Part shown: one piece after another, positions 1 to 64,000 of the stretch
How positions within the stretch are numbered: the first letter of the stretch is position 1
Layout of the letters: every line of letters starts with the position of its first letter
NCBI RefSeq assembly: GCF_000016605.1
Contig: NC_009440.1
Span: 1,178,001 to 1,242,000 of the forward strand
Direction of reading: 5' to 3'
DNA: 64,000 nucleotides
Source of the DNA: Metallosphaera sedula DSM 5348
GTDB lineage: Archaea > Thermoproteota > Thermoprotei_A > Sulfolobales > Sulfolobaceae
Program-made: the position numbers and the translations under genes
Notes under the pieces: generated by a model
Database searches by the model: none
What the model was told of the DNA's origin: nothing
The model's input: the letters and a program-made list of their open reading frames with translations, nothing else

Positions 1-238
1 TATTGGTGCAGATACTGAAATAATTTTGCTCTTGAGAAGTGGAGTATAGCTTCCATAGTTGCCATGAAATTATGAATTCCTGAGTTAGGCCGGATTCCCA
101 CAAGACAAGCCCGTGAGAGTACTTCATCAGCTCGAGGCTTCTGTTCATCTTGGTCTCCTCCTTGAGCCTCGCGAACCTGTCCAGGGTCAACTCGAGACTA
201 CGTATGCGTGGGTAAAAAGAAATACAAGTTGCGGCCAT
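1..238 (-). CDS. partial ORF of unknown function, cut by window start
   Basis: A reading frame starts at the ATG ending at 238 and stays open to the window edge (79 residues visible). It is rich in charged helix-forming residues (for example LDRFARLKEE and MNRSLELMKY) and uses G/C-rich third positions like the real genes nearby. Its ATG overlaps the TGA of the preceding ORF (TGATG), which suggests translational coupling. I do not recognise a family. It could be a short hypothetical gene or part of a decayed mobile element. The C-terminus is not in the window. Confidence 0.3.
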   Translation of the reverse strand, partial: MAATCISFYPRIRSLELTLDRFARLKEETKMNRSLELMKYSHGLVLWESGLTQEFIISWQLWKLYSTSQEQNYFSICTN

Positions 239-480
239 CACTTATTCACTCTCCTCCTCTGGAAGGTACTGTTAAAGTCCTTGAAAGGTTGACTCTCCCC
301 CATCTCTTGAGGACATGACATAGATGCCTTGCTCAAGAACGGGAAAGCCATGAGGACTTGTATGGAAAACACCTTCGCGTTCATCTTCACATAACTCCAC
401 GTCTCGTCAACAACCCTCACACCTTCGTCCGCAACCTTTCTCGCGCTGCTCCACAGATCGAGAAGCTTCACATGCTTCAT
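238..480 (-). CDS. small hypothetical protein, coupled to the ORF at the window start
   Basis: An 80-residue frame from the internal Met (MKHVKLLDLW). The longer version beginning at 525 adds a serine run that comes only from a GAAGAT repeat, so I prefer the start at 480. The stop overlaps the ATG of the next minus-strand frame. No motif or membrane segment is visible. It may be real because of the coupling and codon use, but it could equally be the remains of a larger gene. Confidence 0.25.
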   Translation of the reverse strand: MKHVKLLDLWSSARKVADEGVRVVDETWSYVKMNAKVFSIQVLMAFPFLSKASMSCPQEMGESQPFKDFNSTFQRRRVNK

Positions 481-768
481 CCCGCATCTTGATTTACATG
501 AAGATGAAGATGAAGATCGTCCCAAGTAATATAACGTATGAATTTATTAATAGGGGTTTGACCAGTAGCCTTTGTTTATTAGTATAATTCAATAAAAATT
601 GACGTATCACTGCTTAATTCTTGAAATATATTTAATCTATGACCGTTTATTTATAAAAATAACTCATAGATAATCATGAAAAGCTTTACTATTACCAAAA
701 TATTTGTTTAAATTAAACACCAGATATAAAGCATAAAATATCAACCTTTGAGCCGTTTCTCGTTAAGG

Positions 769-1060
769 GTGAGGAAGATATCGCTCGACTTCGAAAAGAT
801 CAAGGACGAGGTTGAACTCATGAGTGAGGGTGCGGGAACAAGCGTTGGACAAGGTAGATACATAAGGGCTATATGGGGAAAGTGGTAAGACAAAGGGAGT
901 TACTCAAGATTTTGGTTCAGTTTAACGCGATGTTCGTGAAGGACCTCAAGGCAAGGTAAAGAGCTCCGAGGTTAAGTCGGTGATAAAGGTGATCAGATTG
1001 ATACGCGAGGATGACGGGAAGGTGACAAAGTTCTATGGGGGAGATACCATTAACGTCTAG
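769..1060 (+). pseudogene. decayed coding remnant
   Basis: This stretch reads as protein in three consecutive frames. First comes a frame from GTG 769 (VRKISLDFEKIKDEVELM...) that stops at 888. Next is a shifted frame (VRQRELLKILVQFNAM...). Last is a third frame (KVKSSEVKSVIKVIRLI...) that stops at 1060. Its composition is codon-like and much less AT-rich than the flanking spacer at 530-760, so it is probably an old gene broken by two indels. I do not recognise the family. Confidence 0.25.
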
Positions 1061-1102
1061 TCCAAAAAAGGAGATTGGCTTAAGATATTACTACGGAAAT
1101 TC

Positions 1103-2782
1103 TTACCTTCTTCTAGCTATCAGGACAACGTTCAGAATTAGAGAGATTACCACAAGAACTATGAGGACCGTGAGGAGTGAGTAAAGTGAGGAGATCTTGC
1201 TGTTTACGCTGTTCTCATAGGAGGCCTGGGAGCCATTCAAGGATGATATCTGGGAGCTGAGGGAGCCTATTTGACTAACCTGTGAGTTTAGTGAGCTTAC
1301 TTGACTGTTGAGTTGACCCACCTGAGAGGTTAGAGAGCCTATTTGACTAACCTGTGAGTTTAGTGAGTTTAGGGTATTGTTAAGTTCAGACATCTGCTTG
1401 CTAAGAAGTGTCGCTTGGGGATTCGATGACGGTGTGGAAGGCAACACGATTATTGTCCCTACCATACCCATGCCGTCATGTAGCAAACAAACATAGGTAT
1501 AAACTCCTGGAGTAACGAAGGTCAGGTTGTAGCTTACTCCCGCTATCATGGGGCCGGAGTTATAGTAACCTGTTCCATTGAATATATGGCTCTTTGTAGG
1601 TATGAGGCTTGTGGGCGTTCCAAACTCAGGAATTGGCATCCCCTGTGGAACAAATGTAACCGTATGTACTTCGTCCGGATCAACGTCTGTCCACACCACA
1701 GTATCTCCTGCGTGTATCGTTAGGGTATTCGGAAGGAATCCCATTACGCTAGAGACTGGGAAAATTATATCTCCGGCAGCAACGGCGTTACCAGAGTTGC
1801 TGACGTTAATATACCATCCGGCAGAGGGTATTCCAAAGCTCGTTGGTATAAATGGGCTAAGTGGCGGAAGGGTGAGAGTTGTGACAGAGCTTCCAGTCCC
1901 GTTTGAGGCTTCAACCACTGGGTTAAGATTATATAATGATTTTCCTCCAGCCTCGGCTGCTCCTTGGAAGATACCAACATTGTAGGTCTCTCCTGGAAGT
2001 AAACCTGTAAGACTAACCTGAACGGTGAGCACTCCTGGTGCGGTCATTGTCAAGATGGCAGAACCGCTAACCTTAGAGTTCATCGAGTTAAGGGTGACTT
2101 CGGTGCTAACTGGAGTCTGCTGACCGACGTCCACATGCCAGATGACCGTTCCGTTAGGACCTTGGGTTGCGGGTAGATTAACCTGTTGCAGTAGAGATAA
2201 ACCGCTTGCCAGGGATTGGGAGCTTTGTTGTGATGCTAACTGATCGTACTGTGCCTGAGTCATTGGGTATGGGGTACCCGCAGGATTAACGATGACCACA
2301 CCCATCATACCTGGATGAATCAGACATTGATATACGTAAACTCCAGCCTTAGTGAAAGTTAAGGTGTAGTTTTGACCTTGAGATAGAAGGCCTGAGGATA
2401 CTATCCCCGTGCCGTTATAGACCGATCCCCCTATGGGCGCTAGGGCCTGTGGAGAGAAGGGATTCAAGGGCGGATTTCCGCTGAGGAATGTGATGGTGTG
2501 AGGCTCCGTTGAGTTGATAACGAAGGTGATACTATCTCCCACGTCAATGGTGATTATCTCAGGAAAATAGCCCATGGTCATAATCATGGTGTTCCCACTC
2601 ATTGCCTGTCCGCCTACGTAAACTATCCAATGTTGTGGGGTTGGTGTAGTTGCGCTGATAGCCATTGGAAGCCCAAAGAGCCCTGCTACTAGGAAAAAGA
2701 GTAGTGAGGCCTTTGGAATTCTCTTGAAAATTCTGCGCATTGCCCTATTTTGACCTGATTTGGATAGAGAGAACTTATCCAT
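1103..2782 (-). CDS. secreted, membrane-anchored protein with two cupredoxin domains
   Basis: This 559-residue surface protein has a basic N-terminus and a hydrophobic signal segment, then a first cupredoxin domain. After that come a beta-rich middle region resembling a CHRD domain, a second cupredoxin domain, a coiled coil with repeated NSQVSQIGSL-type units, and a C-terminal membrane helix ending in ARRR. Both cupredoxins have a full type-1 copper set: EPHT plus YQCLIHPGM in the first, EVHT plus YVCLLHDGM in the second (His, Cys, His, Met). It should bind two coppers on the cell surface and move electrons or handle copper. The longer frame starts at TTG 2800, but a TATA-like box at 2803-2812 points to leaderless translation from ATG 2782. 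The CopD-like genes on the right support a copper role. The substrate or partner is not known. Confidence 0.85.
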   Translation of the reverse strand: MDKFSLSKSGQNRAMRRIFKRIPKASLLFFLVAGLFGLPMAISATTPTPQHWIVYVGGQAMSGNTMIMTMGYFPEIITIDVGDSITFVINSTEPHTITFLSGNPPLNPFSPQALAPIGGSVYNGTGIVSSGLLSQGQNYTLTFTKAGVYVYQCLIHPGMMGVVIVNPAGTPYPMTQAQYDQLASQQSSQSLASGLSLLQQVNLPATQGPNGTVIWHVDVGQQTPVSTEVTLNSMNSKVSGSAILTMTAPGVLTVQVSLTGLLPGETYNVGIFQGAAEAGGKSLYNLNPVVEASNGTGSSVTTLTLPPLSPFIPTSFGIPSAGWYINVSNSGNAVAAGDIIFPVSSVMGFLPNTLTIHAGDTVVWTDVDPDEVHTVTFVPQGMPIPEFGTPTSLIPTKSHIFNGTGYYNSGPMIAGVSYNLTFVTPGVYTYVCLLHDGMGMVGTIIVLPSTPSSNPQATLLSKQMSELNNTLNSLNSQVSQIGSLTSQVGQLNSQVSSLNSQVSQIGSLSSQISSLNGSQASYENSVNSKISSLYSLLTVLIVLVVISLILNVVLIARRR

Positions 2783-2802
2783 TGAAGCACTACTAAACAA
2801 GA

Positions 2803-2812
2803 AATATTTAAA
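2803..2812 (-). promoter_or_regulatory. TATA-like box deciding the cupredoxin start
   Basis: The minus strand reads TTTAAATATT here, centred about 25 nt before the ATG ending at 2782. This is the expected spacing for a leaderless archaeal transcript, so it favours that ATG over the TTG at 2800. Confidence 0.5.
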
Positions 2813-2906
2813 TTTTATGGGGAAAAAATTTCATATCAACTTTGAATAGAATAAGTTATTTTAATCTTCAAAAGAGGCACAAGTGATAGTTTGAGCTTCC
2901 TAATTT

Positions 2907-3143
2907 CTATTGGGTTCGATCCGCAAGTCGTGTCTGGGTAATATAGAATAAACCTATTCCAATTCGACGATAAGTTTCATCAAGGGCAAGTTCAAACCAC
3001 GAGTTAAACCATCCTTTGATGCCATAAATGCCACCAAATTTCATGGATGCTTGAAAATAGTCTAAATAGGCTATGATGTTTAGGCCCTGAGAAACTTGTA
3101 ACTCAGAGAAGAAAATTAGCTTTGCAACCGTGAAGGCTCTTCC
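2907..3143 (-). pseudogene. stop-bounded reading frame without a start, possible gene remnant
   Basis: Between two in-frame stops lies a 78-codon open frame with protein-like content (NIIAYLDYFQASMKFGG, GWFNSWFELALDETYRRIGI), rich in aromatic residues. It contains only an internal ATG and has no start near its left end. It fills most of the otherwise empty spacer between the cupredoxin gene and the membrane protein at 3217. I do not recognise it. It could be the 3' end of a lost gene, or chance. Confidence 0.2.
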
Positions 3144-3216
3144 TTAACAACTGTCTATTACAATTAAACTCCGTTCATTTACAGATATTAGACCGAGCCA
3201 TTTAGGTATGCTGAAG

Positions 3217-3765
3217 TCATTGTACGGCAAGCTCTGCCATCACAAATATCACTGCAATCTGAAATATAACCTGGCTTCCCGAGATGTATATGTTCCTCAT
3301 TCCCAATCTAACTACCTTATTTATATCAGGGTTTGGTTTCCTCAACTCCATATATAATCTGATCTCGTTTGGGAGAATTAGACCAAATCCCTGGACTATG
3401 AGAACTAGGACTATTGCGCCTGCGGTAAGGAAGAGCCTATTGGAGAGGGAAAGTATTCCGTTATCCATTGCAAGGTATATTCCCGCAGTCGTTGCCACAG
3501 AGGCCAGGGCAGGCATGAGGAACAGCATCATTGGGACCAACCTTTTAATTATCTCGGCTCTAGTACGGGGATCTAAAGACCTTAACATTCTACCGAAAAC
3601 TACGCCCATGAATAGGTCTATTCCAGTCCACGTGCCACCTGTTATAACGTGAACGTAATCTAGGAAAAGATAACTTCTAGAAACAAGGGCACCTATTAGG
3701 GCAACGATGGGTAATAGGAGAGTGAGTAAAGACGTTGGGGAGAACAATTTTACTTGACTTGCCAT
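3217..3765 (-). CDS. CopD/DUF2269-like integral membrane protein
   Basis: The 182-residue protein has four to five membrane helices. Helix 2 holds a His in YVHVITGGTWTGID, the His/Trp-Gly pattern seen at the start of CopD-like and DUF2269-like proteins, which are four-helix membrane proteins linked to copper handling or haem. A TATA-like box (TTTTTTAATTAG) sits about 25 nt before the ATG, so the transcript is probably leaderless. It lies between the double-cupredoxin gene and a second protein of the same type at 4388. A shared role in copper or electron transfer is inferred only. Confidence 0.6.
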   Translation of the reverse strand: MASQVKLFSPTSLLTLLLPIVALIGALVSRSYLFLDYVHVITGGTWTGIDLFMGVVFGRMLRSLDPRTRAEIIKRLVPMMLFLMPALASVATTAGIYLAMDNGILSLSNRLFLTAGAIVLVLIVQGFGLILPNEIRLYMELRKPNPDINKVVRLGMRNIYISGSQVIFQIAVIFVMAELAVQ

Positions 3766-3936
3766 AAAGTACTTTACAAATGCTAATTAAAAAATTTTTG
3801 CTTACTGACATTTTAAGTTTTTAAAAATAAAATTGCCAGATATCATCAAAGGCTTCAAGAAACTATAAGTCACTACACTCAGATGTAGAACTTCCATTAC
3901 ATGAGCCTCTATTGTTAACTTAAGGAAAGTCACATT

Positions 3937-4011
3937 CATTGGTAGTCACCGCTGACTGAATAGAAAATTAATGAGTTTTCTTCTATAGAGAATGAGATAG
4001 TCCTACCAATG
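3937..4011. repeat. nested inverted repeat in spacer
   Basis: The 9-nt arms CATTGGTAG (3937-3945) and CTACCAATG (4003-4011) enclose a second imperfect pair, ATAGAAAA (3960-3967) and TTTTCTTCTAT (3976-3986). The spacer could fold into a stacked hairpin. It lies between divergent membrane protein genes and could be a structured RNA or the ends of a small decayed element. No coding frame explains it. Confidence 0.3.
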
Positions 4012-4116
4012 GATAACCCGCCACACAGGATTTTGTGCAAGTTCCTTGAAGTTAGGTGTGTCCTTTACCACAACTGCTCTTTAACTTAGCTCCGTGAATA
4101 TAGTCAAGGGAGTCCC

Positions 4117-4196
4117 AGTGTGCGAACTGTTCGAAAATAACGTCATTCTCTAAATCAGAACCATTCGTAGAATTAGCGTTAAACAATCAAATATTC
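4117..4196 (-). repeat. dispersed degenerate repeat, copy A
   Basis: On the minus strand this segment shares TATTTGATT.TTTAACGC and TCTACGAATGGTTCTGATT, then GAGAATGACGTTA, with copy B at 57299 and, less well, copy C at 60869. In one frame it reads NSTNGSDLENDVIFEQF and continues open to a stop near 4043. It may be the end of an old mobile element or of a gene family remnant. Confidence 0.5.
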
Positions 4197-4387
4197 CATG
4201 TTCTAGGAGAGTACCACAAAAGGATTCCCTGCTTTCATAACTCCGTTGAATCAAGTCTTCCCATGGAAAGGGAATGAATAATTTGCCTAGGATCAGGAAA
4301 CACAACGACCCCGTGTCTACCCCTATCAATTTACAGAACGATAAAATTTTTATAAGGGTTATAGAAACTAACTATGGAGAAAATATC

Positions 4388-4951
4388 ATGATAGTTTACT
4401 CTGTAGTTCCCATAATACATGTTCTTTTTGGTTCCCTATGGGTGGGCTCAACTATTTTCTTCGACTTGATTGTTATGAGGGCCCTAAATAGATTAAACAA
4501 CCAAGTTAAGGGTCAAGTAATTAGCTCCATGATATCTTCAGGATTGCCGATAGCGTTTACCTTCTTTGCCCTATTGACAGTAATATTCGGCGGAATATTC
4601 GTGTACCTGTTTACAGGTGGAGATTGGAGCGTCTTGATTCAATCAAGTCCAGGGATATACCTGTTGGCAGGGGCATCCCTAGGACTACTTGTGTTCATTT
4701 TGGGTATGTATCTGGGTTCTCAAACAGGGAAATTAAATAGGATGGCTAAAAACATATCAATGGCGTCACAGGGCGTTGACAACACGAGAAGGGAATCTAA
4801 CGAGGAGATAGATCCTCCATCTCAGGACATGGCTGACTTGACTAGGGATTTCCATAGAATATCTGAAAAAATTGAAAAGGTCTCAAAGGTTGAGCTGGGT
4901 CTCATGCTTATGACGGTAATTTTGATGATATTGTCCGCCTATCCTCCATAG
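4388..4951 (+). CDS. CopD/DUF2269-like integral membrane protein, second copy
   Basis: A 187-residue protein with four membrane helices. Helix 1 holds the His/Trp-Gly pattern (IIHVLFGSLWVGS), as in the protein at 3217. Between helices 3 and 4 is an unusually long polar loop of about 55 residues with many charged residues. The open frame begins earlier at 4274, but ATG 4388 is the better start. It has a GGAGA ribosome site at 4376-4380 and a TATA-like box (TTTTTATAA) about 35-40 nt upstream, and it begins directly with the hydrophobic helix. Two paralogous CopD-like genes beside a copper protein suggest a copper or respiratory membrane role (inference). Confidence 0.6.
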   Translation: MIVYSVVPIIHVLFGSLWVGSTIFFDLIVMRALNRLNNQVKGQVISSMISSGLPIAFTFFALLTVIFGGIFVYLFTGGDWSVLIQSSPGIYLLAGASLGLLVFILGMYLGSQTGKLNRMAKNISMASQGVDNTRRESNEEIDPPSQDMADLTRDFHRISEKIEKVSKVELGLMLMTVILMILSAYPP

Positions 4952-5131
4952 GTCTCTATCTCTTATAGGGCATCCTATCTTCATGGGAACATTCACGTGA
5001 CATCCTTTTTAACTGAGATTTTTGGAGTGTAATACTTGAATTCTCTCCGCACTAACCTGGTTTGATTTTAATTTGCACAGTAGACGCGTTGAGTCGATTA
5101 CCTAACACTTAGGGAAAAATTCCTCTTAGGG

Positions 5132-5590
5132 TCAGAGCGAAAATGAGGGATCTGTTTTATACCTTTTTATCACCTTAGACGTCTCCACTGAGGTTATTCC
5201 CTCTATTTTATATAGCCTCTCTGAGATGAACGCATATGCCTCCTCTTCCTCCCTGAAGAGGGCATGTACATGGAGTCTTGGTCCACTATCTACACCATAA
5301 ATTCTAATTACTGAGGGAAATTGTAGGATCTCCTTAACTACGCTCTCAATATATTTGGGGACTGAATCGATAATTAATATCATGGAGACCTTGAAGCCTA
5401 AGTTGATCCCATCTATTAGGGGATAGTAACCTAAGATAACCTTGTTATCTTCCAACTTTCTTATCCTATACCTCAGGGTGCTAGCAGGAATATCCAGCTC
5501 CTTCGAGAGATCTGAAAAAGTAAACCTAGCATTAGATCTCAGTTTATCTAGGATCCTCATGTCAACGTGGTCAAGTCTGTAACTAGGCAT
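5132..5590 (-). CDS. Lrp/AsnC-family transcriptional regulator
   Basis: The 152-residue protein has the classic two-part layout. An N-terminal helix-turn-helix (about residues 8-55, with LDIPASTLRYRIRKLE as the recognition part) precedes an alpha/beta ligand-binding domain of the RAM type (about residues 65-140). Such proteins form dimers or octamers on DNA and respond to amino acids or other small metabolites. It is a single gene transcribed away from the AT-rich 5.6-6.3 kb spacer. Its target and effector cannot be read from the sequence. Confidence 0.85.
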   Translation of the reverse strand: MPSYRLDHVDMRILDKLRSNARFTFSDLSKELDIPASTLRYRIRKLEDNKVILGYYPLIDGINLGFKVSMILIIDSVPKYIESVVKEILQFPSVIRIYGVDSGPRLHVHALFREEEEAYAFISERLYKIEGITSVETSKVIKRYKTDPSFSL

Positions 5591-6360
5591 ATTTCACTTT
5601 GTCATTTGATAAACGGGTATTAAAGTTTTACTTAGATATTTACAAATAGAAGGATAGAAAAATTAGTAATAACCACTGGAAAAATATAAATGCAAAAAGT
5701 TTTTCTAGTTGGTCAACAGATTTTGAGATGGAGTGTTTGTTACCTTCATAGATATTTCCCACAGAAATTGCGGAATCAACAATGTTTTATGATGATAATT
5801 CTCGGAAACGCAAACACAGGAAATTAAAAGGTTGCAATACACGGACTTTGCAACGTCATGATATGTTAATGAATTTTTTCTTGCGATAAGTAACGCAGAG
5901 GCATAGTTAGTGACAGGCCTTGGCATACCCTATTTGCCTTCCATCTTTTCTGTGAAAGTATGCAATGAGAGGTTCTTGATACTAAAAACACTGAACATTG
6001 AAGGTAAGATTTATATATAAAATTAATTTATCTTTAAAAAAGACTGGGATTTATCCATTCTTATATAATAATGGCCTGTCTATTACCATGGTATATTAAA
6101 AACTTTTAACTACAAATAGTATGTAGTATTAGTCAATTATTACTTTTCATTTCTATAAAGAAATTATATAAACTTGAACTCATTGAATTGTAATGATAAG
6201 GAAATCATACGTATGGTCACAATGGGTCACAATAACGACAAAACATGGGAGATCCTATGAATATTTTGGGTGTTCAATAAATATCTTCTAGTATTAGTGC
6301 AGTTTTTGCATAAATAAAATTATTTATTACTTTCTCTCTCGCATGTTATGTTAGGGATCC
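5591..6360. other. AT-rich spacer with promoters, no supported gene
   Basis: About 770 bp separate the Lrp gene and the rhodanese gene, which are divergent. It is strongly AT-rich. A 73-codon frame on the minus strand (5705-5926) lacks any protein signature and is probably chance. Apart from the tandem repeat at 6214-6233, I see nothing organised. Confidence 0.5.
6214..6233 (+). promoter_or_regulatory. tandem GGTCACAAT direct repeat, possible operator
   Basis: GGTCACAAT occurs at 6214-6222 and again at 6225-6233, spaced by 11 bp, about one helical turn. Two protein units could therefore bind the same DNA face. It lies about 130 bp before the rhodanese start. It may control that gene or the divergent regulator gene (inference). 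Confidence 0.3.
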
Positions 6361-7230
6361 ATGTCCAAATACGTTAACCAGGAAGTACTGGTGGATACCA
6401 AATACGTGCTGGATAACGTCGGAAACGAGAAGGTAAGGATAGTTGAAGTGGACTATGATCACTCCACAGCCTATGATGCATGGCATATACCAAACGCCAT
6501 CCTAGTGAGGTGGAGGGAGGACTTGAGGCATCCCGAGATCAGGGACTTCATAACTCCGCAACAATTTGAGGACCTCATGAGTAGACTGGGAATATCCAAC
6601 GATAGTACCGTGATTCTTTACGGCGACTACAACAACTGGTTCGCCACATATGCATTTTGGCTGTTTAAGGCATACGGACATCAGGACGTTAGATTGCTTA
6701 ACGGTGGTAGGACAAAGTGGGCAAAATTGGGTCTTCCAACATCAAAGGATGTCCCAAGGTATCCAAAGACGGAATACAAGGTGAGCAAGGTAGATTGGGG
6801 AAGCCATAGGGTTCTAATGTGGGAAGTTCTTCAGAAGGTGAGTAGAGGAGAGACAGGTAAAATCGCTACGCTAATTGATGTTAGATCCCCCAAGGAGTAC
6901 ACAGGAGAAATCAAGGCACCGCCAGAGTACGCCGATGAACAAACGCAAGTAGGAGGTCATATTCCTGGGGCAATAAACATTCCCTGGGCCCAGGCAGTAA
7001 ATCCAGATACGGGAGAGTTCAAAGCCTATGAGGAACTCCTCAGAATATACTCCAATGTACCGAAGGACAAGGAGATCATCACGTACTGCAGAATTGGCGA
7101 GAGAGCAGCCCATACTTGGTTCGTGTTGAAGTACCTTCTGGGATATCCAGCTGTCAGAGTTTATGATGGGTCCTCAGCTGAATGGAACAACGTGGTTGGA
7201 ATACCTGTGAAAAAGGGAACTGAACCTTGA
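6361..7230 (+). CDS. thiosulfate sulfurtransferase (two-domain rhodanese)
   Basis: The 289-residue protein has two rhodanese domains. The N-terminal half (about 10-140) is inactive and lacks the cysteine. The C-terminal half (about 155-285) ends with the active-site loop CRIGERAAHTW, where the Cys carries the persulfide. It moves sulfane sulfur from thiosulfate or persulfides to a thiophilic acceptor, which fits a sulfur-metabolising acidophile. The length is typical. The stop codon overlaps the TTG start of the TusA-like gene (TTGA), so the two are coupled and may form a sulfur relay. Confidence 0.92.
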   Translation: MSKYVNQEVLVDTKYVLDNVGNEKVRIVEVDYDHSTAYDAWHIPNAILVRWREDLRHPEIRDFITPQQFEDLMSRLGISNDSTVILYGDYNNWFATYAFWLFKAYGHQDVRLLNGGRTKWAKLGLPTSKDVPRYPKTEYKVSKVDWGSHRVLMWEVLQKVSRGETGKIATLIDVRSPKEYTGEIKAPPEYADEQTQVGGHIPGAINIPWAQAVNPDTGEFKAYEELLRIYSNVPKDKEIITYCRIGERAAHTWFVLKYLLGYPAVRVYDGSSAEWNNVVGIPVKKGTEP

Positions 7231-7466
7231 AGATATTGAGGGAACTTGAATTCAGGCGAGAGGAAATATGTGGGGCAAATAATCCCGTCAGAATCATTAT
7301 AAACACGGTAAGGGAATTAGGAGATTGTGAAGGGATCAAGGTAAAGGTGAACGATTACGACTGGGTCTTGACTCTACGTAATTTGGCGGAAATACACGAC
7401 TTCGAGGTAGAAGAAGGGAAAGAGGAAAACAATTTTTTGAATTTAATAGTATATAAACGATGTTAG
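7227..7466 (+). CDS. TusA/SirA-like small sulfur-carrier fold protein, motif altered
   Basis: The 79-residue protein starts at TTG overlapping the rhodanese stop by four bases. The second half (RIIINTVRELGDCEGIKVKVNDYDW...) resembles the beta-alpha-beta TusA fold. Where TusA has CPxP it has CGANNP, so the Cys is kept but the first Pro is lost. TusA proteins accept persulfide from rhodaneses, and the coupling with a rhodanese supports the same role here. The final residues are KRC, a second possible thiol. The family call is moderate, since the signature motif is changed. Confidence 0.55.
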   Translation: MKILRELEFRREEICGANNPVRIIINTVRELGDCEGIKVKVNDYDWVLTLRNLAEIHDFEVEEGKEENNFLNLIVYKRC

Positions 7467-7501
7467 GGTTGAACAAGTACTTTGTACCCTTTTTCCTGAT
7501 T

Positions 7502-8500
7502 CTAGCTTACCATTTCCCTGATTTTGGCCTCTATTCTCGCCTCCCCTGGAATCACCTCCTTCTCTAGGGGCTCACTGAAGGGGATTGGAACATCAGGGAC
7601 TGCCAATCTTTGGATCGGGGCCTTCAGATCCCTTAAGGCTCTGGACTGAACCCTGAACGTGACCTCGCCGGTCATCCCATAGCTCATGTAATCCTCGTCA
7701 AGGATGAGCAACCTACCAGTCTTCTTTACTGACCTAGAGAGTGTCTCCTCGTCCAGGGGGACTAGGGTCCTCAAATCCACAACCTCCACGGAAATTCCCT
7801 CCTTTCTCAACTTCTCTGCAACCCTCATTGCCCTGTGGACCATCAGTCCGGCAGATGCCACGGTCAGATCGCTCCCCTCCATCCTCACGGAGGCCTTCCC
7901 AAACTCCAGCTCATAGGGTTCCTCAGGAACCTCGTCCTCTCCTCCCTCATAGGGTAGAAAGGGTAACCCTGTGAGGAGTTTGTGACCAAATATGACCACA
8001 GGGTTAGGATCCCTCAACGCCCTAATGGTTAAACCCTTAGCGTCGTATGCGTTAGACGGAACCACAACCTTGAAACCTGGGACGTGAGCGAAGAGTCCAT
8101 AAAGCACTTGAGAGTGTTGTTCCGCGTCTCCATAACCTCCTCCTATTGCTGTGATCACAGTTACCGGCATGGGGAATTGTCCGCCCGACATGTAGTGGTT
8201 CTTAGCCATATGGTTGTACATCTGATCAAACCCGGCCCCCAGAAAGTCTACGAACATGAGCGACACTACGGGATGAAGTCCCACTGAGGCCATTCCCACT
8301 GCCATTCCCATGAAAGTTTGCTCCGTGATAGGTGTGTCCACCACCCTCTTCCTGCCGAACTTGTCAAAGAGTCCCATGGTGAACCCGAAAACTGCGCCCC
8401 AGTAAGTCACGTCCTCCCCCAAGACGACGATGTCACTCCTCCTCTCCATCTCCTGAGATATTGCCTGGGCTATTGCCTGGGAAATTCCCTTCATTCTCAT
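7502..8500 (-). CDS. 2-oxoacid dehydrogenase E1 component, beta subunit
   Basis: This 332-residue beta chain of a thiamine diphosphate-dependent E1 covers the pyrimidine-binding domain (IVVLGEDVTYWGAVFGFT..., with the conserved Glu) and the C-terminal transketolase domain (about 200-325). With the alpha chain it decarboxylates a 2-oxoacid and transfers the acyl group to lipoyl-E2. The start overlaps the alpha stop (ATGA). No E2, E3 or lipoylation gene is nearby, so the substrate (pyruvate, branched-chain 2-oxoacid or acetoin) is open. Confidence 0.88.
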   Translation of the reverse strand: MRMKGISQAIAQAISQEMERRSDIVVLGEDVTYWGAVFGFTMGLFDKFGRKRVVDTPITEQTFMGMAVGMASVGLHPVVSLMFVDFLGAGFDQMYNHMAKNHYMSGGQFPMPVTVITAIGGGYGDAEQHSQVLYGLFAHVPGFKVVVPSNAYDAKGLTIRALRDPNPVVIFGHKLLTGLPFLPYEGGEDEVPEEPYELEFGKASVRMEGSDLTVASAGLMVHRAMRVAEKLRKEGISVEVVDLRTLVPLDEETLSRSVKKTGRLLILDEDYMSYGMTGEVTFRVQSRALRDLKAPIQRLAVPDVPIPFSEPLEKEVIPGEARIEAKIREMVS

Positions 8501-9552
8501 TTGAACACCCCCACTAGGGCTGTAGACGGTTCGGGATAGGGACTTTCCTCAGCGAACTTCAGAGCATCCTCAACCCTTTCCCTTGCCTTCCTTCTCTCAT
8601 TCTCCAATCTCTCCTTCTCAACTCCTAGCTTGGTTAGCCTGTTACCTAGTCTAGTGATAGGGTCCATTACCCTCCACAACTCAACCTCATCCCTTTCCCT
8701 ATACTCCTGTCCATCCCCTTCAAAATGTCCCCTAAACCTGTAGGTAACGGCCTCGATCAGGGAGGGACCACCTCCGCTTCTTGCCCTTTGAACGGCCTTT
8801 CTCGTAGCCAGATATACGTCAATCACGTCCATTCCGTCCACTAGGAAGGATGGCACATTCAGTGACATTGCCCTCTGGAAGTGATGGGGTGTAGCCAGGG
8901 CCACGCTCTTCGGGGTAGAATCAGCGTACATGTTATCCTCTATCACAACTATCAGCGGAAGTTCCCACAGGGAAGCGGCGTTCAAGGTCTCGTAAAAGGT
9001 TCCGTGATTTGCGGCCCCCTCTCCAGCAAAGGCCACGGCGACGTTGTCCTCCCCCCTGTACTTGAAGGCGAAGGCTGCACCTGCAGCCTGGGGAAATGAT
9101 GCCCCAACAATCCCGCTACAGGAAAACCTCACCTCCTTGTCGAAAAGGTGCATATGTCCACCTTTCCCTCCACACAATCCCGTGCTCTTGCCAAATATCT
9201 CCGCCGCGAGCTTTCTGATATCAGTCCCCTTGGCTATTGCGTGATGGTGTGGCCTATGCGTGCTCACGACCACATCCTCTTTCCTCAAGTTGCCACCTAC
9301 TCCGACCGCAACAGCCTCTTGACCGGAGGATAGGTGCATCTCACCCCTTATGGGGCCTGAGGCCATGTTAAAGGGATTCTTTCCCTCGTAGTACTTCGCC
9401 CCTATGGCCTCCTCAAACTCTCGAATCAAGTTCATTTGATAGTACATGTTCAAGAGTTGGTCTAGGGTAAAGTTAGCCGACTCGAGTAATCCCTTGAGGT
9501 CCTTAATCGTGGGTTCGGGTTTTAGAAACATGGGTATCACTGTCTTTTTCAT
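8497..9552 (-). CDS. 2-oxoacid dehydrogenase E1 component, alpha subunit
   Basis: This 351-residue alpha chain carries the thiamine diphosphate motif (GEGAANHGTFYE... with N about 30 residues on, ELPLIVVIEDN) and the conserved HRPHHHAIAKG region. It precedes its beta partner with a 4-nt overlap and forms an alpha2beta2 E1. A TATA-like box (CTTTAAATC, 9559-9567) is only about 11 nt before the first ATG but about 32 nt before Met8, so the real start may be ATG 9531 (MFLKPEPTIKDL). Because archaea mostly use ferredoxin oxidoreductases for 2-oxoacids, this complex is likely specialised. Confidence 0.88.
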   Translation of the reverse strand: MKKTVIPMFLKPEPTIKDLKGLLESANFTLDQLLNMYYQMNLIREFEEAIGAKYYEGKNPFNMASGPIRGEMHLSSGQEAVAVGVGGNLRKEDVVVSTHRPHHHAIAKGTDIRKLAAEIFGKSTGLCGGKGGHMHLFDKEVRFSCSGIVGASFPQAAGAAFAFKYRGEDNVAVAFAGEGAANHGTFYETLNAASLWELPLIVVIEDNMYADSTPKSVALATPHHFQRAMSLNVPSFLVDGMDVIDVYLATRKAVQRARSGGGPSLIEAVTYRFRGHFEGDGQEYRERDEVELWRVMDPITRLGNRLTKLGVEKERLENERRKARERVEDALKFAEESPYPEPSTALVGVFK

Positions 9553-9710
9553 TTAAGAGATTTAAAGATTCTCTTGTAATTTAGATTTTCATATTTAGTT
9601 AATTAAGTTGGTGGCATGAAGATAACCAGAATCAACATGTTTAGTTGATGCAACCCTTCTAGGTAAATTGAACGGGTTCGGTGAAGATGTTGGTGCGACC
9701 CGAAGAAGTC

Positions 9711-10118
9711 CTAGCCTGGGCAGGGAATCATTCTCTCTCCTTTCACGGCCGTGACTAGCTTCTGGTCTAAGGTTAACACATGACCGTCCACGCGATTTGC
9801 CAGGGCAACTAGTGACGCGTCGTACACCGTTATACTATACCTCAGGGAAATCTCGTAGGCCTCCCCCACAAATTCTCTGCCTTGATGAACTGGAAAGTTG
9901 GAGATGAGGTCCATACCCCTTTCCAGAACTAGCTCTGCGTCCTTGGGAGAGATCTCTCCCCTCACCACCCTCTTCCTCAAAACGTTCGTAAACTCGTAGT
10001 AGATCAGGTCCAAGAAATGGAGATCGTCGTGTTCCTCAAGTAATTTCCTAACGCACTCGCTACCCGTCTCCGGAAGGAACACGGAGACCAGGGCGGAGGT
10101 ATCAACGATCAACCTCAT
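9711..10118 (-). CDS. VapC-type toxin, PIN-domain ribonuclease
   Basis: The 135-residue PIN domain has acidic residues at the usual places: Asp6 in IVDTSALV, a Glu in YYEFTNVLRK, an Asp in TVYDASLVALA and an Asp in LTLDQKL. VapC proteins cleave RNA when freed from VapB. It overlaps the antitoxin gene by 17 nt and is translated after it. The active-site set looks complete, so the toxin is probably functional. Confidence 0.88.
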   Translation of the reverse strand: MRLIVDTSALVSVFLPETGSECVRKLLEEHDDLHFLDLIYYEFTNVLRKRVVRGEISPKDAELVLERGMDLISNFPVHQGREFVGEAYEISLRYSITVYDASLVALANRVDGHVLTLDQKLVTAVKGERMIPCPG

Positions 10119-10338
10119 CCCTATCCTCCCTCACAAGCGGGGACGAGGGGGACAGCACCCCGTACTTTGCCCTGAGTTCCTCCCTTATTTTATCTGCCTC
10201 CCTCAAGATTGCCCTCTTCTTCTCCCTCCTCACGACGTCCTCAAGGTACTGCCTAACCAGATCGGCGTAATCTATGCCCAGTCTTTCGAGGTCTTCTTTC
10301 AGCCTCTTGCTCACCCTTATGGAGATTGTGTCGCTCAT
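10102..10338 (-). CDS. VapB-type antitoxin
   Basis: The 78-residue protein begins with a ribbon-helix-helix-like segment (TISIRVSKRLKEDLERLGI), followed by a charged helix and a flexible acidic tail that would wrap around the toxin. It lies first in the operon with vapC overlapping its end. Two perfect palindromes cover its promoter, as expected for an antitoxin that represses its own operon. Confidence 0.82.
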   Translation of the reverse strand: MSDTISIRVSKRLKEDLERLGIDYADLVRQYLEDVVRREKKRAILREADKIREELRAKYGVLSPSSPLVREDRDEVDR

Positions 10339-10341
10339 TTC

Positions 10342-10374
10342 AACATGTACATGTTTTGCAAACCTTTAAGGTTT
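10342..10374 (-). promoter_or_regulatory. vapBC promoter with two palindromic operators
   Basis: AACATGTACATGTT (10342-10355) is a perfect 14-bp palindrome directly before the vapB ATG, at the expected transcription start. AAACCTTTAAGGTTT (10360-10374) has perfect 7-bp arms and contains the TATA-like CTTAAAGG, about 29 nt before the ATG. Binding at either site would block initiation. Confidence 0.55.
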
Positions 10375-10780
10375 ACTCTCTTGTAAACGGGAAAATTGTG
10401 ACGTCGAGGGTATACCCCCTGGATCACGGATGGGCTTAAATCCCGATAAACTACCGTGCGGTTAAGCATGTTATACACGCCCTTCACCTTTCTGAACAGT
10501 TTTTGTTACGTTGTACATCAACTAACTCGGTATCAAAGGGGATTCTCAACGGGTGGAGGTGTAGGAGGAGTTCCCATGTGGTTTTCGCGTAAGCCTTTTC
10601 CGCTACGCTTTGTTACGCGTGATTTTTGGTGTCCTCGACTAGATCTTAACTGCCACAGTCAATTTTTTACTGATTATTAATCAACTCTAGTGTCCGGCTA
10701 GACTCAACCTGACCTAAGTTAGCTCGTCCTCGCAAACAGTTTTTAACTTACTTTTTCTCAAAGAATACGGTGATTTGGTA
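10375..10780. other. spacer between vapBC and the catabolic island
   Basis: About 400 bp. A 74-codon plus-strand frame (10456-10680) has no recognisable features and odd composition. A TATA-like TTTTTAACTTA near 10740 and a GGTGAT ribosome site at 10769 serve the next gene. I see nothing else. Confidence 0.4.
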
Positions 10781-11815
10781 ATGTTTGGGGGATTTGGCCC
10801 CTTCTTTGAGGACTTTGAGATAGGACAGGTCATAAGGCACAGACCTTGTAGAACCCTGGAGCAGTCAGATAACGTGCTTTGGTCTACGCTCACCCTGGAT
10901 TACACTCCTCTCTACCTGGACAGCGTCTACGCGTCTTACACGGAGTATGGAAAGGTAATCGTGAACCCAAGGCTTGTCCACTCCACGGTAATAGGCCTTT
11001 CCACCAGGGACACCAGCATTAACACCCTGGCCTTTCTTGGGATTGACTACGAGGAAATGAGGAGGCCCATATATCCAGGGGACACCCTCTGCGTCGAGAC
11101 CGAGGTCGTGGGGAAGAGGGAGTCCAAGAGGCCCAACGTAGGGGTGGTGAGCTGGGTGCATAGGGTCTTCAATCAGAGGGGTGAACCCGTGTATGAAATA
11201 AGGAGAAATAACCTAGTGTATAAGAGGTCTTACTCCCCATGGTTGAAGTTCCTTGAGGGTGGGGAGGCGAAGCCTGAAATCAACGTGCAGAAAGGGGAGA
11301 GAATAGGGCTAAACAAGGAGGAAAGGAGCCTGTCTCACCCAGGATGGGAGGGAAGATACCTCGAGGATTTCACACCTGGGGAGACGGTGATTCATCGCCT
11401 AGGTAGGACAGTATCCCAGTACGACAATCTGTTAACAACTGTGTTGTCCATGAATACCGCAACGCTCCACCTGGACGACGAGTACATGAAGTACCACGAA
11501 TATGGAAAGCCTGTGGTTCAGGGCCCCTTCGTCGTTGGGGTTGGGACGGGAATTTCGTCCTTTGAACTTGGGGGGAACATCTCAGCCGACCGCGGTATCA
11601 GGGAACTCAAGTTGAGGGCTCCAGTTTTTGATGGAGACACTCTCCACGCCGTGAGTGAGGTGGTTGAGGTTCAACCTGGAAAGGAGAGCGGAAGGGTCAC
11701 CCTGAGAACGAGGATTTACAAGAATAACCTCTCGGTAGAGGTGGCAACTTTCATCAGGGAAATCGAGGTTTTCAGGAGAGAGTCCTCCCCATGGGTGAAA
11801 ATATGGAAAGGATAG
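10781..11815 (+). CDS. double-hotdog MaoC-family enoyl-CoA hydratase, mesaconyl-CoA hydratase-like
   Basis: The 344-residue protein has two MaoC-like hotdog halves with parallel openings: FFEDFEIGQVIRHRPCRT near the N-terminus and YLEDFTPGETVIHRLGRT near residue 195. This is the arrangement of mesaconyl-CoA hydratase (Mch-like) proteins, which add or remove water from branched or dicarboxylic acyl-CoAs. ATG 10781 is preferred to TTG 10775 because of GGTGAT six bases before it. The next gene overlaps its end, so hydratase and CoA-transferase are made together. The exact substrate is not known. Confidence 0.78.
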   Translation: MFGGFGPFFEDFEIGQVIRHRPCRTLEQSDNVLWSTLTLDYTPLYLDSVYASYTEYGKVIVNPRLVHSTVIGLSTRDTSINTLAFLGIDYEEMRRPIYPGDTLCVETEVVGKRESKRPNVGVVSWVHRVFNQRGEPVYEIRRNNLVYKRSYSPWLKFLEGGEAKPEINVQKGERIGLNKEERSLSHPGWEGRYLEDFTPGETVIHRLGRTVSQYDNLLTTVLSMNTATLHLDDEYMKYHEYGKPVVQGPFVVGVGTGISSFELGGNISADRGIRELKLRAPVFDGDTLHAVSEVVEVQPGKESGRVTLRTRIYKNNLSVEVATFIREIEVFRRESSPWVKIWKG

Positions 11816-13254
11816 CTTGCCGTGAACTGAGGTCGTTAGTCACGGACCCGATGGACGCAGTGAAGAGTCACCTTCCCAGACATGGGGTAATTGCCTTCGG
11901 TGGAATGTCCGGCTCCTCGGTTCCCAAGGAGTTTCCCAGGGCCATGGCCCAGCATCTGGAGGGAGAGAGTGGATACGCCTTAACCCTTTTCACGGGAGGA
12001 GCCACATCGGAGGAGTTCGAGAGGAACATCTCTAGGATAGGTCACGCATTTCGAAGAAGGTACCCTTTTCTCAGTGGAGGTGTGCATAGGGAACTTGTGA
12101 ACAAAAACGAGCTCGAGTTCTTCGATTACGGTCTCCACAAGTTTAACAGAAAAATCAGATCAGGAGAACTGGGACCAATAGACCTCGCAGTAATTGAGGC
12201 AACTGCGATTCTCGAGGACTGCTCCGTGATACCCTCTCTCTCCCTGGACTCGTCTATCTCCTTTATTAGCGTCGCTAAGAAGGTGATCCTGGAAATCAAT
12301 GAGAGTAAACCTGAATTGGAGGGCCTTCATGACATTTACTTGGGGGATAACGTATCACTCGCGAAGGTTTCCCAAAGGATTGGGGACACTAGGCTGACTG
12401 TACCCCCCTCAAGGATAGGGGCAATACTGGTCACTAGGGAGGAAGATGGATCTCCTGGAGCATATAAGTCTCCTGGAGACGTGGAGGCGAGGATCTCGGA
12501 GAACATCATGGAGTTCATGATGAACGAGATCAGAGAGGGCTTCTCCAGAGAACTATACGAACGGGGGGATTTCGTGATCCAACCTGGGGCTGGATCCCTC
12601 TCTAGCAAGCTCGCAGACGTGTTACCCCAGTCGGGTTTGACCCTAAGTGTGTGGGCTGAAACCCTACCCGCAAAGTGGGCCCTCATTCCTGAGGATAACG
12701 TGAAGTTCATTAGCTCCTCAGCCTTTTTTACCCTACGTGGAGAGGAGAACTTCCTTCGTAAATTCTTTGAAACCGGGGACTTCAGACGGATAGTGCTACG
12801 CGGACAGAACGTCACGAACAACCCCGAGGTGATTCAAAGGCTTAACCTGATGTCCATACTACAGGCAATCGAACTAGATATTTACGGTAATGCCAATATA
12901 TCTCACATACACGGAAATATATATAATGGCGTCGGTGGGTCTGTGGACTTTGCCCCAAACGCTTACATTACCGTGATCGCACTACCCTCGGTCACGGGAG
13001 ACGGTAAGATCTCTAGGATTGTCCCACTCACGACTCACGTAGACGTTCCAGAGCACTACGTGGATGTGGTGGTAACGGAACAGGGATATGCGGACTTAAG
13101 GGGAAAATCCCCCCACGAGAGGGCTGAGGAAATAATAAACAAGTGCGCTCACCCTAGGTTTAGGGACTCCCTTCTACAATATTATGGGAAGGTCAGGGAG
13201 ATGGGACATGAGGCGCATGACCTGAGGCTGGCCCATGAACTGTTCGGTCTTTGA
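11803..13254 (+). CDS. acetyl-CoA hydrolase/transferase family CoA-transferase
   Basis: This 483-residue enzyme of the Cat1/AarC type swaps CoA between carboxylic acids (for example succinyl-CoA or acetyl-CoA and a free acid). Signature segments are IYGNANISHIHG and NGVGGSVDFAPNAY in the C-terminal half and VIAFGGMSGSSVPKEF near the N-terminus. The start is inside the hydratase gene. ATG 11803 follows GGTGA, and ATG 11791 is the alternative. With the hydratase and the acyl-CoA dehydrogenase 9 bp downstream it forms a three-gene acid-activation and oxidation operon. Confidence 0.85.
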   Translation: MERIACRELRSLVTDPMDAVKSHLPRHGVIAFGGMSGSSVPKEFPRAMAQHLEGESGYALTLFTGGATSEEFERNISRIGHAFRRRYPFLSGGVHRELVNKNELEFFDYGLHKFNRKIRSGELGPIDLAVIEATAILEDCSVIPSLSLDSSISFISVAKKVILEINESKPELEGLHDIYLGDNVSLAKVSQRIGDTRLTVPPSRIGAILVTREEDGSPGAYKSPGDVEARISENIMEFMMNEIREGFSRELYERGDFVIQPGAGSLSSKLADVLPQSGLTLSVWAETLPAKWALIPEDNVKFISSSAFFTLRGEENFLRKFFETGDFRRIVLRGQNVTNNPEVIQRLNLMSILQAIELDIYGNANISHIHGNIYNGVGGSVDFAPNAYITVIALPSVTGDGKISRIVPLTTHVDVPEHYVDVVVTEQGYADLRGKSPHERAEEIINKCAHPRFRDSLLQYYGKVREMGHEAHDLRLAHELFGL

Positions 13255-13263
13255 GGTGGACTC

Positions 13264-14445
13264 ATGAATGAGATAACGTCTCTCCTAAACGTTGGGGAGG
13301 ACGTGTCCCTTCTCCTCGAGTCCCTCAGGGAAATGATGGCCAAGTACCCGGAGAAATACTGGGGAGATCTCGATCTCAAGGAGGAGTTCCCCTCGTCCTT
13401 TCTACACGACTTCATGAGTCTAGGTTTCGGAAACGTTCTCTTTCCCAGGGAGTTTGGCGGTGGGGGGCTTGGGGTACTAGATGCCTCCCTACTCCTGAGG
13501 GAGATCAACTTGTTGGGGGGAAACGCCTATTTCGTTCACGGTCAATACTACAACGCGGTCCTCCTTAACAGGTGTGCCCAGGAATCGCTGAAGAGGAGGT
13601 ATTACCCCGAGATCGTGGAGAACAACCTGAAGGTGCTTAGCCTTGCCCTCACTGAACCAGAAGTCGGCTCGGACACAACGAAGATTAAGACCACGGCACA
13701 GAAAGAGGGAAATCGCTTCCTGATCAACGGCCACAAGATCTTCATTTCCAGGGTTGATAAGACGGACTTCTTGATCGTGGTTGCGAGGACCGAACCCTAC
13801 TCTCGAGAGAGGAAGTCCCATGGAATTACCATGTTCCTCGTGGACATGAGAGATTTGAGGGGAAGGATTGAGATGAGGAGGATAAGGACCATGGCCAACA
13901 CTGACGCATACGAGCTATTCATAGAGAACCTCGAGGTTCCAGATACCAACGTGATAGGGGAGGTGGATCAAGGATTCCAATGCCTTCTATCCTGCCTGAA
14001 CGCCGAGAGGATCATGATAGCATCTGAAATGATAGGAAATGCGGAGTATTTCCTAGAGAGGGGGACAGAATACGCTAGAACGAGAGAGGTGTTTGATAGA
14101 CCCATTGGACAAAACCAGGGAGTACAGTTCCCGCTAGCCCAGGGCTTCGCTGACCTCGTAACGTCAGCTCTCGCCCTGAAATACGCAGGAGAGCTTTATG
14201 ACTCCAACGCTGATAATAGGGTTGTTGGGACTTACGCCAACATTGCAAAGTACAAGGCAAGTGAGACCGCGTGGTTCCTTGGAAACGTGGTCATGGACGT
14301 GTTCGGTGGGCTTGGATATGCTAGGGACACTGGGATAGAGAGGAAATTGAGGGAGACCAGACTTTTCCTTGTTGCCCCTGTGTCCAGAAACCTGATACTT
14401 GCGGACCTGGCGCATAACGCCCTCAAGCTACCCAGATCCTTTTAG
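13264..14445 (+). CDS. acyl-CoA dehydrogenase
   Basis: The 393-residue flavoprotein contains the ACAD signature LALTEPEVGSDTTKIKT in the middle domain, FINGHKIFIS-type contacts (FLINGHKIFISRVD) and the C-terminal GGLGYARDTGIERKLRETR. It oxidises an acyl-CoA to the 2,3-enoyl-CoA and passes electrons to ETF. The C-terminus lacks the common catalytic-loop GT and reads VAPVSRNL instead. GAGGTGG at 13253-13259 is a strong ribosome site before ATG 13264. Its likely electron acceptor is the EtfBA at 46783 (inference). Confidence 0.88.
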   Translation: MNEITSLLNVGEDVSLLLESLREMMAKYPEKYWGDLDLKEEFPSSFLHDFMSLGFGNVLFPREFGGGGLGVLDASLLLREINLLGGNAYFVHGQYYNAVLLNRCAQESLKRRYYPEIVENNLKVLSLALTEPEVGSDTTKIKTTAQKEGNRFLINGHKIFISRVDKTDFLIVVARTEPYSRERKSHGITMFLVDMRDLRGRIEMRRIRTMANTDAYELFIENLEVPDTNVIGEVDQGFQCLLSCLNAERIMIASEMIGNAEYFLERGTEYARTREVFDRPIGQNQGVQFPLAQGFADLVTSALALKYAGELYDSNADNRVVGTYANIAKYKASETAWFLGNVVMDVFGGLGYARDTGIERKLRETRLFLVAPVSRNLILADLAHNALKLPRSF

Positions 14446-15614
14446 TCCTCCCTTCCTACTCCTCGATACATTTTCCCGTCCTTAACGACGTAAAGCACGT
14501 TCTCGGGCGAAAGGTTCTCCACGTTCTGGAGAGGATCATTCCTCAGAACCACGAGGTCTGCCAGATATCCCTTCTCTATCCTACCAGCCCTTATTCCCAG
14601 ACACTCCGCCGCCACGGAAGTTGTTGATGCAAGAACTTCGTCGTTTCCCATGAACTGCGAGAGGAGGACCGCTTCCCTGTAATTTTTGCCATGTGGTCTA
14701 GCATCTGAACCCACGTAATCCGTCCCGGTGGCGATCTTAAGTCCCACGGACTTGGCTAACTTAACGTCTTCCTTCATATGCCTTGAGACCGCCTCTTCCC
14801 TGTATCTCCTTACCTCTGGGTTTGCCACGTGAAATGGGATCTCATACGTAGCTAGGGTAGGGATATAACATGTCCCCCTGTCTAACATCATGGATGCCGT
14901 GTCCTTATCGAGGCCAAGCCCGTGTTCAATGGTGTCCACTCCTGCCTCAACTGAGTTGAGGATTGCCTCCCTTCCATAGGCGTGGGACGCTACCTTAAGC
15001 CCAAACCTATGAGACTCCTCCACGATGGATTTCAGCTCGTATGGTCCCAGCCCTGGAAGGATCTTTCCGCCCTGGGAAAACGCTCCCGAGGCGTAGACCT
15101 TTATGACTCCAGCTCCCTGCCTCACGGCTAACCTCACGGCCTTCCTGCACTCATAGGGAGAATCACAATAGAAGGAGTACGACAGCTTTTGTGCCATCTC
15201 AAGGGGCAAATCCCGCGGATCGTCGTCTCCTCCCGTGATGGCCAAGGAGTAACCTGAGGCTATTACTCTAGGGCCTATGATCTCCCCAGATCTCTCCAGG
15301 TTGGAGAGCCTAGTTGCCACCTTACTTCCCAGATCCCTGACCGTTGTAAACCCTGACCTAAGAAGTCTCTCCATATCCCTGGTGCTCCTAATGGCCACGT
15401 CGATCTCGTTCACGAGGTTCCAAGACATTACGTTGTCCTCATGAACTCCGAAGAAGTGGAGGTGGGCATCAATCATTCCAGGGATGATGAAACCCTTCGT
15501 GGAGTCACTCTCCATCTTTCCCTCCTCGACCTCAACGATTTGATTACCCTCAACCAAGACTGTCCCCTCAATGAGTTTAGTCCCGTCGAAAATTTTACCG
15601 CTAAATTTTAACAT
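14442..15614 (-). CDS. amidohydrolase-superfamily metal-dependent hydrolase
   Basis: This 390-residue TIM-barrel hydrolase is of the imidazolonepropionase/prolidase-like group. All metal ligands are visible: HxH in DAHLHF, the carboxylated Lys in VIKVYAS, His in ASHAYG, His in TIEHG and Asp in ATGTDYVG. The N- and C-terminal beta strands form the usual small domain (ADLVVL near the end). It would cleave an amide or cyclic imide/lactam bond. It converges on the ACAD gene with a 4-nt overlap. The substrate is unknown. It may feed an acid into the neighbouring pathway. Confidence 0.82.
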   Translation of the reverse strand: MLKFSGKIFDGTKLIEGTVLVEGNQIVEVEEGKMESDSTKGFIIPGMIDAHLHFFGVHEDNVMSWNLVNEIDVAIRSTRDMERLLRSGFTTVRDLGSKVATRLSNLERSGEIIGPRVIASGYSLAITGGDDDPRDLPLEMAQKLSYSFYCDSPYECRKAVRLAVRQGAGVIKVYASGAFSQGGKILPGLGPYELKSIVEESHRFGLKVASHAYGREAILNSVEAGVDTIEHGLGLDKDTASMMLDRGTCYIPTLATYEIPFHVANPEVRRYREEAVSRHMKEDVKLAKSVGLKIATGTDYVGSDARPHGKNYREAVLLSQFMGNDEVLASTTSVAAECLGIRAGRIEKGYLADLVVLRNDPLQNVENLSPENVLYVVKDGKMYRGVGRED

Positions 15615-15650
15615 GAGGGGAGATAAGACCCCTTGAATAAATCGTTTTCC

Positions 15651-17030
15651 TTAACGGTTTAGAAGGGATTTCACCAGTTTCTCAGAGTCCGAGAAGTCAT
15701 ATCCTCGGTATAACTCTATCTTGCTGGCCTCCATTGAGCCCTCCGCGTGAATCATGAGAGTTAGAATATACCCCGTGAAGTTACTGGATCCAAGCTCCTT
15801 CGCAATCTTCAACACCTGAGTCCTTTCTTTCCCATCCACGGCTCCCCTCAAGTACTTCATGATCTCCTCCCTTCCCTCCCCTGTCAGGTCCTCCTCTGAG
15901 GGCATCGTCGCGATTATCCCACCCGAGACATCTATGAGGTCCCTGACCACGTCGTGGAAGTGGGCGTTGGAGTAGAGCTTACCCACGTTGGTGAAGACTG
16001 GGTTCGGGATAGCCACCCCTTCCTCGATCACTGGAGACATGGCAGCCGACAGGGCTGTTGCCCTCATTACCTCCTTGTACATTATCATGTCCACTATGTC
16101 GTCCCTGACCTGCTTTTCGTTCTGAATTCCGTTAACGAAGGACGCAAGCCTTGCTGCCCCTAGGAAGAGATTGGCAGTTGCTACCCTGTACGAGAGGGCT
16201 GTGAACCTATGGAAGGTGGCGAAAAGTGTGGCGAGCTGACCCGCGAACTTGCTCTCCTGAAATAGGAACACCCTATCCCAGGGCACAAATACGTCATCGA
16301 AAACGGTTAAGGTCTCAAGCTCATAGTCCTGCCTGGAGAGGACTGCAGATGAGTTTCCCTCCAGTTCATCTATGGGTCTCACGTACATCCTGAGCCCTTG
16401 GGTGTTGGCTGGCACGGCAAACGCCACGGCATACTCCTTTTCCTCTTCGCGCATGGCCCTCGTGGGGATCACTATTATCTCATCTGAGACGGCAGCCTGT
16501 GTGGTGTGGGCCTTTGCTCCTCTAACCACTATACCGTCGCTTCTCACCTCCTTGACCCTCAGGTACATGTCGGGATCCCCCTGCTCCTTTGGTCTCTTGG
16601 ACCTATCCCCCTTGACGTCCGTTTGGGCCGTCGCTATGGTAAGGTCCTTATCCCTCACGTGGGTTAGATAGTTCTCGACCCTTTTCGTGTAGTCCGTTCC
16701 CCTCTCCCTGTCCACTCTCCTCGAGGTAATAAGTAGCGCGAAAAGGGCGTCGCTACCAATCGCCTGGGATATGTTAAATATCCCGTTACAGTACATGGTG
16801 AGCCCGTATATCAGACCGTGTCTCTCCATGAGATCTTGACTGTTCCTTGGGACATGAAAGAACTTGCTTTTTCCTTCCTGGTCTACTCTTCCAGGATACT
16901 CAAACAACTTAGAGGCGTGAGAAACGGCTACCTTTATAATGGGATGCTCTGTGGGATCGATCAACTTTCCACGATAGAAAACCTTCCTCTTATCCCTTAA
17001 CCCATTCACGAATTCCTCCTTGCTTCTCAT
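15651..17030 (-). CDS. HpaB-family flavoenzyme (4-hydroxyphenylacetate 3-hydroxylase-like), no Fe-S ligands
   Basis: The 459-residue protein has the HpaB/4-hydroxybutyryl-CoA dehydratase fold (conserved DPKGDR-like TDVKGDRSKRP, GIVVRGAKAHTT, VFDDVFVPWDRVFL, HRF). The dehydratase needs three Cys and a His for its [4Fe-4S] cluster. Here the paired Cys positions are Asn and Ala (NISQAIGSDA) and the whole protein has one Cys, although the His is kept. It therefore cannot be that dehydratase and is more likely a reduced-flavin monooxygenase or flavin-binding relative. It lies 36 bp upstream of the amidohydrolase on the same strand. Confidence 0.75.
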   Translation of the reverse strand: MRSKEEFVNGLRDKRKVFYRGKLIDPTEHPIIKVAVSHASKLFEYPGRVDQEGKSKFFHVPRNSQDLMERHGLIYGLTMYCNGIFNISQAIGSDALFALLITSRRVDRERGTDYTKRVENYLTHVRDKDLTIATAQTDVKGDRSKRPKEQGDPDMYLRVKEVRSDGIVVRGAKAHTTQAAVSDEIIVIPTRAMREEEKEYAVAFAVPANTQGLRMYVRPIDELEGNSSAVLSRQDYELETLTVFDDVFVPWDRVFLFQESKFAGQLATLFATFHRFTALSYRVATANLFLGAARLASFVNGIQNEKQVRDDIVDMIMYKEVMRATALSAAMSPVIEEGVAIPNPVFTNVGKLYSNAHFHDVVRDLIDVSGGIIATMPSEEDLTGEGREEIMKYLRGAVDGKERTQVLKIAKELGSSNFTGYILTLMIHAEGSMEASKIELYRGYDFSDSEKLVKSLLNR

Positions 17031-17427
17031 GATTAATTTCTCTAAAACCCGACTAATAACTTTTCAAGTTGATGCGTGCTAAAGCTCACTATCCTGTCCA
17101 GTGTGACTTTTCGTGGAGCCTTCCCTAAAAACACCTGAAGAAAGTGGAACAGCCACGAGCTTTCCCAGGGCCTCTCACCAACTCAAGGTAGGTTCGCGGG
17201 AAGTCCCCATCTCGAATCTCGGTTTCATGGGATTCTGATCGTCAGGTTATATTCAGATACCAAGAACGTTACTCATCGATCCCAGTTGCCTCATGTTTAA
17301 AGAATTCATGCTGATAACCATGTCCACACGTGACCAGTAATCATTGTTTCTTTTTCGCCTTAATCTATTAATAAACGTTTAAAAGGATTACTTTAAAGTT
17401 TAAAATTTTGAGTGAATATCACTAGTT
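17031..17427. other. spacer with divergent promoters
   Basis: About 400 bp between the HpaB-like gene and the HTH_10 gene. The right end has a TATA-like TTTAAAATTT about 25 nt before ATG 17428. The middle (17090-17240) is GC-richer, like old coding DNA, but I cannot read a protein in it. Confidence 0.35.
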
Positions 17428-18075
17428 ATGTACTCTAGATATCCCCTGAAGCTTGTTACCGTAGACTTGTTGCATGAGGGTTGCTGGACAAGTTTCCTTG
17501 ATAACAAGGTTCAGGTCATAGCCCATCACAGTAACGGACGTGTAATGAGAGACCTAGTGGTCGGTAAACCTGAAAGTTTTAAGGTCATTAAGCGATTGGA
17601 TAGATCAACGCGAATAAACTCCATATCAAACGTGAGTTACCTTGATGACGGGAGAGTCCTCGTTGACATGATGCTAGATTACAGAAATTCTGTATTCTCC
17701 TTGCTGGACGCCAGCAATCTCTTCGTCGTGGAACCAACCATAGTTTACGGTAATGAGATCTGGAGCTTTCTCGCCTACGAGCACCAGGTTAATGAGATCA
17801 TACGTGAACTTCGTGGAATAACTAGGGTAAACGAGGTTAGAGTACAGGACTTCGATGGACTGGAACTCAGTGAGGAGGAGCTGGAAGTCCTTTCAACTGC
17901 CCTCGAAATGGGATATTTCAACGTGCCTAGAGAAGCTAACTTAAAGGACGTGGCTAGGGCCACAGGGAAATCGGTGAACGCGGTGGCTTACTCCTTGAGG
18001 AATGGAGAGAGGAAAATAATACGGGGAATTACGGAGTTGCTGAAAAGATGGAGATACCTGCCCAAAACTTGGTGA
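17428..18075 (+). CDS. HTH_10 (bacterio-opsin activator-like) transcriptional regulator
   Basis: The 215-residue protein carries a C-terminal HTH_10 domain (about 148-205, LSEEELEVLSTALEMGYFNVPREANLKDVARATG). This archaeal DNA-binding domain is known from bacterio-opsin activators. The N-terminal 140 residues form a beta-rich sensory region typical of the family. A TATA-like box about 25 nt before the ATG suggests a leaderless transcript. Its place between the HpaB-like gene and the MFS carrier makes it a likely local regulator of the catabolic island. Confidence 0.85.
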   Translation: MYSRYPLKLVTVDLLHEGCWTSFLDNKVQVIAHHSNGRVMRDLVVGKPESFKVIKRLDRSTRINSISNVSYLDDGRVLVDMMLDYRNSVFSLLDASNLFVVEPTIVYGNEIWSFLAYEHQVNEIIRELRGITRVNEVRVQDFDGLELSEEELEVLSTALEMGYFNVPREANLKDVARATGKSVNAVAYSLRNGERKIIRGITELLKRWRYLPKTW

Positions 18076-18262
18076 AATTCACGAAACTTTCTAAGGTTTT
18101 CACTGCCACTATCCGCTAAAAGGGACAAATTGCATTGTAAATATGCTATGATACCGGATTATGACATCTGGCATCTATTTAGAAAGCTTATAACTTTCAC
18201 ACATTTCTAAAATATTGTTCTATAATAAAGGTTTATATATTTCACAAGTTAAAAGAACTATA

Positions 18263-19663
18263 ATGGCAGATAGCTCTAATTTAAGGCAGTCACCGGAATG
18301 GTACGTGGCCAGAGTGGACAGGCTCCCTACATGGGGCCTATCATATGCCCTAATATGGGCCATGGGATTTTCCTTTTTTATAACCCTATATGACGTCATT
18401 AACGTGGGTTTCGCTCTTCCCTACGTACCCTTCGTGGTAAGCGCAGCTCAGGCGTCATTAATAGCGTCGTTGGGTCTATGGGGTTATGTTGTGGGCGCTC
18501 CAATCTTTTCATACATTGCGGATGTGGTGGGAAGGAGACCCACCCTAGTCTTCACTGCCCTGTTGACGGCGTTAGGAAGTTTCGGGGATGCCCTATCCGT
18601 GAATTATCCCATGCTGGCCGTGTTCAGGTTCATTACGGGGATGGCCATAGGGGCTGACTTGGTATTGGTCATGACCTACATGGCAGAGATGTCCCCTGCC
18701 GCTAAAAGAGGTCAATACACGAACCTTGCCTTTATAGGGGGTTGGGCTGGAATAGGAATTGGTCCCTTCATCGCTGCCCTCATTGTTACCTCTATACCTT
18801 CCATAGGATGGAGGATAGTTTTCGTTGTGGGAGGGATTCTCGCTGCCCTTGCTCTAGCCATAAGGGCATATGCTCCTGAGACGGTGAGGTTCTTGGCCAT
18901 GAAGGGAAAGTTCAATGAAGCTGATAGTTTAGTTGGGCACATGGAGACAACGTCCATGAAGAGAGCTGGCGTAAATCAATTACCTGAGCCCAACATGAAG
19001 GTGTACAATGTACCCAAGGAGAACCCGTTCAAGGTTCTCGCTAAGCCGAAGTATCTTAAGAGGCTCATAATCCTGTTCCTCCTGATGTTTACCATATACT
19101 TTATGGATTACCCATTCCTTGTGTTACCAGAAACATGGGTGAAGGATGTGCTGGGATATAGCGGGTCCCTGTTCTCCTCCGCTGTCTTCTATTTTGGGTT
19201 AGCCGGGATTGGGGCCTTCCTAGGAGCTATACTTCTAAGGTTCATTATTGACAGATTTGATAGGAGATACATGACAGTGTTTGGAGTTGTTGTGTTCACA
19301 ATTGGTACTGCCATAATGGCAATTGGAGGAATTGCAAGAAGCATTCCGACATTCTTCATTGGATCGTTCATTGCCGAGCTCGTGGGAGTTGGATGGTTCA
19401 ACGTTTATTATCTGCTATGCAGTGAGAACTTTCCAACAAGTGCAAGGGCAACTGGTTACGCCATTACAGACGGTATTGGACACGCAGGAGGAGCAATTGG
19501 ATTGCTCACGGTTTTCCCGCTAATCCCGATTCTAGGTAATATAGGGGCTTGGACGGTACCGTGGATACCTGCAATAGTGATGGCGATAGTTACAGTGTTT
19601 ACTCTGCCAAAGACCGTGAAGGTTAGACTAGAGGAGGTAAATGAAGCTACGGATCGGGTGTGA
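18263..19663 (+). CDS. MFS transporter, sugar/organic-acid porter type
   Basis: The 466-residue protein has twelve membrane helices and the MFS loop motif after helix 2 (DVVGRRPTLVF) and its repeat in the second half (IDRFDRRYMTVFG). Helix 1 has FFITLYDVINVGFALPYV, similar to aromatic or organic acid:proton symporters. The frame opens at 18215, but TTTATATATTT at 18232-18242 fits a leaderless start at ATG 18263. In this island it probably imports the acid that the downstream enzymes use. The exact substrate cannot be read. Confidence 0.85.
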   Translation: MADSSNLRQSPEWYVARVDRLPTWGLSYALIWAMGFSFFITLYDVINVGFALPYVPFVVSAAQASLIASLGLWGYVVGAPIFSYIADVVGRRPTLVFTALLTALGSFGDALSVNYPMLAVFRFITGMAIGADLVLVMTYMAEMSPAAKRGQYTNLAFIGGWAGIGIGPFIAALIVTSIPSIGWRIVFVVGGILAALALAIRAYAPETVRFLAMKGKFNEADSLVGHMETTSMKRAGVNQLPEPNMKVYNVPKENPFKVLAKPKYLKRLIILFLLMFTIYFMDYPFLVLPETWVKDVLGYSGSLFSSAVFYFGLAGIGAFLGAILLRFIIDRFDRRYMTVFGVVVFTIGTAIMAIGGIARSIPTFFIGSFIAELVGVGWFNVYYLLCSENFPTSARATGYAITDGIGHAGGAIGLLTVFPLIPILGNIGAWTVPWIPAIVMAIVTVFTLPKTVKVRLEEVNEATDRV

Positions 19664-19764
19664 TCTTCCACTCATATTACTCTCCTAACAAGTTTTTTGA
19701 AGCTCCCTTTTTCTGTCCCTGCACTGAAGCTGAAAATATTAACGAGTTTTCAGGATCTTAAACT

Positions 19765-20529
19765 ATGTACCAGTTGAAAGGAAAAATTTTCGTTGTCACG
19801 GGATCGGGAAGAGGCATAGGAAGAGAGGTAGCGATTGGGGCATCGCTGGAGGGTGCGAAGGTTGTGGTCAACGCGAAAAGGGGAAAGGAGGAAATGGAGG
19901 AGACCATGAGGGAGATAAGGGAGAGGGGTGGAGAGACGCTGGGAGTTCTTGCAGATGTGTCCACGGAACAGGGATGTAAGGAACTGGTGGATAGGGCGAT
20001 CTCGGCTTTTGGAAGAGTTGACGTCCTGGTTAACAATGCGGGTGTGGGAATCTATTCTCCCTTCATCGAGGTTGACGACAGGATTGTGGAGAAGCACTTT
20101 CAGACTGACTTTAAGTCTGTGCTTTACTGCTCCAAACTCGCTTCTCCCCACATCTCAGAGGGAGGGGAAATCCTCAACGTTGCGTCCCTCGCAGGAATCC
20201 TTCCATTCAAGGGTCTCTCAATCTACGGGGCGATGAAGGGGGCAGTGATCTCCCTCACCAGGTACATGGCCCTTGAGCTTGCCCCCAGGATCAGGGTAAA
20301 CGCAGTTGCGCCAGGGCTCGTGAGGACGAAGTTGGGGGAGAGCCTTCCCAAGGTGTGGGGAATGACGGAAGAGGAGTACGCTAAGAGGTTCACCTTAACT
20401 GGGAGAATCCTCGATCCGGCAGACGTAGCCCAACTGATCTTGTCCATCATTAAGGTTGAGGGAATGACCGGCCAGGTGATCACGCTAGATGCGGGGGAGT
20501 CGCTCAAGGGCTCTGTAGGAGTTTTTTGA
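19765..20529 (+). CDS. short-chain dehydrogenase/reductase
   Basis: This 254-residue classical SDR has VTGSGRGIG (dinucleotide binding), VNNAGVG, a catalytic Ser in VASLAG, and YGAMK as the YxxxK pair, with VNAVAPGLVRT after it. The length is standard. It reduces or oxidises a hydroxyl/keto group, here possibly a 3-hydroxyacyl-CoA in the same pathway (inference). A TATA-like box about 27 nt upstream suggests a leaderless transcript. Its 3' end overlaps that of the HTH-ligase gene by 26 nt in convergent orientation. Confidence 0.87.
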   Translation: MYQLKGKIFVVTGSGRGIGREVAIGASLEGAKVVVNAKRGKEEMEETMREIRERGGETLGVLADVSTEQGCKELVDRAISAFGRVDVLVNNAGVGIYSPFIEVDDRIVEKHFQTDFKSVLYCSKLASPHISEGGEILNVASLAGILPFKGLSIYGAMKGAVISLTRYMALELAPRIRVNAVAPGLVRTKLGESLPKVWGMTEEEYAKRFTLTGRILDPADVAQLILSIIKVEGMTGQVITLDAGESLKGSVGVF

Positions 20530-22579
20530 CCTCTTCCCTTACCACCTTCTTGTCTAGTTTGCCCGTGCTCGTCTTGGGAATGGAGTCCACGAAGATTATC
20601 CTGTCGGGAATCCACCAGTTGGGAAAGGCGTTCAAGGACTTGAGGTATTCCACAACTTCCTGTGGGGTAGTGGGCTCCTTGGGGACTACTAGGGCGACAG
20701 GCCTCTCTCCCCACCTTTCGTCATGAACTCCCACAACCACAGCCTCTGAAACCTTATGGAAGGACATGATCGCGTTCTCGAGCTGGACGCTACTGATCCA
20801 CTCTCCCCCGCTCTTGATCAGGTCCTTCTGCCTATCCACGACCTTCACGTTTCCGTCGGGGTCCACGACGGCAATGTCACCTGTCCTGAACCATGTGAAC
20901 TTTGCCTCCCCCTTGAAGTATCTACCCGTAACGAACGCACCTCGAACGGCAAGCTCGCCCATGGTTTTCCCATCCCAGGGTAACTCCCTCCCAGCTGGGT
21001 CCAGGAGGGATATCTCAAACCCGAAGATGGGGTAACCCTGTTTGGTCAGGACGTTAAGATCATCGCTCCTATTCACCGTCGCTATGGCCTCGGTCTCGGT
21101 CATCCCCCAGGCGTGGTAGGTCCTAACGCCCAGCTTTCTCATTCTCTCCATCAATCCCTTGGGTGGCTCAGCCCCACCCATCACCACCGTCCTGAGCTTA
21201 CCTAGGTCCTCCCTCTCCTTCTCCACGTAGTTCATGACGTCAATCCAGACAGTGGGGGCACCGGCTGCCAGGGTGACCCCTTCTTCCTTGATGAGTTCCA
21301 CCAGGTCCCTGGGCTTGGGTCTAATTCCAGGAAGAACCAGTTTTGCTCCAGTCATGAGAGAGGCGAAGGGTATGTCCCACCCTGATATGTGAAACATGGG
21401 TACAACGTCCATGACCACGTCGTTCGAGGAGAGACCCAGAACGTCACCTGCCAGCAGGGAAAGGGAGTGGATGAAAATGCTCCTGTGGCTGTAGATCACT
21501 CCCTTCGGTTTACCCGTGGTGCCTGAGGTGAAACAGCTTACGGCACCCCTCTTTTCCTCAAGATCGGGAAGTTCCTGCGCCGGCTCCTGCGAATCAATTA
21601 TCTCGTCGTAGGACTCATTCAGCCTGAAGGTTTTCACGTTGAGTGATGCCTCTATGTCCTCATCCATGAAAACTGCGGAGTCCTGCATCTCTTCGACGAC
21701 GTAATCCATTTCCCTTGGGTGAAACCTCACGTTTACCGTGTGAAGGACTCCACCACTGAGAGGTACTGCGAAATAGAGTTCCAGATGTCTGCTTGTGTTC
21801 CAGGCAATTGATGCAACGTTCTTCCCCTCGAGCCCGTTTTGCTTAAGGAAAGTTACGGTCTTCCTCACCCTCCTAGCAAAGTCCTCGTAAGTGTAAGTTC
21901 TCCTGGAGTTGGATAATCCCCCACTCAAGTTTATTTCAAGGGTGTTAGAGAGGGGAATTTGATCATCATAGACTACGTGCAAATTACTCAGGACAGGTAA
22001 TTTCGAGATAGTATAGGAGAGAAAGCTGGTCAATAAGGATTCGGGAGAGGGGTTTTCGTGTTTGGTCTCGTTTGGTAACTTCTCTTGGTCTGCTATCAAC
22101 AAGTTATACTTTCCCTTAATTCTGTCCTTAATTAGTGAGAGCGTGTCATTGGAACACGACAGATTGTCCACGTTCTCTATGACTTCCAGGACCTCATTAA
22201 GTAATGAGGAATTTACCTCAGACAGGTCCAGGTTCTTAACCTTTCTGACTACTAACTTTCTACCTTCATTTCTGAGCTTAACCAGAAGTTCATCGTCAAT
22301 CTTCACGTAATTCAAGTGTTCCACGACAATGGGAAAGAGGCGAGTATCCCCAGAACTTATCGTGGACAACAGGTTCAATGCCTTTACTCCATCATCGGTC
22401 AGGCGATAAGTTCCATCTCCATTTTTAGTGACTAGCCCGCCAAGCTTACGGAGGTGAAAGGAGAGACTAGGACTGTCCAACCCCAGCTCGTTCGCCAACT
22501 CAGAGAAGGTTTTCGGAGTCGATAGTGACTGGATTATCCTCCTTCTCGTCTCATTTGATATGGCTTCGAATATATCCAT
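20504..22579 (-). CDS. ArsR-like winged helix fused to AMP-forming acyl-CoA synthetase
   Basis: One uninterrupted 691-residue frame. Residues about 1-75 are an ArsR/HTH_20-like winged helix (IFEAISNETRRRIIQSL, then FSELANELGLDSPSLSFHLRKLGGLV and a wing DGTYRLTDDG). A linker of about 110 residues follows. The rest is a complete ANL ligase: TSGTTGKPKG phosphate loop, GMTETEA, WFRTGDIAVVDPDG, VVDRQKDLIKSGGEW hinge, and the C-terminal catalytic Lys in PKTSTGKLDK. It should activate a carboxylate to acyl-AMP and acyl-CoA and bind DNA. ATG 22579 is preferred to 22603 because TTAAAT lies about 26 nt before it. The fusion is not a frameshift artefact, and I know of no standard family with this order. 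Confidence 0.85.
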   Translation of the reverse strand: MDIFEAISNETRRRIIQSLSTPKTFSELANELGLDSPSLSFHLRKLGGLVTKNGDGTYRLTDDGVKALNLLSTISSGDTRLFPIVVEHLNYVKIDDELLVKLRNEGRKLVVRKVKNLDLSEVNSSLLNEVLEVIENVDNLSCSNDTLSLIKDRIKGKYNLLIADQEKLPNETKHENPSPESLLTSFLSYTISKLPVLSNLHVVYDDQIPLSNTLEINLSGGLSNSRRTYTYEDFARRVRKTVTFLKQNGLEGKNVASIAWNTSRHLELYFAVPLSGGVLHTVNVRFHPREMDYVVEEMQDSAVFMDEDIEASLNVKTFRLNESYDEIIDSQEPAQELPDLEEKRGAVSCFTSGTTGKPKGVIYSHRSIFIHSLSLLAGDVLGLSSNDVVMDVVPMFHISGWDIPFASLMTGAKLVLPGIRPKPRDLVELIKEEGVTLAAGAPTVWIDVMNYVEKEREDLGKLRTVVMGGAEPPKGLMERMRKLGVRTYHAWGMTETEAIATVNRSDDLNVLTKQGYPIFGFEISLLDPAGRELPWDGKTMGELAVRGAFVTGRYFKGEAKFTWFRTGDIAVVDPDGNVKVVDRQKDLIKSGGEWISSVQLENAIMSFHKVSEAVVVGVHDERWGERPVALVVPKEPTTPQEVVEYLKSLNAFPNWWIPDRIIFVDSIPKTSTGKLDKKVVREEVKKLLQSP

Positions 22580-23319
22580 AAGTCCAAAAGAATATTTACA
22601 CATTTAAGTTTTTCGTAATTTTCTGTTTAGTAAAGAAAAATTTACCCTTGACAGTTAGGTGAGACATTTCAAGGGGTGAGACTCGGTAATTCCAGCTAAG
22701 GAAAAAGACTCAATACCCTTGCTTCTTGGCCTCTCCCGTCCTGATGTTAGGGAGTCCCTAAATGTGAAGGAATCAGATAAAGAGAGGGAGTAGCGGAGGA
22801 ATGACTTGGAATAGAGTGGGACATGTACCTAGCTAACGAGATCTTTAATAATATACATAGTATGTCTTTATGGAAGTCGCATTTAATCTCCTTGGACAGG
22901 CTCAGAGTTAAGGACTAACCTCCTTTAAAGGTAGTTGCATTCGAATCGAAACTTCCTCTCGCTAGATGGATATAACGGTGGAAACGTAATGAACTATACT
23001 TCAGGATGGAGTCTAGGAAAACGTGTGAAGTACTTTGATGCATAAGAAACCTTCTAACGAAGCTATATATATGGAGTTCCAAGAAAATCACCAGAACTGT
23101 TTGAGGTAGAGCGGGGGAGAGTGCTTATTATAAAAGCTTTTATATCGTAATACACTCTTGATAATGAGTTGCCCCTAGAAACATGAATCTCGATGTCGCG
23201 AATTAACTAAAAACTGTTCAGATTGCTTACGGCAATGATTGTGAATCAAATTGGGTTTTTATAGTATTAGGATAGAAAAAATAATAGGATGATCAGGATA
23301 ATAGGAAATTGAAGGAAAA
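22580..23319. other. long spacer, possible debris of mobile elements
   Basis: About 740 bp without a supported gene. On the minus strand near 22725-22770 there is a short frame GLPNIRTGEAKKQGY followed by a stop. It looks like the C-terminus of a lost protein, possibly a transposon protein (weak). Several TATA-like runs and a TTATAAAAGCTTTTATA palindrome near 23140-23156 are present. I see nothing else. Confidence 0.3.
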
Positions 23320-23457
23320 ATGAGGTTAAACCCAGTTCAAACCCAACTCGTAATCAAGTTAGCCATGATGGGAGCAGCAGCAACTGCGTTGCTGTTAGCT
23401 AGCCACGGAGTTATAATACACGCTGGAATATCAACTGGAAACTTAGGTGGAGGGTAA
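23320..23457 (+). CDS. 45-residue single-span membrane protein
   Basis: A small gene with a good ribosome site (GAAGGAAAA before the ATG) encodes a polar N-terminus, one hydrophobic helix (LAMMGAAATALLLASHGVII) and a glycine-rich tail (GISTGNLGGG). The sequence is clearly not random, and small one-helix proteins of this kind often assist larger membrane complexes. No family is recognised. It stands alone before the frameshifted regulator, so its partner is unknown. Confidence 0.55.
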   Translation: MRLNPVQTQLVIKLAMMGAAATALLLASHGVIIHAGISTGNLGGG

Positions 23458-23571
23458 AGGATTTTTATAAGGATAGATTTTAGTTATTCACTTATTTAAT
23501 GTGTAACAGCATTCTACTTTTTACCCCAAGGTTTAAGAGTTACTTATTTACTAATTTAGTATTGAACAAGG

Positions 23572-24685
23572 ATGAGTAAGACTGAGGTTGACGATGCTAC
23601 TATTTCCAGAGTTCTCATGTACATTCAAAGGTTTGGAGACCTTAATCCTAGGATACTTGGTGCTCTTGCGCACAATAAAAACATGGATTCCGTTATTAAG
23701 TTAATCAAAGAAGAATTTTCCCTTAACGTATCTTACATAGCTAGATATAAATCAATAGGATTAAAGGCTCTTTTTTTTTTTGTTAGTGAATGCTGACCCA
23801 AGAATAGAACTTGTGGATATATATGAAATATTTGATGGCTATCCTGTGTTTGTGGAGAGAGATCAAACACGTAACGAGAAGCTGATAATTGGTTTAACTA
23901 TTCCTCCAAAATTTGAAAATGATATAGTAAACATCATAAACGAACTAGAACAGCGTGGAGTATTTGATATAATAGATTTCCTTAATATTGAAGATAGTAT
24001 ACAGTTTACCTATGATTTTTCTACCTATGATTTTAAACTTCGTAGGTATAAGGAACAATTCCTAGTAGAACCTAGGGAACCTGTCTATTTCCCTGATTTA
24101 AGTGACGGATTTGAACCGGATTGGATCGATCTTCAAATAATTGGAAAGAAACAAGAAAGAAATTTCCTATCGCTTAAGGATATAGCTAAGATGATTGGAG
24201 AAAATTATAGAACTGTTTTAAGGCATTATCAAGAACATATAATTGGAAAAGGGTTAATTAGTGTATTTGGAATACGACTTAATGGGGAGAATCAAACGAG
24301 GATATCTATAATTTTTGATGAAAATGAAGATTTCCTCAGAGAACTTACTAGAATACCTACACTAACTCACGTTCATAGGCTAAGCAAGAACAAGTACTAT
24401 GGTATAGCCTTTCTGGAAGATTCGATTGCCAGCGGTATCCTAGAATATATCTCTCAGCTAAAATATAAATATCATGTAGATGCAGACGTAATGATACACC
24501 CCTTCGAACCGAGACTGAAGTATCTGCTAGCAGCTTCGATACCGTATGAACATTTCACTGTGGACGGAAGATGGACCATGGACAAGCAAAGGATAAGAGA
24601 TAGTATAGAGAGAGTTGTGAGGAAACTAAAGGCGCCTGGTTCAACACAGAGCTACCACATTCCCAGACTGGGCAAAATAGAGTAA
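23572..24685 (+). pseudogene. putative winged-helix regulator broken by a T11 run
   Basis: Two frames (23572-23796 and 23780-24685) fit one protein of about 370 residues. They join at a run of eleven T at 23771-23781. With ten T the frame reads KALFFLLVNADPRIELVD without a break. The second part contains a helix-turn-helix-like stretch (FLSLKDIAKMIGENYRTVLRHY) followed by a possible sensor region resembling a distant Lrp-type layout. The gene is AT-richer than its neighbours, which hints at transfer. It could be decay, slippage-regulated expression or a sequencing error. The function is unknown. Confidence 0.6.
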
Positions 24686-24908
24686 TAACTTAACTTCGTG
24701 AACTGTACATTCGACCTGGTATTTCAGAACTTATCCACATCCTCTTAAATCATGAGTAACCCTTTATGCTCGGTCCGTTTTCCGTTTCCAGAAACTAGAA
24801 CCCATATCCTTCTATTAGATTTCGCGACCTGCTGGAGACAACGGGTTAACTACTTCTTCACTCCTCAATTGATCCTAAACCATTTAATCTCCTGGATACT
24901 CTATCCAT

Positions 24909-25577
24909 ATGGACATCTACGAAGCAATTAAGGGAAGGAGAGACGTAAGAAGTTATTTTAAACCAGATCCGATACCACACGAGGTCCTTTCCAAGATCCT
25001 CCTAGCTGCTCATCTAGCTCCGTCTGTGGGTTATTCTCAACCGTGGACTTTCATCATAATAAAGGATCCAAACATCAAGAGGAAAGTGAAGGATGAGGTA
25101 GAAAGACAAAGAACTGGATATAGGGAACTACTCGACGAGAAGAGGAGAGCACTCTTCGATACCATCAAAATAGAGGGAATAATGGAGGCCCCCATAAATC
25201 TAGCAGTGACTGCTGACTGTTCGAGATTCGGTCCACACGTCCTAGGCAGGATAACCATGCCAGAAACGTGTCAGTATAGCGTTGTACTCGCAATTGAAAA
25301 CCTTTGGCTGGCAGCTAGGGCAGAGAATGTTGGTGTTGGGTGGGTGAGCTTCCTTGATAAAGAGAAGGTAAAAGGCCTACTTGAAATTCCAAGGGATATT
25401 GATCTCGTCGCCTACCTTACCATGGGATATGTGACCTCTTTCCCGGAAAGACCAGAGCTGGAGCAGAGAGGCTGGAATAGCAGACTTCCCCTATCCGAGA
25501 TAGTATTTCAAGACGCCTGGGGTAAGAGACCAGATCCGGACCTTATCAGGATCCTGAACGAAACGAAACTGGAGTGA
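24909..25577 (+). CDS. bluB: BluB-like nitroreductase-fold enzyme (5,6-dimethylbenzimidazole synthase type)
   Basis: The 222-residue flavin enzyme starts with [14 protein letters not shown] and continues with [50 protein letters not shown] and [18 protein letters not shown]-like segments. These are the conserved blocks of BluB, which breaks down FMN to make the lower ligand of cobalamin. It is more similar to BluB than to general nitroreductases. A TATA-like box lies about 24 nt before the ATG. No other cobamide gene is in the window, so an alternative flavin-dependent role remains possible. Confidence 0.75.
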
Positions 25578-25683
25578 CCTCTTACCCCTCATCGCTCCTA
25601 ACTCGTGCTTTCTTTTACTATTTAACTTTAAACTATTTAAATAAGCTGAAGGATTTAAGTAAACTCGCTAATTATATCTCACA

Positions 25684-26448
25684 ATGATAATAGCCCAAGC
25701 TCAAACAATATCCCAATCTCTAAGTCAATTAGGAACAGAATTTGTTAATGCCATACCCTCGATCATTTTATTTGTTATCATCGTTATAATAGAATATGTC
25801 GTAGCCCAGATAGTCGCAGGCGTGATAAGGAGGATACTACCGAGAATAATGACCGGACCGTCTTCTGCCATTAGCACTGACCTAGTTCCAGGCGTTGTGA
25901 AGGCGCTAATAATACTGTTGGCGTTAGCAGTTGCGTTTTCGGTACTTAACCTAGGACCAGCAACGGTATACATTGCTGAGGTGGCGAGATACTTACCAGC
26001 GCTTGCGGGAGCAATTCTCCTTCTAACGCTGGGACTTTCCCTGGTCAACATCGTTATCGACTATATGATGAAGCAAATGAACACAGGTGACCCGTTCGTT
26101 CAGACCATTTTCGCGGTTCTGAGGTTCGGAATATACGCCGTGATTATCACCGTCGCTGCAACCCTCGCCATATTTTACTGGATACCGAGCATTAGCCCCT
26201 ACCTCTTCTACGACATTATACTAGCGTCAGTTATCCTGATGTTCGCCTTCACGATCACGGACAAGGCCTTCGAATCCATCTCCAGGTCTGATCCAAACGC
26301 TACCACGTTAACGTCATACGGGAAGTTCGTCCTCTACACTATCTTCATACTAATTGCAGTGGCGATCATAACTCAGCCCTTCGCTAACGTGTCAGGTGTG
26401 CTCCAGAGAGTGTCCGGAGCGAGAAAAATTCAGCTAATAATTATTTGA
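25684..26448 (+). pseudogene. TM-helix/mechanosensitive channel-like gene, 5' part, IS-disrupted
   Basis: The hydrophobic protein has about five to six membrane helices and an N-terminal segment (IPSIILFVIIVIIEYVVAQIV) like the conserved TM-helix unit found in MscS-related proteins. Host coding sequence runs to 26406 and ends in GVLQ. The last 14 residues of the frame come from the inserted IS. The missing 3' part lies at 27635-27736. Rejoined at the 6-bp duplication, the gene would code for about 272 residues in frame. The truncated product may still insert into the membrane. Confidence 0.8.
26401..26406 (+). repeat. left copy of 6-bp target site duplication CTCCAG
   Basis: CTCCAG directly precedes the left IS end and recurs directly after the right end at 27635-27640. 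Confidence 0.75.
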
Positions 26449-27634
26449 GATCTGTCTAGTTAATGAAGAATGCTAGTAATACTTAAGTCGGGGGAAACGG
26501 ACATCATACCATGAAGCCCGACACTATCCAACAACCCCAATACGTGGTGATGCCCGTTCCCCCACTTGAGGATATGCCTTCCAAGGATAAAACCCTTTTC
26601 CTCCTGCAGCCGGTCGTGGAGATGGTTAGGCCGAGGATCGAGGAGAGAATTCCGGGGAGCTTCACGTACTTCAAGTTACTGGTCGTCATGGTCGTGTATT
26701 GTTCGTTGAGGGACGCGGTAAACCTGGTGAACACGAACGTCATCGTGAGGCTGTTCGTTGGGGAGCGAGTGGGGAAGTCCACGTTGTTTGACTTCATCGG
26801 GAGGTTCGCGAGGGCCAGGAAGGACTTGTTAAGGGAGATAGCCAAGGAACTTGAGGAGAAGTGCAGGCAGAGTTACTTGCCGTCGAGCGCGTCATACGAG
26901 GGGATTGAGTGGCTAGTGGACTCGTTCCTTCTGGACCTTCCACCGGGGAAGACTAGCCTAGAGCTGGTCCTCGAGAAGTTAAGGCTGGACGCCATGGACC
27001 TGGGCCCTATCGCGAGGGCGATCGCGTTCGCTGGGGCCTGGCTTAGGGCTAGAACTAGGAGGAGGTTCGAGGGAACCTGGGCCAAGAAGTGGTCGAGGTC
27101 TTACTTTGGGTTGAAGGTCTTCCCGCTCATCTCCACTGCCCTCTTCGTCCACGGACTTGAGGTCGAGCTGGCAAACTTCTCCGACGTGAGGTGCAGGCTG
27201 TCAAGGAAGGGCCTGAAGCTCGTGGATCGCGGGTTCAGGGAACGCGGGTCCTTCGTCCACCCACACGGCAACTTCAAGTACCTACGTCCCTTCGTGGAGT
27301 ACTTCGGGATATTCCTAAAGCAGCATTGGAGGCCCTACGCCGAAACCAGGGTGAGGAACGAGGCCTTCCTTTACGCGATAGCTATCACGTACAACATGGT
27401 CCACTTCGTCTCAATCCAGCGCAGGACTCCGCGTCACCTGCGCGCGGCCCAACTCCCTTGACGCGTGTGTGGACGAGGAGTTAGGCCGAACTGTTCTTGA
27501 CATATTAATTTCTAACAAGGGATACAAACCGGGTTAGTCGATTTAACCTTTGATCGAGGTAAGAACTTGAGGTGTAGGGTTAATTTCATACTCTATATCG
27601 AAACAAGCCGAATTTTAAGCAATCCGGACACTCT
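26407..27634 (+). mobile_element. 1228-bp insertion sequence with intact ends
   Basis: The element begins AGAGTGTCCGGA and ends with its exact complement TCCGGACACTCT. The inverted repeats extend imperfectly to about 29 bp, sharing AAAATTC.GCT inside. A 6-bp CTCCAG duplication flanks it. It carries one transposase gene and interrupts the channel-like gene in the same orientation. The perfect duplication and ends suggest a recent insertion. An IS5-like group is possible, but I do not name it. Confidence 0.85.
26511..27461 (+). CDS. DDE transposase of the 1228-bp IS
   Basis: The 316-residue protein is rich in Arg and Lys. Candidate DDE residues are an Asp in EWLVDSFLLD, an Asp in KLVDRGFRERG and a Glu in RVRNEAFLYAIAITYNM. 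The N-terminal part has helix-rich DNA-binding character. The gene is complete and GC-richer than the interrupted host gene, so it came from elsewhere. The layout resembles IS5-superfamily transposases of Sulfolobales, but the family assignment is tentative. The element is probably still mobile. Confidence 0.8.
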   Translation: MKPDTIQQPQYVVMPVPPLEDMPSKDKTLFLLQPVVEMVRPRIEERIPGSFTYFKLLVVMVVYCSLRDAVNLVNTNVIVRLFVGERVGKSTLFDFIGRFARARKDLLREIAKELEEKCRQSYLPSSASYEGIEWLVDSFLLDLPPGKTSLELVLEKLRLDAMDLGPIARAIAFAGAWLRARTRRRFEGTWAKKWSRSYFGLKVFPLISTALFVHGLEVELANFSDVRCRLSRKGLKLVDRGFRERGSFVHPHGNFKYLRPFVEYFGIFLKQHWRPYAETRVRNEAFLYAIAITYNMVHFVSIQRRTPRHLRAAQLP

Positions 27635-27736
27635 CTCCAGACCCTAGCGTGGGGACTGGCCATAGGTTTCGGTCTACTCTTAATACCCCTCGTGTATGCC
27701 TACGCCAAGAGGCTAGCTGCAGAGATGTCAAGGTAA
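27635..27736 (+). pseudogene. 3' remainder of the IS-disrupted membrane gene
   Basis: After the right IS end the frame LQTLAWGLAIGFGLLLIPLVYAY continues for 33 residues to TAA at 27734. It starts with the duplicated CTCCAG (Leu-Gln) and fits exactly to the GVLQ end of the left part. It encodes the final membrane helix and a charged tail. It has no start codon of its own. Confidence 0.8.
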
Positions 27737-28115
27737 TAGGTGTAAGGTAATCACTCTTTTTTCATTCTCTTAATTTCTAGTCATGACAACCCGTAAACCT
27801 ACTCATGGTTATGTAGAACACCCATGAAATTTCTGCCAACCCGCCTACAAGCTCGTAACCCTCGTCGTGCCTCATAAGGAAAGATGAATCGGTTGTTTAT
27901 TATGGTTGAAAATACTTGGCGTATCTAGAGATCTCAATTGATCAATTTCCTTTTTTCCTTCGAAACTTCTTTCAATAACCTTTTTGATCTAGGGCCTGAT
28001 AGCGTCGAACTTACCCCCTCCTAAGTGACTTAGGAGGTCATAAGTGGTAAATGATTCTACCACAAAAGGGACTTACTTAAGAACCCACTTGCATGTTACA
28101 GAGGACCGGGTAGAT
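27737..28115. other. spacer after the disrupted gene
   Basis: About 380 bp without a gene. Apart from the two hairpins at 28017-28063, I see only AT-rich DNA with pyrimidine runs (for example CTTTTTTCATTC) that could end the plus-strand transcript. Confidence 0.35.
28017..28063 (-). terminator. two tandem perfect hairpins downstream of the DsrE-like gene
   Basis: CCTCCTAAG-TGA-CTTAGGAGG (28017-28037) is a 9-bp stem with a three-base loop. GTGGTA and TACCAC (28044-28063) form a second stem with an 8-nt loop. They lie 3' of the minus-strand DsrE-like gene, where they could stabilise or end its RNA. Archaea do not usually rely on hairpin terminators, so another RNA role is possible. Confidence 0.35.
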
Positions 28116-28472
28116 TCACGTCAAAACTAGCTGGAATCCCTTTTCCACGAGGTCCTGGAAGGCGTAGTGATCGTGCTCGTCTCCCAGCAACTTGACCTTA
28201 AGTCGGTCCCTTATATTTAGATGCGGAGGTGATGCACAGTATCCGCATGCCCCGAGGAGGAGGCCTCTCTTCACAACCTCGTCAAAGGCGGGTCTCAATC
28301 CCTTGTAGGGGCTCTCAGAGATGGGTATCTTAGTCCCTAACCCGTCGAGGTAAACTAGGACCTCGTTCCCCTTCTGGCTCAGTTCAACCGCATAGTGAAA
28401 TGCGTGGGCCGCCTTAATGGATTCGGAAAGGCTCGAGGGATCACTCATTACTACGAAAAGGAGTTTAGCCAT
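28116..28472 (-). CDS. DsrE-like family protein
   Basis: This 118-residue alpha/beta protein of the DsrE/DsrF-like fold has an N-terminal KLLFVVMSDP strand-loop, a strand VLVYLDGLG and a Cys pair in LGACGYCASPP. Such proteins bind or transfer sulfane sulfur in sulfur-oxidising cells, and the Cys in this position is the usual carrier. It is a single gene about 40 bp downstream of the smaller thermopsin gene. Its partner is not obvious. The rhodanese/TusA-like pair at 6.4-7.5 kb is a candidate (inference). Confidence 0.75.
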   Translation of the reverse strand: MAKLLFVVMSDPSSLSESIKAAHAFHYAVELSQKGNEVLVYLDGLGTKIPISESPYKGLRPAFDEVVKRGLLLGACGYCASPPHLNIRDRLKVKLLGDEHDHYAFQDLVEKGFQLVLT

Positions 28473-28515
28473 AAATTAATGAAGATAAGGAAAACTAAAA
28501 AAGATTTTAACTCTG

Positions 28516-29538
28516 TCAGACGAGCACCACACTGAAGTTGTTGGTTAGTATCGTGAGCTCCTCTGTCCCCACGTAACTCTCCGGTACACCGTTCACCAGG
28601 TTGTCGTGAACGTTGTATGCGCTCTCCCCTGTGTTGGAACCGAAGGTGTAAAGTGATGGGATCGGGGTTACACCGGTGCTCGACAAATAGTAAAGACCTA
28701 GCGACGAGTTGAGATGGGTGAACTGAGTTGGCGCACCATTTCCACCACCTCCCCATACCAACTCTGCGTCGTAGTATAGACCGTCGGGCGTATACGTGTT
28801 CCCGTTGATTGTGATCTCCGCGGACTTTATCCCTGGCTGGGATATGGTAACCTTGTCGTAGTACTGAACCGAGGTGACTTGACTGCCCTGTAGGATCTCA
28901 TACCCGAACCATATACTCACTGAGTTAGACGTATACGACGTGTTCACCACATATACGTAAGAGAACGGGAAGGAGTAGGTAAAGGTTGGACCCACGTCGT
29001 AATAGAAGGTGTTCCCACTCCCAGCAGAGGCAACCTTTCCGTTCCCGGACACAGCAGATGACGAGAGGGTTGAGGGGTTCCCTGTAAGGTTCCAGATGTT
29101 ATCAATGAAGGTGACCTGGTTCGTGTTTGTCTGGAAACTTCCGACGTCCTGTAACCAGTACGCGAAGGTTCCCTGCGTGGTGTTTACCTGCAACACAACG
29201 TTCATCTGCAGGGTAGCAGAGTATGGATTTACACCGTATTTTCTGGCCTGTTTGTAGTAAGCGAGTAAGCTGGTAATGTTGGCGTAACCCAACACCTTAG
29301 AGGTCTCTATGACGTATGGCGTCACCTTGCCTGAATTGTTATAGAGGCCGAAGGACGCTATTCCTGAGGGGGCTGGCGGAGATGTGTAGTAAAGGAATGG
29401 GTTCACGTACTCTCCTCGGGTTTGTGGCTTGCCGTGGATTGGAGGGAAAAACACCGGGGATTGTTGTACTGCAGACATTGTAAAAAAGGAGGGTAACAAT
29501 AAAATAGTTATGAGACCTAGGACTTTTAATTTTAACAT
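28516..29538 (-). CDS. thermopsin-family acid protease (peptidase A5)
   Basis: The 340-residue secreted protein has a signal peptide (MLKLKVLGLITILLLPSFFTMSA) and the thermopsin blocks APSGIASFGLYN, NVVLQVNTTQGTFAYWLQDVGSF, FIDNIWNLTG and YYDAELVWGGGGNG. Thermopsins are acid-active proteases released or held at the cell surface, which suits growth in hot acid. A TATA-like box about 27 nt before the ATG predicts a leaderless RNA. No C-terminal anchor is present, so it is probably released. A larger paralogue lies just upstream. Confidence 0.88.
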   Translation of the reverse strand: MLKLKVLGLITILLLPSFFTMSAVQQSPVFFPPIHGKPQTRGEYVNPFLYYTSPPAPSGIASFGLYNNSGKVTPYVIETSKVLGYANITSLLAYYKQARKYGVNPYSATLQMNVVLQVNTTQGTFAYWLQDVGSFQTNTNQVTFIDNIWNLTGNPSTLSSSAVSGNGKVASAGSGNTFYYDVGPTFTYSFPFSYVYVVNTSYTSNSVSIWFGYEILQGSQVTSVQYYDKVTISQPGIKSAEITINGNTYTPDGLYYDAELVWGGGGNGAPTQFTHLNSSLGLYYLSSTGVTPIPSLYTFGSNTGESAYNVHDNLVNGVPESYVGTEELTILTNNFSVVLV

Positions 29539-29750
29539 TTGAATAGTGTCTAGGTAAAGGTTATTTTAATCTTTCTAAGTAAAGGTCAGTCAAAACGTTA
29601 GGTTTTGCCTCCTCCTACATTAATTGGTATCAAGTTATAGGACTCATCATGTTCTGACTATAGTATCTCACGGTATTACTGTGTCTGTTCACGAGAACAG
29701 GAGGTGTTGAAAAAAGTGAACTTATCCGCCCTGCCCAGCCTAGAGAGATA

Positions 29751-32688
29751 TCACCTTCTCTTTATCAGTACTATCACCACACCCACAGCCACTATGGCAA
29801 TAACGGCAACTATCCCCACAAATACTAGACTGATGGACGTCTGTAACGTCTCCTGGACGGGTTGGTTAACCGCTATACTCCCTCCAAGAGCCACTGGAGC
29901 AGTTCCGCTGAAACTTCCCGTCAAGTAGAAAGGTAAATTGGCATTCAAGGTGATGCTTGACCCTGCATTAACCCACTCACTGTTTGTCTGAACCCCATTT
30001 ATTGTTACAGGGTATTGAGAGTTTATCTGTACTAGATACTGTTTCACTGTCTGTACTGAAATAGCTGAAGGCCCGTTCATGGTCAGGGTGGAAGGAGAGA
30101 TCTGGGTGACGAGTTCCCTAGTTGTAGGGGTAACGTAATATGTGATATTCTCCACGTTTATGGTTGTTCCCGCGTTATACCAACCTGAGGTCAAGGTCTC
30201 GTTATTTCCGTTAACAAGGGCGTATGTAGGAATTGATGAAAGTAAGGTGAGCCTATACTGAACCACGGTGGAGATCGTAATGGTTTCCGGCTGGTTCACC
30301 GTGAAAGTTGATGGAGTAATCGAAGTTATCACGTAACGTTCGTTAGATGAGGGGTAATATGTGATGTTCTCAACCTGTATCAAGGTTCCTTGATAGTACC
30401 AACCTGACTGGAGGGTGAAGTTTTCATAGTCAACTTCGGCATAAACGGGGATAGGAGACGACACCTGAACATAGTACTGAGTCTCTGGGGTGACGGTAAT
30501 GTTTAGGGGAGAATTCACGGAGAGAGAGGATGAAGGCGTCACACTAGTAATGACTTCCCTCTCACCTGGGCCTAGGTAGTAAGGAACGTTCTCGACGTCT
30601 ATTGACGTAGATTGGTTGTACCATCCCGAGCTTAGGCTCTCATTGTGGCCGTTCACGAGAGCGTAGACTGGGATAGGAGATGAGACGTCAACGTAGTACT
30701 GTTGATAATAGGTGACTGTGAAGGTGCTGGGAGAGGTTGCTGTTCCCTGGTAGTTATATGCGATCACCCTTTCCCCTGAACTGCTCGAGAGGATTTGTGG
30801 GAATGTGTAACTAGTGCCGTAGTCCACCCATAACGTGACGGGCAACTTCGCGGTCTCCAGGTTCCCCAGGTAGTAGTAACTCACGGTAGGAACTGCAGGG
30901 CCCTGATACTGGAAGTTCACTTGAACCTGCTCGTAGTAGGTTATGGAGAGCTGAGTTGTGCCCAGTATCTCTCCTTGACCATTAACTGCGATCCACCTAT
31001 AGCCAGACTCAGTTATATTTGAGGCGGAATAGGTGGTACCGGGGGGCACCTTAATGTTCAGGTTATTTAGTGGCAAGGTGACCCTTGAGCCGTTGGGGAA
31101 GGTAAAGGTTACGAGGGGTGTAGTGGGAGGCGTTTGCCCATTCACTGAGAAGGATCCTGTCACGGAGTAAAGTTGAGGTTGTGCAATGTTCACTGTAACA
31201 TACTTAACCACGGAGAACCCTGGGAAGAGAGTTGCGTTAACCTCAAGTTGATAGGAGCCAGGTGACGTTGCTTCTACGGGAACGTTCAACGTGGTTTGTC
31301 CATTTACGTACACGTTGTAAGTCCTTGTGAGAGAGTTGCCCTTAACCTGGACTGTTACGTGTCCATAAGCTTGAATTTCAACTGGAATATTGGTTGTCTG
31401 CCCAAGTGTGAGATCTACGCTTGGAGGTATCACCACATTAAATTGCGTCACGCTGGTGGTCATGGAGCCAGGCTGAGCCATTACGTTGGCCTCTCCAACC
31501 AGCTGATCGTTAGTGTTGTAAACTAGGACTGAATAGTTCACGTAGGGCGTAAGAGTGAATGTGGCGGATCCCCCTTGGAACAAACAGAGGTTATTTACTT
31601 GCTCGGCGTACTGGTAGGAATAACTATCATTGTAGATCTGAACGTATCCCTGGTTTAACCCGGTGTTTACAGTTAGGCAAGTGACGTCAGTACTGTTCCA
31701 CAATGGACCAAGAGCCCCAGGCCCGGTGGTTATAAATCCCGTGGGTAAGCCAGAATATGGATAATAATAATAAAGTACCTTAACATTGGACGATGTCTCG
31801 GCAGTATCTGAACCATAGTTGTATGTATTTGCAACCTCCTGGAAATTATGTCCGTTCCAGTAAAATAAAAGTAAATCAACGTTTGCTTGGTTAATATAAG
31901 TGTTTGAACCTCCACCTGGTCCGGCGAGAACAAGCTCGGCATCGTAATTATTGCCATTCCCTGTAAGGGCATATCCATTTACCTCAAAATAAACGTTGGT
32001 AGCACCTTGAACATTCGTCACTGTAACGGTATCATAGTTTATCCATCCATAACCATCATTGTACCAGAAATAGATAACAGGCTGACCTAGGTTATTGGTA
32101 CTTACATTTACTAGAAGGTCAAAAGCCGTTGGAAGTGATTGTGTAACAATTGATCCTGGATCGTGGGACACGTCGCCATAAAAAACTTGCGAGGGATAAT
32201 TTCCATTTGATGAGGATACAGCATACTGACCATTTCCTTGAAGACCGGTCACATTACCAAATGGTACAGTGGAATTCCAAATGTTATCAATAAAATATAT
32301 TTCATGGTTTACAGTATTAAAACATGCGACGTCCTGAACCCAAAGAGCGTAAGACGATCCTCTTGCCTCATAGTTAAGCATGACATTGAGCTGAAAAGTT
32401 ACCGCAGTACTTCCACTAGTAAAAGTCAACGCTTGTAAACTGTTTATGTACACTGTCCCTAAGAATTGGGTAGTGTCATAAGAGTAAAAACCGTTAGGCC
32501 CTACGCCATAATCCGTAATTCCCATGGGAGCAGGCTCCGATGAATAAATTCCTGGGAGAAGACCTTGACTACTTTCGCCCGAGTATGTGGTGTTGTTGGG
32601 CTGAACATGATAGGCTGATACTCCATTAGTAACTAGTAATAGGAAATAATAAAAGGACCAATAGAATTAAGGACTTCGATTTTCTCAT
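29751..32688 (-). pseudogene. large membrane-anchored thermopsin with tandem repeats, frameshifted in the signal peptide
   Basis: The long open frame (ATG 32525 to 29751, 924 residues) lacks a signal peptide. Upstream, ATG 32688 starts MRKSKSLILLVLLLF and runs out of frame at TTATTATTT (about 32642-32654). Removing one base joins it to LLLVTNGVSAYHVQPNN and the thermopsin start EPAPMGITDYG, giving about 978 residues. The thermopsin domain is followed by beta domains, then three units of about 72 residues each with P(I/T)(P/Y)VYA..., SGWY and NITYY motifs, a fourth partial unit and a C-terminal helix with LIKRR. It would be an anchored surface protease. The break may be real or a sequence error. 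Confidence 0.75.
30000..30720 (-). repeat. tandem protein repeats of about 72 residues in the large thermopsin
   Basis: Three successive units contain SSIPVYALVNG-like, SGWYNQGT-like and NITYY-like segments followed by a (V/I)T.(I/V)(S/T)PS block. A fourth, shorter unit (INSQYPVTINGVQTN) precedes the anchor. The repeats probably form a stalk of beta domains. Boundaries are approximate. Confidence 0.6.
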
Positions 32689-32880
32689 AGTTAATGAAGA
32701 TAAATTATTCCTATATTAACCTTTCGTAAAACATGGCCTAAAATTTTAATATGTATTAGAAAATATTATTTATCACCTACAACATAGGTTTAGATGCCTC
32801 TAATATGGTCAGAGATCAACTTGTCACAACCCCTTCATCAGTATAGTCTTCGATCTGACACTGTCACGATTTTTAACAAT

Positions 32881-33786
32881 TTAGAAGGGTTCAATACAAT
32901 CCTTCTGAACATGGCTTTCTGGTGGTTTCCTTATTCTGAGAATTTCAGTAAAGGGTATGATGTAAACTCCATTTGCATTATTTATTTCAATTCCGTACTT
33001 TATTCCATTTAATTTACCGCATATCTCCCCTTTACTGTCTTCAATGCATATTTTTGGTTTGTCATTAATTATTTTGAAAAACTCTGATTCCATTTCTCCC
33101 TCAGAGTTGGATTTAGGAAATTTTACATTACTATATTTTCCTTTAATTGTTCTCTCGGTGAAGTAAAATCTTATTCGCATCACATAAAGTGTCATAATCA
33201 CTGTTGACCCTGATAAAGTGGACGAAAGAGCAAATGCGGTGAATGAGGCTGGACCTTTAATCAGTACATTAATAATGAGAAATGAAAGAAAAATGGATGA
33301 AATCATTAGGCTAATGTTCCTAATACTTTTCCAATACAGAAAAAACATGGCATCGGATACAACTTGCCATCCACGTTTCATGTCCAAGTTGGTCGATTTG
33401 ATAGTAGTATTTTGTGGTGATACTTGGTCTTTATTTGATCTTAAATAGAGTCTCACTAATATAAGAAATAAGACAATTAGGCTCAGAATTATAAATACAA
33501 AAAGATTGATATATCTGTCATATTGCTTAAAAATTATTGAGATATATCCTATAATAGTTAACAAAAGGTAAGACAGAATTAGGAATCCATAGTAATATAT
33601 TCTAGACTCTTGAACAAGCGACATATACCGATCTACGGTATTGTACTCTACACTGATAAGTTTTAAAATCCGAATTCTTTGAGATTTTCTTTCAGAAAAA
33701 ACAGGAATATAATACTGTAATAGTGAAGCTACAAGACCTATCAGCCCGGGAACTATAGCAGTGACAATATCGGTCAGAGAGCTCAT
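32881..33786 (-). CDS. hypothetical four-helix membrane protein
   Basis: The 301-residue protein has a short N-terminal hydrophobic segment, two pairs of membrane helices (about 65-110 and 160-210) and a soluble C-terminal domain of about 80 residues (EFFKIINDKPKICIEDSKGE..., then VYIIPFTEIL). The gene is clearly AT-richer than most of the window, which may mean recent transfer. I recognise no family. It stands alone between the thermopsins and the ABC exporter. Confidence 0.55.
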   Translation of the reverse strand: MSSLTDIVTAIVPGLIGLVASLLQYYIPVFSERKSQRIRILKLISVEYNTVDRYMSLVQESRIYYYGFLILSYLLLTIIGYISIIFKQYDRYINLFVFIILSLIVLFLILVRLYLRSNKDQVSPQNTTIKSTNLDMKRGWQVVSDAMFFLYWKSIRNISLMISSIFLSFLIINVLIKGPASFTAFALSSTLSGSTVIMTLYVMRIRFYFTERTIKGKYSNVKFPKSNSEGEMESEFFKIINDKPKICIEDSKGEICGKLNGIKYGIEINNANGVYIIPFTEILRIRKPPESHVQKDCIEPF

Positions 33787-33988
33787 TCAACTTCAATGCC
33801 ATTTTATCCACTGAATAATAACTTTTACCTGATGTGATTAATTGCAATCTTAAAGGCAGGCCAATTCTAGCCTGCTTAAACCATCACTTCTCCACCATTT
33901 TATCATGACGCCGTGTCAACGCGTGGAACTTCCAGGTTAAACCCACTTTGCAAAATTATTTTAATTTTCAGGGCGATTTACTTCTTCA

Positions 33989-34699
33989 ATGGACTGCATA
34001 TCGCTGACCAATGTCGTCAAGAGATTCGGACTAACGTATGCCTTGAACGGACTCTCCTTCTCTATCCCCTGTGGTGGCAGATACTCCCTTCTAGGACCAA
34101 ACGGCGCTGGTAAGTCCACGACCATGAAGATCCTAGCTGGCCTAATTAGACCTGACAGCGGTGAGGTCACGATCAAGGGAATGACTCCCGGAAGCAAGGA
34201 GGTCAAGAGGATACTTGCCTACCTCCCCGAGGATCCAGTTCCGTATAGGATCCTGACGGTCAGGGAGAACTTGGAGTATTTCGCCTCCCTCAGGGGGATT
34301 CCGAATCCAAAGGAGAAGGCAGAGGAGATGATTGACCTGTTTGATCTGAGGGAGTACGAAAGAATTCAAGCGGGGAAACTCTCTCGCGGAAACCAACAGA
34401 AGCTCTCGCTTGCCCTGGTTCTCCTTCACGAGCCTGAAATAGTCCTCCTTGACGAACCCCTCAACTACCTGGACATACCCACGCAGGAGAGGGTGATCAA
34501 CATTCTGAGGGGGATGAACTCGACCTTCCTAGTCTCGACCCACATAATGTCGATTGCGTCAAGGCTCACGGATCACGTAATCATGATCTCGAGGGGGAAG
34601 GTGATATGGGCCGGTAGCATATCTGAGTTGAGGGCCCTCGGAAGAGAAGACGAACCCATCGAGAGCGTGGTGTCGAGGATGATGACCGATGATCACTAA
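33989..34699 (+). CDS. ABC transporter ATP-binding protein
   Basis: The 236-residue ATPase has Walker [10 protein letters not shown], signature [10 protein letters not shown], Walker B EIVLLDEP and the switch His in STHIMS. This resembles the ABC-2 exporter ATPases. ATTTTAATTTTC about 27 nt upstream gives a leaderless start. It overlaps its permease by 11 nt. Together they probably export a small molecule, lipid or antibiotic, or move a surface component. The substrate is not visible. Confidence 0.92.
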
Positions 34700-36038
34700 A
34701 CTTCTGAAGGTCATCATTCTATCGCGTTTCCCCAAGTCCACAATAACGATGATCGTCCTCCTAGATGCTGTTCTCGTGGGCATGAGCGTTCCTGGGAGAG
34801 GAATCTCCCCCGCAATATCTCCCGAGTTTTCCCTTCTCTCAATCCTGTACATTACCTTCCTTGTGGGGATTTCGCCCTTCAATTCCAGGTTCAACCTAGT
34901 TACCAAGTCGGACTCCGACTTCCTAGTGATGCTTCCCGTGGATGATAGGGAACTGATTGCCTCCTTCATCCTGGGGTACTTCGTCGTGAGTTTACTCTTC
35001 TCTGCCGTGTTTGTTGCCTGGTTCGTGTACGCCCTCGGACTCTCGGGACTGGTGATACCACCCTTCCTTGCACTTGCGATATCGTCGATGTCGGGAACCC
35101 TGTACAACCTTGATAACAGAAAGAAGGCTGTAGTCAGCGTGGTCATGGTGGCCTGGTTCCTGTCAGCCTTGGCGAGGTTTCCCTTGAGTCCCTTATCCAT
35201 GTTTGCTGGTTTCTGGTACGGCTACGTGATATTACCGGTTTTCTCGCTGGTTCTCCTGGTCCTGGCCCTGAAGAGGTTCAACTATGCAACCTTCTCCACT
35301 ATGTCCTACACTCCTCCAGGGAAACAGGAGGTCAAGAGGGAGATTACCTTTAACGCAGGGAATCCCTTCCTCCTCATGCTGGAGAGGAACTTGAGGATAT
35401 TCGAGATTGGCGGAAGAATGAACCTCATGGGAAGTTACACCTTCGTGTCCAGGAGGATAGAGTGGTGGAAGATTTTGAGTATCACTGCGGGGGTTGGGAT
35501 CGCGATCTACGTGTTGTCAGCCCTGGGATTCAGGAGCTTTCAGCTGGGGTTCTACGTTCTCCTCGGAACCTGGATCTTCACGGTATCCTACTCGAACTCG
35601 GCGTTTATCTCGGAACCTATCTGGCTGGACATGAACGTGATGAGTCCGATCCAGTTCGCGAGGTATTACGTGCTAAGTAAGGCACTGTCTGTTGGGCTAA
35701 TGTTGCTCCCAATCTCCCTCTCTTTCCTTGCCCTGGGGAGGATTGGAATAGCTGTTGCCATGCTAGTGGATTTGCCGCTGAGCTCGATCATGATCATCTC
35801 ACTTTATGCCAGGTTCTATCAGATCAACTTCCAGAACCCCATGACCTTCAGTCCGTCTAGGTACCTTGTGGGATTCCTCACCATGATTCCCCTAGTGGGG
35901 ATAGTCTTGATTGCGTTCCTACCAACCCCCGGAGTGATGGAGGGGGTAACGGTTTTTGAGGCCTTGATCTCTTTGCCCTTCCTGGCAATGAAGAGGTACT
36001 GGGAGAGGGTTGTGGAAAAGATAGTGACCACAGTATGA
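34689..36038 (+). CDS. ABC-2-type transporter permease
   Basis: The 449-residue membrane protein has about ten to twelve predicted helices and a short cytosolic loop in the middle (about 215-250, charged). It is the membrane partner of the overlapping ATPase gene. Sequence identity of such permeases is low, so the call rests on topology and the neighbour. It has no periplasmic binding protein partner, which points to export. Confidence 0.75.
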
Positions 36039-36156
36039 TTTCTGAACTAGGTTGTTATTCTGAACTTGGTGGTGACTTCCCTCCACATGTAGACTTTATG
36101 ACGAGGAACCTTCTACCTTAAGAGAGGTTTGGTCCATTATAGGGATACATAAAAAT

Positions 36157-36215
36157 CCTCTTCGAAAGAGGTATAATTTAGCTCCTACTAACATTAATAT
36201 GACTCCTTAGGGAGT
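36157..36215 (+). terminator. two short hairpins after the ABC exporter operon
   Basis: CCTCTT-CGA-AAGAGG (36157-36171) is followed by TATAATTT, and ACTCC-TTAG-GGAGT lies at 36202-36215. They sit in the 300-bp spacer after the permease stop and may mark the 3' end of the transcript. The rest of the spacer shows nothing else. Confidence 0.35.
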
Positions 36216-36339
36216 ACGTTTCCCTTGCATCATTTCCTAGCTTTCTCCGAAACAGGCAATCAATTACGCGCTATTCCTTAGGCTTGTGTAGGTCTCGTCT
36301 AAAGTTTTTACGTAGAAGGAGGAACTAATCAGGAAAACC

Positions 36340-37419
36340 TTGATTACTTCCATCAAGATCAAGAACTTCAAGAGCTTCAGGGACGTCACACTTAATCTCG
36401 GAAAAATAAGTGTAGTGGGCCCAAATGGTAGTGGAAAGACTAACCTAGTTGATGCGTTCTCCCTTCTAAAACAGGTTTTGAGACCCTCCTCGCTTTCACC
36501 CTACCCTTTCGCGAGATGGGGCGAATACAAGAACGTAGTGTTCATGCAAGATCCTGGTTTGGATATCTCCTTTGAGCTAGAGGGAAAACACAAGGGAATG
36601 GAGTACAGATATTTCCTTGAGATCAACGGCGAGCACTCCTTCACCGTGAAAAGGGAGGAGGTCAGGCTAGGGGACAGGGAAATAGAGAGGGAGAGAGACG
36701 CGGTCAAGATTGGGGACAAAAGAATAGAGATCCCCGTGAACTACAGTGTTTTCAATTTATTTAACGCACCTGATCCTGGCTCACCTGATTTGCTCTCCCT
36801 TTCTCTGGAGGGCGAATTGAAGGACTTCATGCTAAACTTCTTCAACGACGTCCTTATTCTTCGTTCCACGGAGAGAGCCCTACAACCTGCTCACGTCTCG
36901 GCTCCTGAGGGGATTGGGGAGGACGGGGCCGGTCTCCCCAGGGCTCTGTTGGGGAAAAATCTGCCAGGTCAGGTGAGTAACTTCTTGGACTCCCTAAACA
37001 TGAGCCTAAGGGTAACTGTCTCAGACGACGGTAATGTTACGATCTCCGCTGTGGGGGTCGTGAATGGGAGAGAAATAGTCATTCCCCCAACCTCGATCCC
37101 CTCGGGAGTGGTCGAGATGATAACCCTTCTGACCTCAATCGACGTGCTTAAGCCCAGCCTGGTAGTTATAGACGGGTTGGAAAATTCCCTGCACCTGAAG
37201 TTCATGGAGAAGTTAATTGACGTTCTTAGATACTCTGAGCCCCAGTTCCTGATCACAACGCACTCGCCCCTGGTCATCGACTTCCTGGATCCCTCAGAGC
37301 TCGTGATCCTTGATAGGGAGACTGGAGAGACTAGGGTAACCACGATTCAAGACCCTGAGGGATTGAAGAAAAAGCTCCTGGAGGAGGGTCTGACCCTAGG
37401 CGAATGGATCATATACTAG
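36340..37419 (+). CDS. AAA ATPase of the RecF/OLD-like type
   Basis: The 359-residue protein has an SMC/RecF-like head: N-terminal IKNFKSFRDV followed by Walker A GPNGSGKTN, and in the C-terminal half IPSGVVEMITLLTSI (signature-like), Walker B LVVIDGLENSLH with Glu, and LITTHSPLVIDFL. These P-loop proteins act in DNA repair or defence. No second gene such as a TOPRIM nuclease is attached, so it may act alone. The start is TTG with AGGA upstream. Confidence 0.78.
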   Translation: MITSIKIKNFKSFRDVTLNLGKISVVGPNGSGKTNLVDAFSLLKQVLRPSSLSPYPFARWGEYKNVVFMQDPGLDISFELEGKHKGMEYRYFLEINGEHSFTVKREEVRLGDREIERERDAVKIGDKRIEIPVNYSVFNLFNAPDPGSPDLLSLSLEGELKDFMLNFFNDVLILRSTERALQPAHVSAPEGIGEDGAGLPRALLGKNLPGQVSNFLDSLNMSLRVTVSDDGNVTISAVGVVNGREIVIPPTSIPSGVVEMITLLTSIDVLKPSLVVIDGLENSLHLKFMEKLIDVLRYSEPQFLITTHSPLVIDFLDPSELVILDRETGETRVTTIQDPEGLKKKLLEEGLTLGEWIIY

Positions 37420-37600
37420 GTGATTTTAGAGGATCTATGGGCCCAGTCAGGAGATGAGCAACCCAAAACCTGTGAAAACGTGTATTTCAATCTCTCGGGG
37501 GCAGGTCTCCAAGATTTCTCGAACGCGGTGGACGACCCTTGACCCTCTCTTTAGCTCCCCGGTTAAAGAAGTTTCATAACCCGGCGTGAATACTATACTC

Positions 37601-38428
37601 ATGGAACTCAAAATCACGGTTCTGAGTGACAACTTCTCCTCAACGGTGATACCTCCCCTTCTCGGGGAGTGGGGCTTCTCAGCCCTCGTGGAGTACCAAG
37701 GGGTCAAGGTCCTGTTCGACGTTGGCAACTCTGGGATTCCAGTCCTGCACAACGCGTCCCTCCTGGGATTGGACCTAACGCAGGTAGATTACGTTGTCCT
37801 AAGCCACGGACATAGGGACCACACTGGCGGGCTTGGTAACCCCAAGCTACTCAAGAAACTCAGGGGGAAGATGGTTATTGCTCATCCCGGCGTATTTGAG
37901 CGGAAACTACTCAACTGGTCTGGGAAATTGCAGGACATCTCTATTCCCCTCACTAGGGAGGAGATGGAGAAGGAGTTCTCACTAGTCCTCACCAAGAGTC
38001 CCCTCGAGTTCGTTGACGGGCTGGTGTTCAGCGGAGAGGTGAAGAGGTTTGGTTTCCCGCAGTATACGGGAGGCCTTTTCAGGATTGACGGGGGAGTTAC
38101 CCAGGATAACATGGAGGATGATGCATCACTCTACATCAAGACGGGACAAGGAGCCGTTGCCGTCACAGGTTGCGGTCATGCGGGAGTCCTAAACATAGTA
38201 AGGGATCTCAAGGAGAAGGTCAAGCCTGAGGAGATTCAGGCCGTCCTAGGAGGTTTTCATCTCCTTTCCTCTCCACGGGAACATGTGGAGGAGGTGTTCT
38301 CAAGCCTGCTCAAGGAGAGCAAGAGAATAGGGCCAGCTCACTGTAGCGGGAACTTGGTGAAATCCCTAGCCCAGAACCAGAAGGTATTCGTGGACATGGG
38401 AGTGGGGAAGACCTTCAAGTTAACGTGA
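37601..38428 (+). CDS. metallo-beta-lactamase-fold hydrolase (COG1237-like)
   Basis: The 275-residue MBL protein has [13 protein letters not shown] as the metal-binding HxHxDH motif, then GCGHAGVLN and GGFHL providing further ligands. This pattern fits COG1237. One archaeal member is annotated as a dihydropterin ribofuranosyl-aminobenzene phosphate synthase of methanopterin-like cofactor synthesis. ATG 37601 is preferred to GTG 37586. The exact substrate is uncertain. No other cofactor genes are adjacent. Confidence 0.75.
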
Positions 38429-38459
38429 AACGTTTAAATCCTCAAGTGATACTCTAGCC

Positions 38460-39152
38460 ATGCAGGAAATTAAGGCTACTGACGACGAGCTCAAGAGAAT
38501 TTACGAGGATATACCTTCCAGTTACGATAGGGCAAACAGGTTCATCTCCTTCAATCAAGACGTTAGATGGAGAGCCAATCTAGTTAAGACTGCATTGAAG
38601 TTCTGTCCCAATCCAGGGTCAGTCCTCGATGTCGCATCAGGTAAGGGAGAGCTCACATACGTTCTTAGGAAGTTCACCCAAGCCTACTCAGTGATGGTGG
38701 ATTACTCAGAAAACATGTTGAGGCACTCCCTGGTGGAGGGAGATAGGATTCAGGGCTCTTTTGACGCGCTCCCCTTCAGGGATAATTCCTTTGACCTTGT
38801 GATGAGTAGTTTCGCGCTTCACGCCTCAGACAACGTTGAAGCGGTGGTGAGGGAGATGGAGAGAGTCTCTCGTCATGTTCTAGCGTTCATTGCCATGGGG
38901 AAGCCCGATTCCGTGTGGAAAAGGGCTTACGTTGGATTTTATCTTCATTACGTGATGCCATACATTGCCGCGTTGGGTGGAGCCAAGGCCAGCGATTACA
39001 GGTACATCTACTATATTTTCAGGAGGTTGTACACTAACTCGTACTACAGGCAACTGTTCTCTAGACTGCTGAACCTTAGGGTTTACAGGGAGTTAGCACT
39101 CAACCTGTTCTACTTTGTTGTGGGAGAGAAAAGGGGAGAAGACGAGAGCTAA
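38460..39152 (+). CDS. class I SAM-dependent methyltransferase, UbiE-like
   Basis: The 230-residue protein has motif [12 protein letters not shown], an acidic residue at [10 protein letters not shown] and the post-motif [18 protein letters not shown]. It starts with [16 protein letters not shown], as in UbiE/MenG-type quinone methyltransferases. It could methylate a quinone such as caldariellaquinone, or a lipid. A TATA-like GTTTAAATCC about 25 nt before the ATG suggests a leaderless transcript. The acceptor is inferred only. Confidence 0.78.
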
Positions 39153-39166
39153 AATAAAAAAGAGTA

Positions 39167-39796
39167 TCAAGGCGCATGGGCCAGGTGTGCCGGGATCGTC
39201 TCAATTCCGATTACTGCCCCTAGTATTCCTGCCACTATTACAGCTAACCAGAACAACACGAAAACCACAATCCAAGCACCAATTGGCGGATCCTTGTTTT
39301 CAACTGCCTGAGACCTTAACCTATCAAGTATCACTGTCACGGGATAACCTAGAATTCCTGCAATACCATACGCAACGTAAAGTCCCAACAACGCCAGTGG
39401 TTCCTCTGTCAACCCTAGCCTATAGCCTACAACTCCGTAGTATATTGTGATTAGACCAACGAAGAGGGCAAATATCCCCGTAGTCTGAAGCCTCTTCTCC
39501 ATGTAAACGGCAATAGAGTAGGAGAGGATTATTATACCCATTAGGAGGTAAACGTCGTAGAAAAGAATATTGTAACTGCCCGGTAAGGTCCATGTAAACT
39601 CTCCCCAAAGAGCCATAATCGTGATGACAACTCCTAGGACGCCGGCAGGAATGATAGAGTCATCGAGACTTCTCTTTATGGCACTATATCCCTCCCTCCT
39701 GAAGCCTAGATAGGCCTGAATTGTTGTGTAAGCTATGAGAACCGAGACCAAGGGTAAGGTGAATAACATTAAGGCCAAATCATCTATAAACGCCAT
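39167..39796 (-). CDS. DUF981-family membrane protein
   Basis: The 209-residue protein has six predicted helices and resembles the DUF981 family known mainly from Sulfolobales and relatives (LMLFTLPLVSVLIAYTT..., ALWGEFTWTLPGSYNILFYD, ALLGLYVAYGIAGILGYP). The function is not known. The start ATG 39796 follows GGTGA and is preferred to 39826. It is a single gene convergent with the methyltransferase. Confidence 0.7.
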   Translation of the reverse strand: MAFIDDLALMLFTLPLVSVLIAYTTIQAYLGFRREGYSAIKRSLDDSIIPAGVLGVVITIMALWGEFTWTLPGSYNILFYDVYLLMGIIILSYSIAVYMEKRLQTTGIFALFVGLITIYYGVVGYRLGLTEEPLALLGLYVAYGIAGILGYPVTVILDRLRSQAVENKDPPIGAWIVVFVLFWLAVIVAGILGAVIGIETIPAHLAHAP

Positions 39797-39979
39797 TTTA
39801 ATCACCATGTTACCTTTGATTTTCAAGATTTTAAATATGGCATATTGATTTATATTTTGTTTATAATTTCTAACTACGTTATCCGCAATTTATGTTAATT
39901 AATACTTTAACTAAATGGGAAAACTACAATTATGTTCAATTGTGGATTGATGTGGATGCCAAGCAGATACGGTATGTCG

Positions 39980-40411
39980 TCAAGACTCTACCCTCATTCC
40001 CGTAATCCTAGTGTAGTCCGGGTACCGTTTAATCTCCTCCAGAATCTTATTCCAGGAATCTAGGTCAACTGGCATGATGAAAAGTTCCCTTTCCTCATTG
40101 AGGTTATGATCGAGGACAATCTTCACATACCTCTGAATCCAGTCCTTTCTTCCCTGGGAAATGGAGTTGGTACCATACTTGTCTATGAGTAGGTGATCAT
40201 TGCTGAAAGGCTTCGCCTTGTCCCCAAACGAGGGAAAGACATATTTGTCCTCTATTATGGCGTGCCACTTTACCACGAAGTTATGCGTCTCCCTGAGAAG
40301 AGATAGGCCAAGTTCAGGATCTCGATCTAGTATCTCCATGGCTATGGAGAACCTCAACCTGATCACCGCGTGCTCAAACCTCAGGAGATCCAAGGCGTTA
40401 TGAACGAACAT
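39980..40411 (-). CDS. hemerythrin-like HHE-domain protein
   Basis: The 143-residue four-helix bundle has the His/Glu pattern of HHE domains: RFEHAVIRLR (helix 1), HNFVVKWHAIIEDKYVFP (helix 2), NDHLLIDKY (helix 3) and DHNLNEERELF (helix 4). It should bind a di-iron centre and act in oxygen, nitric oxide or iron handling. It is divergent from the UV endonuclease. With that gene starting at 40499, about 87 bp separate the two starts. Confidence 0.75.
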   Translation of the reverse strand: MFVHNALDLLRFEHAVIRLRFSIAMEILDRDPELGLSLLRETHNFVVKWHAIIEDKYVFPSFGDKAKPFSNDHLLIDKYGTNSISQGRKDWIQRYVKIVLDHNLNEERELFIMPVDLDSWNKILEEIKRYPDYTRITGMRVES

Positions 40412-40469
40412 GATATTATTTCAAGACTCAAGGTAAAGAATCTTGATGTAAACTCCGCACTAAAACTAA

Positions 40470-40478
40470 AATTTAAGC
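40470..40478 (+). promoter_or_regulatory. TATA-like box that decides the UV endonuclease start
   Basis: AATTTAAGC is centred 25 nt before GTG 40499. It supports a leaderless GTG start and removes the apparent overlap with the divergent hemerythrin gene. Confidence 0.45.
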
Positions 40479-40498
40479 TAAGGACCGCAGTCAATTTC

Positions 40499-41379
40499 GT
40501 GAAGATAGGATACGTGTCCACCAACTACTCCCTGGACTGTAGGGCTGACGCAACGTTCAGGTTGAAGAGCTTGACTGAGACAAAGGTCTTGGAGACTGCC
40601 TCCTCAAACCTCAACTGTCTCAAGAGGATTCTAGCGTGGAATGTGGAACACGGAATCCTCTTCTTCAGGATAAGCTCGAATACCATCCCCTTCGCGTCCC
40701 ACCCCAAGAACACGACGAACTGGAGGGATGAGCTGAGAGACTTGCTTAAGGAAATTGGGTCTTACGTGAGAAATAACGGAATAAGGGTCTCCATGCATCC
40801 TGGACAATACACAGTAATAAACTCTGAAAGAAGGGAGATTATTGAGGCAAGCATTAAGGAGCTGGAGTACCATGCAGATCTCCTAGACCTCATGGGGGAG
40901 TCGAGGGGTATATTCAGATACACGTTGGAGGCAGGTCCGGTGGGAAGGAAAGGGGTATCGAGAGGTTCGTGAGGGGCTTCTCTCTTCTTCCAGAAAGCGT
41001 TGCGAAGAGGCTTGCCGTGGAGAACGATGACAAGATATATACACTCCGGGATTGCCTCTTACTGCACAGGGAACTTGGAGTTCCCGTAGTATTTGACAAC
41101 CTCCATCACCAGGTTAACGGTAGCGGGGAGACCCTATCGGAGGCCTTCTCCCTCGCTAAGGACACGTGGAGAGGAACCCCGATGACTGACTATAGTTCTC
41201 AGGAACCTGGCCAGATGCCAGGGGTTCACGCCAATACTCTAGATGAAAACGACTTCAGAGAGTACATTGGGGAAATATCCAGGATTGGAGACGCAGAAAT
41301 CATGTTGGAGATAAGGGACAAAGAGAGAAGCGCGCTTAGGGCAGTTGAGATTCTCAAGGCTGTTAACCTGCTCGGTTAG
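40499..41379 (+). pseudogene. uvsE: UV damage endonuclease (UvdE/UvsE), frameshifted
   Basis: The first part (VKIGYVSTNYSL... to SMHPGQYTVINS...ELEYHADLLDLM) and the second part (IHVGGRSGGKERGIERF..., RLAVENDD, VPVVFDNLHHQ, GVHANTLDENDF) together form a complete UVDE TIM barrel of about 293 residues. The break is at ATGGGGGAGTCGAGG near 40892-40900. With one extra G it reads LMGGVEGYIQIHVGG. Without it the frame ends at 40972. UVDE nicks DNA beside UV photoproducts. The gene may be inactive, or the missing G may be a sequence error. Confidence 0.8.
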
Positions 41380-41393
41380 CTATTGGCATTCAG

Positions 41394-42740
41394 TCACACA
41401 CAACAGCTTAACCTACTCACGTCAGACCTAAATGCCAGTGCAACTAACCTGAGGGATTCGGCGATTGTTGGAAACATGTGCACTGTATCTATGAGGTCGT
41501 GCACCGTGGCCCCAAACCTTATCGCAAGAGCAGCTTCACCGATCATCTCCGCGACGTTCTCTCCGACGGCATGAACTCCAACGATCCTCCCGTTCATGGT
41601 TACCATCTTGACGAAACCCAGTCTAGAGTTGATGATCTCAGCCTTTGCCACTGAGCTCATGGGAAGAACCCTTGCCTCAACTTCACCTTCCTTAGCTCTA
41701 GCTTCAGCCTCCGTGAGACCAACCCTCGCAAGGTTGGGCTGAGTAAAGATGACCTGAGGGACCGCGTTCTCGTCCACTCTTTTGTGCGAACCTGTTAACG
41801 CGTTCTCTGTGGCAATTGAACCTTGCCTACCTGCTAGGGCCTCCAACATTTTACCTCCCAAGACGTCCCCTGCCGCGTATATGTGTGGGTTGTCAGTCCT
41901 CAGTTCGTCGTCCACCTTAATTCCTCCCCTCTCATTTAGGCGAACACCAGCATTCTCAAGTCCTAGGTCAACGTTGGGCTTCCTCCCCGTGGCCAGGAGT
42001 ATCTCGTCAGCCTCAACTTCGCCCTTGTCCGTTATCACGATCTTTCCTGCCCCTTTCCTGACCTCCTTGACGTTCACACCTGTGACTACAGCAACTCCGT
42101 CATTTTCCATGATCCTCCTTGCCTCTACTGAGGCCTCAGGCTCCCAGTCTGGGATCAGTACGGGACTCCTCTGAAGGATTGCGACCTCAACCTTCATCCT
42201 AGAGTACATCTGTGCGAACTCGAGGGCCAGGGCCCTTCCACCTATCACTGCAAGGGAGTCAATTCTCCTGTCCGGGGACAGGGCCTCTCTGTTGGTCCAG
42301 AACCCAACCTTGTCCAGGCCAGGTATCCTTGGGATTAGGGGAGATGACCCAGTTGCAATCACGAATTTCTCGGCCTCAATTACCTGGCCATTCACCTTTA
42401 CCGCGTGGGGAGAGATGAACCTGGCCTCGCCCTGAATCAGTTCCACGTCATAGTATGAGAGGAGGTCTTCATACTTCGTCTTCCTCATCTCCTGAACTAG
42501 ACCATCTTTCTCCTGAAAGGAACTGAAGGGCGGATATACCTCGCTTCCCGTGACCTCCCTAGCTTTCTTGTAGATTTCTGCGATGTATAACATCCTCTTA
42601 GAAGGGACACAGCCTACGTTAACGCAAGTTCCTCCTATTTCCCCCTTCCCTATTAGAACAGGTTTAACTCCCAACTCGTTGGCCTTAATCATTGCAGCAA
42701 ATCCGGCCGCCCCATACCCGATTATGGCCAGCTTATGCAT
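41394..42740 (-). CDS. merA: mercuric reductase
   Basis: This 448-residue flavin disulfide oxidoreductase has the redox pair in GGTCVNVGCVPSK, FAD motif YGAAGFAA, NADPH domain VIGGRALALEFAQ, ATGRKPNV and AAGDVLGG. The last residues are LSCCV, and vicinal Cys at the C-terminus are the hallmark of MerA, which receives Hg(II) there and reduces it to Hg(0). It lacks the N-terminal HMA domain found in many bacterial MerA proteins. It follows merH by 9 nt on the same strand. No merR or merB is in the window. Confidence 0.88.
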   Translation of the reverse strand: MHKLAIIGYGAAGFAAMIKANELGVKPVLIGKGEIGGTCVNVGCVPSKRMLYIAEIYKKAREVTGSEVYPPFSSFQEKDGLVQEMRKTKYEDLLSYYDVELIQGEARFISPHAVKVNGQVIEAEKFVIATGSSPLIPRIPGLDKVGFWTNREALSPDRRIDSLAVIGGRALALEFAQMYSRMKVEVAILQRSPVLIPDWEPEASVEARRIMENDGVAVVTGVNVKEVRKGAGKIVITDKGEVEADEILLATGRKPNVDLGLENAGVRLNERGGIKVDDELRTDNPHIYAAGDVLGGKMLEALAGRQGSIATENALTGSHKRVDENAVPQVIFTQPNLARVGLTEAEARAKEGEVEARVLPMSSVAKAEIINSRLGFVKMVTMNGRIVGVHAVGENVAEMIGEAALAIRFGATVHDLIDTVHMFPTIAESLRLVALAFRSDVSRLSCCV

Positions 42741-42749
42741 TTCCCTTCA

Positions 42750-42923
42750 CTAACAACAATGCTGGTCCTTCTGAAACGCGTCAGCGCAGTGGGAACAACA
42801 GAAGTAGTGGACCTGCCCGCCTATTCTCCTGGTGTAAAGATTTTCAGGAGTGAGGGGTTTACCACAAGTCTCGCACTTTTCACCGGTTGATGCTTCAGGG
42901 TTAATTCTAAGATTTAGCTTCAT
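42750..42923 (-). CDS. merH: TRASH-domain metallochaperone MerH
   Basis: The 57-residue protein has two Cys knuckles, KCETCGKPL and FCCSHCADAF, and ends in HCC. This is the TRASH/YHS-type metal site of MerH, known upstream of merA in Sulfolobus. It probably hands Hg(II) to MerA or to a sensor. AGAGGT just before the ATG and TTTATTAAAG about 25 nt upstream support the start. Confidence 0.8.
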   Translation of the reverse strand: MKLNLRINPEASTGEKCETCGKPLTPENLYTRRIGGQVHYFCCSHCADAFQKDQHCC

Positions 42924-43030
42924 AACCTCTGGTCACCCTCATCTTTAATAAACATTTCTATATCTGAACAGTTGTTCATCTATCATTAAATACCGAGCAT
43001 ACTAATCCTTTCGCTTTAATCGTTGCCTCC

Positions 43031-44617
43031 TTAATCTATGGAAAAGTACTTGTTCCTCTTGTCCTCGGTCTCACTGTACACTATAACCTTACTAGAGGCT
43101 ATAAGTTCCTGCAATTTCTCGTCTGGAGGAAGAGATTCCTGCCTCATTAGCCTAGCCGTCTTGATTAATCCCACGGGAAGGCTCACGACTATTTCCTTCA
43201 TGTAATGTCCCAGTTTTCCGGCGAAATACTTCTCGGCCCTCCTCAACAATTCCATTTTCCTCTCAGGAACCTTATCGCGCACGAACTTGCTCCTTATCCA
43301 CTTCCTCACGTAGAAGGTGTAATTACCGTAATATTGAAGGAACTGGACAAGTAGGGGGTTACTCTTTGTTTTCATAACTGGAAGCAGGATATCGTAGTAG
43401 TCCCAATTTAGGGTGAACAGCCTCTTCTCCTTAAGCGCCTTAACGAAAACCCTGGTCCCAGGTAGTGGAGTGTATATGCTGAACTGAACGCTATCAGCCC
43501 CAAGATCGGATAGCCTGTAGGCAAACCTTATGGTCTTCATCATTTTCTTGAAGGTATCGTAGGGTGCACCGAGTATTAGGCCTATTAGGACTACTACCCC
43601 ATTCTCATGAAGAACCTTGACTGCCTTCTCCGCCAAAGACGTAACTGTTCCCTTATGAAGTTTCTTCAGGGTCTCGTCGTCCCCTGATTCCACCCCTAGG
43701 AAAGCTATTCTTAGCCCAGCATCTGAGGCCTTTTTAATCACCTCTGGGTTCTTCGCAGTAATGTCAACCCTCATTTGGGCTATGAAGTTGGTACTTAATC
43801 CCATCTCCATCATCTGGTCGAAGAGCTTCATCCTGTCCTTTATGTTGGGCTGAACCACGAAGATGTCATCCGTGAAGAACACCCAGCTGTAACCTAGTCT
43901 TTTTATCTCCGAGAGTTCCTTGAGTATCCTCTCATTGGACTTGTTTCTCCACGAGTTCCCCCAGGTAGGGGTTACGGAACAGAACTCACAGGCGTAGGGA
44001 CATCCCCTACTGGTCTCCATACAGGCTACTGTCTCGTTCCTACCAAATACATCAAAGGTGTACTTTTCCCTATCCACTAGGTCGAAGGCCGGCATGGGAA
44101 GCTTATCTAAACTTTTTATGAGTGGCCTGGGCGGTGTCCTCTTAATGTTCCCTTCCTTATCCCTGTATACTATTCCCTTCACCTTACCCAAGTCATCGTT
44201 GTTCTCGAGCACGTTAACCAACTCCATCATAATCTCATCGCCCTCCCCCATCACTACAACGTCGAAGTTACTTCTCAGCATCTCCTCAGGGACGAACGTA
44301 GCGTGATGACCTCCAGCCAGGGTAATTACGTCAGGCTTCATCTCCTTTACTCCCTTGGCTATGGACGCAGACACGTTATGGGCAGCGGTGGCGTGGAGTG
44401 TTAGCCCAACAATATCTGGATTAAATCTAACGGTGTCGTTGATCACGTCTTGGATGGACATCTGATCAGCCTCCATGTCTATGATCTTGATCTCATGATT
44501 CCCCGTCGCCCTCACATCGCCAGCTAGTTGTAGCAAACCTAGGGGAACGGGGAGGAATCCAAAGGATCTGAGATATCCACTCCCAGTTGGATTACTGGGG
44601 CGTATGAAAACGACTTT
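43031..44617 (-). CDS. B12-binding radical SAM protein
   Basis: The 528-residue protein has an N-terminal cobalamin-binding-like Rossmann domain (about 1-140, KVVFIRPSNPTGSGYL, AGGHHATFVPEEML, VMGEGDE). A radical SAM core follows with SRGCPYACEFCSV (CxxxCxxC for the 4Fe-4S cluster) and a helical C-terminus. This class in Sulfolobales includes the GDGT ring synthases GrsA/GrsB and calditol synthase, which modify membrane lipids, so a lipid role is a fair guess. No DxHxxG motif is seen, so a B12-independent-base mode is likely. TATTTAATT about 28 nt upstream selects ATG 44617 over 44632. Confidence 0.82.
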   Translation of the reverse strand, partial: KVVFIRPSNPTGSGYLRSFGFLPVPLGLLQLAGDVRATGNHEIKIIDMEADQMSIQDVINDTVRFNPDIVGLTLHATAAHNVSASIAKGVKEMKPDVITLAGGHHATFVPEEMLRSNFDVVVMGEGDEIMMELVNVLENNDDLGKVKGIVYRDKEGNIKRTPPRPLIKSLDKLPMPAFDLVDREKYTFDVFGRNETVACMETSRGCPYACEFCSVTPTWGNSWRNKSNERILKELSEIKRLGYSWVFFTDDIFVVQPNIKDRMKLFDQMMEMGLSTNFIAQMRVDITAKNPEVIKKASDAGLRIAFLGVESGDDETLKKLHKGTVTSLAEKAVKVLHENGVVVLIGLILGAPYDTFKKMMKTIRFAYRLSDLGADSVQFSIYTPLPGTRVFVKALKEKRLFTLNWDYYDILLPVMKTKSNPLLVQFLQYYGNYTFYVRKWIRSKFVRDKVPERKMELLRRAEKYFAGKLGHYMKEIVVSLPVGLIKTARLMRQESLPPDEKLQELIASSKVIVYSETEDKRNKYFSID

Positions 44618-44632
44618 CATATATTGTTTCAT

Positions 44633-44948
44633 GATCTTATAATTAAATACTTTAGTATCTGCTATAGAATAAGCACGTGAAGCTTTGTGACGCAGATAAT
44701 TGACTTGTTCAAGATCAGATCCTTAATGCTCACTCTTTGTTTGTATGATAGTGAGATAGCTCGATTAACATCCTGTTATGAATGCTAGGAAAAGCAGATC
44801 GTTTTCTTGGTCTTGATCCTACCATTCCATAGAGAGTTACGCGAATCTTCCCTTCAAGAAACAACTCTAATCCCGTTTCTAAAAAATTATTATAATTATA
44901 AATAGAAGATATAAGTGAAAGTTTTTATACTAAAATGCGATTATTTAC
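44633..44948. other. divergent promoter spacer
   Basis: About 315 bp between the radical SAM gene and the SRPBCC-like gene. Both ends hold TATA-like boxes (TATTTAATT at 44641-44649 on the minus strand, TTTTTATACT near 44920 on the plus strand). I see nothing else. Confidence 0.4.
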
Positions 44949-45473
44949 ATGATACCCTTGATCGAGAACTTTGAGTTCACGGTTAACGTTCCCAGAGAGA
45001 CGGTGATGTCACGGTTTACCAATCCCTTCTTTTTCGTGGGGAGTTTAGGACACGTGGCTATCCTTGAGCTTTATGACGAATCATCCCAAAACTTCGTCAT
45101 GCCGTCTCAGGCCACCTCCCCAAACTTTACCAAGTTTCACGTAGCTTACCTGTTCGGAGCTGGGAAGGCTTGGATAAAGATCGGGAACGGAGTGAAAACT
45201 AAGGAGGGATTTCTAGAGGGACCGATATACTCACCTCTGGGGATTTCCTATAGGGGCGAATTACTGGATCATGAAACGAAGTTTGAGATGGATATCTCCG
45301 TGAACAAGATGAACGCGGGAAGCTTAGTCAAGATCATGGTAAATATCACGTCCAGTTCCAATTTCTGGCTCAAAGCCTCAGGTTTCAATTTCTCTGAGTT
45401 CATGGAACATATGATAAAGGGGCACGTGGTTCCCATTATGAGCGGATATCCTGTGTCCAAGAGCATGTGCTAG
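44949..45473 (+). CDS. SRPBCC-like hypothetical protein
   Basis: The 174-residue protein has a pattern of long beta strands and a C-terminal helix (FSEFMEHMIKGHVVPIMSG), similar to START/CoxG-like SRPBCC proteins that bind hydrophobic ligands. The N-terminus FEFTVNVPRETVMSRFTNPFFFVGSLGHV matches the family opening. A TATA-like box about 26 nt before the ATG suggests a leaderless transcript. It converges on a vapC gene with a 4-nt overlap. The ligand is unknown. Confidence 0.55.
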   Translation: MIPLIENFEFTVNVPRETVMSRFTNPFFFVGSLGHVAILELYDESSQNFVMPSQATSPNFTKFHVAYLFGAGKAWIKIGNGVKTKEGFLEGPIYSPLGISYRGELLDHETKFEMDISVNKMNAGSLVKIMVNITSSSNFWLKASGFNFSEFMEHMIKGHVVPIMSGYPVSKSMC

Positions 45474-45868
45474 ATCGTCTCAACCCCAAACCTAGTACAC
45501 AGGTTGATCACGTCAGAATCATAACTTAGGACTGGGAGTTTCAGTCTCTTGGCAACAGCGACGAGAAGATGATCATTTATCTCCCTCATGTTGAGGTGAA
45601 GGCCTAGAGCTATCTTGAAGTCTCTTCTTGTTACCCTTGCAATCACCGAGTTCCTGAGTATCTCCTCTACCTTCCCCTTCACTATTTCCTGGTCCATCTT
45701 AAGTTTCACCGAGGTAACCAGGATAAATTCCACGAGAATGTTTGGGAGGAGCACCACTGCGTCCAACTTGTTCAACCTCTCCCTGGCATCCATGTGAAAG
45801 GGCGAGTTCTCGACTAGATCGTAAACAAGGACGTTGGTATCAACTACCGCTATATGCGTCCTCTGCAA
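45470..45868 (-). CDS. VapC-type toxin, PIN domain (second pair)
   Basis: The 132-residue PIN protein has Asp in VVDTNVLVYDL, Glu in LVEFILVT, Asp in EINDHLLVA and Asp in LSYDSDVI. The active-site set is complete. It overlaps the antitoxin gene by 29 nt. It is only distantly similar to the VapC at 9711, so the pairs probably do not cross-react. Confidence 0.85.
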   Translation of the reverse strand: MQRTHIAVVDTNVLVYDLVENSPFHMDARERLNKLDAVVLLPNILVEFILVTSVKLKMDQEIVKGKVEEILRNSVIARVTRRDFKIALGLHLNMREINDHLLVAVAKRLKLPVLSYDSDVINLCTRFGVETI

Positions 45869-46082
45869 GCCTATCTATCTCCTCAGGCGTAAGATTCTCG
45901 GCTCCCTCAACTTTCACGGAGATTTTCATCTCAACCTTTTTCCTTCTACCTTCAGCTAACTGTTTCCTCAGCAATTCATTCAACACGTCTGAGATATGCC
46001 TGGTATTTCCGTACTCCTTAAGGGAGAGTCTTACGAGCTCCCTGTAAATGTTTTCGTCTAGACGAACCAATGTCTTTCTCAT
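45840..46082 (-). CDS. VapB-type antitoxin (second pair)
   Basis: The 80-residue protein starts with TLVRLDENIYRELVRLS, a ribbon-helix-helix-like opening, and ends in an acidic helix (LTPEEIDRLAEDAY) that would bind the toxin. It precedes and overlaps vapC. It resembles the small antitoxin family with a conserved EE.D.LAE tail in Sulfolobales. No palindrome as clear as that of the first pair is seen upstream. Confidence 0.75.
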   Translation of the reverse strand: MRKTLVRLDENIYRELVRLSLKEYGNTRHISDVLNELLRKQLAEGRRKKVEMKISVKVEGAENLTPEEIDRLAEDAYSGS

Positions 46083-46241
46083 GTCTGAATATCTAGCTAT
46101 CTAAATATTAAACTATCCTATATTTTCTCTCTCCGAGTTCAACAGATCCTCTAATGCGTGACTTCGAATTAAGCAACTACCTGACATGTCACGGTAATCT
46201 GAGTCCTGAACCCTTTTATTCTGACTTGAGTATGTAGCCTA

Positions 46242-46688
46242 ATGGAAGAGAAAGAACGTGTTCTCTCCGACCTCAGGGAGCTTAGGGTGAAGAGCGAGGA
46301 CCTTTTTAGATACCTTCAGAGCGACGATAAGGATATCAAACATGAGGCGTGGGTGACCGCAGAGAAATTGATAAGGAGCGGAAAGCTTGAGTTACAACCA
46401 CTCCTATGTTTCCCAGATCATGGAACTAGGTATAGGGTATGGAACTTGATTCCCGATCTCTCCAACGTGAAGAGGGAGGTCATCATATCGGGAATACCCT
46501 GTTTCCTGGAATTGCTCCAGGACAAGGACGTGAACGTGAGGAGATTGTCCTGGTATGTGACCTTACCTAAGCTTCTAAGTTACGTGAACCTAGCTGACGT
46601 GAAGATGTTGACTGATTACTGCAGGGAAGTTGCCACAGGGGAGTGGAAAGACCTACTGGACGAGACCTGTCGCGAGATACAAGACTGA
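46242..46688 (+). CDS. helical-repeat (HEAT-like) hypothetical protein
   Basis: The 148-residue all-helical protein has repeats such as DDKDIKHEAWVTAEKLI and DKDVNVRRLSWYVTLPKLL that look like two HEAT-type units. Such proteins mediate protein contacts. CCTTTTATTC about 26 nt before the ATG suggests a leaderless transcript. It stands just before the EtfBA operon on the same strand, but a separate promoter lies between, so a link is not shown. Confidence 0.5.
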   Translation: MEEKERVLSDLRELRVKSEDLFRYLQSDDKDIKHEAWVTAEKLIRSGKLELQPLLCFPDHGTRYRVWNLIPDLSNVKREVIISGIPCFLELLQDKDVNVRRLSWYVTLPKLLSYVNLADVKMLTDYCREVATGEWKDLLDETCREIQD

Positions 46689-46782
46689 AGACGGTCATTT
46701 TATACAACAATTCCTGTTAAAACATCTATCATCATGTTCATTACAATTGATGGTGAATTTATATACGTGAGTATCGTAATTA

Positions 46783-48588
46783 ATGATGAAAAACATGGTA
46801 AGAATTATCGTCTCCATCAAACAGGTCCCAGATGCTGATGATCTTAGGGTTGATCCAGTAACCAACACCCTTGTGAGGGAAGGAGTTCCTGCGGTGGTTA
46901 ATCCCCCAGATCTTCACGCCATAGAGGAGGCAGTGAGACTCAAGGAAAAGTATGGGGGTAAGGTCACGGTAATCACCATGGGACCTCCCCAGGGAGAACA
47001 GGCCCTTCGAGACGCCCTTGCCATGGGAGCAGATGATGCCTACCTTATCACTGACAGGGCAATGGCTGGTGCGGATACCTGGGCCACGTCATACACCCTG
47101 TTCAAGGCCATACAGAAGCTTGGAGGAGCCGATCTCTACCTCTTTGGAAGAAGGGCAGTGGACGGCGAAACGGAGCAAGTGGGTCCTCAAACTGCGAAGT
47201 GGCTTGGAATACCAGTCCTGGGTTACGTTAAGGAGGTGAAGGAACTGGATGAGAGGCACGTGGTCGCGGTGAAGGCAACCGAAGTTGAGGAGGTTACGAT
47301 GGAGGCTCCCATCCCTGCAGTTCTCACAATTATGGACACAGCGAACAAGCCCAGGGAACCTGACATAAACTCCTTGATTAGGGCCAAGACCACCAAGATA
47401 GTCAAGCTCTCGAAGGATGACATTGGGGCGGAACCAAACAAGATTGGGCTTGCGGGCTCTCCCACAAAGGTGATCAAGGTTCATCCTCCACCTAAGACGA
47501 GAAATCCTGAGATAAAGAAGGCGAGTGAACCAGGAGCCATAGACTGGTTGGTGGAGAAGATAAGGGAGTCCCTCAAGGATGACTCCTCGGGTACGGAACA
47601 ATACGTGAAACCACAACCCAAGGTAAAGGTGCAGGGGGAGGTGTGGGTTTACGTGGATCATGTGGGCGGTAACCCGAACCCGGCGTCATTCGAGATCATG
47701 GCTGAGGCAAGGAGAATTGCAGATTTAATGTCAACGAAGCTTGGGGCCGTCGTCGTGGGAGAGAACGTAGAGTCCCTGGCGGAACTCTCCTTTAAACATG
47801 GGGCTGATAAGGTGTATCACGCCGTAACCAAGGGTTTCAACTACTATGATAACGACGTCTTCACCCAGGCACTCTCCCGTCTCATTCAGAAATACAAGCC
47901 AGAGGCGGTCATGTTCCCAGGGACAAGGAACGCGAGGGAGCTTGCGTCCACCACAGCGATCACAGTTAACACGGGGTTAATAGCTGACTGCACGAGTTTT
48001 GAGGTTGATGATAAGGGGGTCCTGAACTCCACCAGACCTGACTTTGGAGGAAAGGAGATGTCCACCATAATATGTCCCACCTCGAGACCAGTGATGGTCA
48101 CGGTTAGACCTGGAGTGTTTAGGCCAATCAGACTGGAGCAGAAGGGGGAGATAGTGAGGGAGGAGATAGAGGACCTCTTCACAAGGTTCAGGGTCCTAGA
48201 GAGAAAGGCTCTGGAGAGGAGAAATGTGCTGGCTGAGGCTGAGGTGGTTGTGGGCGTTGGAAGGGGGATCAGGGATCCCTCCAACATAAAGATGATTGAG
48301 GAATTGGCGTCGAAACTGGGTGGGGTAGTGGGAGTGACCAAACCCCTCGCCGACTCTGGCTGGTACCCCAAGGAAAGGCAAGTGGGACAGACAGGCGTAA
48401 CCATAAGGCCCAAGCTTTACGTCGCCGTGGGAATTTCGGGAGCAGTTCAACACCTCGTGGGCATCTCGGGCGCTAAGAAGGTCATAGCCATAAACAACGA
48501 TCCCGATGCACAGATCTTCAACAACTCTGATTACGGCCTTGTTGGGGACCTGTTTGAGATAATACCAGAACTCATCAGGAGGTTGTGA
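46783..48588 (+). CDS. electron transfer flavoprotein, fused beta-alpha chains (FixA-FixB)
   Basis: The 601-residue protein contains the beta chain (about 5-255, IIVSIKQVPDADDLRVDP and ALAMGADDAYL) joined to the alpha chain (about 285-600). The alpha FAD domain shows KPLADSGWYPKERQVGQTG, ISGAVQHLVGI and INNDPDAQIFNNSDYGLVGD. It takes electrons from acyl-CoA dehydrogenases, and with FixC and FixX may bifurcate or feed quinone. The fusion is known in Sulfolobales and fixes the 1:1 ratio. A TTTATATA box at 46758-46765 predicts a leaderless start at 46783 or 46786. The acyl-CoA dehydrogenase at 13264 is a likely donor. Confidence 0.9.
   Translation: MMKNMVRIIVSIKQVPDADDLRVDPVTNTLVREGVPAVVNPPDLHAIEEAVRLKEKYGGKVTVITMGPPQGEQALRDALAMGADDAYLITDRAMAGADTWATSYTLFKAIQKLGGADLYLFGRRAVDGETEQVGPQTAKWLGIPVLGYVKEVKELDERHVVAVKATEVEEVTMEAPIPAVLTIMDTANKPREPDINSLIRAKTTKIVKLSKDDIGAEPNKIGLAGSPTKVIKVHPPPKTRNPEIKKASEPGAIDWLVEKIRESLKDDSSGTEQYVKPQPKVKVQGEVWVYVDHVGGNPNPASFEIMAEARRIADLMSTKLGAVVVGENVESLAELSFKHGADKVYHAVTKGFNYYDNDVFTQALSRLIQKYKPEAVMFPGTRNARELASTTAITVNTGLIADCTSFEVDDKGVLNSTRPDFGGKEMSTIICPTSRPVMVTVRPGVFRPIRLEQKGEIVREEIEDLFTRFRVLERKALERRNVLAEAEVVVGVGRGIRDPSNIKMIEELASKLGGVVGVTKPLADSGWYPKERQVGQTGVTIRPKLYVAVGISGAVQHLVGISGAKKVIAINNDPDAQIFNNSDYGLVGDLFEIIPELIRRL
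48578..48584 (+). promoter_or_regulatory. strong Shine-Dalgarno inside the EtfBA 3' end for fixC
   Basis: AGGAGGT lies six bases before ATG 48591. It supports that start over the GTG at 48585, which overlaps the EtfBA stop. Confidence 0.6.
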
Positions 48589-48590
48589 GG

Positions 48591-49754
48591 ATGTACGACG
48601 TAATAGTTGTTGGTGCGGGGCCTGCGGGGAGCGCAGCTGCGCTCAAGGCTGCGAGTTTGGGGGCCAAGACCCTGGTACTGGAGAGGGGATCTGAACCGGG
48701 AGCGAAGAACGTATCTGGGGCGATGGTCAGGGTTGACGACCTAAAGGTGTTTGATGTCAAGAGTATTCCTGTGGAAAGGGAGGTCAAGAGAGTCAGACTT
48801 GTAATGGGTAACAGTGGGGAGGTCCAGCTGGAGATAAGGCCAAGGGAGAGGTTAATAAACGTGGGCAGGCTTAAGCTAGATAAGTGGATGGCCTCGCAAG
48901 CCGAGGGTGCAGGGGCACTGGTCCTGACCAAGACCACTGCCCTGAAACTTGGACCTGAGGGAGTTATCACGGATAGGGGAGAGGTTCAGGGGAAAACCAT
49001 AATCCTGGCAGAGGGTGCCAACGCACTCGTGTCCATGGGGGCAGGCCTAAGGAGAGACCTAACCCCCGAGGAAACCGTTCAGACGGTGAAGGAGGTGTAT
49101 TCCCTAAACAAGGACGAGGTAAACAAGAGGCTAGGTCTGTCCAGTGATCAGGAGGGGTTATCCGTGAGATATCTGTTTCAGGACCCCGTACCTGGGGCAG
49201 GATTCCTTTATACGTACAAGGACTCGATCGCCTTTGGCATAGGAGTTCACATGACCTCCCTCATCTCCCACAAGATTAGACCGCAGGACGTCCTTGAGGA
49301 GGTTAAGAGAACCCTTGGGATTCAGGAACTGGTGAAGGGCTTCTCGCTTAGGGAGTACTCTGCCAAGATTATCCCAGAGAACGGTTTCCCCGCATGGAGG
49401 CCCTGCCACGGGAACGTCTTCCTAGCTGGAGACGCCCTGGGTCTGGTCAATCCGATCACCTTTAACGGTATTGGTCCTGCAGTAATTTCAGGAGCACTCG
49501 CGGGAGAGTACGCGGTCAAGGGAGAATGTCATGGATATGAGAGGGCTCTCCTAGGAGACAGGATCGTGTCCCAGTCAGTTAAGCTGAGACCTCTGGTAAA
49601 GGAGCTCCTTCGAGAGGAGAACATGAGGTCGTATATCTCCATGGCGACCGAGCTATCCTCGTCCTGGGTCTCAGGCGAGCTTTCCCCTGACCCAGTCAAG
49701 AGGAACTCGTGGAGACTGTTTAAACATGCATTACTACTCATGGGTGCTCTATAA
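48591..49754 (+). CDS. fixC: FixC-type flavoprotein, ETF:quinone oxidoreductase-like
   Basis: The 387-residue flavoprotein has FAD motif DVIVVGAGPAGSAAALKAA, a family GAKNVSGAMV segment, and AGDALGLVNPITFNGIGPAVISG near residue 280. It shuttles electrons from EtfBA to the quinone pool or to FixX. Like other FixC proteins it lacks the ferredoxin domain of mitochondrial ETF-QO, which is supplied by the next gene. The fixX start overlaps its stop (TAATG). Confidence 0.88.
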   Translation: MYDVIVVGAGPAGSAAALKAASLGAKTLVLERGSEPGAKNVSGAMVRVDDLKVFDVKSIPVEREVKRVRLVMGNSGEVQLEIRPRERLINVGRLKLDKWMASQAEGAGALVLTKTTALKLGPEGVITDRGEVQGKTIILAEGANALVSMGAGLRRDLTPEETVQTVKEVYSLNKDEVNKRLGLSSDQEGLSVRYLFQDPVPGAGFLYTYKDSIAFGIGVHMTSLISHKIRPQDVLEEVKRTLGIQELVKGFSLREYSAKIIPENGFPAWRPCHGNVFLAGDALGLVNPITFNGIGPAVISGALAGEYAVKGECHGYERALLGDRIVSQSVKLRPLVKELLREENMRSYISMATELSSSWVSGELSPDPVKRNSWRLFKHALLLMGAL

Positions 49755-50041
49755 TGAGAGTCGAGGAGAAACTTTACACCCTTAGGTACAAGAGGGACGA
49801 AGAACCGCATCTGAGGATAAGGGACCAGGCACAATGTGCCAAGTGTGAACAGGAGTATGGAACTCCGCAACCCTGCATATCAGTCTGCCCTGCCAACGTT
49901 TACACGTGGGACGGACATAAGCTTGTGCTATCCTACGAGAACTGCGTAGAGTGCGGTGCCTGCAGGATTGCGTGTCCCTTCCACAACATAGCCTGGAGTT
50001 ACCCAAGGTATGGCCTTGGAATGTCCCTCAGGTACGGGTAA
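49754..50041 (+). CDS. fixX: FixX-type ferredoxin
   Basis: The 95-residue ferredoxin has a clear [4Fe-4S] motif NCVECGACRIACPF, and more Cys earlier (CAKCEQEYGTPQPCISVCPANVY) that could hold a second cluster or assist the first. It corresponds to the C-terminal domain of ETF:quinone oxidoreductase and works with FixC. It is translated right after fixC (TAATG overlap). This completes an ETF-FixCX set. Confidence 0.88.
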   Translation: MRVEEKLYTLRYKRDEEPHLRIRDQAQCAKCEQEYGTPQPCISVCPANVYTWDGHKLVLSYENCVECGACRIACPFHNIAWSYPRYGLGMSLRYG

Positions 50042-50075
50042 GTCAAAGTTTTTTAAGTAGTAGTTATTATAATAT

Positions 50076-50471
50076 ATGATAATGAATGTTGGACAATTAG
50101 TTGTAAAAAAGATGGTTTCACTACCCATTACCTCGTCTATTAGGGAAGTTGCTCAGGTCATGAGGGAAAACGACGTTAGCTCGGTTGTACTCACTAACGA
50201 GAGGGGAGAGATCGTGGCCATAGTCACGGAGAGGGATATAACCAGGGCTGTTGCGGACGGGCTTGACTACTCAACTCCTGCAGGAAAGATTGGAAAGGGG
50301 CCAGTGATTTCTGTGGACAGGGACTTGCCCCTGTTTGAGGCCCTCGAGTTAATGGGTGAGAAGAAGATTCGCCATCTCCTAGTGAAGGACAAGGACCAAC
50401 CCTTGGGGATTGTGTCCTTAAGGGAAATAGCTAACACGATCTCGCTGATGAACTTCGCAGATTCATACTAG
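50076..50471 (+). CDS. CBS-domain pair protein
   Basis: The 131-residue protein is two CBS domains (about 10-65 and 72-128), each with the V.E.D-like turn (IVTERDITRAVADG) and the second with GIVSLREIAN. Such stand-alone pairs bind adenine nucleotides and sense energy state. TTTTTTAAGTAG about 25 nt upstream fits a leaderless start at ATG 50076 or 50082. It lies 34 bp after fixX on the same strand but has its own promoter. Confidence 0.85.
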   Translation: MIMNVGQLVVKKMVSLPITSSIREVAQVMRENDVSSVVLTNERGEIVAIVTERDITRAVADGLDYSTPAGKIGKGPVISVDRDLPLFEALELMGEKKIRHLLVKDKDQPLGIVSLREIANTISLMNFADSY

Positions 50472-50484
50472 TTCTTTTTTCTTT

Positions 50485-51624
50485 CTATTTGTTCATCTTT
50501 CTACTTGTCCATGTATCCACTATTCTAACCCTGCTCATGAGTACAACACCTATTAACAACACGAGACCAAGGATAGTGAGAAGGACATCCCTAAATCCTA
50601 GGAGGGTGATCCCTATCCCGGAAAGGAAAGCGGTCGTAGATCCTATCATGGTTAGGGACGCAAAGAAGAGACCGTTTGCAACGTTCCTCATCTCAGGCGG
50701 GATTCCCCTTGTAATCATCACGGTGGACATGGGCATTGTTATTCCGTGGGGAATTCCCAGTATCGTTAAGGATATCATGAAGTCAACTAAGGATCTTGAG
50801 ACTATCATGACCACAACTCCAGTCACGGTGAGCAAAAGTGACAGCAACACGCCCCTCTTCACCCTCTCCACCGGGGAAATAGAGAGGATTAACCTAGTTA
50901 GGAGAGATGCCAGGAAGAACAGGGAAAATCCGATTTCAATCTCAGCTGGACTAGACCCGAAACTCTCCCTCATGAAGATCCCACCAAAGGTAAGAAGGAA
51001 AGAGAAGACCAGTTCATAGCTAGCTATGTTGAGGATCGCCACCGTGAGAGCCGGGTTCCTCACCGTGGTTCTGCCTGAACCTGAAGAGACTGAAGCCCCA
51101 TGAAGGAGGGGTATGGCCACTAGAGGAGCTAGGGCGAATGCTAGGAAAACGCCTCGGACGCCGAGGAATGGGATTAGTCTCGCCTCGATCAGGGGACCCA
51201 TAACTAGGCCAATGCTAAGGGACAGGGCATAGATGTTCAGTAGCCTTTCCCTTGTCCTCCTATCCTCGGCCTTACCTGAGATCGTGATAAGGTTAGGCAT
51301 AATGACACCGAGAGTGACCCCAGAGATGCCAGTCACGGCCCAGACGGAGAGAGAGGAGACCACAGAGAGAAGGGCCAAAGACAGGGAGTAAACCAGGAGA
51401 GTCGTGACCAGGACTACCCTGCTGGAATACCTGACTAGGAATGCACTTCCCACGAAGGTAGCAACGGTAAAGATGGCACTTAGGACCCCAACCAACAGGT
51501 TTGAGAACCCGAGGGAGTACTTGGCCAGGATCGGTAGAGTAGTTGAGATAACGTTACTTGAAGCCCTTATTAACATCGTGGAAAGGACAAGGGTTAAGGC
51601 CAGAAGTACCAGTTTCCTGTCCAT
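50485..51624 (-). CDS. MFS transporter
   Basis: The 379-residue protein has twelve helices and a short first loop. It resembles a small MFS drug or metabolite exporter (helix 1 LVLSTMLIRASSNVISTTLPIL, helix 4-5 GVTLGVIMPNLITISGKAEDRRTRERLL). It converges with the CBS gene. The substrate is not evident. A TATA-like stretch precedes the ATG by about 28 nt. Confidence 0.78.
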   Translation of the reverse strand: MDRKLVLLALTLVLSTMLIRASSNVISTTLPILAKYSLGFSNLLVGVLSAIFTVATFVGSAFLVRYSSRVVLVTTLLVYSLSLALLSVVSSLSVWAVTGISGVTLGVIMPNLITISGKAEDRRTRERLLNIYALSLSIGLVMGPLIEARLIPFLGVRGVFLAFALAPLVAIPLLHGASVSSGSGRTTVRNPALTVAILNIASYELVFSFLLTFGGIFMRESFGSSPAEIEIGFSLFFLASLLTRLILSISPVERVKRGVLLSLLLTVTGVVVMIVSRSLVDFMISLTILGIPHGITMPMSTVMITRGIPPEMRNVANGLFFASLTMIGSTTAFLSGIGITLLGFRDVLLTILGLVLLIGVVLMSRVRIVDTWTSRKMNK

Positions 51625-51655
51625 GGAAGCTTAAGCGAGAACCGAGTAAAAAGGA

Positions 51656-53344
51656 TCATTTACCTTGTCCCCTGGTAGTCTCCACAACTCTCTCCTCATA
51701 AATCACTGTCTTACCCCTAAGGGCTGAGGCTACTGCTGCGGCAAAGGAAAGTCCTGAAGCGGTGAAGAATGCTATCCTCAACGCTTGCATGAACGCAGGC
51801 GCTATGACGTTCGGGAACCAGGTATTCGCAGTTATCGTGGAAACGACTGAGCTTGGGATTGAACTAGCAACTGAAGGCGGAAGCTGTGACAGAATGGCAG
51901 AAACCGGGTTGTAACCAAGAAACGCCGCAAATATTGCTGCAGTGGGCGGTATCTTGGTCATGTAGGGAATTAACTGAGGAGCTCCCGCAGATGTCAATGC
52001 CGTAGATAAGGTTGTCGGTAATACTAGGTAAAGTACCTCGATCACTATTGTGAAGAATACACCAATACTCAATGTACTTCCCGTGTTGGTGAGCATTGCC
52101 CTTATCCCTGATGCCGATCCCCTGTGTTGTGGAGGGGAGGCATTCATGAGGGATGCCGTATTCGGGGACACGAAAAGTCCATTCCCAATACCCATGAAGA
52201 AGATGATTGTGGCAAACTCGAGATAATTGAAGTTGTAAGGCAATGTGGTGAGTCCCAAAAGCCCAACTCCCAGAATCACCAGCCCAAGGGTAGCTAGGGT
52301 CCTAGCCCCATATCTGTCGGAGAGCTTTCCGGCAATTGAACCCATTATTCCGAACCCTGCCAATAGAGGAAGTAGATATATCCCAGCCCAGAATGGGGTT
52401 ACCTCATAACTGTAACCGTGAAGGGGTAACCATATGGCCTGTAACAGGAGGACAAGCATCAACTGGAGACCGCCAAAGGCTAATTGGGCCAAGATCACCG
52501 ACGCAGAGGCCATGGAGAAAGCCCTAATCTTAAAGAGCTCCAACCTGAACATGGGATCTGGAACCTTGGTCTCCACAAAGAGGAAGACTCCCAACAGGGC
52601 TAACCCGCTCACAATCGCCGAGATTACGTATGGATTTGACCACCCGGTCGCCTGGTTCCCGTAGGGGAGTATCCCGTACGTTATTCCCACAAGGATTAGG
52701 ATCAGGGAGACCGCGAACAGGACATTACCTGGAATGTCTATCCTCTGGTTCCTTTCCGGTTTGCTCAGTTGCTTGAGGGACTTCATTGACCAGATTGTCC
52801 CTAGGATTCCTATGGGGACGTTAACTAGAAAGACGTCTCTCCAATAGATTGAGGCCAGTATACCCCCTATAATTATCCCAGCTACTCCTCCAAATATTCC
52901 TATGACTCCGTTGAGGCCTAGAGCAAATCCCCTCTCCTTTGGAGGGAAAGCCTCTGACAGGATCGCCGCGCTGTTCGCCATTAAGAGTGCTCCCCCAACT
53001 GCCTGTATCACCCTGTAAATCACCAGCTGAAGGGCTGCCACATCACCCTGTCCGGGAGTCAGGTAGAGGAGTATCGATGCCACAGTGAAGATCAGAAACC
53101 CAAGGTTGTACATCCTCACCCTGCCAAAAATGTCTGAGATCCTCCCCACGTTCACGACGAGGATCGCTGAGACTATGCTATACCCAAATAGAATCCACAA
53201 CAAGTACTGAAATGAATTGAAGGGATTCACTCCTATTCCGCGGAATATCGCCGGTAAAGAGATCAACACGATGTTGGCGTTCATGAAGCCCATGAAGACG
53301 CCAAGGCTAGTGTTTGATAAAGCAATCCATTTGTACTGAACCAT
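51656..53344 (-). CDS. MFS transporter, DHA2 (14-helix) family
   Basis: The 562-residue protein has about 14 helices. Helix 1-2 with [18 protein letters not shown] and the loop [15 protein letters not shown] are typical of DHA2 multidrug exporters such as EmrB/Qac[28 protein letters not shown] marks helix 4-5. Proton-driven efflux of a toxic or lipophilic compound is expected. TTTAATAAATAAAG precedes the ATG. The two MFS genes lie tandem but probably have separate promoters. Confidence 0.85.
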
Positions 53345-53538
53345 ACAATTAGAGGGTTAATCTTTATTTATTAAAGTTTCTTCGCATGATTCGAGTCAGG
53401 GCTTAAAAAAGGTGATTTTCTCTATATTAAATGTGATAGATCACGCCCTAGATTACTTATGAATAACAAGAGATTTATACCCGTGATTAAATTCCGTTTC
53501 AAAAATACTTTTAGGCATAAGTCGCCTCATTCTTATGT

Positions 53539-53946
53539 ATGGAAATAACGAGAAGCATAAAACTGGATCATGAATGGGAAGCGGTCAGTACTATTCTATC
53601 TGATCCTGAGTTCGTAATTCCTAGACTCTTTCCACCGGTCAAAAGTATCACGGTTAACGGTTCTTCCTTTAGGGGTAGCGGAAAATATGCAATGAGGGAC
53701 TTCGAGATATCGGGAACGGTTTTCAAGGGAACAGAGATTAGATATGTCTTCCAAGTGAAGAGTGGTGGAATAGGGACGGGAAGATTAACCTTCGCTCCAA
53801 GGGATGACGAGCTGATCCTTAAGTTCGAATATGAGGGAGTGTTTAAACGCGTGTTTTCCCTAACTGCTCGAGACAGGTGGATTGGAGGATTTCTGGAGAA
53901 GTTGAACGAAGAGATTAGACTTGAAAGGATTAGGAGAAAGATATGA
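53539..53946 (+). CDS. DUF3211/SRPBCC-fold protein
   Basis: The 135-residue protein has a START-like layout: ITRSIKLDHEWEAVSTILSDPEFVIPRLFPPVKSI opening, several strands and a C-terminal helix (GFLEKLNEEIRLERIR). It resembles the DUF3211 family known from Sulfolobales. Ligand binding is likely but unknown. A TATA-like box about 27 nt upstream suggests a leaderless transcript. It is a possible distant relative of the protein at 44949. Confidence 0.6.
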   Translation: MEITRSIKLDHEWEAVSTILSDPEFVIPRLFPPVKSITVNGSSFRGSGKYAMRDFEISGTVFKGTEIRYVFQVKSGGIGTGRLTFAPRDDELILKFEYEGVFKRVFSLTARDRWIGGFLEKLNEEIRLERIRRKI

Positions 53947-54123
53947 GATTCTCGATAAAGGTTCCACATGTCAAGTACACGGGAGTTGATGCGATACTGA
54001 GAATTAATGGATGAATTACCGTCACAAATACTGATACAGATACTGGATGCTAGAGACAACGGAGAAGGGATTCTAGTGAGTAGGGGGATTGAAGTTTCGA
54101 TTTCTCGAAATCTTAATTTCGCC

Positions 54124-55005
54124 TCACTTCCAGACTATATCGTTGGCCTCAATTTCCCTCCTTAACTCACTCAAGGCCTCCTGAAGGCTCATGGGTTTAT
54201 GTTCAAGCGACATTGCCTTACTTACGTTGAGGGAGGAATTCATGGGCCTCCTAGCGAACCACTTCATCTCGTTGAAGTGAGCTGGGTTAATCAGGGTCTC
54301 ATTTAGCCCAAAGGTCCTCGCGAGTGCCAGGGAGAATTCATATCTGCTAACCTGGGATCGGCCAGCGAGGTGCAACACACCCTTAATCCTCCTGTCCACG
54401 GCCTCCCTCAACATAAGGGAAAAGTTCGTGTTGAGGGTCGGAGAAGTAACCTGATCCACGAGGGCGTTAACCCTCTCCCCAGCCTTCAGCTTCTTGAGCA
54501 ACCAAAGCGCGAAGTTGTCCTTTCCACTAGCAGGGTTACTCCCGTAGGGCGTGCTCGTCCTAACCACTAGGCTATCCACATCCCTCACGAGCTTTTCGCC
54601 CTCAAGTTTCGTTAGGCCATAAACGTTTACGGGGTTGGTCTCGTCCTCCTCCCGATAATTCCCCCTGGTTCCATCAAAGACGTAATCGGTTGAAATGTAA
54701 ACCAGGAAAGCGTTGGTCCTCTTGCTAACCTTTACGATCTCCCTAGTTACGTCGACATTGAGGAGTCTGGCGAGATCTGGTTCCCTTTCACACTTATCCA
54801 CGTCTGTGAGAGCTGCGGCGTGGATGATGACGTCCGGCGATAGCTCCTCAATGGGCCTCAAGTTTAGGGAGCTGAGATCTAGGACGAGAAAAGGGGAGGT
54901 CTCCGGTTGGCTCCTGTGGTATACCCCCACAACCTCGTAGTCCTTGAACGCCTGAACTATCCTCTTACCGAGGAGGCCACCGGCTCCCGTGACCACGACT
55001 CTCAT
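54124..55005 (-). CDS. rmlD: RmlD-like dTDP-4-dehydrorhamnose reductase
   Basis: The 293-residue extended SDR has VVTGAGGLLGKRIVQ (nucleotide binding), IHAAALTDVDKCE, YISTDYVFDGT and the catalytic YGLTKLE pair (YxxxK). The final step of dTDP-rhamnose synthesis reduces the 4-keto sugar. The other rml genes are not in the window, so a related nucleotide-sugar reductase or a MAT2B-like role is possible. It would serve surface glycan synthesis. It converges on the DUF3211 gene. Confidence 0.8.
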   Translation of the reverse strand: MRVVVTGAGGLLGKRIVQAFKDYEVVGVYHRSQPETSPFLVLDLSSLNLRPIEELSPDVIIHAAALTDVDKCEREPDLARLLNVDVTREIVKVSKRTNAFLVYISTDYVFDGTRGNYREEDETNPVNVYGLTKLEGEKLVRDVDSLVVRTSTPYGSNPASGKDNFALWLLKKLKAGERVNALVDQVTSPTLNTNFSLMLREAVDRRIKGVLHLAGRSQVSRYEFSLALARTFGLNETLINPAHFNEMKWFARRPMNSSLNVSKAMSLEHKPMSLQEALSELRREIEANDIVWK

Positions 55006-55106
55006 GGATCAAACCAATCTCCTCAACCTTTAACTTTATGTCTCTCTGAATCTCGCCTTCCAATAAACTTATAAGTAAAAAATTGATTAATCTTTTAAAA
55101 TGTAAA

Positions 55107-55715
55107 ATGAGAATTTCTCTTATAATCTCTGAGGAAAATAAAGCATTGGAAAGGGATATTTCCAGGTTAATTGACGTTAACGCCTTCTACATGAGATACT
55201 ACCCAGGTCATGGTGAAACCCCCAAGGAGAGAAGAAGAATGTTCCAGGAGCTCTCCAAGATGAAGGCGGAGATAGAGAAGGCTGACCTTATCATATACGC
55301 GAGATCCTACGGTGTATTCTCAAGTGAAGGATGGAAACTACTTCACTCATTCTTCTCGAAACCTGTGATCATCTCCACCGAGGAGATAGCGAAACGCGTT
55401 AGGGAAAAGAGGGTTTTCCTTGTGTCACCGTACAATCAGTACAGGCATGACTACGAGGTCAAATGGCTGAGAGAGTTTAGTAAGGTAGTAGGTTCAGTGG
55501 CTCTGGGAAGAACAGGTGGAGATGCAATATCGAGCACTCCTCCTCACCTTGTAGAGAGCTCTGTGAAGATAGGCCACGAAAATCCCGAGGCAGAAATAGT
55601 TTACGTTGCTTGTACCATTCTGTCCACACTTCCCTATCTTGACAGGTTAAAGGGAGGAAAACCTGTGATAACTGCGTCCTCTGTATTGATCGAGGGAGTT
55701 AAATGGGATGGATAG
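55107..55715 (+). CDS. Asp/Glu racemase-fold protein
   Basis: The 202-residue protein has the layout of the Asp/Glu/hydantoin racemase and maleate isomerase superfamily: ADLIIYARSYGVFSSEG (first catalytic region, where Cys is usual but here Ser/Tyr stand), then VYVACTILSTLPYLDRL with a conserved Cys and PVITASSVLIEG. Only the second Cys is present, so it may be a decarboxylase or isomerase-like variant rather than a two-base racemase. ATG 55107 is chosen over 55083. The next gene starts inside its 3' end. Confidence 0.65.
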   Translation: MRISLIISEENKALERDISRLIDVNAFYMRYYPGHGETPKERRRMFQELSKMKAEIEKADLIIYARSYGVFSSEGWKLLHSFFSKPVIISTEEIAKRVREKRVFLVSPYNQYRHDYEVKWLREFSKVVGSVALGRTGGDAISSTPPHLVESSVKIGHENPEAEIVYVACTILSTLPYLDRLKGGKPVITASSVLIEGVKWDG

Positions 55716-56518
55716 AGGACAAGATAAGGAGATGCAGATCGAGAGCCTGCGAGGAGGCCCTCCTTTTCGTGTCGGATAACCTGTTCAGAACTAGGAGGAA
55801 CACACTGGATATCATGGATCAAGTTCCGTCCGGATGGTCAGGCCTCAACAAGCTAGTGAGGGAATACGTCAGGAAGTCTATGGTCATTTACCGTGGTCTA
55901 GTGTTTGAGGATGAGATACGTCACGCTGTGATCGAGGGTTATCACAGTGCCCTAAGGGGGAATCTCCACTCTGCTGAGGAGAGCAACAGGTTTATCTTGG
56001 AAAGGTTCTGTCTCTCTAGGTTCGTCGAGAGGACGAGTAATATCTACCTGGATCTCATAAGGAGTAGAACCTGGCACAGACTTGTGGATAGCGGGTTCAT
56101 AATCACGAGTCTAGGTGAGGCCCTCTCCCGAAGGAAAAGATTGGGGACGAAGGCCAGTCTCGAGGGAGAGGGTATATTCCTCGCTGGGAAACCGGTGTGT
56201 AGGAAACATCTAACCTTTCCAGAGTACTCCAGCGATATCTCCAGGTTTAGAATCAAGGGAAAGGTGAAATGTAAGTGCGGTGCACCGGCCGTGGCCTTAA
56301 CGCTGGCTATGCCAAAGGTGAGCGCACTGATTGGACTCACGTGTTACCTCTTGGGCCATGACTCTAGGACACTCGAAAGGATTTACAGCAACCTCTCTAG
56401 AATAATTCATCCCTACGGTTTCGTAAAGATGGATAGGGAGAAGGCAATCCTGATCTGGTTTAGGGATTACTTCATGCTATCGACAGAATTCAGTAAAATA
56501 ATGAAGATTGATATATAA
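55703..56518 (+). CDS. hypothetical protein coupled to the racemase-like gene
   Basis: The 271-residue protein is mostly helical with many Arg residues. Near residues 168-200 are VCRKHLTF and VKCKCGAPA, possible metal-binding Cys/His. I do not recognise a family. It overlaps the racemase-like gene by 13 nt on the same strand, so they are probably made together and act in one process. No membrane helix is evident. Confidence 0.55.
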   Translation: MGWIEDKIRRCRSRACEEALLFVSDNLFRTRRNTLDIMDQVPSGWSGLNKLVREYVRKSMVIYRGLVFEDEIRHAVIEGYHSALRGNLHSAEESNRFILERFCLSRFVERTSNIYLDLIRSRTWHRLVDSGFIITSLGEALSRRKRLGTKASLEGEGIFLAGKPVCRKHLTFPEYSSDISRFRIKGKVKCKCGAPAVALTLAMPKVSALIGLTCYLLGHDSRTLERIYSNLSRIIHPYGFVKMDREKAILIWFRDYFMLSTEFSKIMKIDI

Positions 56519-56697
56519 TGATTAAAATAATCTAGTTTTCCCTAGTTTTATATCGTAGAAGATGAATATTATAACTATAGATACCAAGGATTTAGGAAGA
56601 ATTTTTATTTAATCAACATCAAAGATGTACGATTTTTAAGGATTTAATTCGTATAAAAAAAGAAAATTGATCGTAGAGGGAGTACCTTCTCTACCTC

Positions 56698-56976
56698 TCA
56701 AACGTCAGCAATGTCATCCATCATCTTTTGCATGTTTTTCTTAAGTTCCTTGAATTTCCTCAGCTTATCCATGGTCTTCATCCCCTCTCCCGTCAACCTA
56801 TACTTCCCTTCGGAGAAGGAGATTAGACCGAGGTCCATGAGATGATTTAAGTACCTAAGAAATGAGTCATAGTTGAGACCAGACTTATACATCAAGTTGG
56901 TCTTATTGGTTCCAATACCCGAACAGCCCTCTAGCATACTTAAAACAATTTCTTGTCTAGTTCTTCTTATCATCAT
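56698..56976 (-). CDS. small winged-helix regulator, Sso10a/HTH_45-like
   Basis: The 92-residue protein begins with RRTRQEIVLSMLEGCSG and NLMYKSGLNYDSFLRYLNHLMDLGLIS, followed by a wing (EGKYRLTGEG) and a long C-terminal helix (MDKLRKFKELKKNMQKM) that would dimerise as in Sso10a. It binds DNA and may regulate nearby genes. It lies 450 bp from the secretion operon, on the same strand and downstream of it. Confidence 0.72.
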   Translation of the reverse strand: MMIRRTRQEIVLSMLEGCSGIGTNKTNLMYKSGLNYDSFLRYLNHLMDLGLISFSEGKYRLTGEGMKTMDKLRKFKELKKNMQKMMDDIADV

Positions 56977-57432
56977 AACCGGTTAAATTAACAACCTTTA
57001 ACTTATAAACTAAATGTACGTGTGAGCTCGTAACCTTGACAGAATTGTGATCCACTTGTCAAATCTTTATATCCTAATACGGACAAAAACTTGATGAGCC
57101 AGCACAAGAGAGTGATAGTGGTGTCCACTGACTCACGATGTTTTCTATCTTCATTGAGTGAGTAATTCTAGAACTTTAAGGATAACGAAGACAGAAGATC
57201 ATCACACATTCTTCTATTGAGGTTCCATGAACAAGGCGCCAGGAGAAGGCGGATCATCAGATATAAGCCTGAAAACCTCATATGACTCTTACTGTCTGGA
57301 GTATTTGATTACTTAACGCCAAATCTACGAATGGTTCTGATTCGGAGAATGACGTTAATTTTAGGATACTCCACACACTACATAACTCTTCAAAAATAAG
57401 TGCGGTGAAGATTAATAAAAAACTAAAAATAA
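56977..57432. other. spacer with repeat B and a possible small RNA
   Basis: About 455 bp between the small regulator and the DUF5305-like gene. It has a TATA-like CTTTATATCC at 57065-57074, followed at the expected start by TTGATGAG and, about 35 nt on, CCACTGACTC. Repeat copy B (57299-57380) lies at its right side. No gene is evident. Confidence 0.35.
57299..57380 (+). repeat. dispersed degenerate repeat, copy B
   Basis: Shares TCTACGAATGGTTCTGATT and GAGAATGACGTTA with copy A (minus strand, 4117-4196), and TATTTAATTACTT, GTTCTGAT, GAATGAC and TTAATTTT-like parts with copy C. Reads NAKSTNGSDSENDVNF in the same frame as copy A. It lies just past the 3' end of the DUF5305-like gene. Confidence 0.5.
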
Positions 57433-58386
57433 TTAACTTTTATACCAAACATAAGCGGTATCTGAGTCGATAACGTAATATCCCTTCTCGAACCTCACAG
57501 GAGTTCTGGATAAGGTTTTCGTGAGTTTCAGCAGCCCCCTAGCGCTTTCAACTTTGACTTCTCGAGTAACTGGTGGATTTGTCCCGCTCACTGACAACTT
57601 CCTCAATGTCCTCTCTGCCGCTGCCTCCGGATTCATGGCTTCTCCTGCCTTAGGTCCATAGACGAAGGAGACTCCTCCAAACAGTGCAAATATTCCTCCA
57701 GATATGAACAGCATCTTGTTGTACCCAGTCATCCCCTTCACAAGGTTCTGATGATAAAGCGTCTGGGTCACGTTACCCCCTGGATCCTGAGAGAAAGTAT
57801 AGTTCAGCGAGCCGAAATACACCTCCATGCTCTTATCAAGGGTCACTGGAATATTTCCCTGACTACTGTGGAGAGTCAGGTTGGCGACAACCACGAGCTT
57901 TATTGTAAATCTACTGGAACTGATCCCCACCTGCTGATTAATTTTCTGGGTTAAGTTATTGTACTGAGTTATGTTGGGAGAGTACTGGAAGAAGAGTGAC
58001 TGTCCTGAGGAGTTTTGGATCACCCCATGAAAGCTTCCCAAGTACTTTGTCCAATCGCTTGTGGAAAGATATTCATAAACTACGTAACTTCCATTGTACG
58101 AGGTGGGCGAACTTCCTGTGGCATTAACGTTGGCGTGTAGATTCACGCCCTCCACGAGTTTGGAGAACATTGAACTGGCGTTCACGCACGAGGCGTTGTT
58201 AAACAGGATGGAGTTGTTGATATGGAAATTGCTCCACAGGTTTAGTTGAGCCTGATAGCTATACGTTGGGACCTCATAACTCCTATAATAAGGAACGTTG
58301 GAGGCGTAGCCGTAATAGATCATGGTCCCTGAAATCGACAGAAATAGGAGGCATATTGCAAGTGCCAACATAGTTTTAGTTTTCAT
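57433..58386 (-). CDS. DUF5305-like membrane protein, last gene of the secretion operon
   Basis: The 317-residue protein has an N-terminal membrane helix, an extracellular domain of about 200 residues with many Asn and Ser (YSYQAQLNLWSNF...), a second helix (MLFISGGIFALFGGVSFVYG) and a cytosolic tail. This layout matches DUF5305 proteins, which in other archaea lie beside signal peptidases of the SipW type. The start overlaps the small secreted gene (ATGA). Its role is unknown. Confidence 0.65.
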   Translation of the reverse strand: MKTKTMLALAICLLFLSISGTMIYYGYASNVPYYRSYEVPTYSYQAQLNLWSNFHINNSILFNNASCVNASSMFSKLVEGVNLHANVNATGSSPTSYNGSYVVYEYLSTSDWTKYLGSFHGVIQNSSGQSLFFQYSPNITQYNNLTQKINQQVGISSSRFTIKLVVVANLTLHSSQGNIPVTLDKSMEVYFGSLNYTFSQDPGGNVTQTLYHQNLVKGMTGYNKMLFISGGIFALFGGVSFVYGPKAGEAMNPEAAAERTLRKLSVSGTNPPVTREVKVESARGLLKLTKTLSRTPVRFEKGYYVIDSDTAYVWYKS

Positions 58387-58811
58387 GAGAGATCAACCCC
58401 TACCAGCCCTAAGCTACCTTGAGCAATGAACATTTGCATGGACACGGTTGGAGTAGGTACTGAGGTTGAGTTGAGTGTGACCTCAGCACATGGTATTTGA
58501 TTAAAGTACTGAATCACCAGTTCCCCGTTCTGGAGCGTGTACGATCCGTCTGTTTTCACGCTAACTATGGAAGCGTGGGGGCAGATAATAACCACTTGAA
58601 TTTGGTTTGTATAGGATACTAGGTACACATCATTTAGCGACAGATCATAAGTTTGATTTCCCTCATACGAAATGGAGCCATATGCCATTGTGGGTCCTAT
58701 CTCAAAGACCCCACGATTCGAGACACCAAAACCTGGCATCCAGGATGAGAGAACCAGAAAGGATGCAACTGCGATCATGAACATGGTTAGAGCTATCTTA
58801 CCAATCATCAC
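58383..58811 (-). CDS. small secreted/membrane protein in the secretion operon
   Basis: The 142-residue protein has one N-terminal hydrophobic helix (IALTMFMIAVASFLVLSSWM) followed by a beta-rich extracellular domain with two Cys (ICPHAS, IPCAEV) that could pair. I do not recognise a family. It overlaps the signal peptidase gene by 14 nt and the DUF5305-like gene by 4 nt, so all three are one transcript. It may be a substrate or partner of the peptidase. Confidence 0.55.
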   Translation of the reverse strand: MMIGKIALTMFMIAVASFLVLSSWMPGFGVSNRGVFEIGPTMAYGSISYEGNQTYDLSLNDVYLVSYTNQIQVVIICPHASIVSVKTDGSYTLQNGELVIQYFNQIPCAEVTLNSTSVPTPTVSMQMFIAQGSLGLVGVDLS

Positions 58812-59907
58812 TTTTCAACCTCACAATGTACACGAACATTATAAATGGCAATGTACTAATGACCGAACTAATCAATAGCAACTCCAGGGGATAGTATTTC
58901 AGACCCTCTGCCAGCGCAGAAATAGGGAAAAGGGTCGGGATTACGAAGGCCTTGACCACAACCAACTTAAGTCCCTGAGATCCGTTTCCTATTGCGGTGA
59001 ACCTCAGGTGAAGAGTTTGAGAGGGCATAAGGATCATGTTTGTTGGAGTCACGTTATAGTAAGCTGAGCTCGAACCCTTGACCGAGGATACCTCGACATA
59101 TTCAGGTATGAGAAGTCTGTTAGTCACGTTAACGACGTAGGAAGATGAATGTCCATGTAAGATGACCCCCAGGTTTATTGAGGGCGTGTTTAGAGCTCCA
59201 CCTCCGATCTCAACTGGAGTATTAGAGGTAAAATACGAAAAGGTGGCGGAGAAGGACATCGCGAGGGAGGCAATAATCGTAAAGGAGATGACCACAATAC
59301 CTATAGCCAACATAATTCCCTTCGTGGAAATCCTCAGCTCTCTGCGTTGATGCCTTCTGTTGAAGGACGTATCCAGGATAAGGAAGGATATTCCCATCAG
59401 CGTGAGAATTATAACCCCCTCCAAGGAGTTATTTTCTAGGAAATAGACTATAGATCCTATTCCCGGAACAATTACGGGGTTACCACCTAGGATAAGGAGC
59501 TTCCCATAGACCTCTGAGGAGTTCACAGGGGGCATGTATATCTGATCCACATAATCATCATTTATCCCCTTGGTGATGAACCCCTTGGCAGTGGAATTTA
59601 CCACCTGGTGGATTATGTAAGGTGGATATCCCGGTATCTTCCCGTAATCTGGATCGTGAAACACGATCATGTCTCCTACATTCACCTTTCCTGCAAAGGG
59701 TTCCGGTACAATAAACACCAACTCCCCCGGCTTAAGGTAGGGATACATACTATATCCGCTAGTAAATGCAACGAATAGGGGTCTTCCGTCGAGATTCGCA
59801 GAGATTACGGCAATTGAAAAGATCAAGAGGATGACAAGGAAAACCTTAAACAGCAATTTTAGGATAGGCTTAACGTATTCCCAGGTCAGGTCGACAACAG
59901 GGTTCAA
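58798..59907 (-). CDS. S26-family signal peptidase fused to an extracellular domain
   Basis: The 369-residue protein has an N-terminal helix and a signal peptidase I domain with Ser in TSGYSMYP, His in YIIHQVV in place of the bacterial Lys (the archaeal/ER type), and Asp in ITKGINDDYVD. Unlike usual archaeal enzymes, which end after the catalytic domain, it continues with two helices, an extracellular beta domain of about 90 residues (VEIGGGALNTPSINLGVIL...) and a final helix. It is first in a three-gene operon. It probably cuts signal peptides of specific surface proteins. Confidence 0.8.
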   Translation of the reverse strand: MNPVVDLTWEYVKPILKLLFKVFLVILLIFSIAVISANLDGRPLFVAFTSGYSMYPYLKPGELVFIVPEPFAGKVNVGDMIVFHDPDYGKIPGYPPYIIHQVVNSTAKGFITKGINDDYVDQIYMPPVNSSEVYGKLLILGGNPVIVPGIGSIVYFLENNSLEGVIILTLMGISFLILDTSFNRRHQRRELRISTKGIMLAIGIVVISFTIIASLAMSFSATFSYFTSNTPVEIGGGALNTPSINLGVILHGHSSSYVVNVTNRLLIPEYVEVSSVKGSSSAYYNVTPTNMILMPSQTLHLRFTAIGNGSQGLKLVVVKAFVIPTLFPISALAEGLKYYPLELLLISSVISTLPFIMFVYIVRLKSDDW

Positions 59908-60191
59908 GGACTCTCAACTCCATAGCCTGAGCTAATTAATATCATGATCTACTGACTGTTTGAAAAATATTTAAAATACTCTCATTTAATCCTGCCCTAG
60001 TACATACTTGACTATCTCACTGGTAGTCACGAAAATCTCCACAAGGTAGTTAACCCCTGCGGAAAGTCTTCATCTAGAAGATTTGATCCGTGTCTCGTTA
60101 CTCATGTATTACCTGTTGGGGCAGATATATAGTAGTTTAAGCTTTGCTCAGTCCCATTTTATTAACTCTTCATATAATTAACCATGATGTT

Positions 60192-60749
60192 ATGTTTTTG
60201 ACATTACTCGAATTAATTAACCTTGTACTATCCGCGACCAGTTTGATACTGTTATGGAAATTAGTTGATTATTACGATAAGATGATCTCATCTATGAAGA
60301 ACAAGGCGATAAACGGAGTCGTCCTTGACTTTTTGATGTCGCTCACTGACCTGTTAACCCAGGGAGACGCAATGAACCTTCTCGAAGATCTGCTAGTATA
60401 CATAACGAATCTTCAGGGAAAGGAGTGGAACGATATATACTCTGAGGTTATCAGCAAGTTTGTTCCCATAAAGAGGCAACTGGAGCTCGTGTTAAGTAAG
60501 GCCAATGGAATAGGTGACTTGACAAATAGAATCAATTCTTCTAGGTTTATCACAAGGTCGATCAAGATTCTCTCGGTCATAGCTGTGATAGAGGCAGTGC
60601 TAGGACCCTTCTCTAGACTAATGAGCTCTTTTCAGTTTCAGGTCGTGCTCTACGGAAACGTTATCCTTCTTATTTTGATCATCATTGTTCTCTTGATTCA
60701 TGTTTCCAACACTGTTAAACTGATGTCATCAGTGAACAAGACAAATTAA
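60192..60749 (+). CDS. hypothetical membrane protein with a central cytosolic helix region
   Basis: The 185-residue protein (from ATG 60192; TTG 60144 is the longer option) has an N-terminal helix, a helical middle of about 100 residues (LMSLTDLLTQGDAMNLLEDLL...) and two C-terminal helices (IKILSVIAVIEAVLGPF, VILLILIIIVLLI). I recognise no family. It lies between the secretion operon and repeat copy C. Confidence 0.5.
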   Translation: MFLTLLELINLVLSATSLILLWKLVDYYDKMISSMKNKAINGVVLDFLMSLTDLLTQGDAMNLLEDLLVYITNLQGKEWNDIYSEVISKFVPIKRQLELVLSKANGIGDLTNRINSSRFITRSIKILSVIAVIEAVLGPFSRLMSSFQFQVVLYGNVILLILIIIVLLIHVSNTVKLMSSVNKTN

Positions 60750-60868
60750 TGGATCGATTGAGCCACTCGAGATTGTGTTTTGACGTTCGGTATGCCTAGA
60801 ATAAGCAACTAATCGATCAAGTCCCACTTGTCAAACTTCATTTTATTGTGTTTACGTTTAGTGTGTGT

Positions 60869-60945
60869 AGTATTTAATTACTTGGCGCCAATTTGAATAG
60901 TTCTGATCTCACGAATGACATTAATTTTGATATGTTCCACACTAG
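60869..60945 (+). repeat. dispersed degenerate repeat, copy C
   Basis: The most diverged copy: TATTTAATTACTTGGCGCCAA, GTTCTGAT and GAATGACATTAATTTTGAT match copy B. In the same frame it reads GANLNSSDLTNDINFDMFHT. About 40 bp upstream, CACTTGTCAAACTT matches CACTTGTCAAATCTT near 57056, so C may be a deleted form of a longer unit that includes B. It touches the stop codon of the Rieske gene. Confidence 0.4.
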
Positions 60946-61283
60946 TCTACGTTAACGAATAGCTCATCATTTACTATCTTGATATCGTAGACTTTCAAAT
61001 CTGGGGACCGAAACCACGATCCCGGTTTATTGCTGTAAATGTTTGGTATTAGTTTTCCATCACACAAATCATACTCGTAATAATGTAGGTGACACCTTAT
61101 TCTGCATCTCCCGTCGCATAAGACGTCTCCATACTCCAGATTTCCTCCCTTATGCGGACAGTACGCATCCATGGCAAATATCCTATCCCCGACTTTCACA
61201 ATAACAACGTCCACATGGTCAAGCCGGAACTTAGTGGGTTTTCCCTCCTTAAGTTCCGGTGCTCTACATACCTTCACGAACAT
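60942..61283 (-). CDS. Rieske-type [2Fe-2S] ferredoxin
   Basis: The 113-residue soluble Rieske protein has AYCPHKGG (Cys-His) and RCHLHYYEYDL (Cys-x2-His), the complete four-ligand set of the Rieske cluster. It has no membrane anchor, so it is a mobile electron carrier like those serving oxygenases. It follows the DPSL gene by 15 nt on the same strand and probably shares its transcript. Confidence 0.85.
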   Translation of the reverse strand: MFVKVCRAPELKEGKPTKFRLDHVDVVIVKVGDRIFAMDAYCPHKGGNLEYGDVLCDGRCRIRCHLHYYEYDLCDGKLIPNIYSNKPGSWFRSPDLKVYDIKIVNDELFVNVD

Positions 61284-61298
61284 CTTTATCCCAAAAAA

Positions 61299-61883
61299 TC
61301 ACTCATATCTTGATTTCCTAGAGAAGGGACCTTCCCCTGGATAGTTTCTCCTGAAGTGGCCCGATGGCCTACTGTAAAGTAGCTCCATGAACCAAGCCTC
61401 ATGCTCTATCTCTTCCTGCAATATTCTCTGTGCAAGGTCATAGGTTCTGGGATCTTTTCCGTAGGTCATGTCACATACCTCCTTCCATGTTCTTATGGCG
61501 CACTGCTCCGCCTCTAGTAGCACCTTCAGTATCTCCTTAGGATCTTTCCAGTTCTCGGGCAGGTACGCATCAGCACATGCAGACAACTCAGCCACTTGCC
61601 TTATGTCCTTAGGTAATGTTCCACCTAATTCGTAGATTCTTTGCGACATGAGTTCAAAGTGTAGCCTGTCCTCTAATCTAGCGTCCTCGGCTATCTCCTT
61701 AAATCCCTCTCCTTCCATACCCGATAGATGCATCCTGAGATTCGTGTAGTAGTAGTACGTCGTGAACTCCGCTGCTGTTGCTCTCACGAGCTTCTCTATG
61801 AGTTTCTTGACATCTAATCCAGATTTTTCCAGGATTTCTACGCCCACTACCGTAGGCTCATCCCTTTGAGGTTTATCTTGCAT
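61299..61883 (-). CDS. Dps-like protein (DPSL/thioferritin type)
   Basis: The 194-residue four-helix bundle has ferritin-like di-iron ligands: Glu in [10 protein letters not shown], the E..H pair in [11 protein letters not shown], Glu in [11 protein letters not shown] and [13 protein letters not shown]. The Cys residues ([23 protein letters not shown]) and the length fit the DPSL/thioferritin class known from Sulfolobus, which protects DNA from peroxide and stores iron. The Rieske protein downstream may deliver electrons to its di-iron site (inference). Confidence 0.8.
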
Positions 61884-62047
61884 TTATTCACCCTCATAAT
61901 CTAGAATGAATACTATATTATAAAATATTCTAACTAAGAGTTACTCCAATCTTCCTAACATGATCTTAATAGTAAGAAATAATAGTTGTTGAAAGTTAAT
62001 TTTAGATAAGAATACTTATAATTTAGTTAGTAGCAAGATCTGGTAGG

Positions 62048-62137
62048 ATGTTTATGAATTGTGTACAGAACCATGAAATTCAGGGATGTCTTAGCCATCG
62101 AGGACAACAGTGTGAGATTACCTCATCTACTTTCTAA
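62048..62137 (+). CDS. 29-residue Cys/His-rich leader ORF before the Nramp-like gene
   Basis: ATG 62048 opens a short frame with Cys at positions 5, 14 and 22 and His at 9 and 17, ending 14 nt before the transporter start. CTTATAATT about 30 nt upstream is a likely TATA box. The spacing of Cys/His could bind a metal, which fits the metal transporter downstream, but the frame is short and may be chance. Confidence 0.3.
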   Translation: MFMNCVQNHEIQGCLSHRGQQCEITSSTF

Positions 62138-62151
62138 CTGAGGTGAAGAAA

Positions 62152-63324
62152 ATGAGCATAAGGGATTCAGCTAAACTTTTTGGACCTGCATGGATAGCTC
62201 TCTTGGCAGATTCCGACGCGGCCAGTATTTTAGGAGGAGTATCGTCCGGAGAAGAATTTGGTTACAGGCTAATCTGGTTCCTGCTAGTTCTTTCCATTCC
62301 TCTGTTCATTATTCAGGAAGCCTCTGGGAGGTTGGGAGCGGTATCAAATCGAGGTATTGGCACACTAATCAGGGAAAACTACTCTAGGAGAACATCTATA
62401 CTGGCTACAATTCCAATCTTCGTGGTCGACTTTTTCACTTATCTCAGCGAATATGCTGGGATAGCTATTGGATCTGTTTTGGTGGGAATAAATCCCCTAG
62501 TCGGGTTACTGATGTTCTTTGGACTTCATGTTCTGGTTATTGTAACCAGAAATTATCAGATTACGGAGAAATCCCTTATTCTCACATCGGTTATCTTGAT
62601 CTTGTCGTCCCTCATTATAGTGGCACCAAGAATTAACTCTGGGGAGAGCCTGGTTTATTTTTCGAGTTCTCGGAACTACTTCTTTTATCTAGCAATAAAC
62701 GTTGGTGCCGTGGTCACGCCTCCTTGTATGCTGATTTACCAGAGCTCTGCCACGGCAACCAAATACTCTTCCCTAAGGATAGATACCTCAAAAAAGGTGT
62801 CCTGGCTCAATTTGGAGACAGTCGCGGGGTCTATAGTGACCGAGATCATTGTTGTAATAGCTGAGATCGTGGGAACAATCCTAGGTGGGGTTGACCCAGA
62901 GGATCCATTAAAGCTGGGAAATGTCCTAGGTCAGCTCCGTTTCATATTTGGTGTGACCCTAATTACTGCAGGTTTTCTTACACTCGTAGTAGTCTCCTTA
63001 AGTAGTGCCTGGGGAGTTTTAGAGGCCATTAACAGAAACAGCTACAATAATACTATAAAGTTATATATCCTGGAATCTATTCCCGCAGTTCTTATCATCT
63101 TATTAGTGGGTAGTAATTATTCGACGATAGTTAACTTCGCCTTGACCTTACTCTCGCTGTCGCCCATAGTTGTTGCATTGCCAGGTATACTCATAGGGAT
63201 ACTTTTGAGCAAACGCGAAATCATGGGAGGATATGCATATGGCAAGGCGAGACTAATCCTGTATTTTGTGACAATAGCGTTGATAACGTTGGGCGGAATT
63301 ATAGGTATCATTGAACTGGCATAG
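62152..63324 (+). CDS. Nramp-related divalent metal transporter, atypical motifs
   Basis: The 390-residue protein has about eleven membrane helices. Helix 1 reads GPAWIALLADSDAASILGG, where classic Nramp has DPGN, keeping only the first Asp. Helix 6 reads GAVVTPPCMLIYQSSA instead of the MPH motif. It belongs to the wider ADxDAxS group of Nramp relatives in prokaryotes. The metal (Mn, Fe, Mg or another) is therefore uncertain, as the site residues differ. A GAGGTGA ribosome site decides ATG 62152 over GTG 62143. The nearby DPSL suggests an iron/manganese and stress setting. Confidence 0.75.
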   Translation: MSIRDSAKLFGPAWIALLADSDAASILGGVSSGEEFGYRLIWFLLVLSIPLFIIQEASGRLGAVSNRGIGTLIRENYSRRTSILATIPIFVVDFFTYLSEYAGIAIGSVLVGINPLVGLLMFFGLHVLVIVTRNYQITEKSLILTSVILILSSLIIVAPRINSGESLVYFSSSRNYFFYLAINVGAVVTPPCMLIYQSSATATKYSSLRIDTSKKVSWLNLETVAGSIVTEIIVVIAEIVGTILGGVDPEDPLKLGNVLGQLRFIFGVTLITAGFLTLVVVSLSSAWGVLEAINRNSYNNTIKLYILESIPAVLIILLVGSNYSTIVNFALTLLSLSPIVVALPGILIGILLSKREIMGGYAYGKARLILYFVTIALITLGGIIGIIELA

Positions 63325-63587
63325 TGATAGTGTCATCTCTACCAAGAATCACAGTAATAGGTAACGTTTCGTCATCTTAAGCGGGCAGACAAAGGATGAG
63401 TTGACGTAGTTCATTTGACGATGATTGGCCCGTTTCAAGAAATCGACCAAGTTAGATTCTTACTCTTTTTAGTAGATACGATGTCTAGTCCTAGATATAT
63501 ATCACACAATTTTTGATATATATTTTATTTTAACATGATGAACTTAATTTAAATAGTTGGTCTCGCTCTTATGTTTTCAGTGAAACC
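63325..63587. other. spacer with promoter of the last gene
   Basis: About 260 bp. TTTAAATAG at 63548-63556 is a TATA-like box. An ATG at 63571 opens only six codons and its TGA overlaps the GTG of the next gene. I see nothing else. Confidence 0.35.
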
Positions 63588-64000
63588 GTGAATCTGAAAA
63601 CTGTAACCGCAATATCCGTGTTAGTCGCGTTAGCTACAGTGTTGTTTGCCCAGATGTTTTTAGTGGGTTTCAGCATTGGGACTGACGTTGGTGGAAGCGT
63701 TGTGAACATTAATAGTCATGACGCTCTAATAGAGATTCAACCTCTTGAAAACTTCGCTACTGTTAACGGCGCAGGTCAGTTGACTGTGAATCTACCTGAG
63801 GTAGGACCTGGTAGTGCTCCAGCTACAAATTTAGTTAATGATCAGGGGAATAATTATACGGCTATATATGTCTGGAAAGTAGTTGATGTACAATATAATG
63901 GAAATGGTACATTAATGGTTAATGCCTCTATCGAGGACGCACACTTCTCTCCATCTAGCGTAGATCAAAATATTGGGTTCCTTATACTTGCTTATCCAAA
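63588..64000 (+). CDS. secreted surface protein, partial, cut by window end
   Basis: From GTG 63588 an open frame runs to the window edge (137 residues visible). It has a signal or anchor segment (VTAISVLVALATVLFAQMFLVG) followed directly by a beta-rich, Asn/Gly/Val-rich domain (GGSVVNINSHDALIEIQPL...). This resembles archaeal surface-fibre or pilus-like subunits of the TasA-like kind in general layout only. It may be a substrate of the signal peptidase operon (inference). The C-terminus is not visible. Confidence 0.55.
   Translation, partial: MNLKTVTAISVLVALATVLFAQMFLVGFSIGTDVGGSVVNINSHDALIEIQPLENFATVNGAGQLTVNLPEVGPGSAPATNLVNDQGNNYTAIYVWKVVDVQYNGNGTLMVNASIEDAHFSPSSVDQNIGFLILAYP

Follow-up and report, generated by a model that had tools for sequence, protein, structure and literature searches.

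The window analysed here, a stretch of 64,000 nucleotides from the 2,191,517-base genome of the thermoacidophilic archaeon Metallosphaera sedula DSM 5348, carries a gene cassette that includes a predicted signal peptidase. An operon of three overlapping genes (an S26 peptidase with an extra ectodomain and added helices, a small secreted protein and a DUF5305-like membrane protein) had been described at 57433-59907 in an earlier note, with a winged-helix regulator at 56698 and a partial surface protein at 63588. The three minus-strand open reading frames, named P, S and D, were found there, with overlaps of 14 nt (P/S) and 4 nt (S/D); a second, membrane-flanked domain of P was seen by hydropathy, D passed the DUF5305 model PF17231 (36.3 bits, cut-off 29), and the regulator matched the HTH_45 / Sso10a family. 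The surface protein was also recovered, as the secreted protein A near P-S-D, although it was partial only by the window edge, the whole protein having 233 aa. The cassette is larger than the three genes first noticed, as it also includes A, the membrane protein M and winged-helix genes. The features are as follows:

56698-56976, minus strand: R1, winged-helix protein of the HTH_45 / Sso10a family (HTH_45, 91.6 bits; Sso10a family, 71.2 bits)
57433-58386, minus strand: D, DUF5305 membrane protein, 317 aa (PF17231)
58383-58811, minus strand: S, small secreted protein, 142 aa, between P and D in eight genomes
58798-59907, minus strand: P, predicted S26 (ER/SipW-type) signal peptidase, 369 aa, TTG start (TIGR02228)
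59545-59547, minus strand: predicted catalytic residue Asp121 of P
59608-59610, minus strand: predicted catalytic residue His100 of P
59749-59751, minus strand: predicted catalytic residue Ser53 of P
59968-59976, minus strand: TATA-like box TTTTAAATA upstream of P, kept in three Metallosphaera genomes
60144-60749, plus strand: M, conserved membrane protein, 201 aa
60942-61283: Rieske protein (Pfam), interposed between P and A, outside the cassette
61299-61883: ferritin-like protein (Pfam), interposed between P and A, outside the cassette
62143-63324: NRAMP protein (Pfam), interposed between P and A, outside the cassette
63548-63555, plus strand: TATA-like box TTTAAATA upstream of A, kept in orthologous upstream regions
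63588-64000 and beyond the window end (L002:10589-11290), plus strand: A, secreted protein, 233 aa when complete, restricted to cassette genomes
L002:11756-12082, just beyond the window end: R2, second winged-helix gene

With 54.7 bits against a cut-off of 51.85, P passed TIGR02228, the model for archaeal signal peptidase I, and its match to the Pfam S26 family was weak (15.3 bits, below the cut-off of 22.9). The Ser-His-Asp site, on which the earlier note had made its proposal depend, is complete: Ser53, His100 and Asp121 were invariant across the eight orthologues and ten diverse S26 proteins, with the serine in an S-M-x-P box, a histidine replacing the general-base lysine, and the essential aspartate, as in S26B enzymes. 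The other conserved aspartate position of S26 is Ile115 in P, which is compatible with a complete site, because archaeal signal peptidases have just one essential aspartate (PMC2913515). P is predicted to be a signal peptidase I of the ER/archaeal type (S26B). A short, separate S26 peptidase, the housekeeping one, is encoded at another site of the genome, indicating that P is an additional, dedicated peptidase.

The hydropathy profile of P showed a helix at residues 18-36, the catalytic domain, a helix at 164-182, a basic loop, a helix at 198-216, the ectodomain and a final helix at 344-362, the second domain comprising about 115 residues (about 220-340) between the last two helices. This ectodomain yielded a weak Ig-like match (choice_anch_D), far below the cut-off, and the third helix ends in SATFSYFTSN, resembling the substrate signal; in the L113 peptidase, from another lineage, the corresponding place matched the SipW-substrate signal model (22.7 bits, cut-off 19). 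These observations suggest that the ectodomain may be a substrate-like module tethered to the enzyme. A further step, in which it would have derived from a fibre subunit, with a single protein cutting the subunits and seeding, capping or anchoring the fibre, is speculative and in our judgement rather unlikely. The profile comparison revealed no significant relation between the P ectodomain and those of the L113 and L115 peptidases, and we therefore do not claim that the ectodomain is homologous to TasA across lineages. An AlphaFold prediction for P, based on a shallow alignment of four sequences, was unusable (mean pLDDT of 37.0).

S consists of a hydrophobic segment (residues 3-21) followed by the motif F-x-V-S-N, while D presents, by hydropathy, a helix at 5-23, an ectodomain, a helix at 225-243 and a cytosolic tail; some D orthologues score below the PF17231 cut-off. 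M is essentially single-copy and was found in the cluster every time. The genome contains four strong HTH_45 genes, two of which flank the cassette. The region between R1 and D (56977-57432), of about 450 bp, holds no gene and could be a remnant or a control region. No other cassette genome had the Rieske, ferritin-like and NRAMP genes between P and A, save for an NRAMP remnant in M. javensis (L064:8591-8893); together they (60942-63324) possibly constitute an iron-handling set.

Among the 31 genomes of the Sulfolobaceae, P was present in eight and A in nine, the latter also being the number recovered in a search of 60 relatives. The order P-S-D, with A, M and winged-helix genes nearby, was the same in 8/31 genomes, indicating that it is not due to chance. 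The neighbours, which the earlier note had required not to vary freely, were thus kept, and the co-occurrence with secreted genes that it had asked for was found, A and S being linked to P in all P genomes. The chance of all eight P genomes lying inside the nine A genomes was about 1e-6, relatedness being ignored in this figure. In five genomes the A gene is on the strand of P and stops 44-48 bp upstream of it, and in two Metallosphaera genomes A is divergent from P, at about 1.35 and 1.56 kb, with M between them. The ninth A genome harbors an intact A and a fragment of D, with two transposase genes (DDE and IS110 type) replacing P and S (L074:8204-9967), a locus that represents a natural loss of the peptidase. 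Across 229 genomes of the class, no further one with A was detected, and no viral contig among those scanned contained A or P; the scan of genome contigs produced one true orthologue, from M. javensis, and otherwise two bacterial S24/S26-like domains in unrelated proteins. A second, partial DUF5305 - winged helix - M end was observed at another locus in genome G010 (L078:7783-9116), with a stop codon in M.

This distribution bears on the suggestion that the operon serves fibre or surface-layer processing. As an exported-protein peptidase in an S-layer-bearing archaeon, P could process SlaA/SlaB or other surface-layer proteins; however, S-layers are, to our knowledge, general in the Sulfolobaceae, whereas most genomes of the family lack the cassette, and the conserved neighbours of P are A and S, not S-layer genes. 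A role of P in S-layer processing is therefore highly improbable, and of the two parts of the suggestion only the fibre part is retained, on the evidence of gene context.

Searches of Pfam and NCBIfam with A were without match, and its profile retrieved nothing from the PDB set, even at an E-value of 5. Neither A nor S matched the SipW-type signal model TIGR04088 or the TasA models of NCBIfam, and by sequence neither belongs to the TasA/camelysin family (PF12389, TIGR04088). The AlphaFold model of A, from a shallow alignment of two sequences, was also unusable (mean pLDDT of 36.8). The S profile matched the first 37 residues of A, and since this match spans the hydrophobic segment and the motif only, it denotes a common signal region rather than a common fold. 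The hydrophobic segments of both proteins end in F-x-(P/A)-(G/A)-F-x-(V/I)-S-N, and the motif core was present in 15 of the 478 hydrophobic segments of the loci read, 13 of these 15 being A or S proteins; the three closest Metallosphaera A proteins kept the GF part and lost the SN part. Given that this post-helix motif is common to A and S and rare elsewhere, both are likely substrates of P.

If A and S were left uncut, P, S, D and A would make up a membrane-anchored surface complex, with P acting on something else or as a scaffold, an arrangement consistent with hydropathy, which predicts a membrane link for the ectodomain of P, for D and for the hydrophobic segments of both A and S. The invariance of the catalytic triad of P in all orthologues and the position of the A/S motif, exactly at the expected cut, argue against it and make it quite improbable. 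Where A and P adjoin, a T-run was found ahead of the P start; this T-run and A's own TATA-like box would be in keeping with A being expressed strongly and the remaining cassette genes more weakly.

The DUF5305 family (PF17231) was detected in 31 of 300 Thermoproteota genomes, and 20 loci from outside the Sulfolobaceae were read, five of which were cut by contig ends, leaving 15 complete contexts. In 13 of the 20 loci (13/15 complete contexts), DUF5305 either had an S26 gene no more than 1.5 kb away or formed a fusion with it, the other two complete contexts being real negatives. The fusion, a protein of 517 aa (L125:6138-7691) with S26 at residues 11-150 and DUF5305 at 307-509, suggests that the two domains may act jointly. 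Many of these loci also carried an HTH_45 gene and secreted proteins with SipW-like starts. A profile of four of the secreted proteins (from L119, L126 and L127) matched AbpX, a fibre protein of solved structure (9sj2, E-value of 1.7e-11; 9rhp, 2.6e-9) that is described as forming a donor-strand fibre in Pyrodictium (PMC11952670), and the secreted protein from L113 matched TasA (PF12389, 9e-13; PDB 8aur, 2.8e-4). Because cassette substrates match AbpX or TasA in those lineages, this kind of DUF5305-S26 cassette probably makes fibres in at least some of them. The statement of the earlier note that DUF5305 lies beside SipW-type peptidases and fibre proteins in other archaea is borne out by the synteny, the fusion and these substrates. 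DUF5305 was not mentioned in the literature searched; through the wider synteny, this family without known function gains a place in a machine spread across the Thermoproteota, and SipW-type fibre export is suggested to be more widespread than TasA relatives alone would indicate.

With DUF5305 beside or fused to S26 in 13/15 contexts, often together with AbpX- or TasA-matching proteins, a SipW/TasA-like fibre system appears to be the most likely interpretation, and we assign a probability of about 0.7 to the cassette being a surface-fibre biogenesis system that works like tapA-sipW-tasA of Bacillus. As in that kind of system, the dedicated peptidase gene was near A and S, its putative substrates, in all P genomes. 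We infer the fibre of A from its position in the cassette, as A has no sequence likeness to known fibre proteins and the structure predictions failed. Alternatively, P might be an additional signal peptidase that handles only a few soluble secreted proteins, or a single one, with A and S having extracellular or surface binding roles and no fibre being formed. The absence of a fibre-family match for A and of a usable AlphaFold fold agrees with this possibility, but AbpX- and TasA-like fibre proteins occur in the same cassette type elsewhere, A and S carry no enzyme signature, and both the presence of DUF5305 as a partner and its fusion to S26 point to a membrane-bound machine; we consider a system without a fibre unlikely.

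For the fibre system, we infer that P cleaves A and S, that A polymerises, and that D, M, the regulators and the ectodomain have the following roles. A, probably the abundant subunit, and S, probably the minor one, would pass through Sec and stay held by their hydrophobic N-terminal segments, after which P, apart from the housekeeping peptidase, would cut both near the F-x-(P/A)-(G/A)-F-x-(V/I)-S-N region. The released subunits would polymerise outside the cell, while D and the P ectodomain would remain in the membrane as partners that may anchor, guide or nucleate the fibre; M would act in the membrane as an accessory protein, and regulation of the cassette would fall to the winged-helix genes. 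The novelty would reside in the unrecognised subunit and the two-domain peptidase, since the SipW/TasA-like kind of fibre is already known.

A related two-domain peptidase, P', was found in eight other genomes of the family (loci L048-L053, L075 and L076); in the loci read, its gene immediately follows that of a secreted protein, T. P' aligned with P over 292 columns, ectodomain covered (hhalign E-value of 2e-23), and the two ectodomains were related to each other in the profile comparison. In L052 a DUF5305 gene adjoins P', with two further T-like genes nearby, and in L050 a weak DUF5305 match, below the cut-off, lies near P'. The A-P and T-P' systems were never present in one genome among those examined (chance of 0.04). 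The T-P' pair resembles the cassette in that a two-domain peptidase directly follows a secreted protein, but differs in that T is not detectably related to A, no significant relation being found in the profile comparison; the T profile also matched P weakly, which is suggestive only.

In the other Thermoproteota cassettes, of the archaeal bundling pili type, S26 and DUF5305 cluster with secreted proteins, and often with an HTH_45 gene, as in the cassette described here; those of L113 and L115 also have a peptidase with a C-terminal ectodomain. In contrast, their substrates come from different families, the peptidases of L119, L122 and L126 carry their extra part at the N-terminus, and a separate gene between the peptidase and DUF5305 encodes an Ig-like (DUF11) protein in L118 and L122.

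In Bacillus subtilis, an ER-type peptidase of its own, SipW, processes TasA, in which an aromatic residue directly follows the cut (PMC10269814); an aromatic residue likewise comes right after the likely cut in the present system. The cassette departs from tapA-sipW-tasA in that the sequences of A and S are not those of TasA or TapA, the peptidase carries an additional, membrane-flanked ectodomain, and a DUF5305 partner and M are added.

The cassette was also found, at 1.56 Mb, in genome G020, which we take to be Sulfolobus acidocaldarius DSM 639, and the thread subunit gene of this genome was located at L130:2900-3520 by its LVADV and YYY sequence. In threads (Saci_0406), a non-type-IV-pilus filament, signal peptidase I processes the subunit (PMC9715654), and the cassette may likewise yield a non-type-IV-pilus filament of the Sulfolobales with subunits probably processed by signal peptidase I. 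They differ in locus; none of the A, S, P, D and T profiles matched in the thread cluster, and in BLASTP the alignment of the window's A to the thread subunit reached only 18.9 bits, too little to place it in the thread family, indicating that the cassette of G020 is distinct from the threads. Four filaments have been described in S. acidocaldarius (PMC11607397); if the fibre interpretation is true, the cassette is predicted to encode a fifth, and its location away from the thread locus would make a filament with named subunit, peptidase and partners testable in a genetically tractable archaeon.
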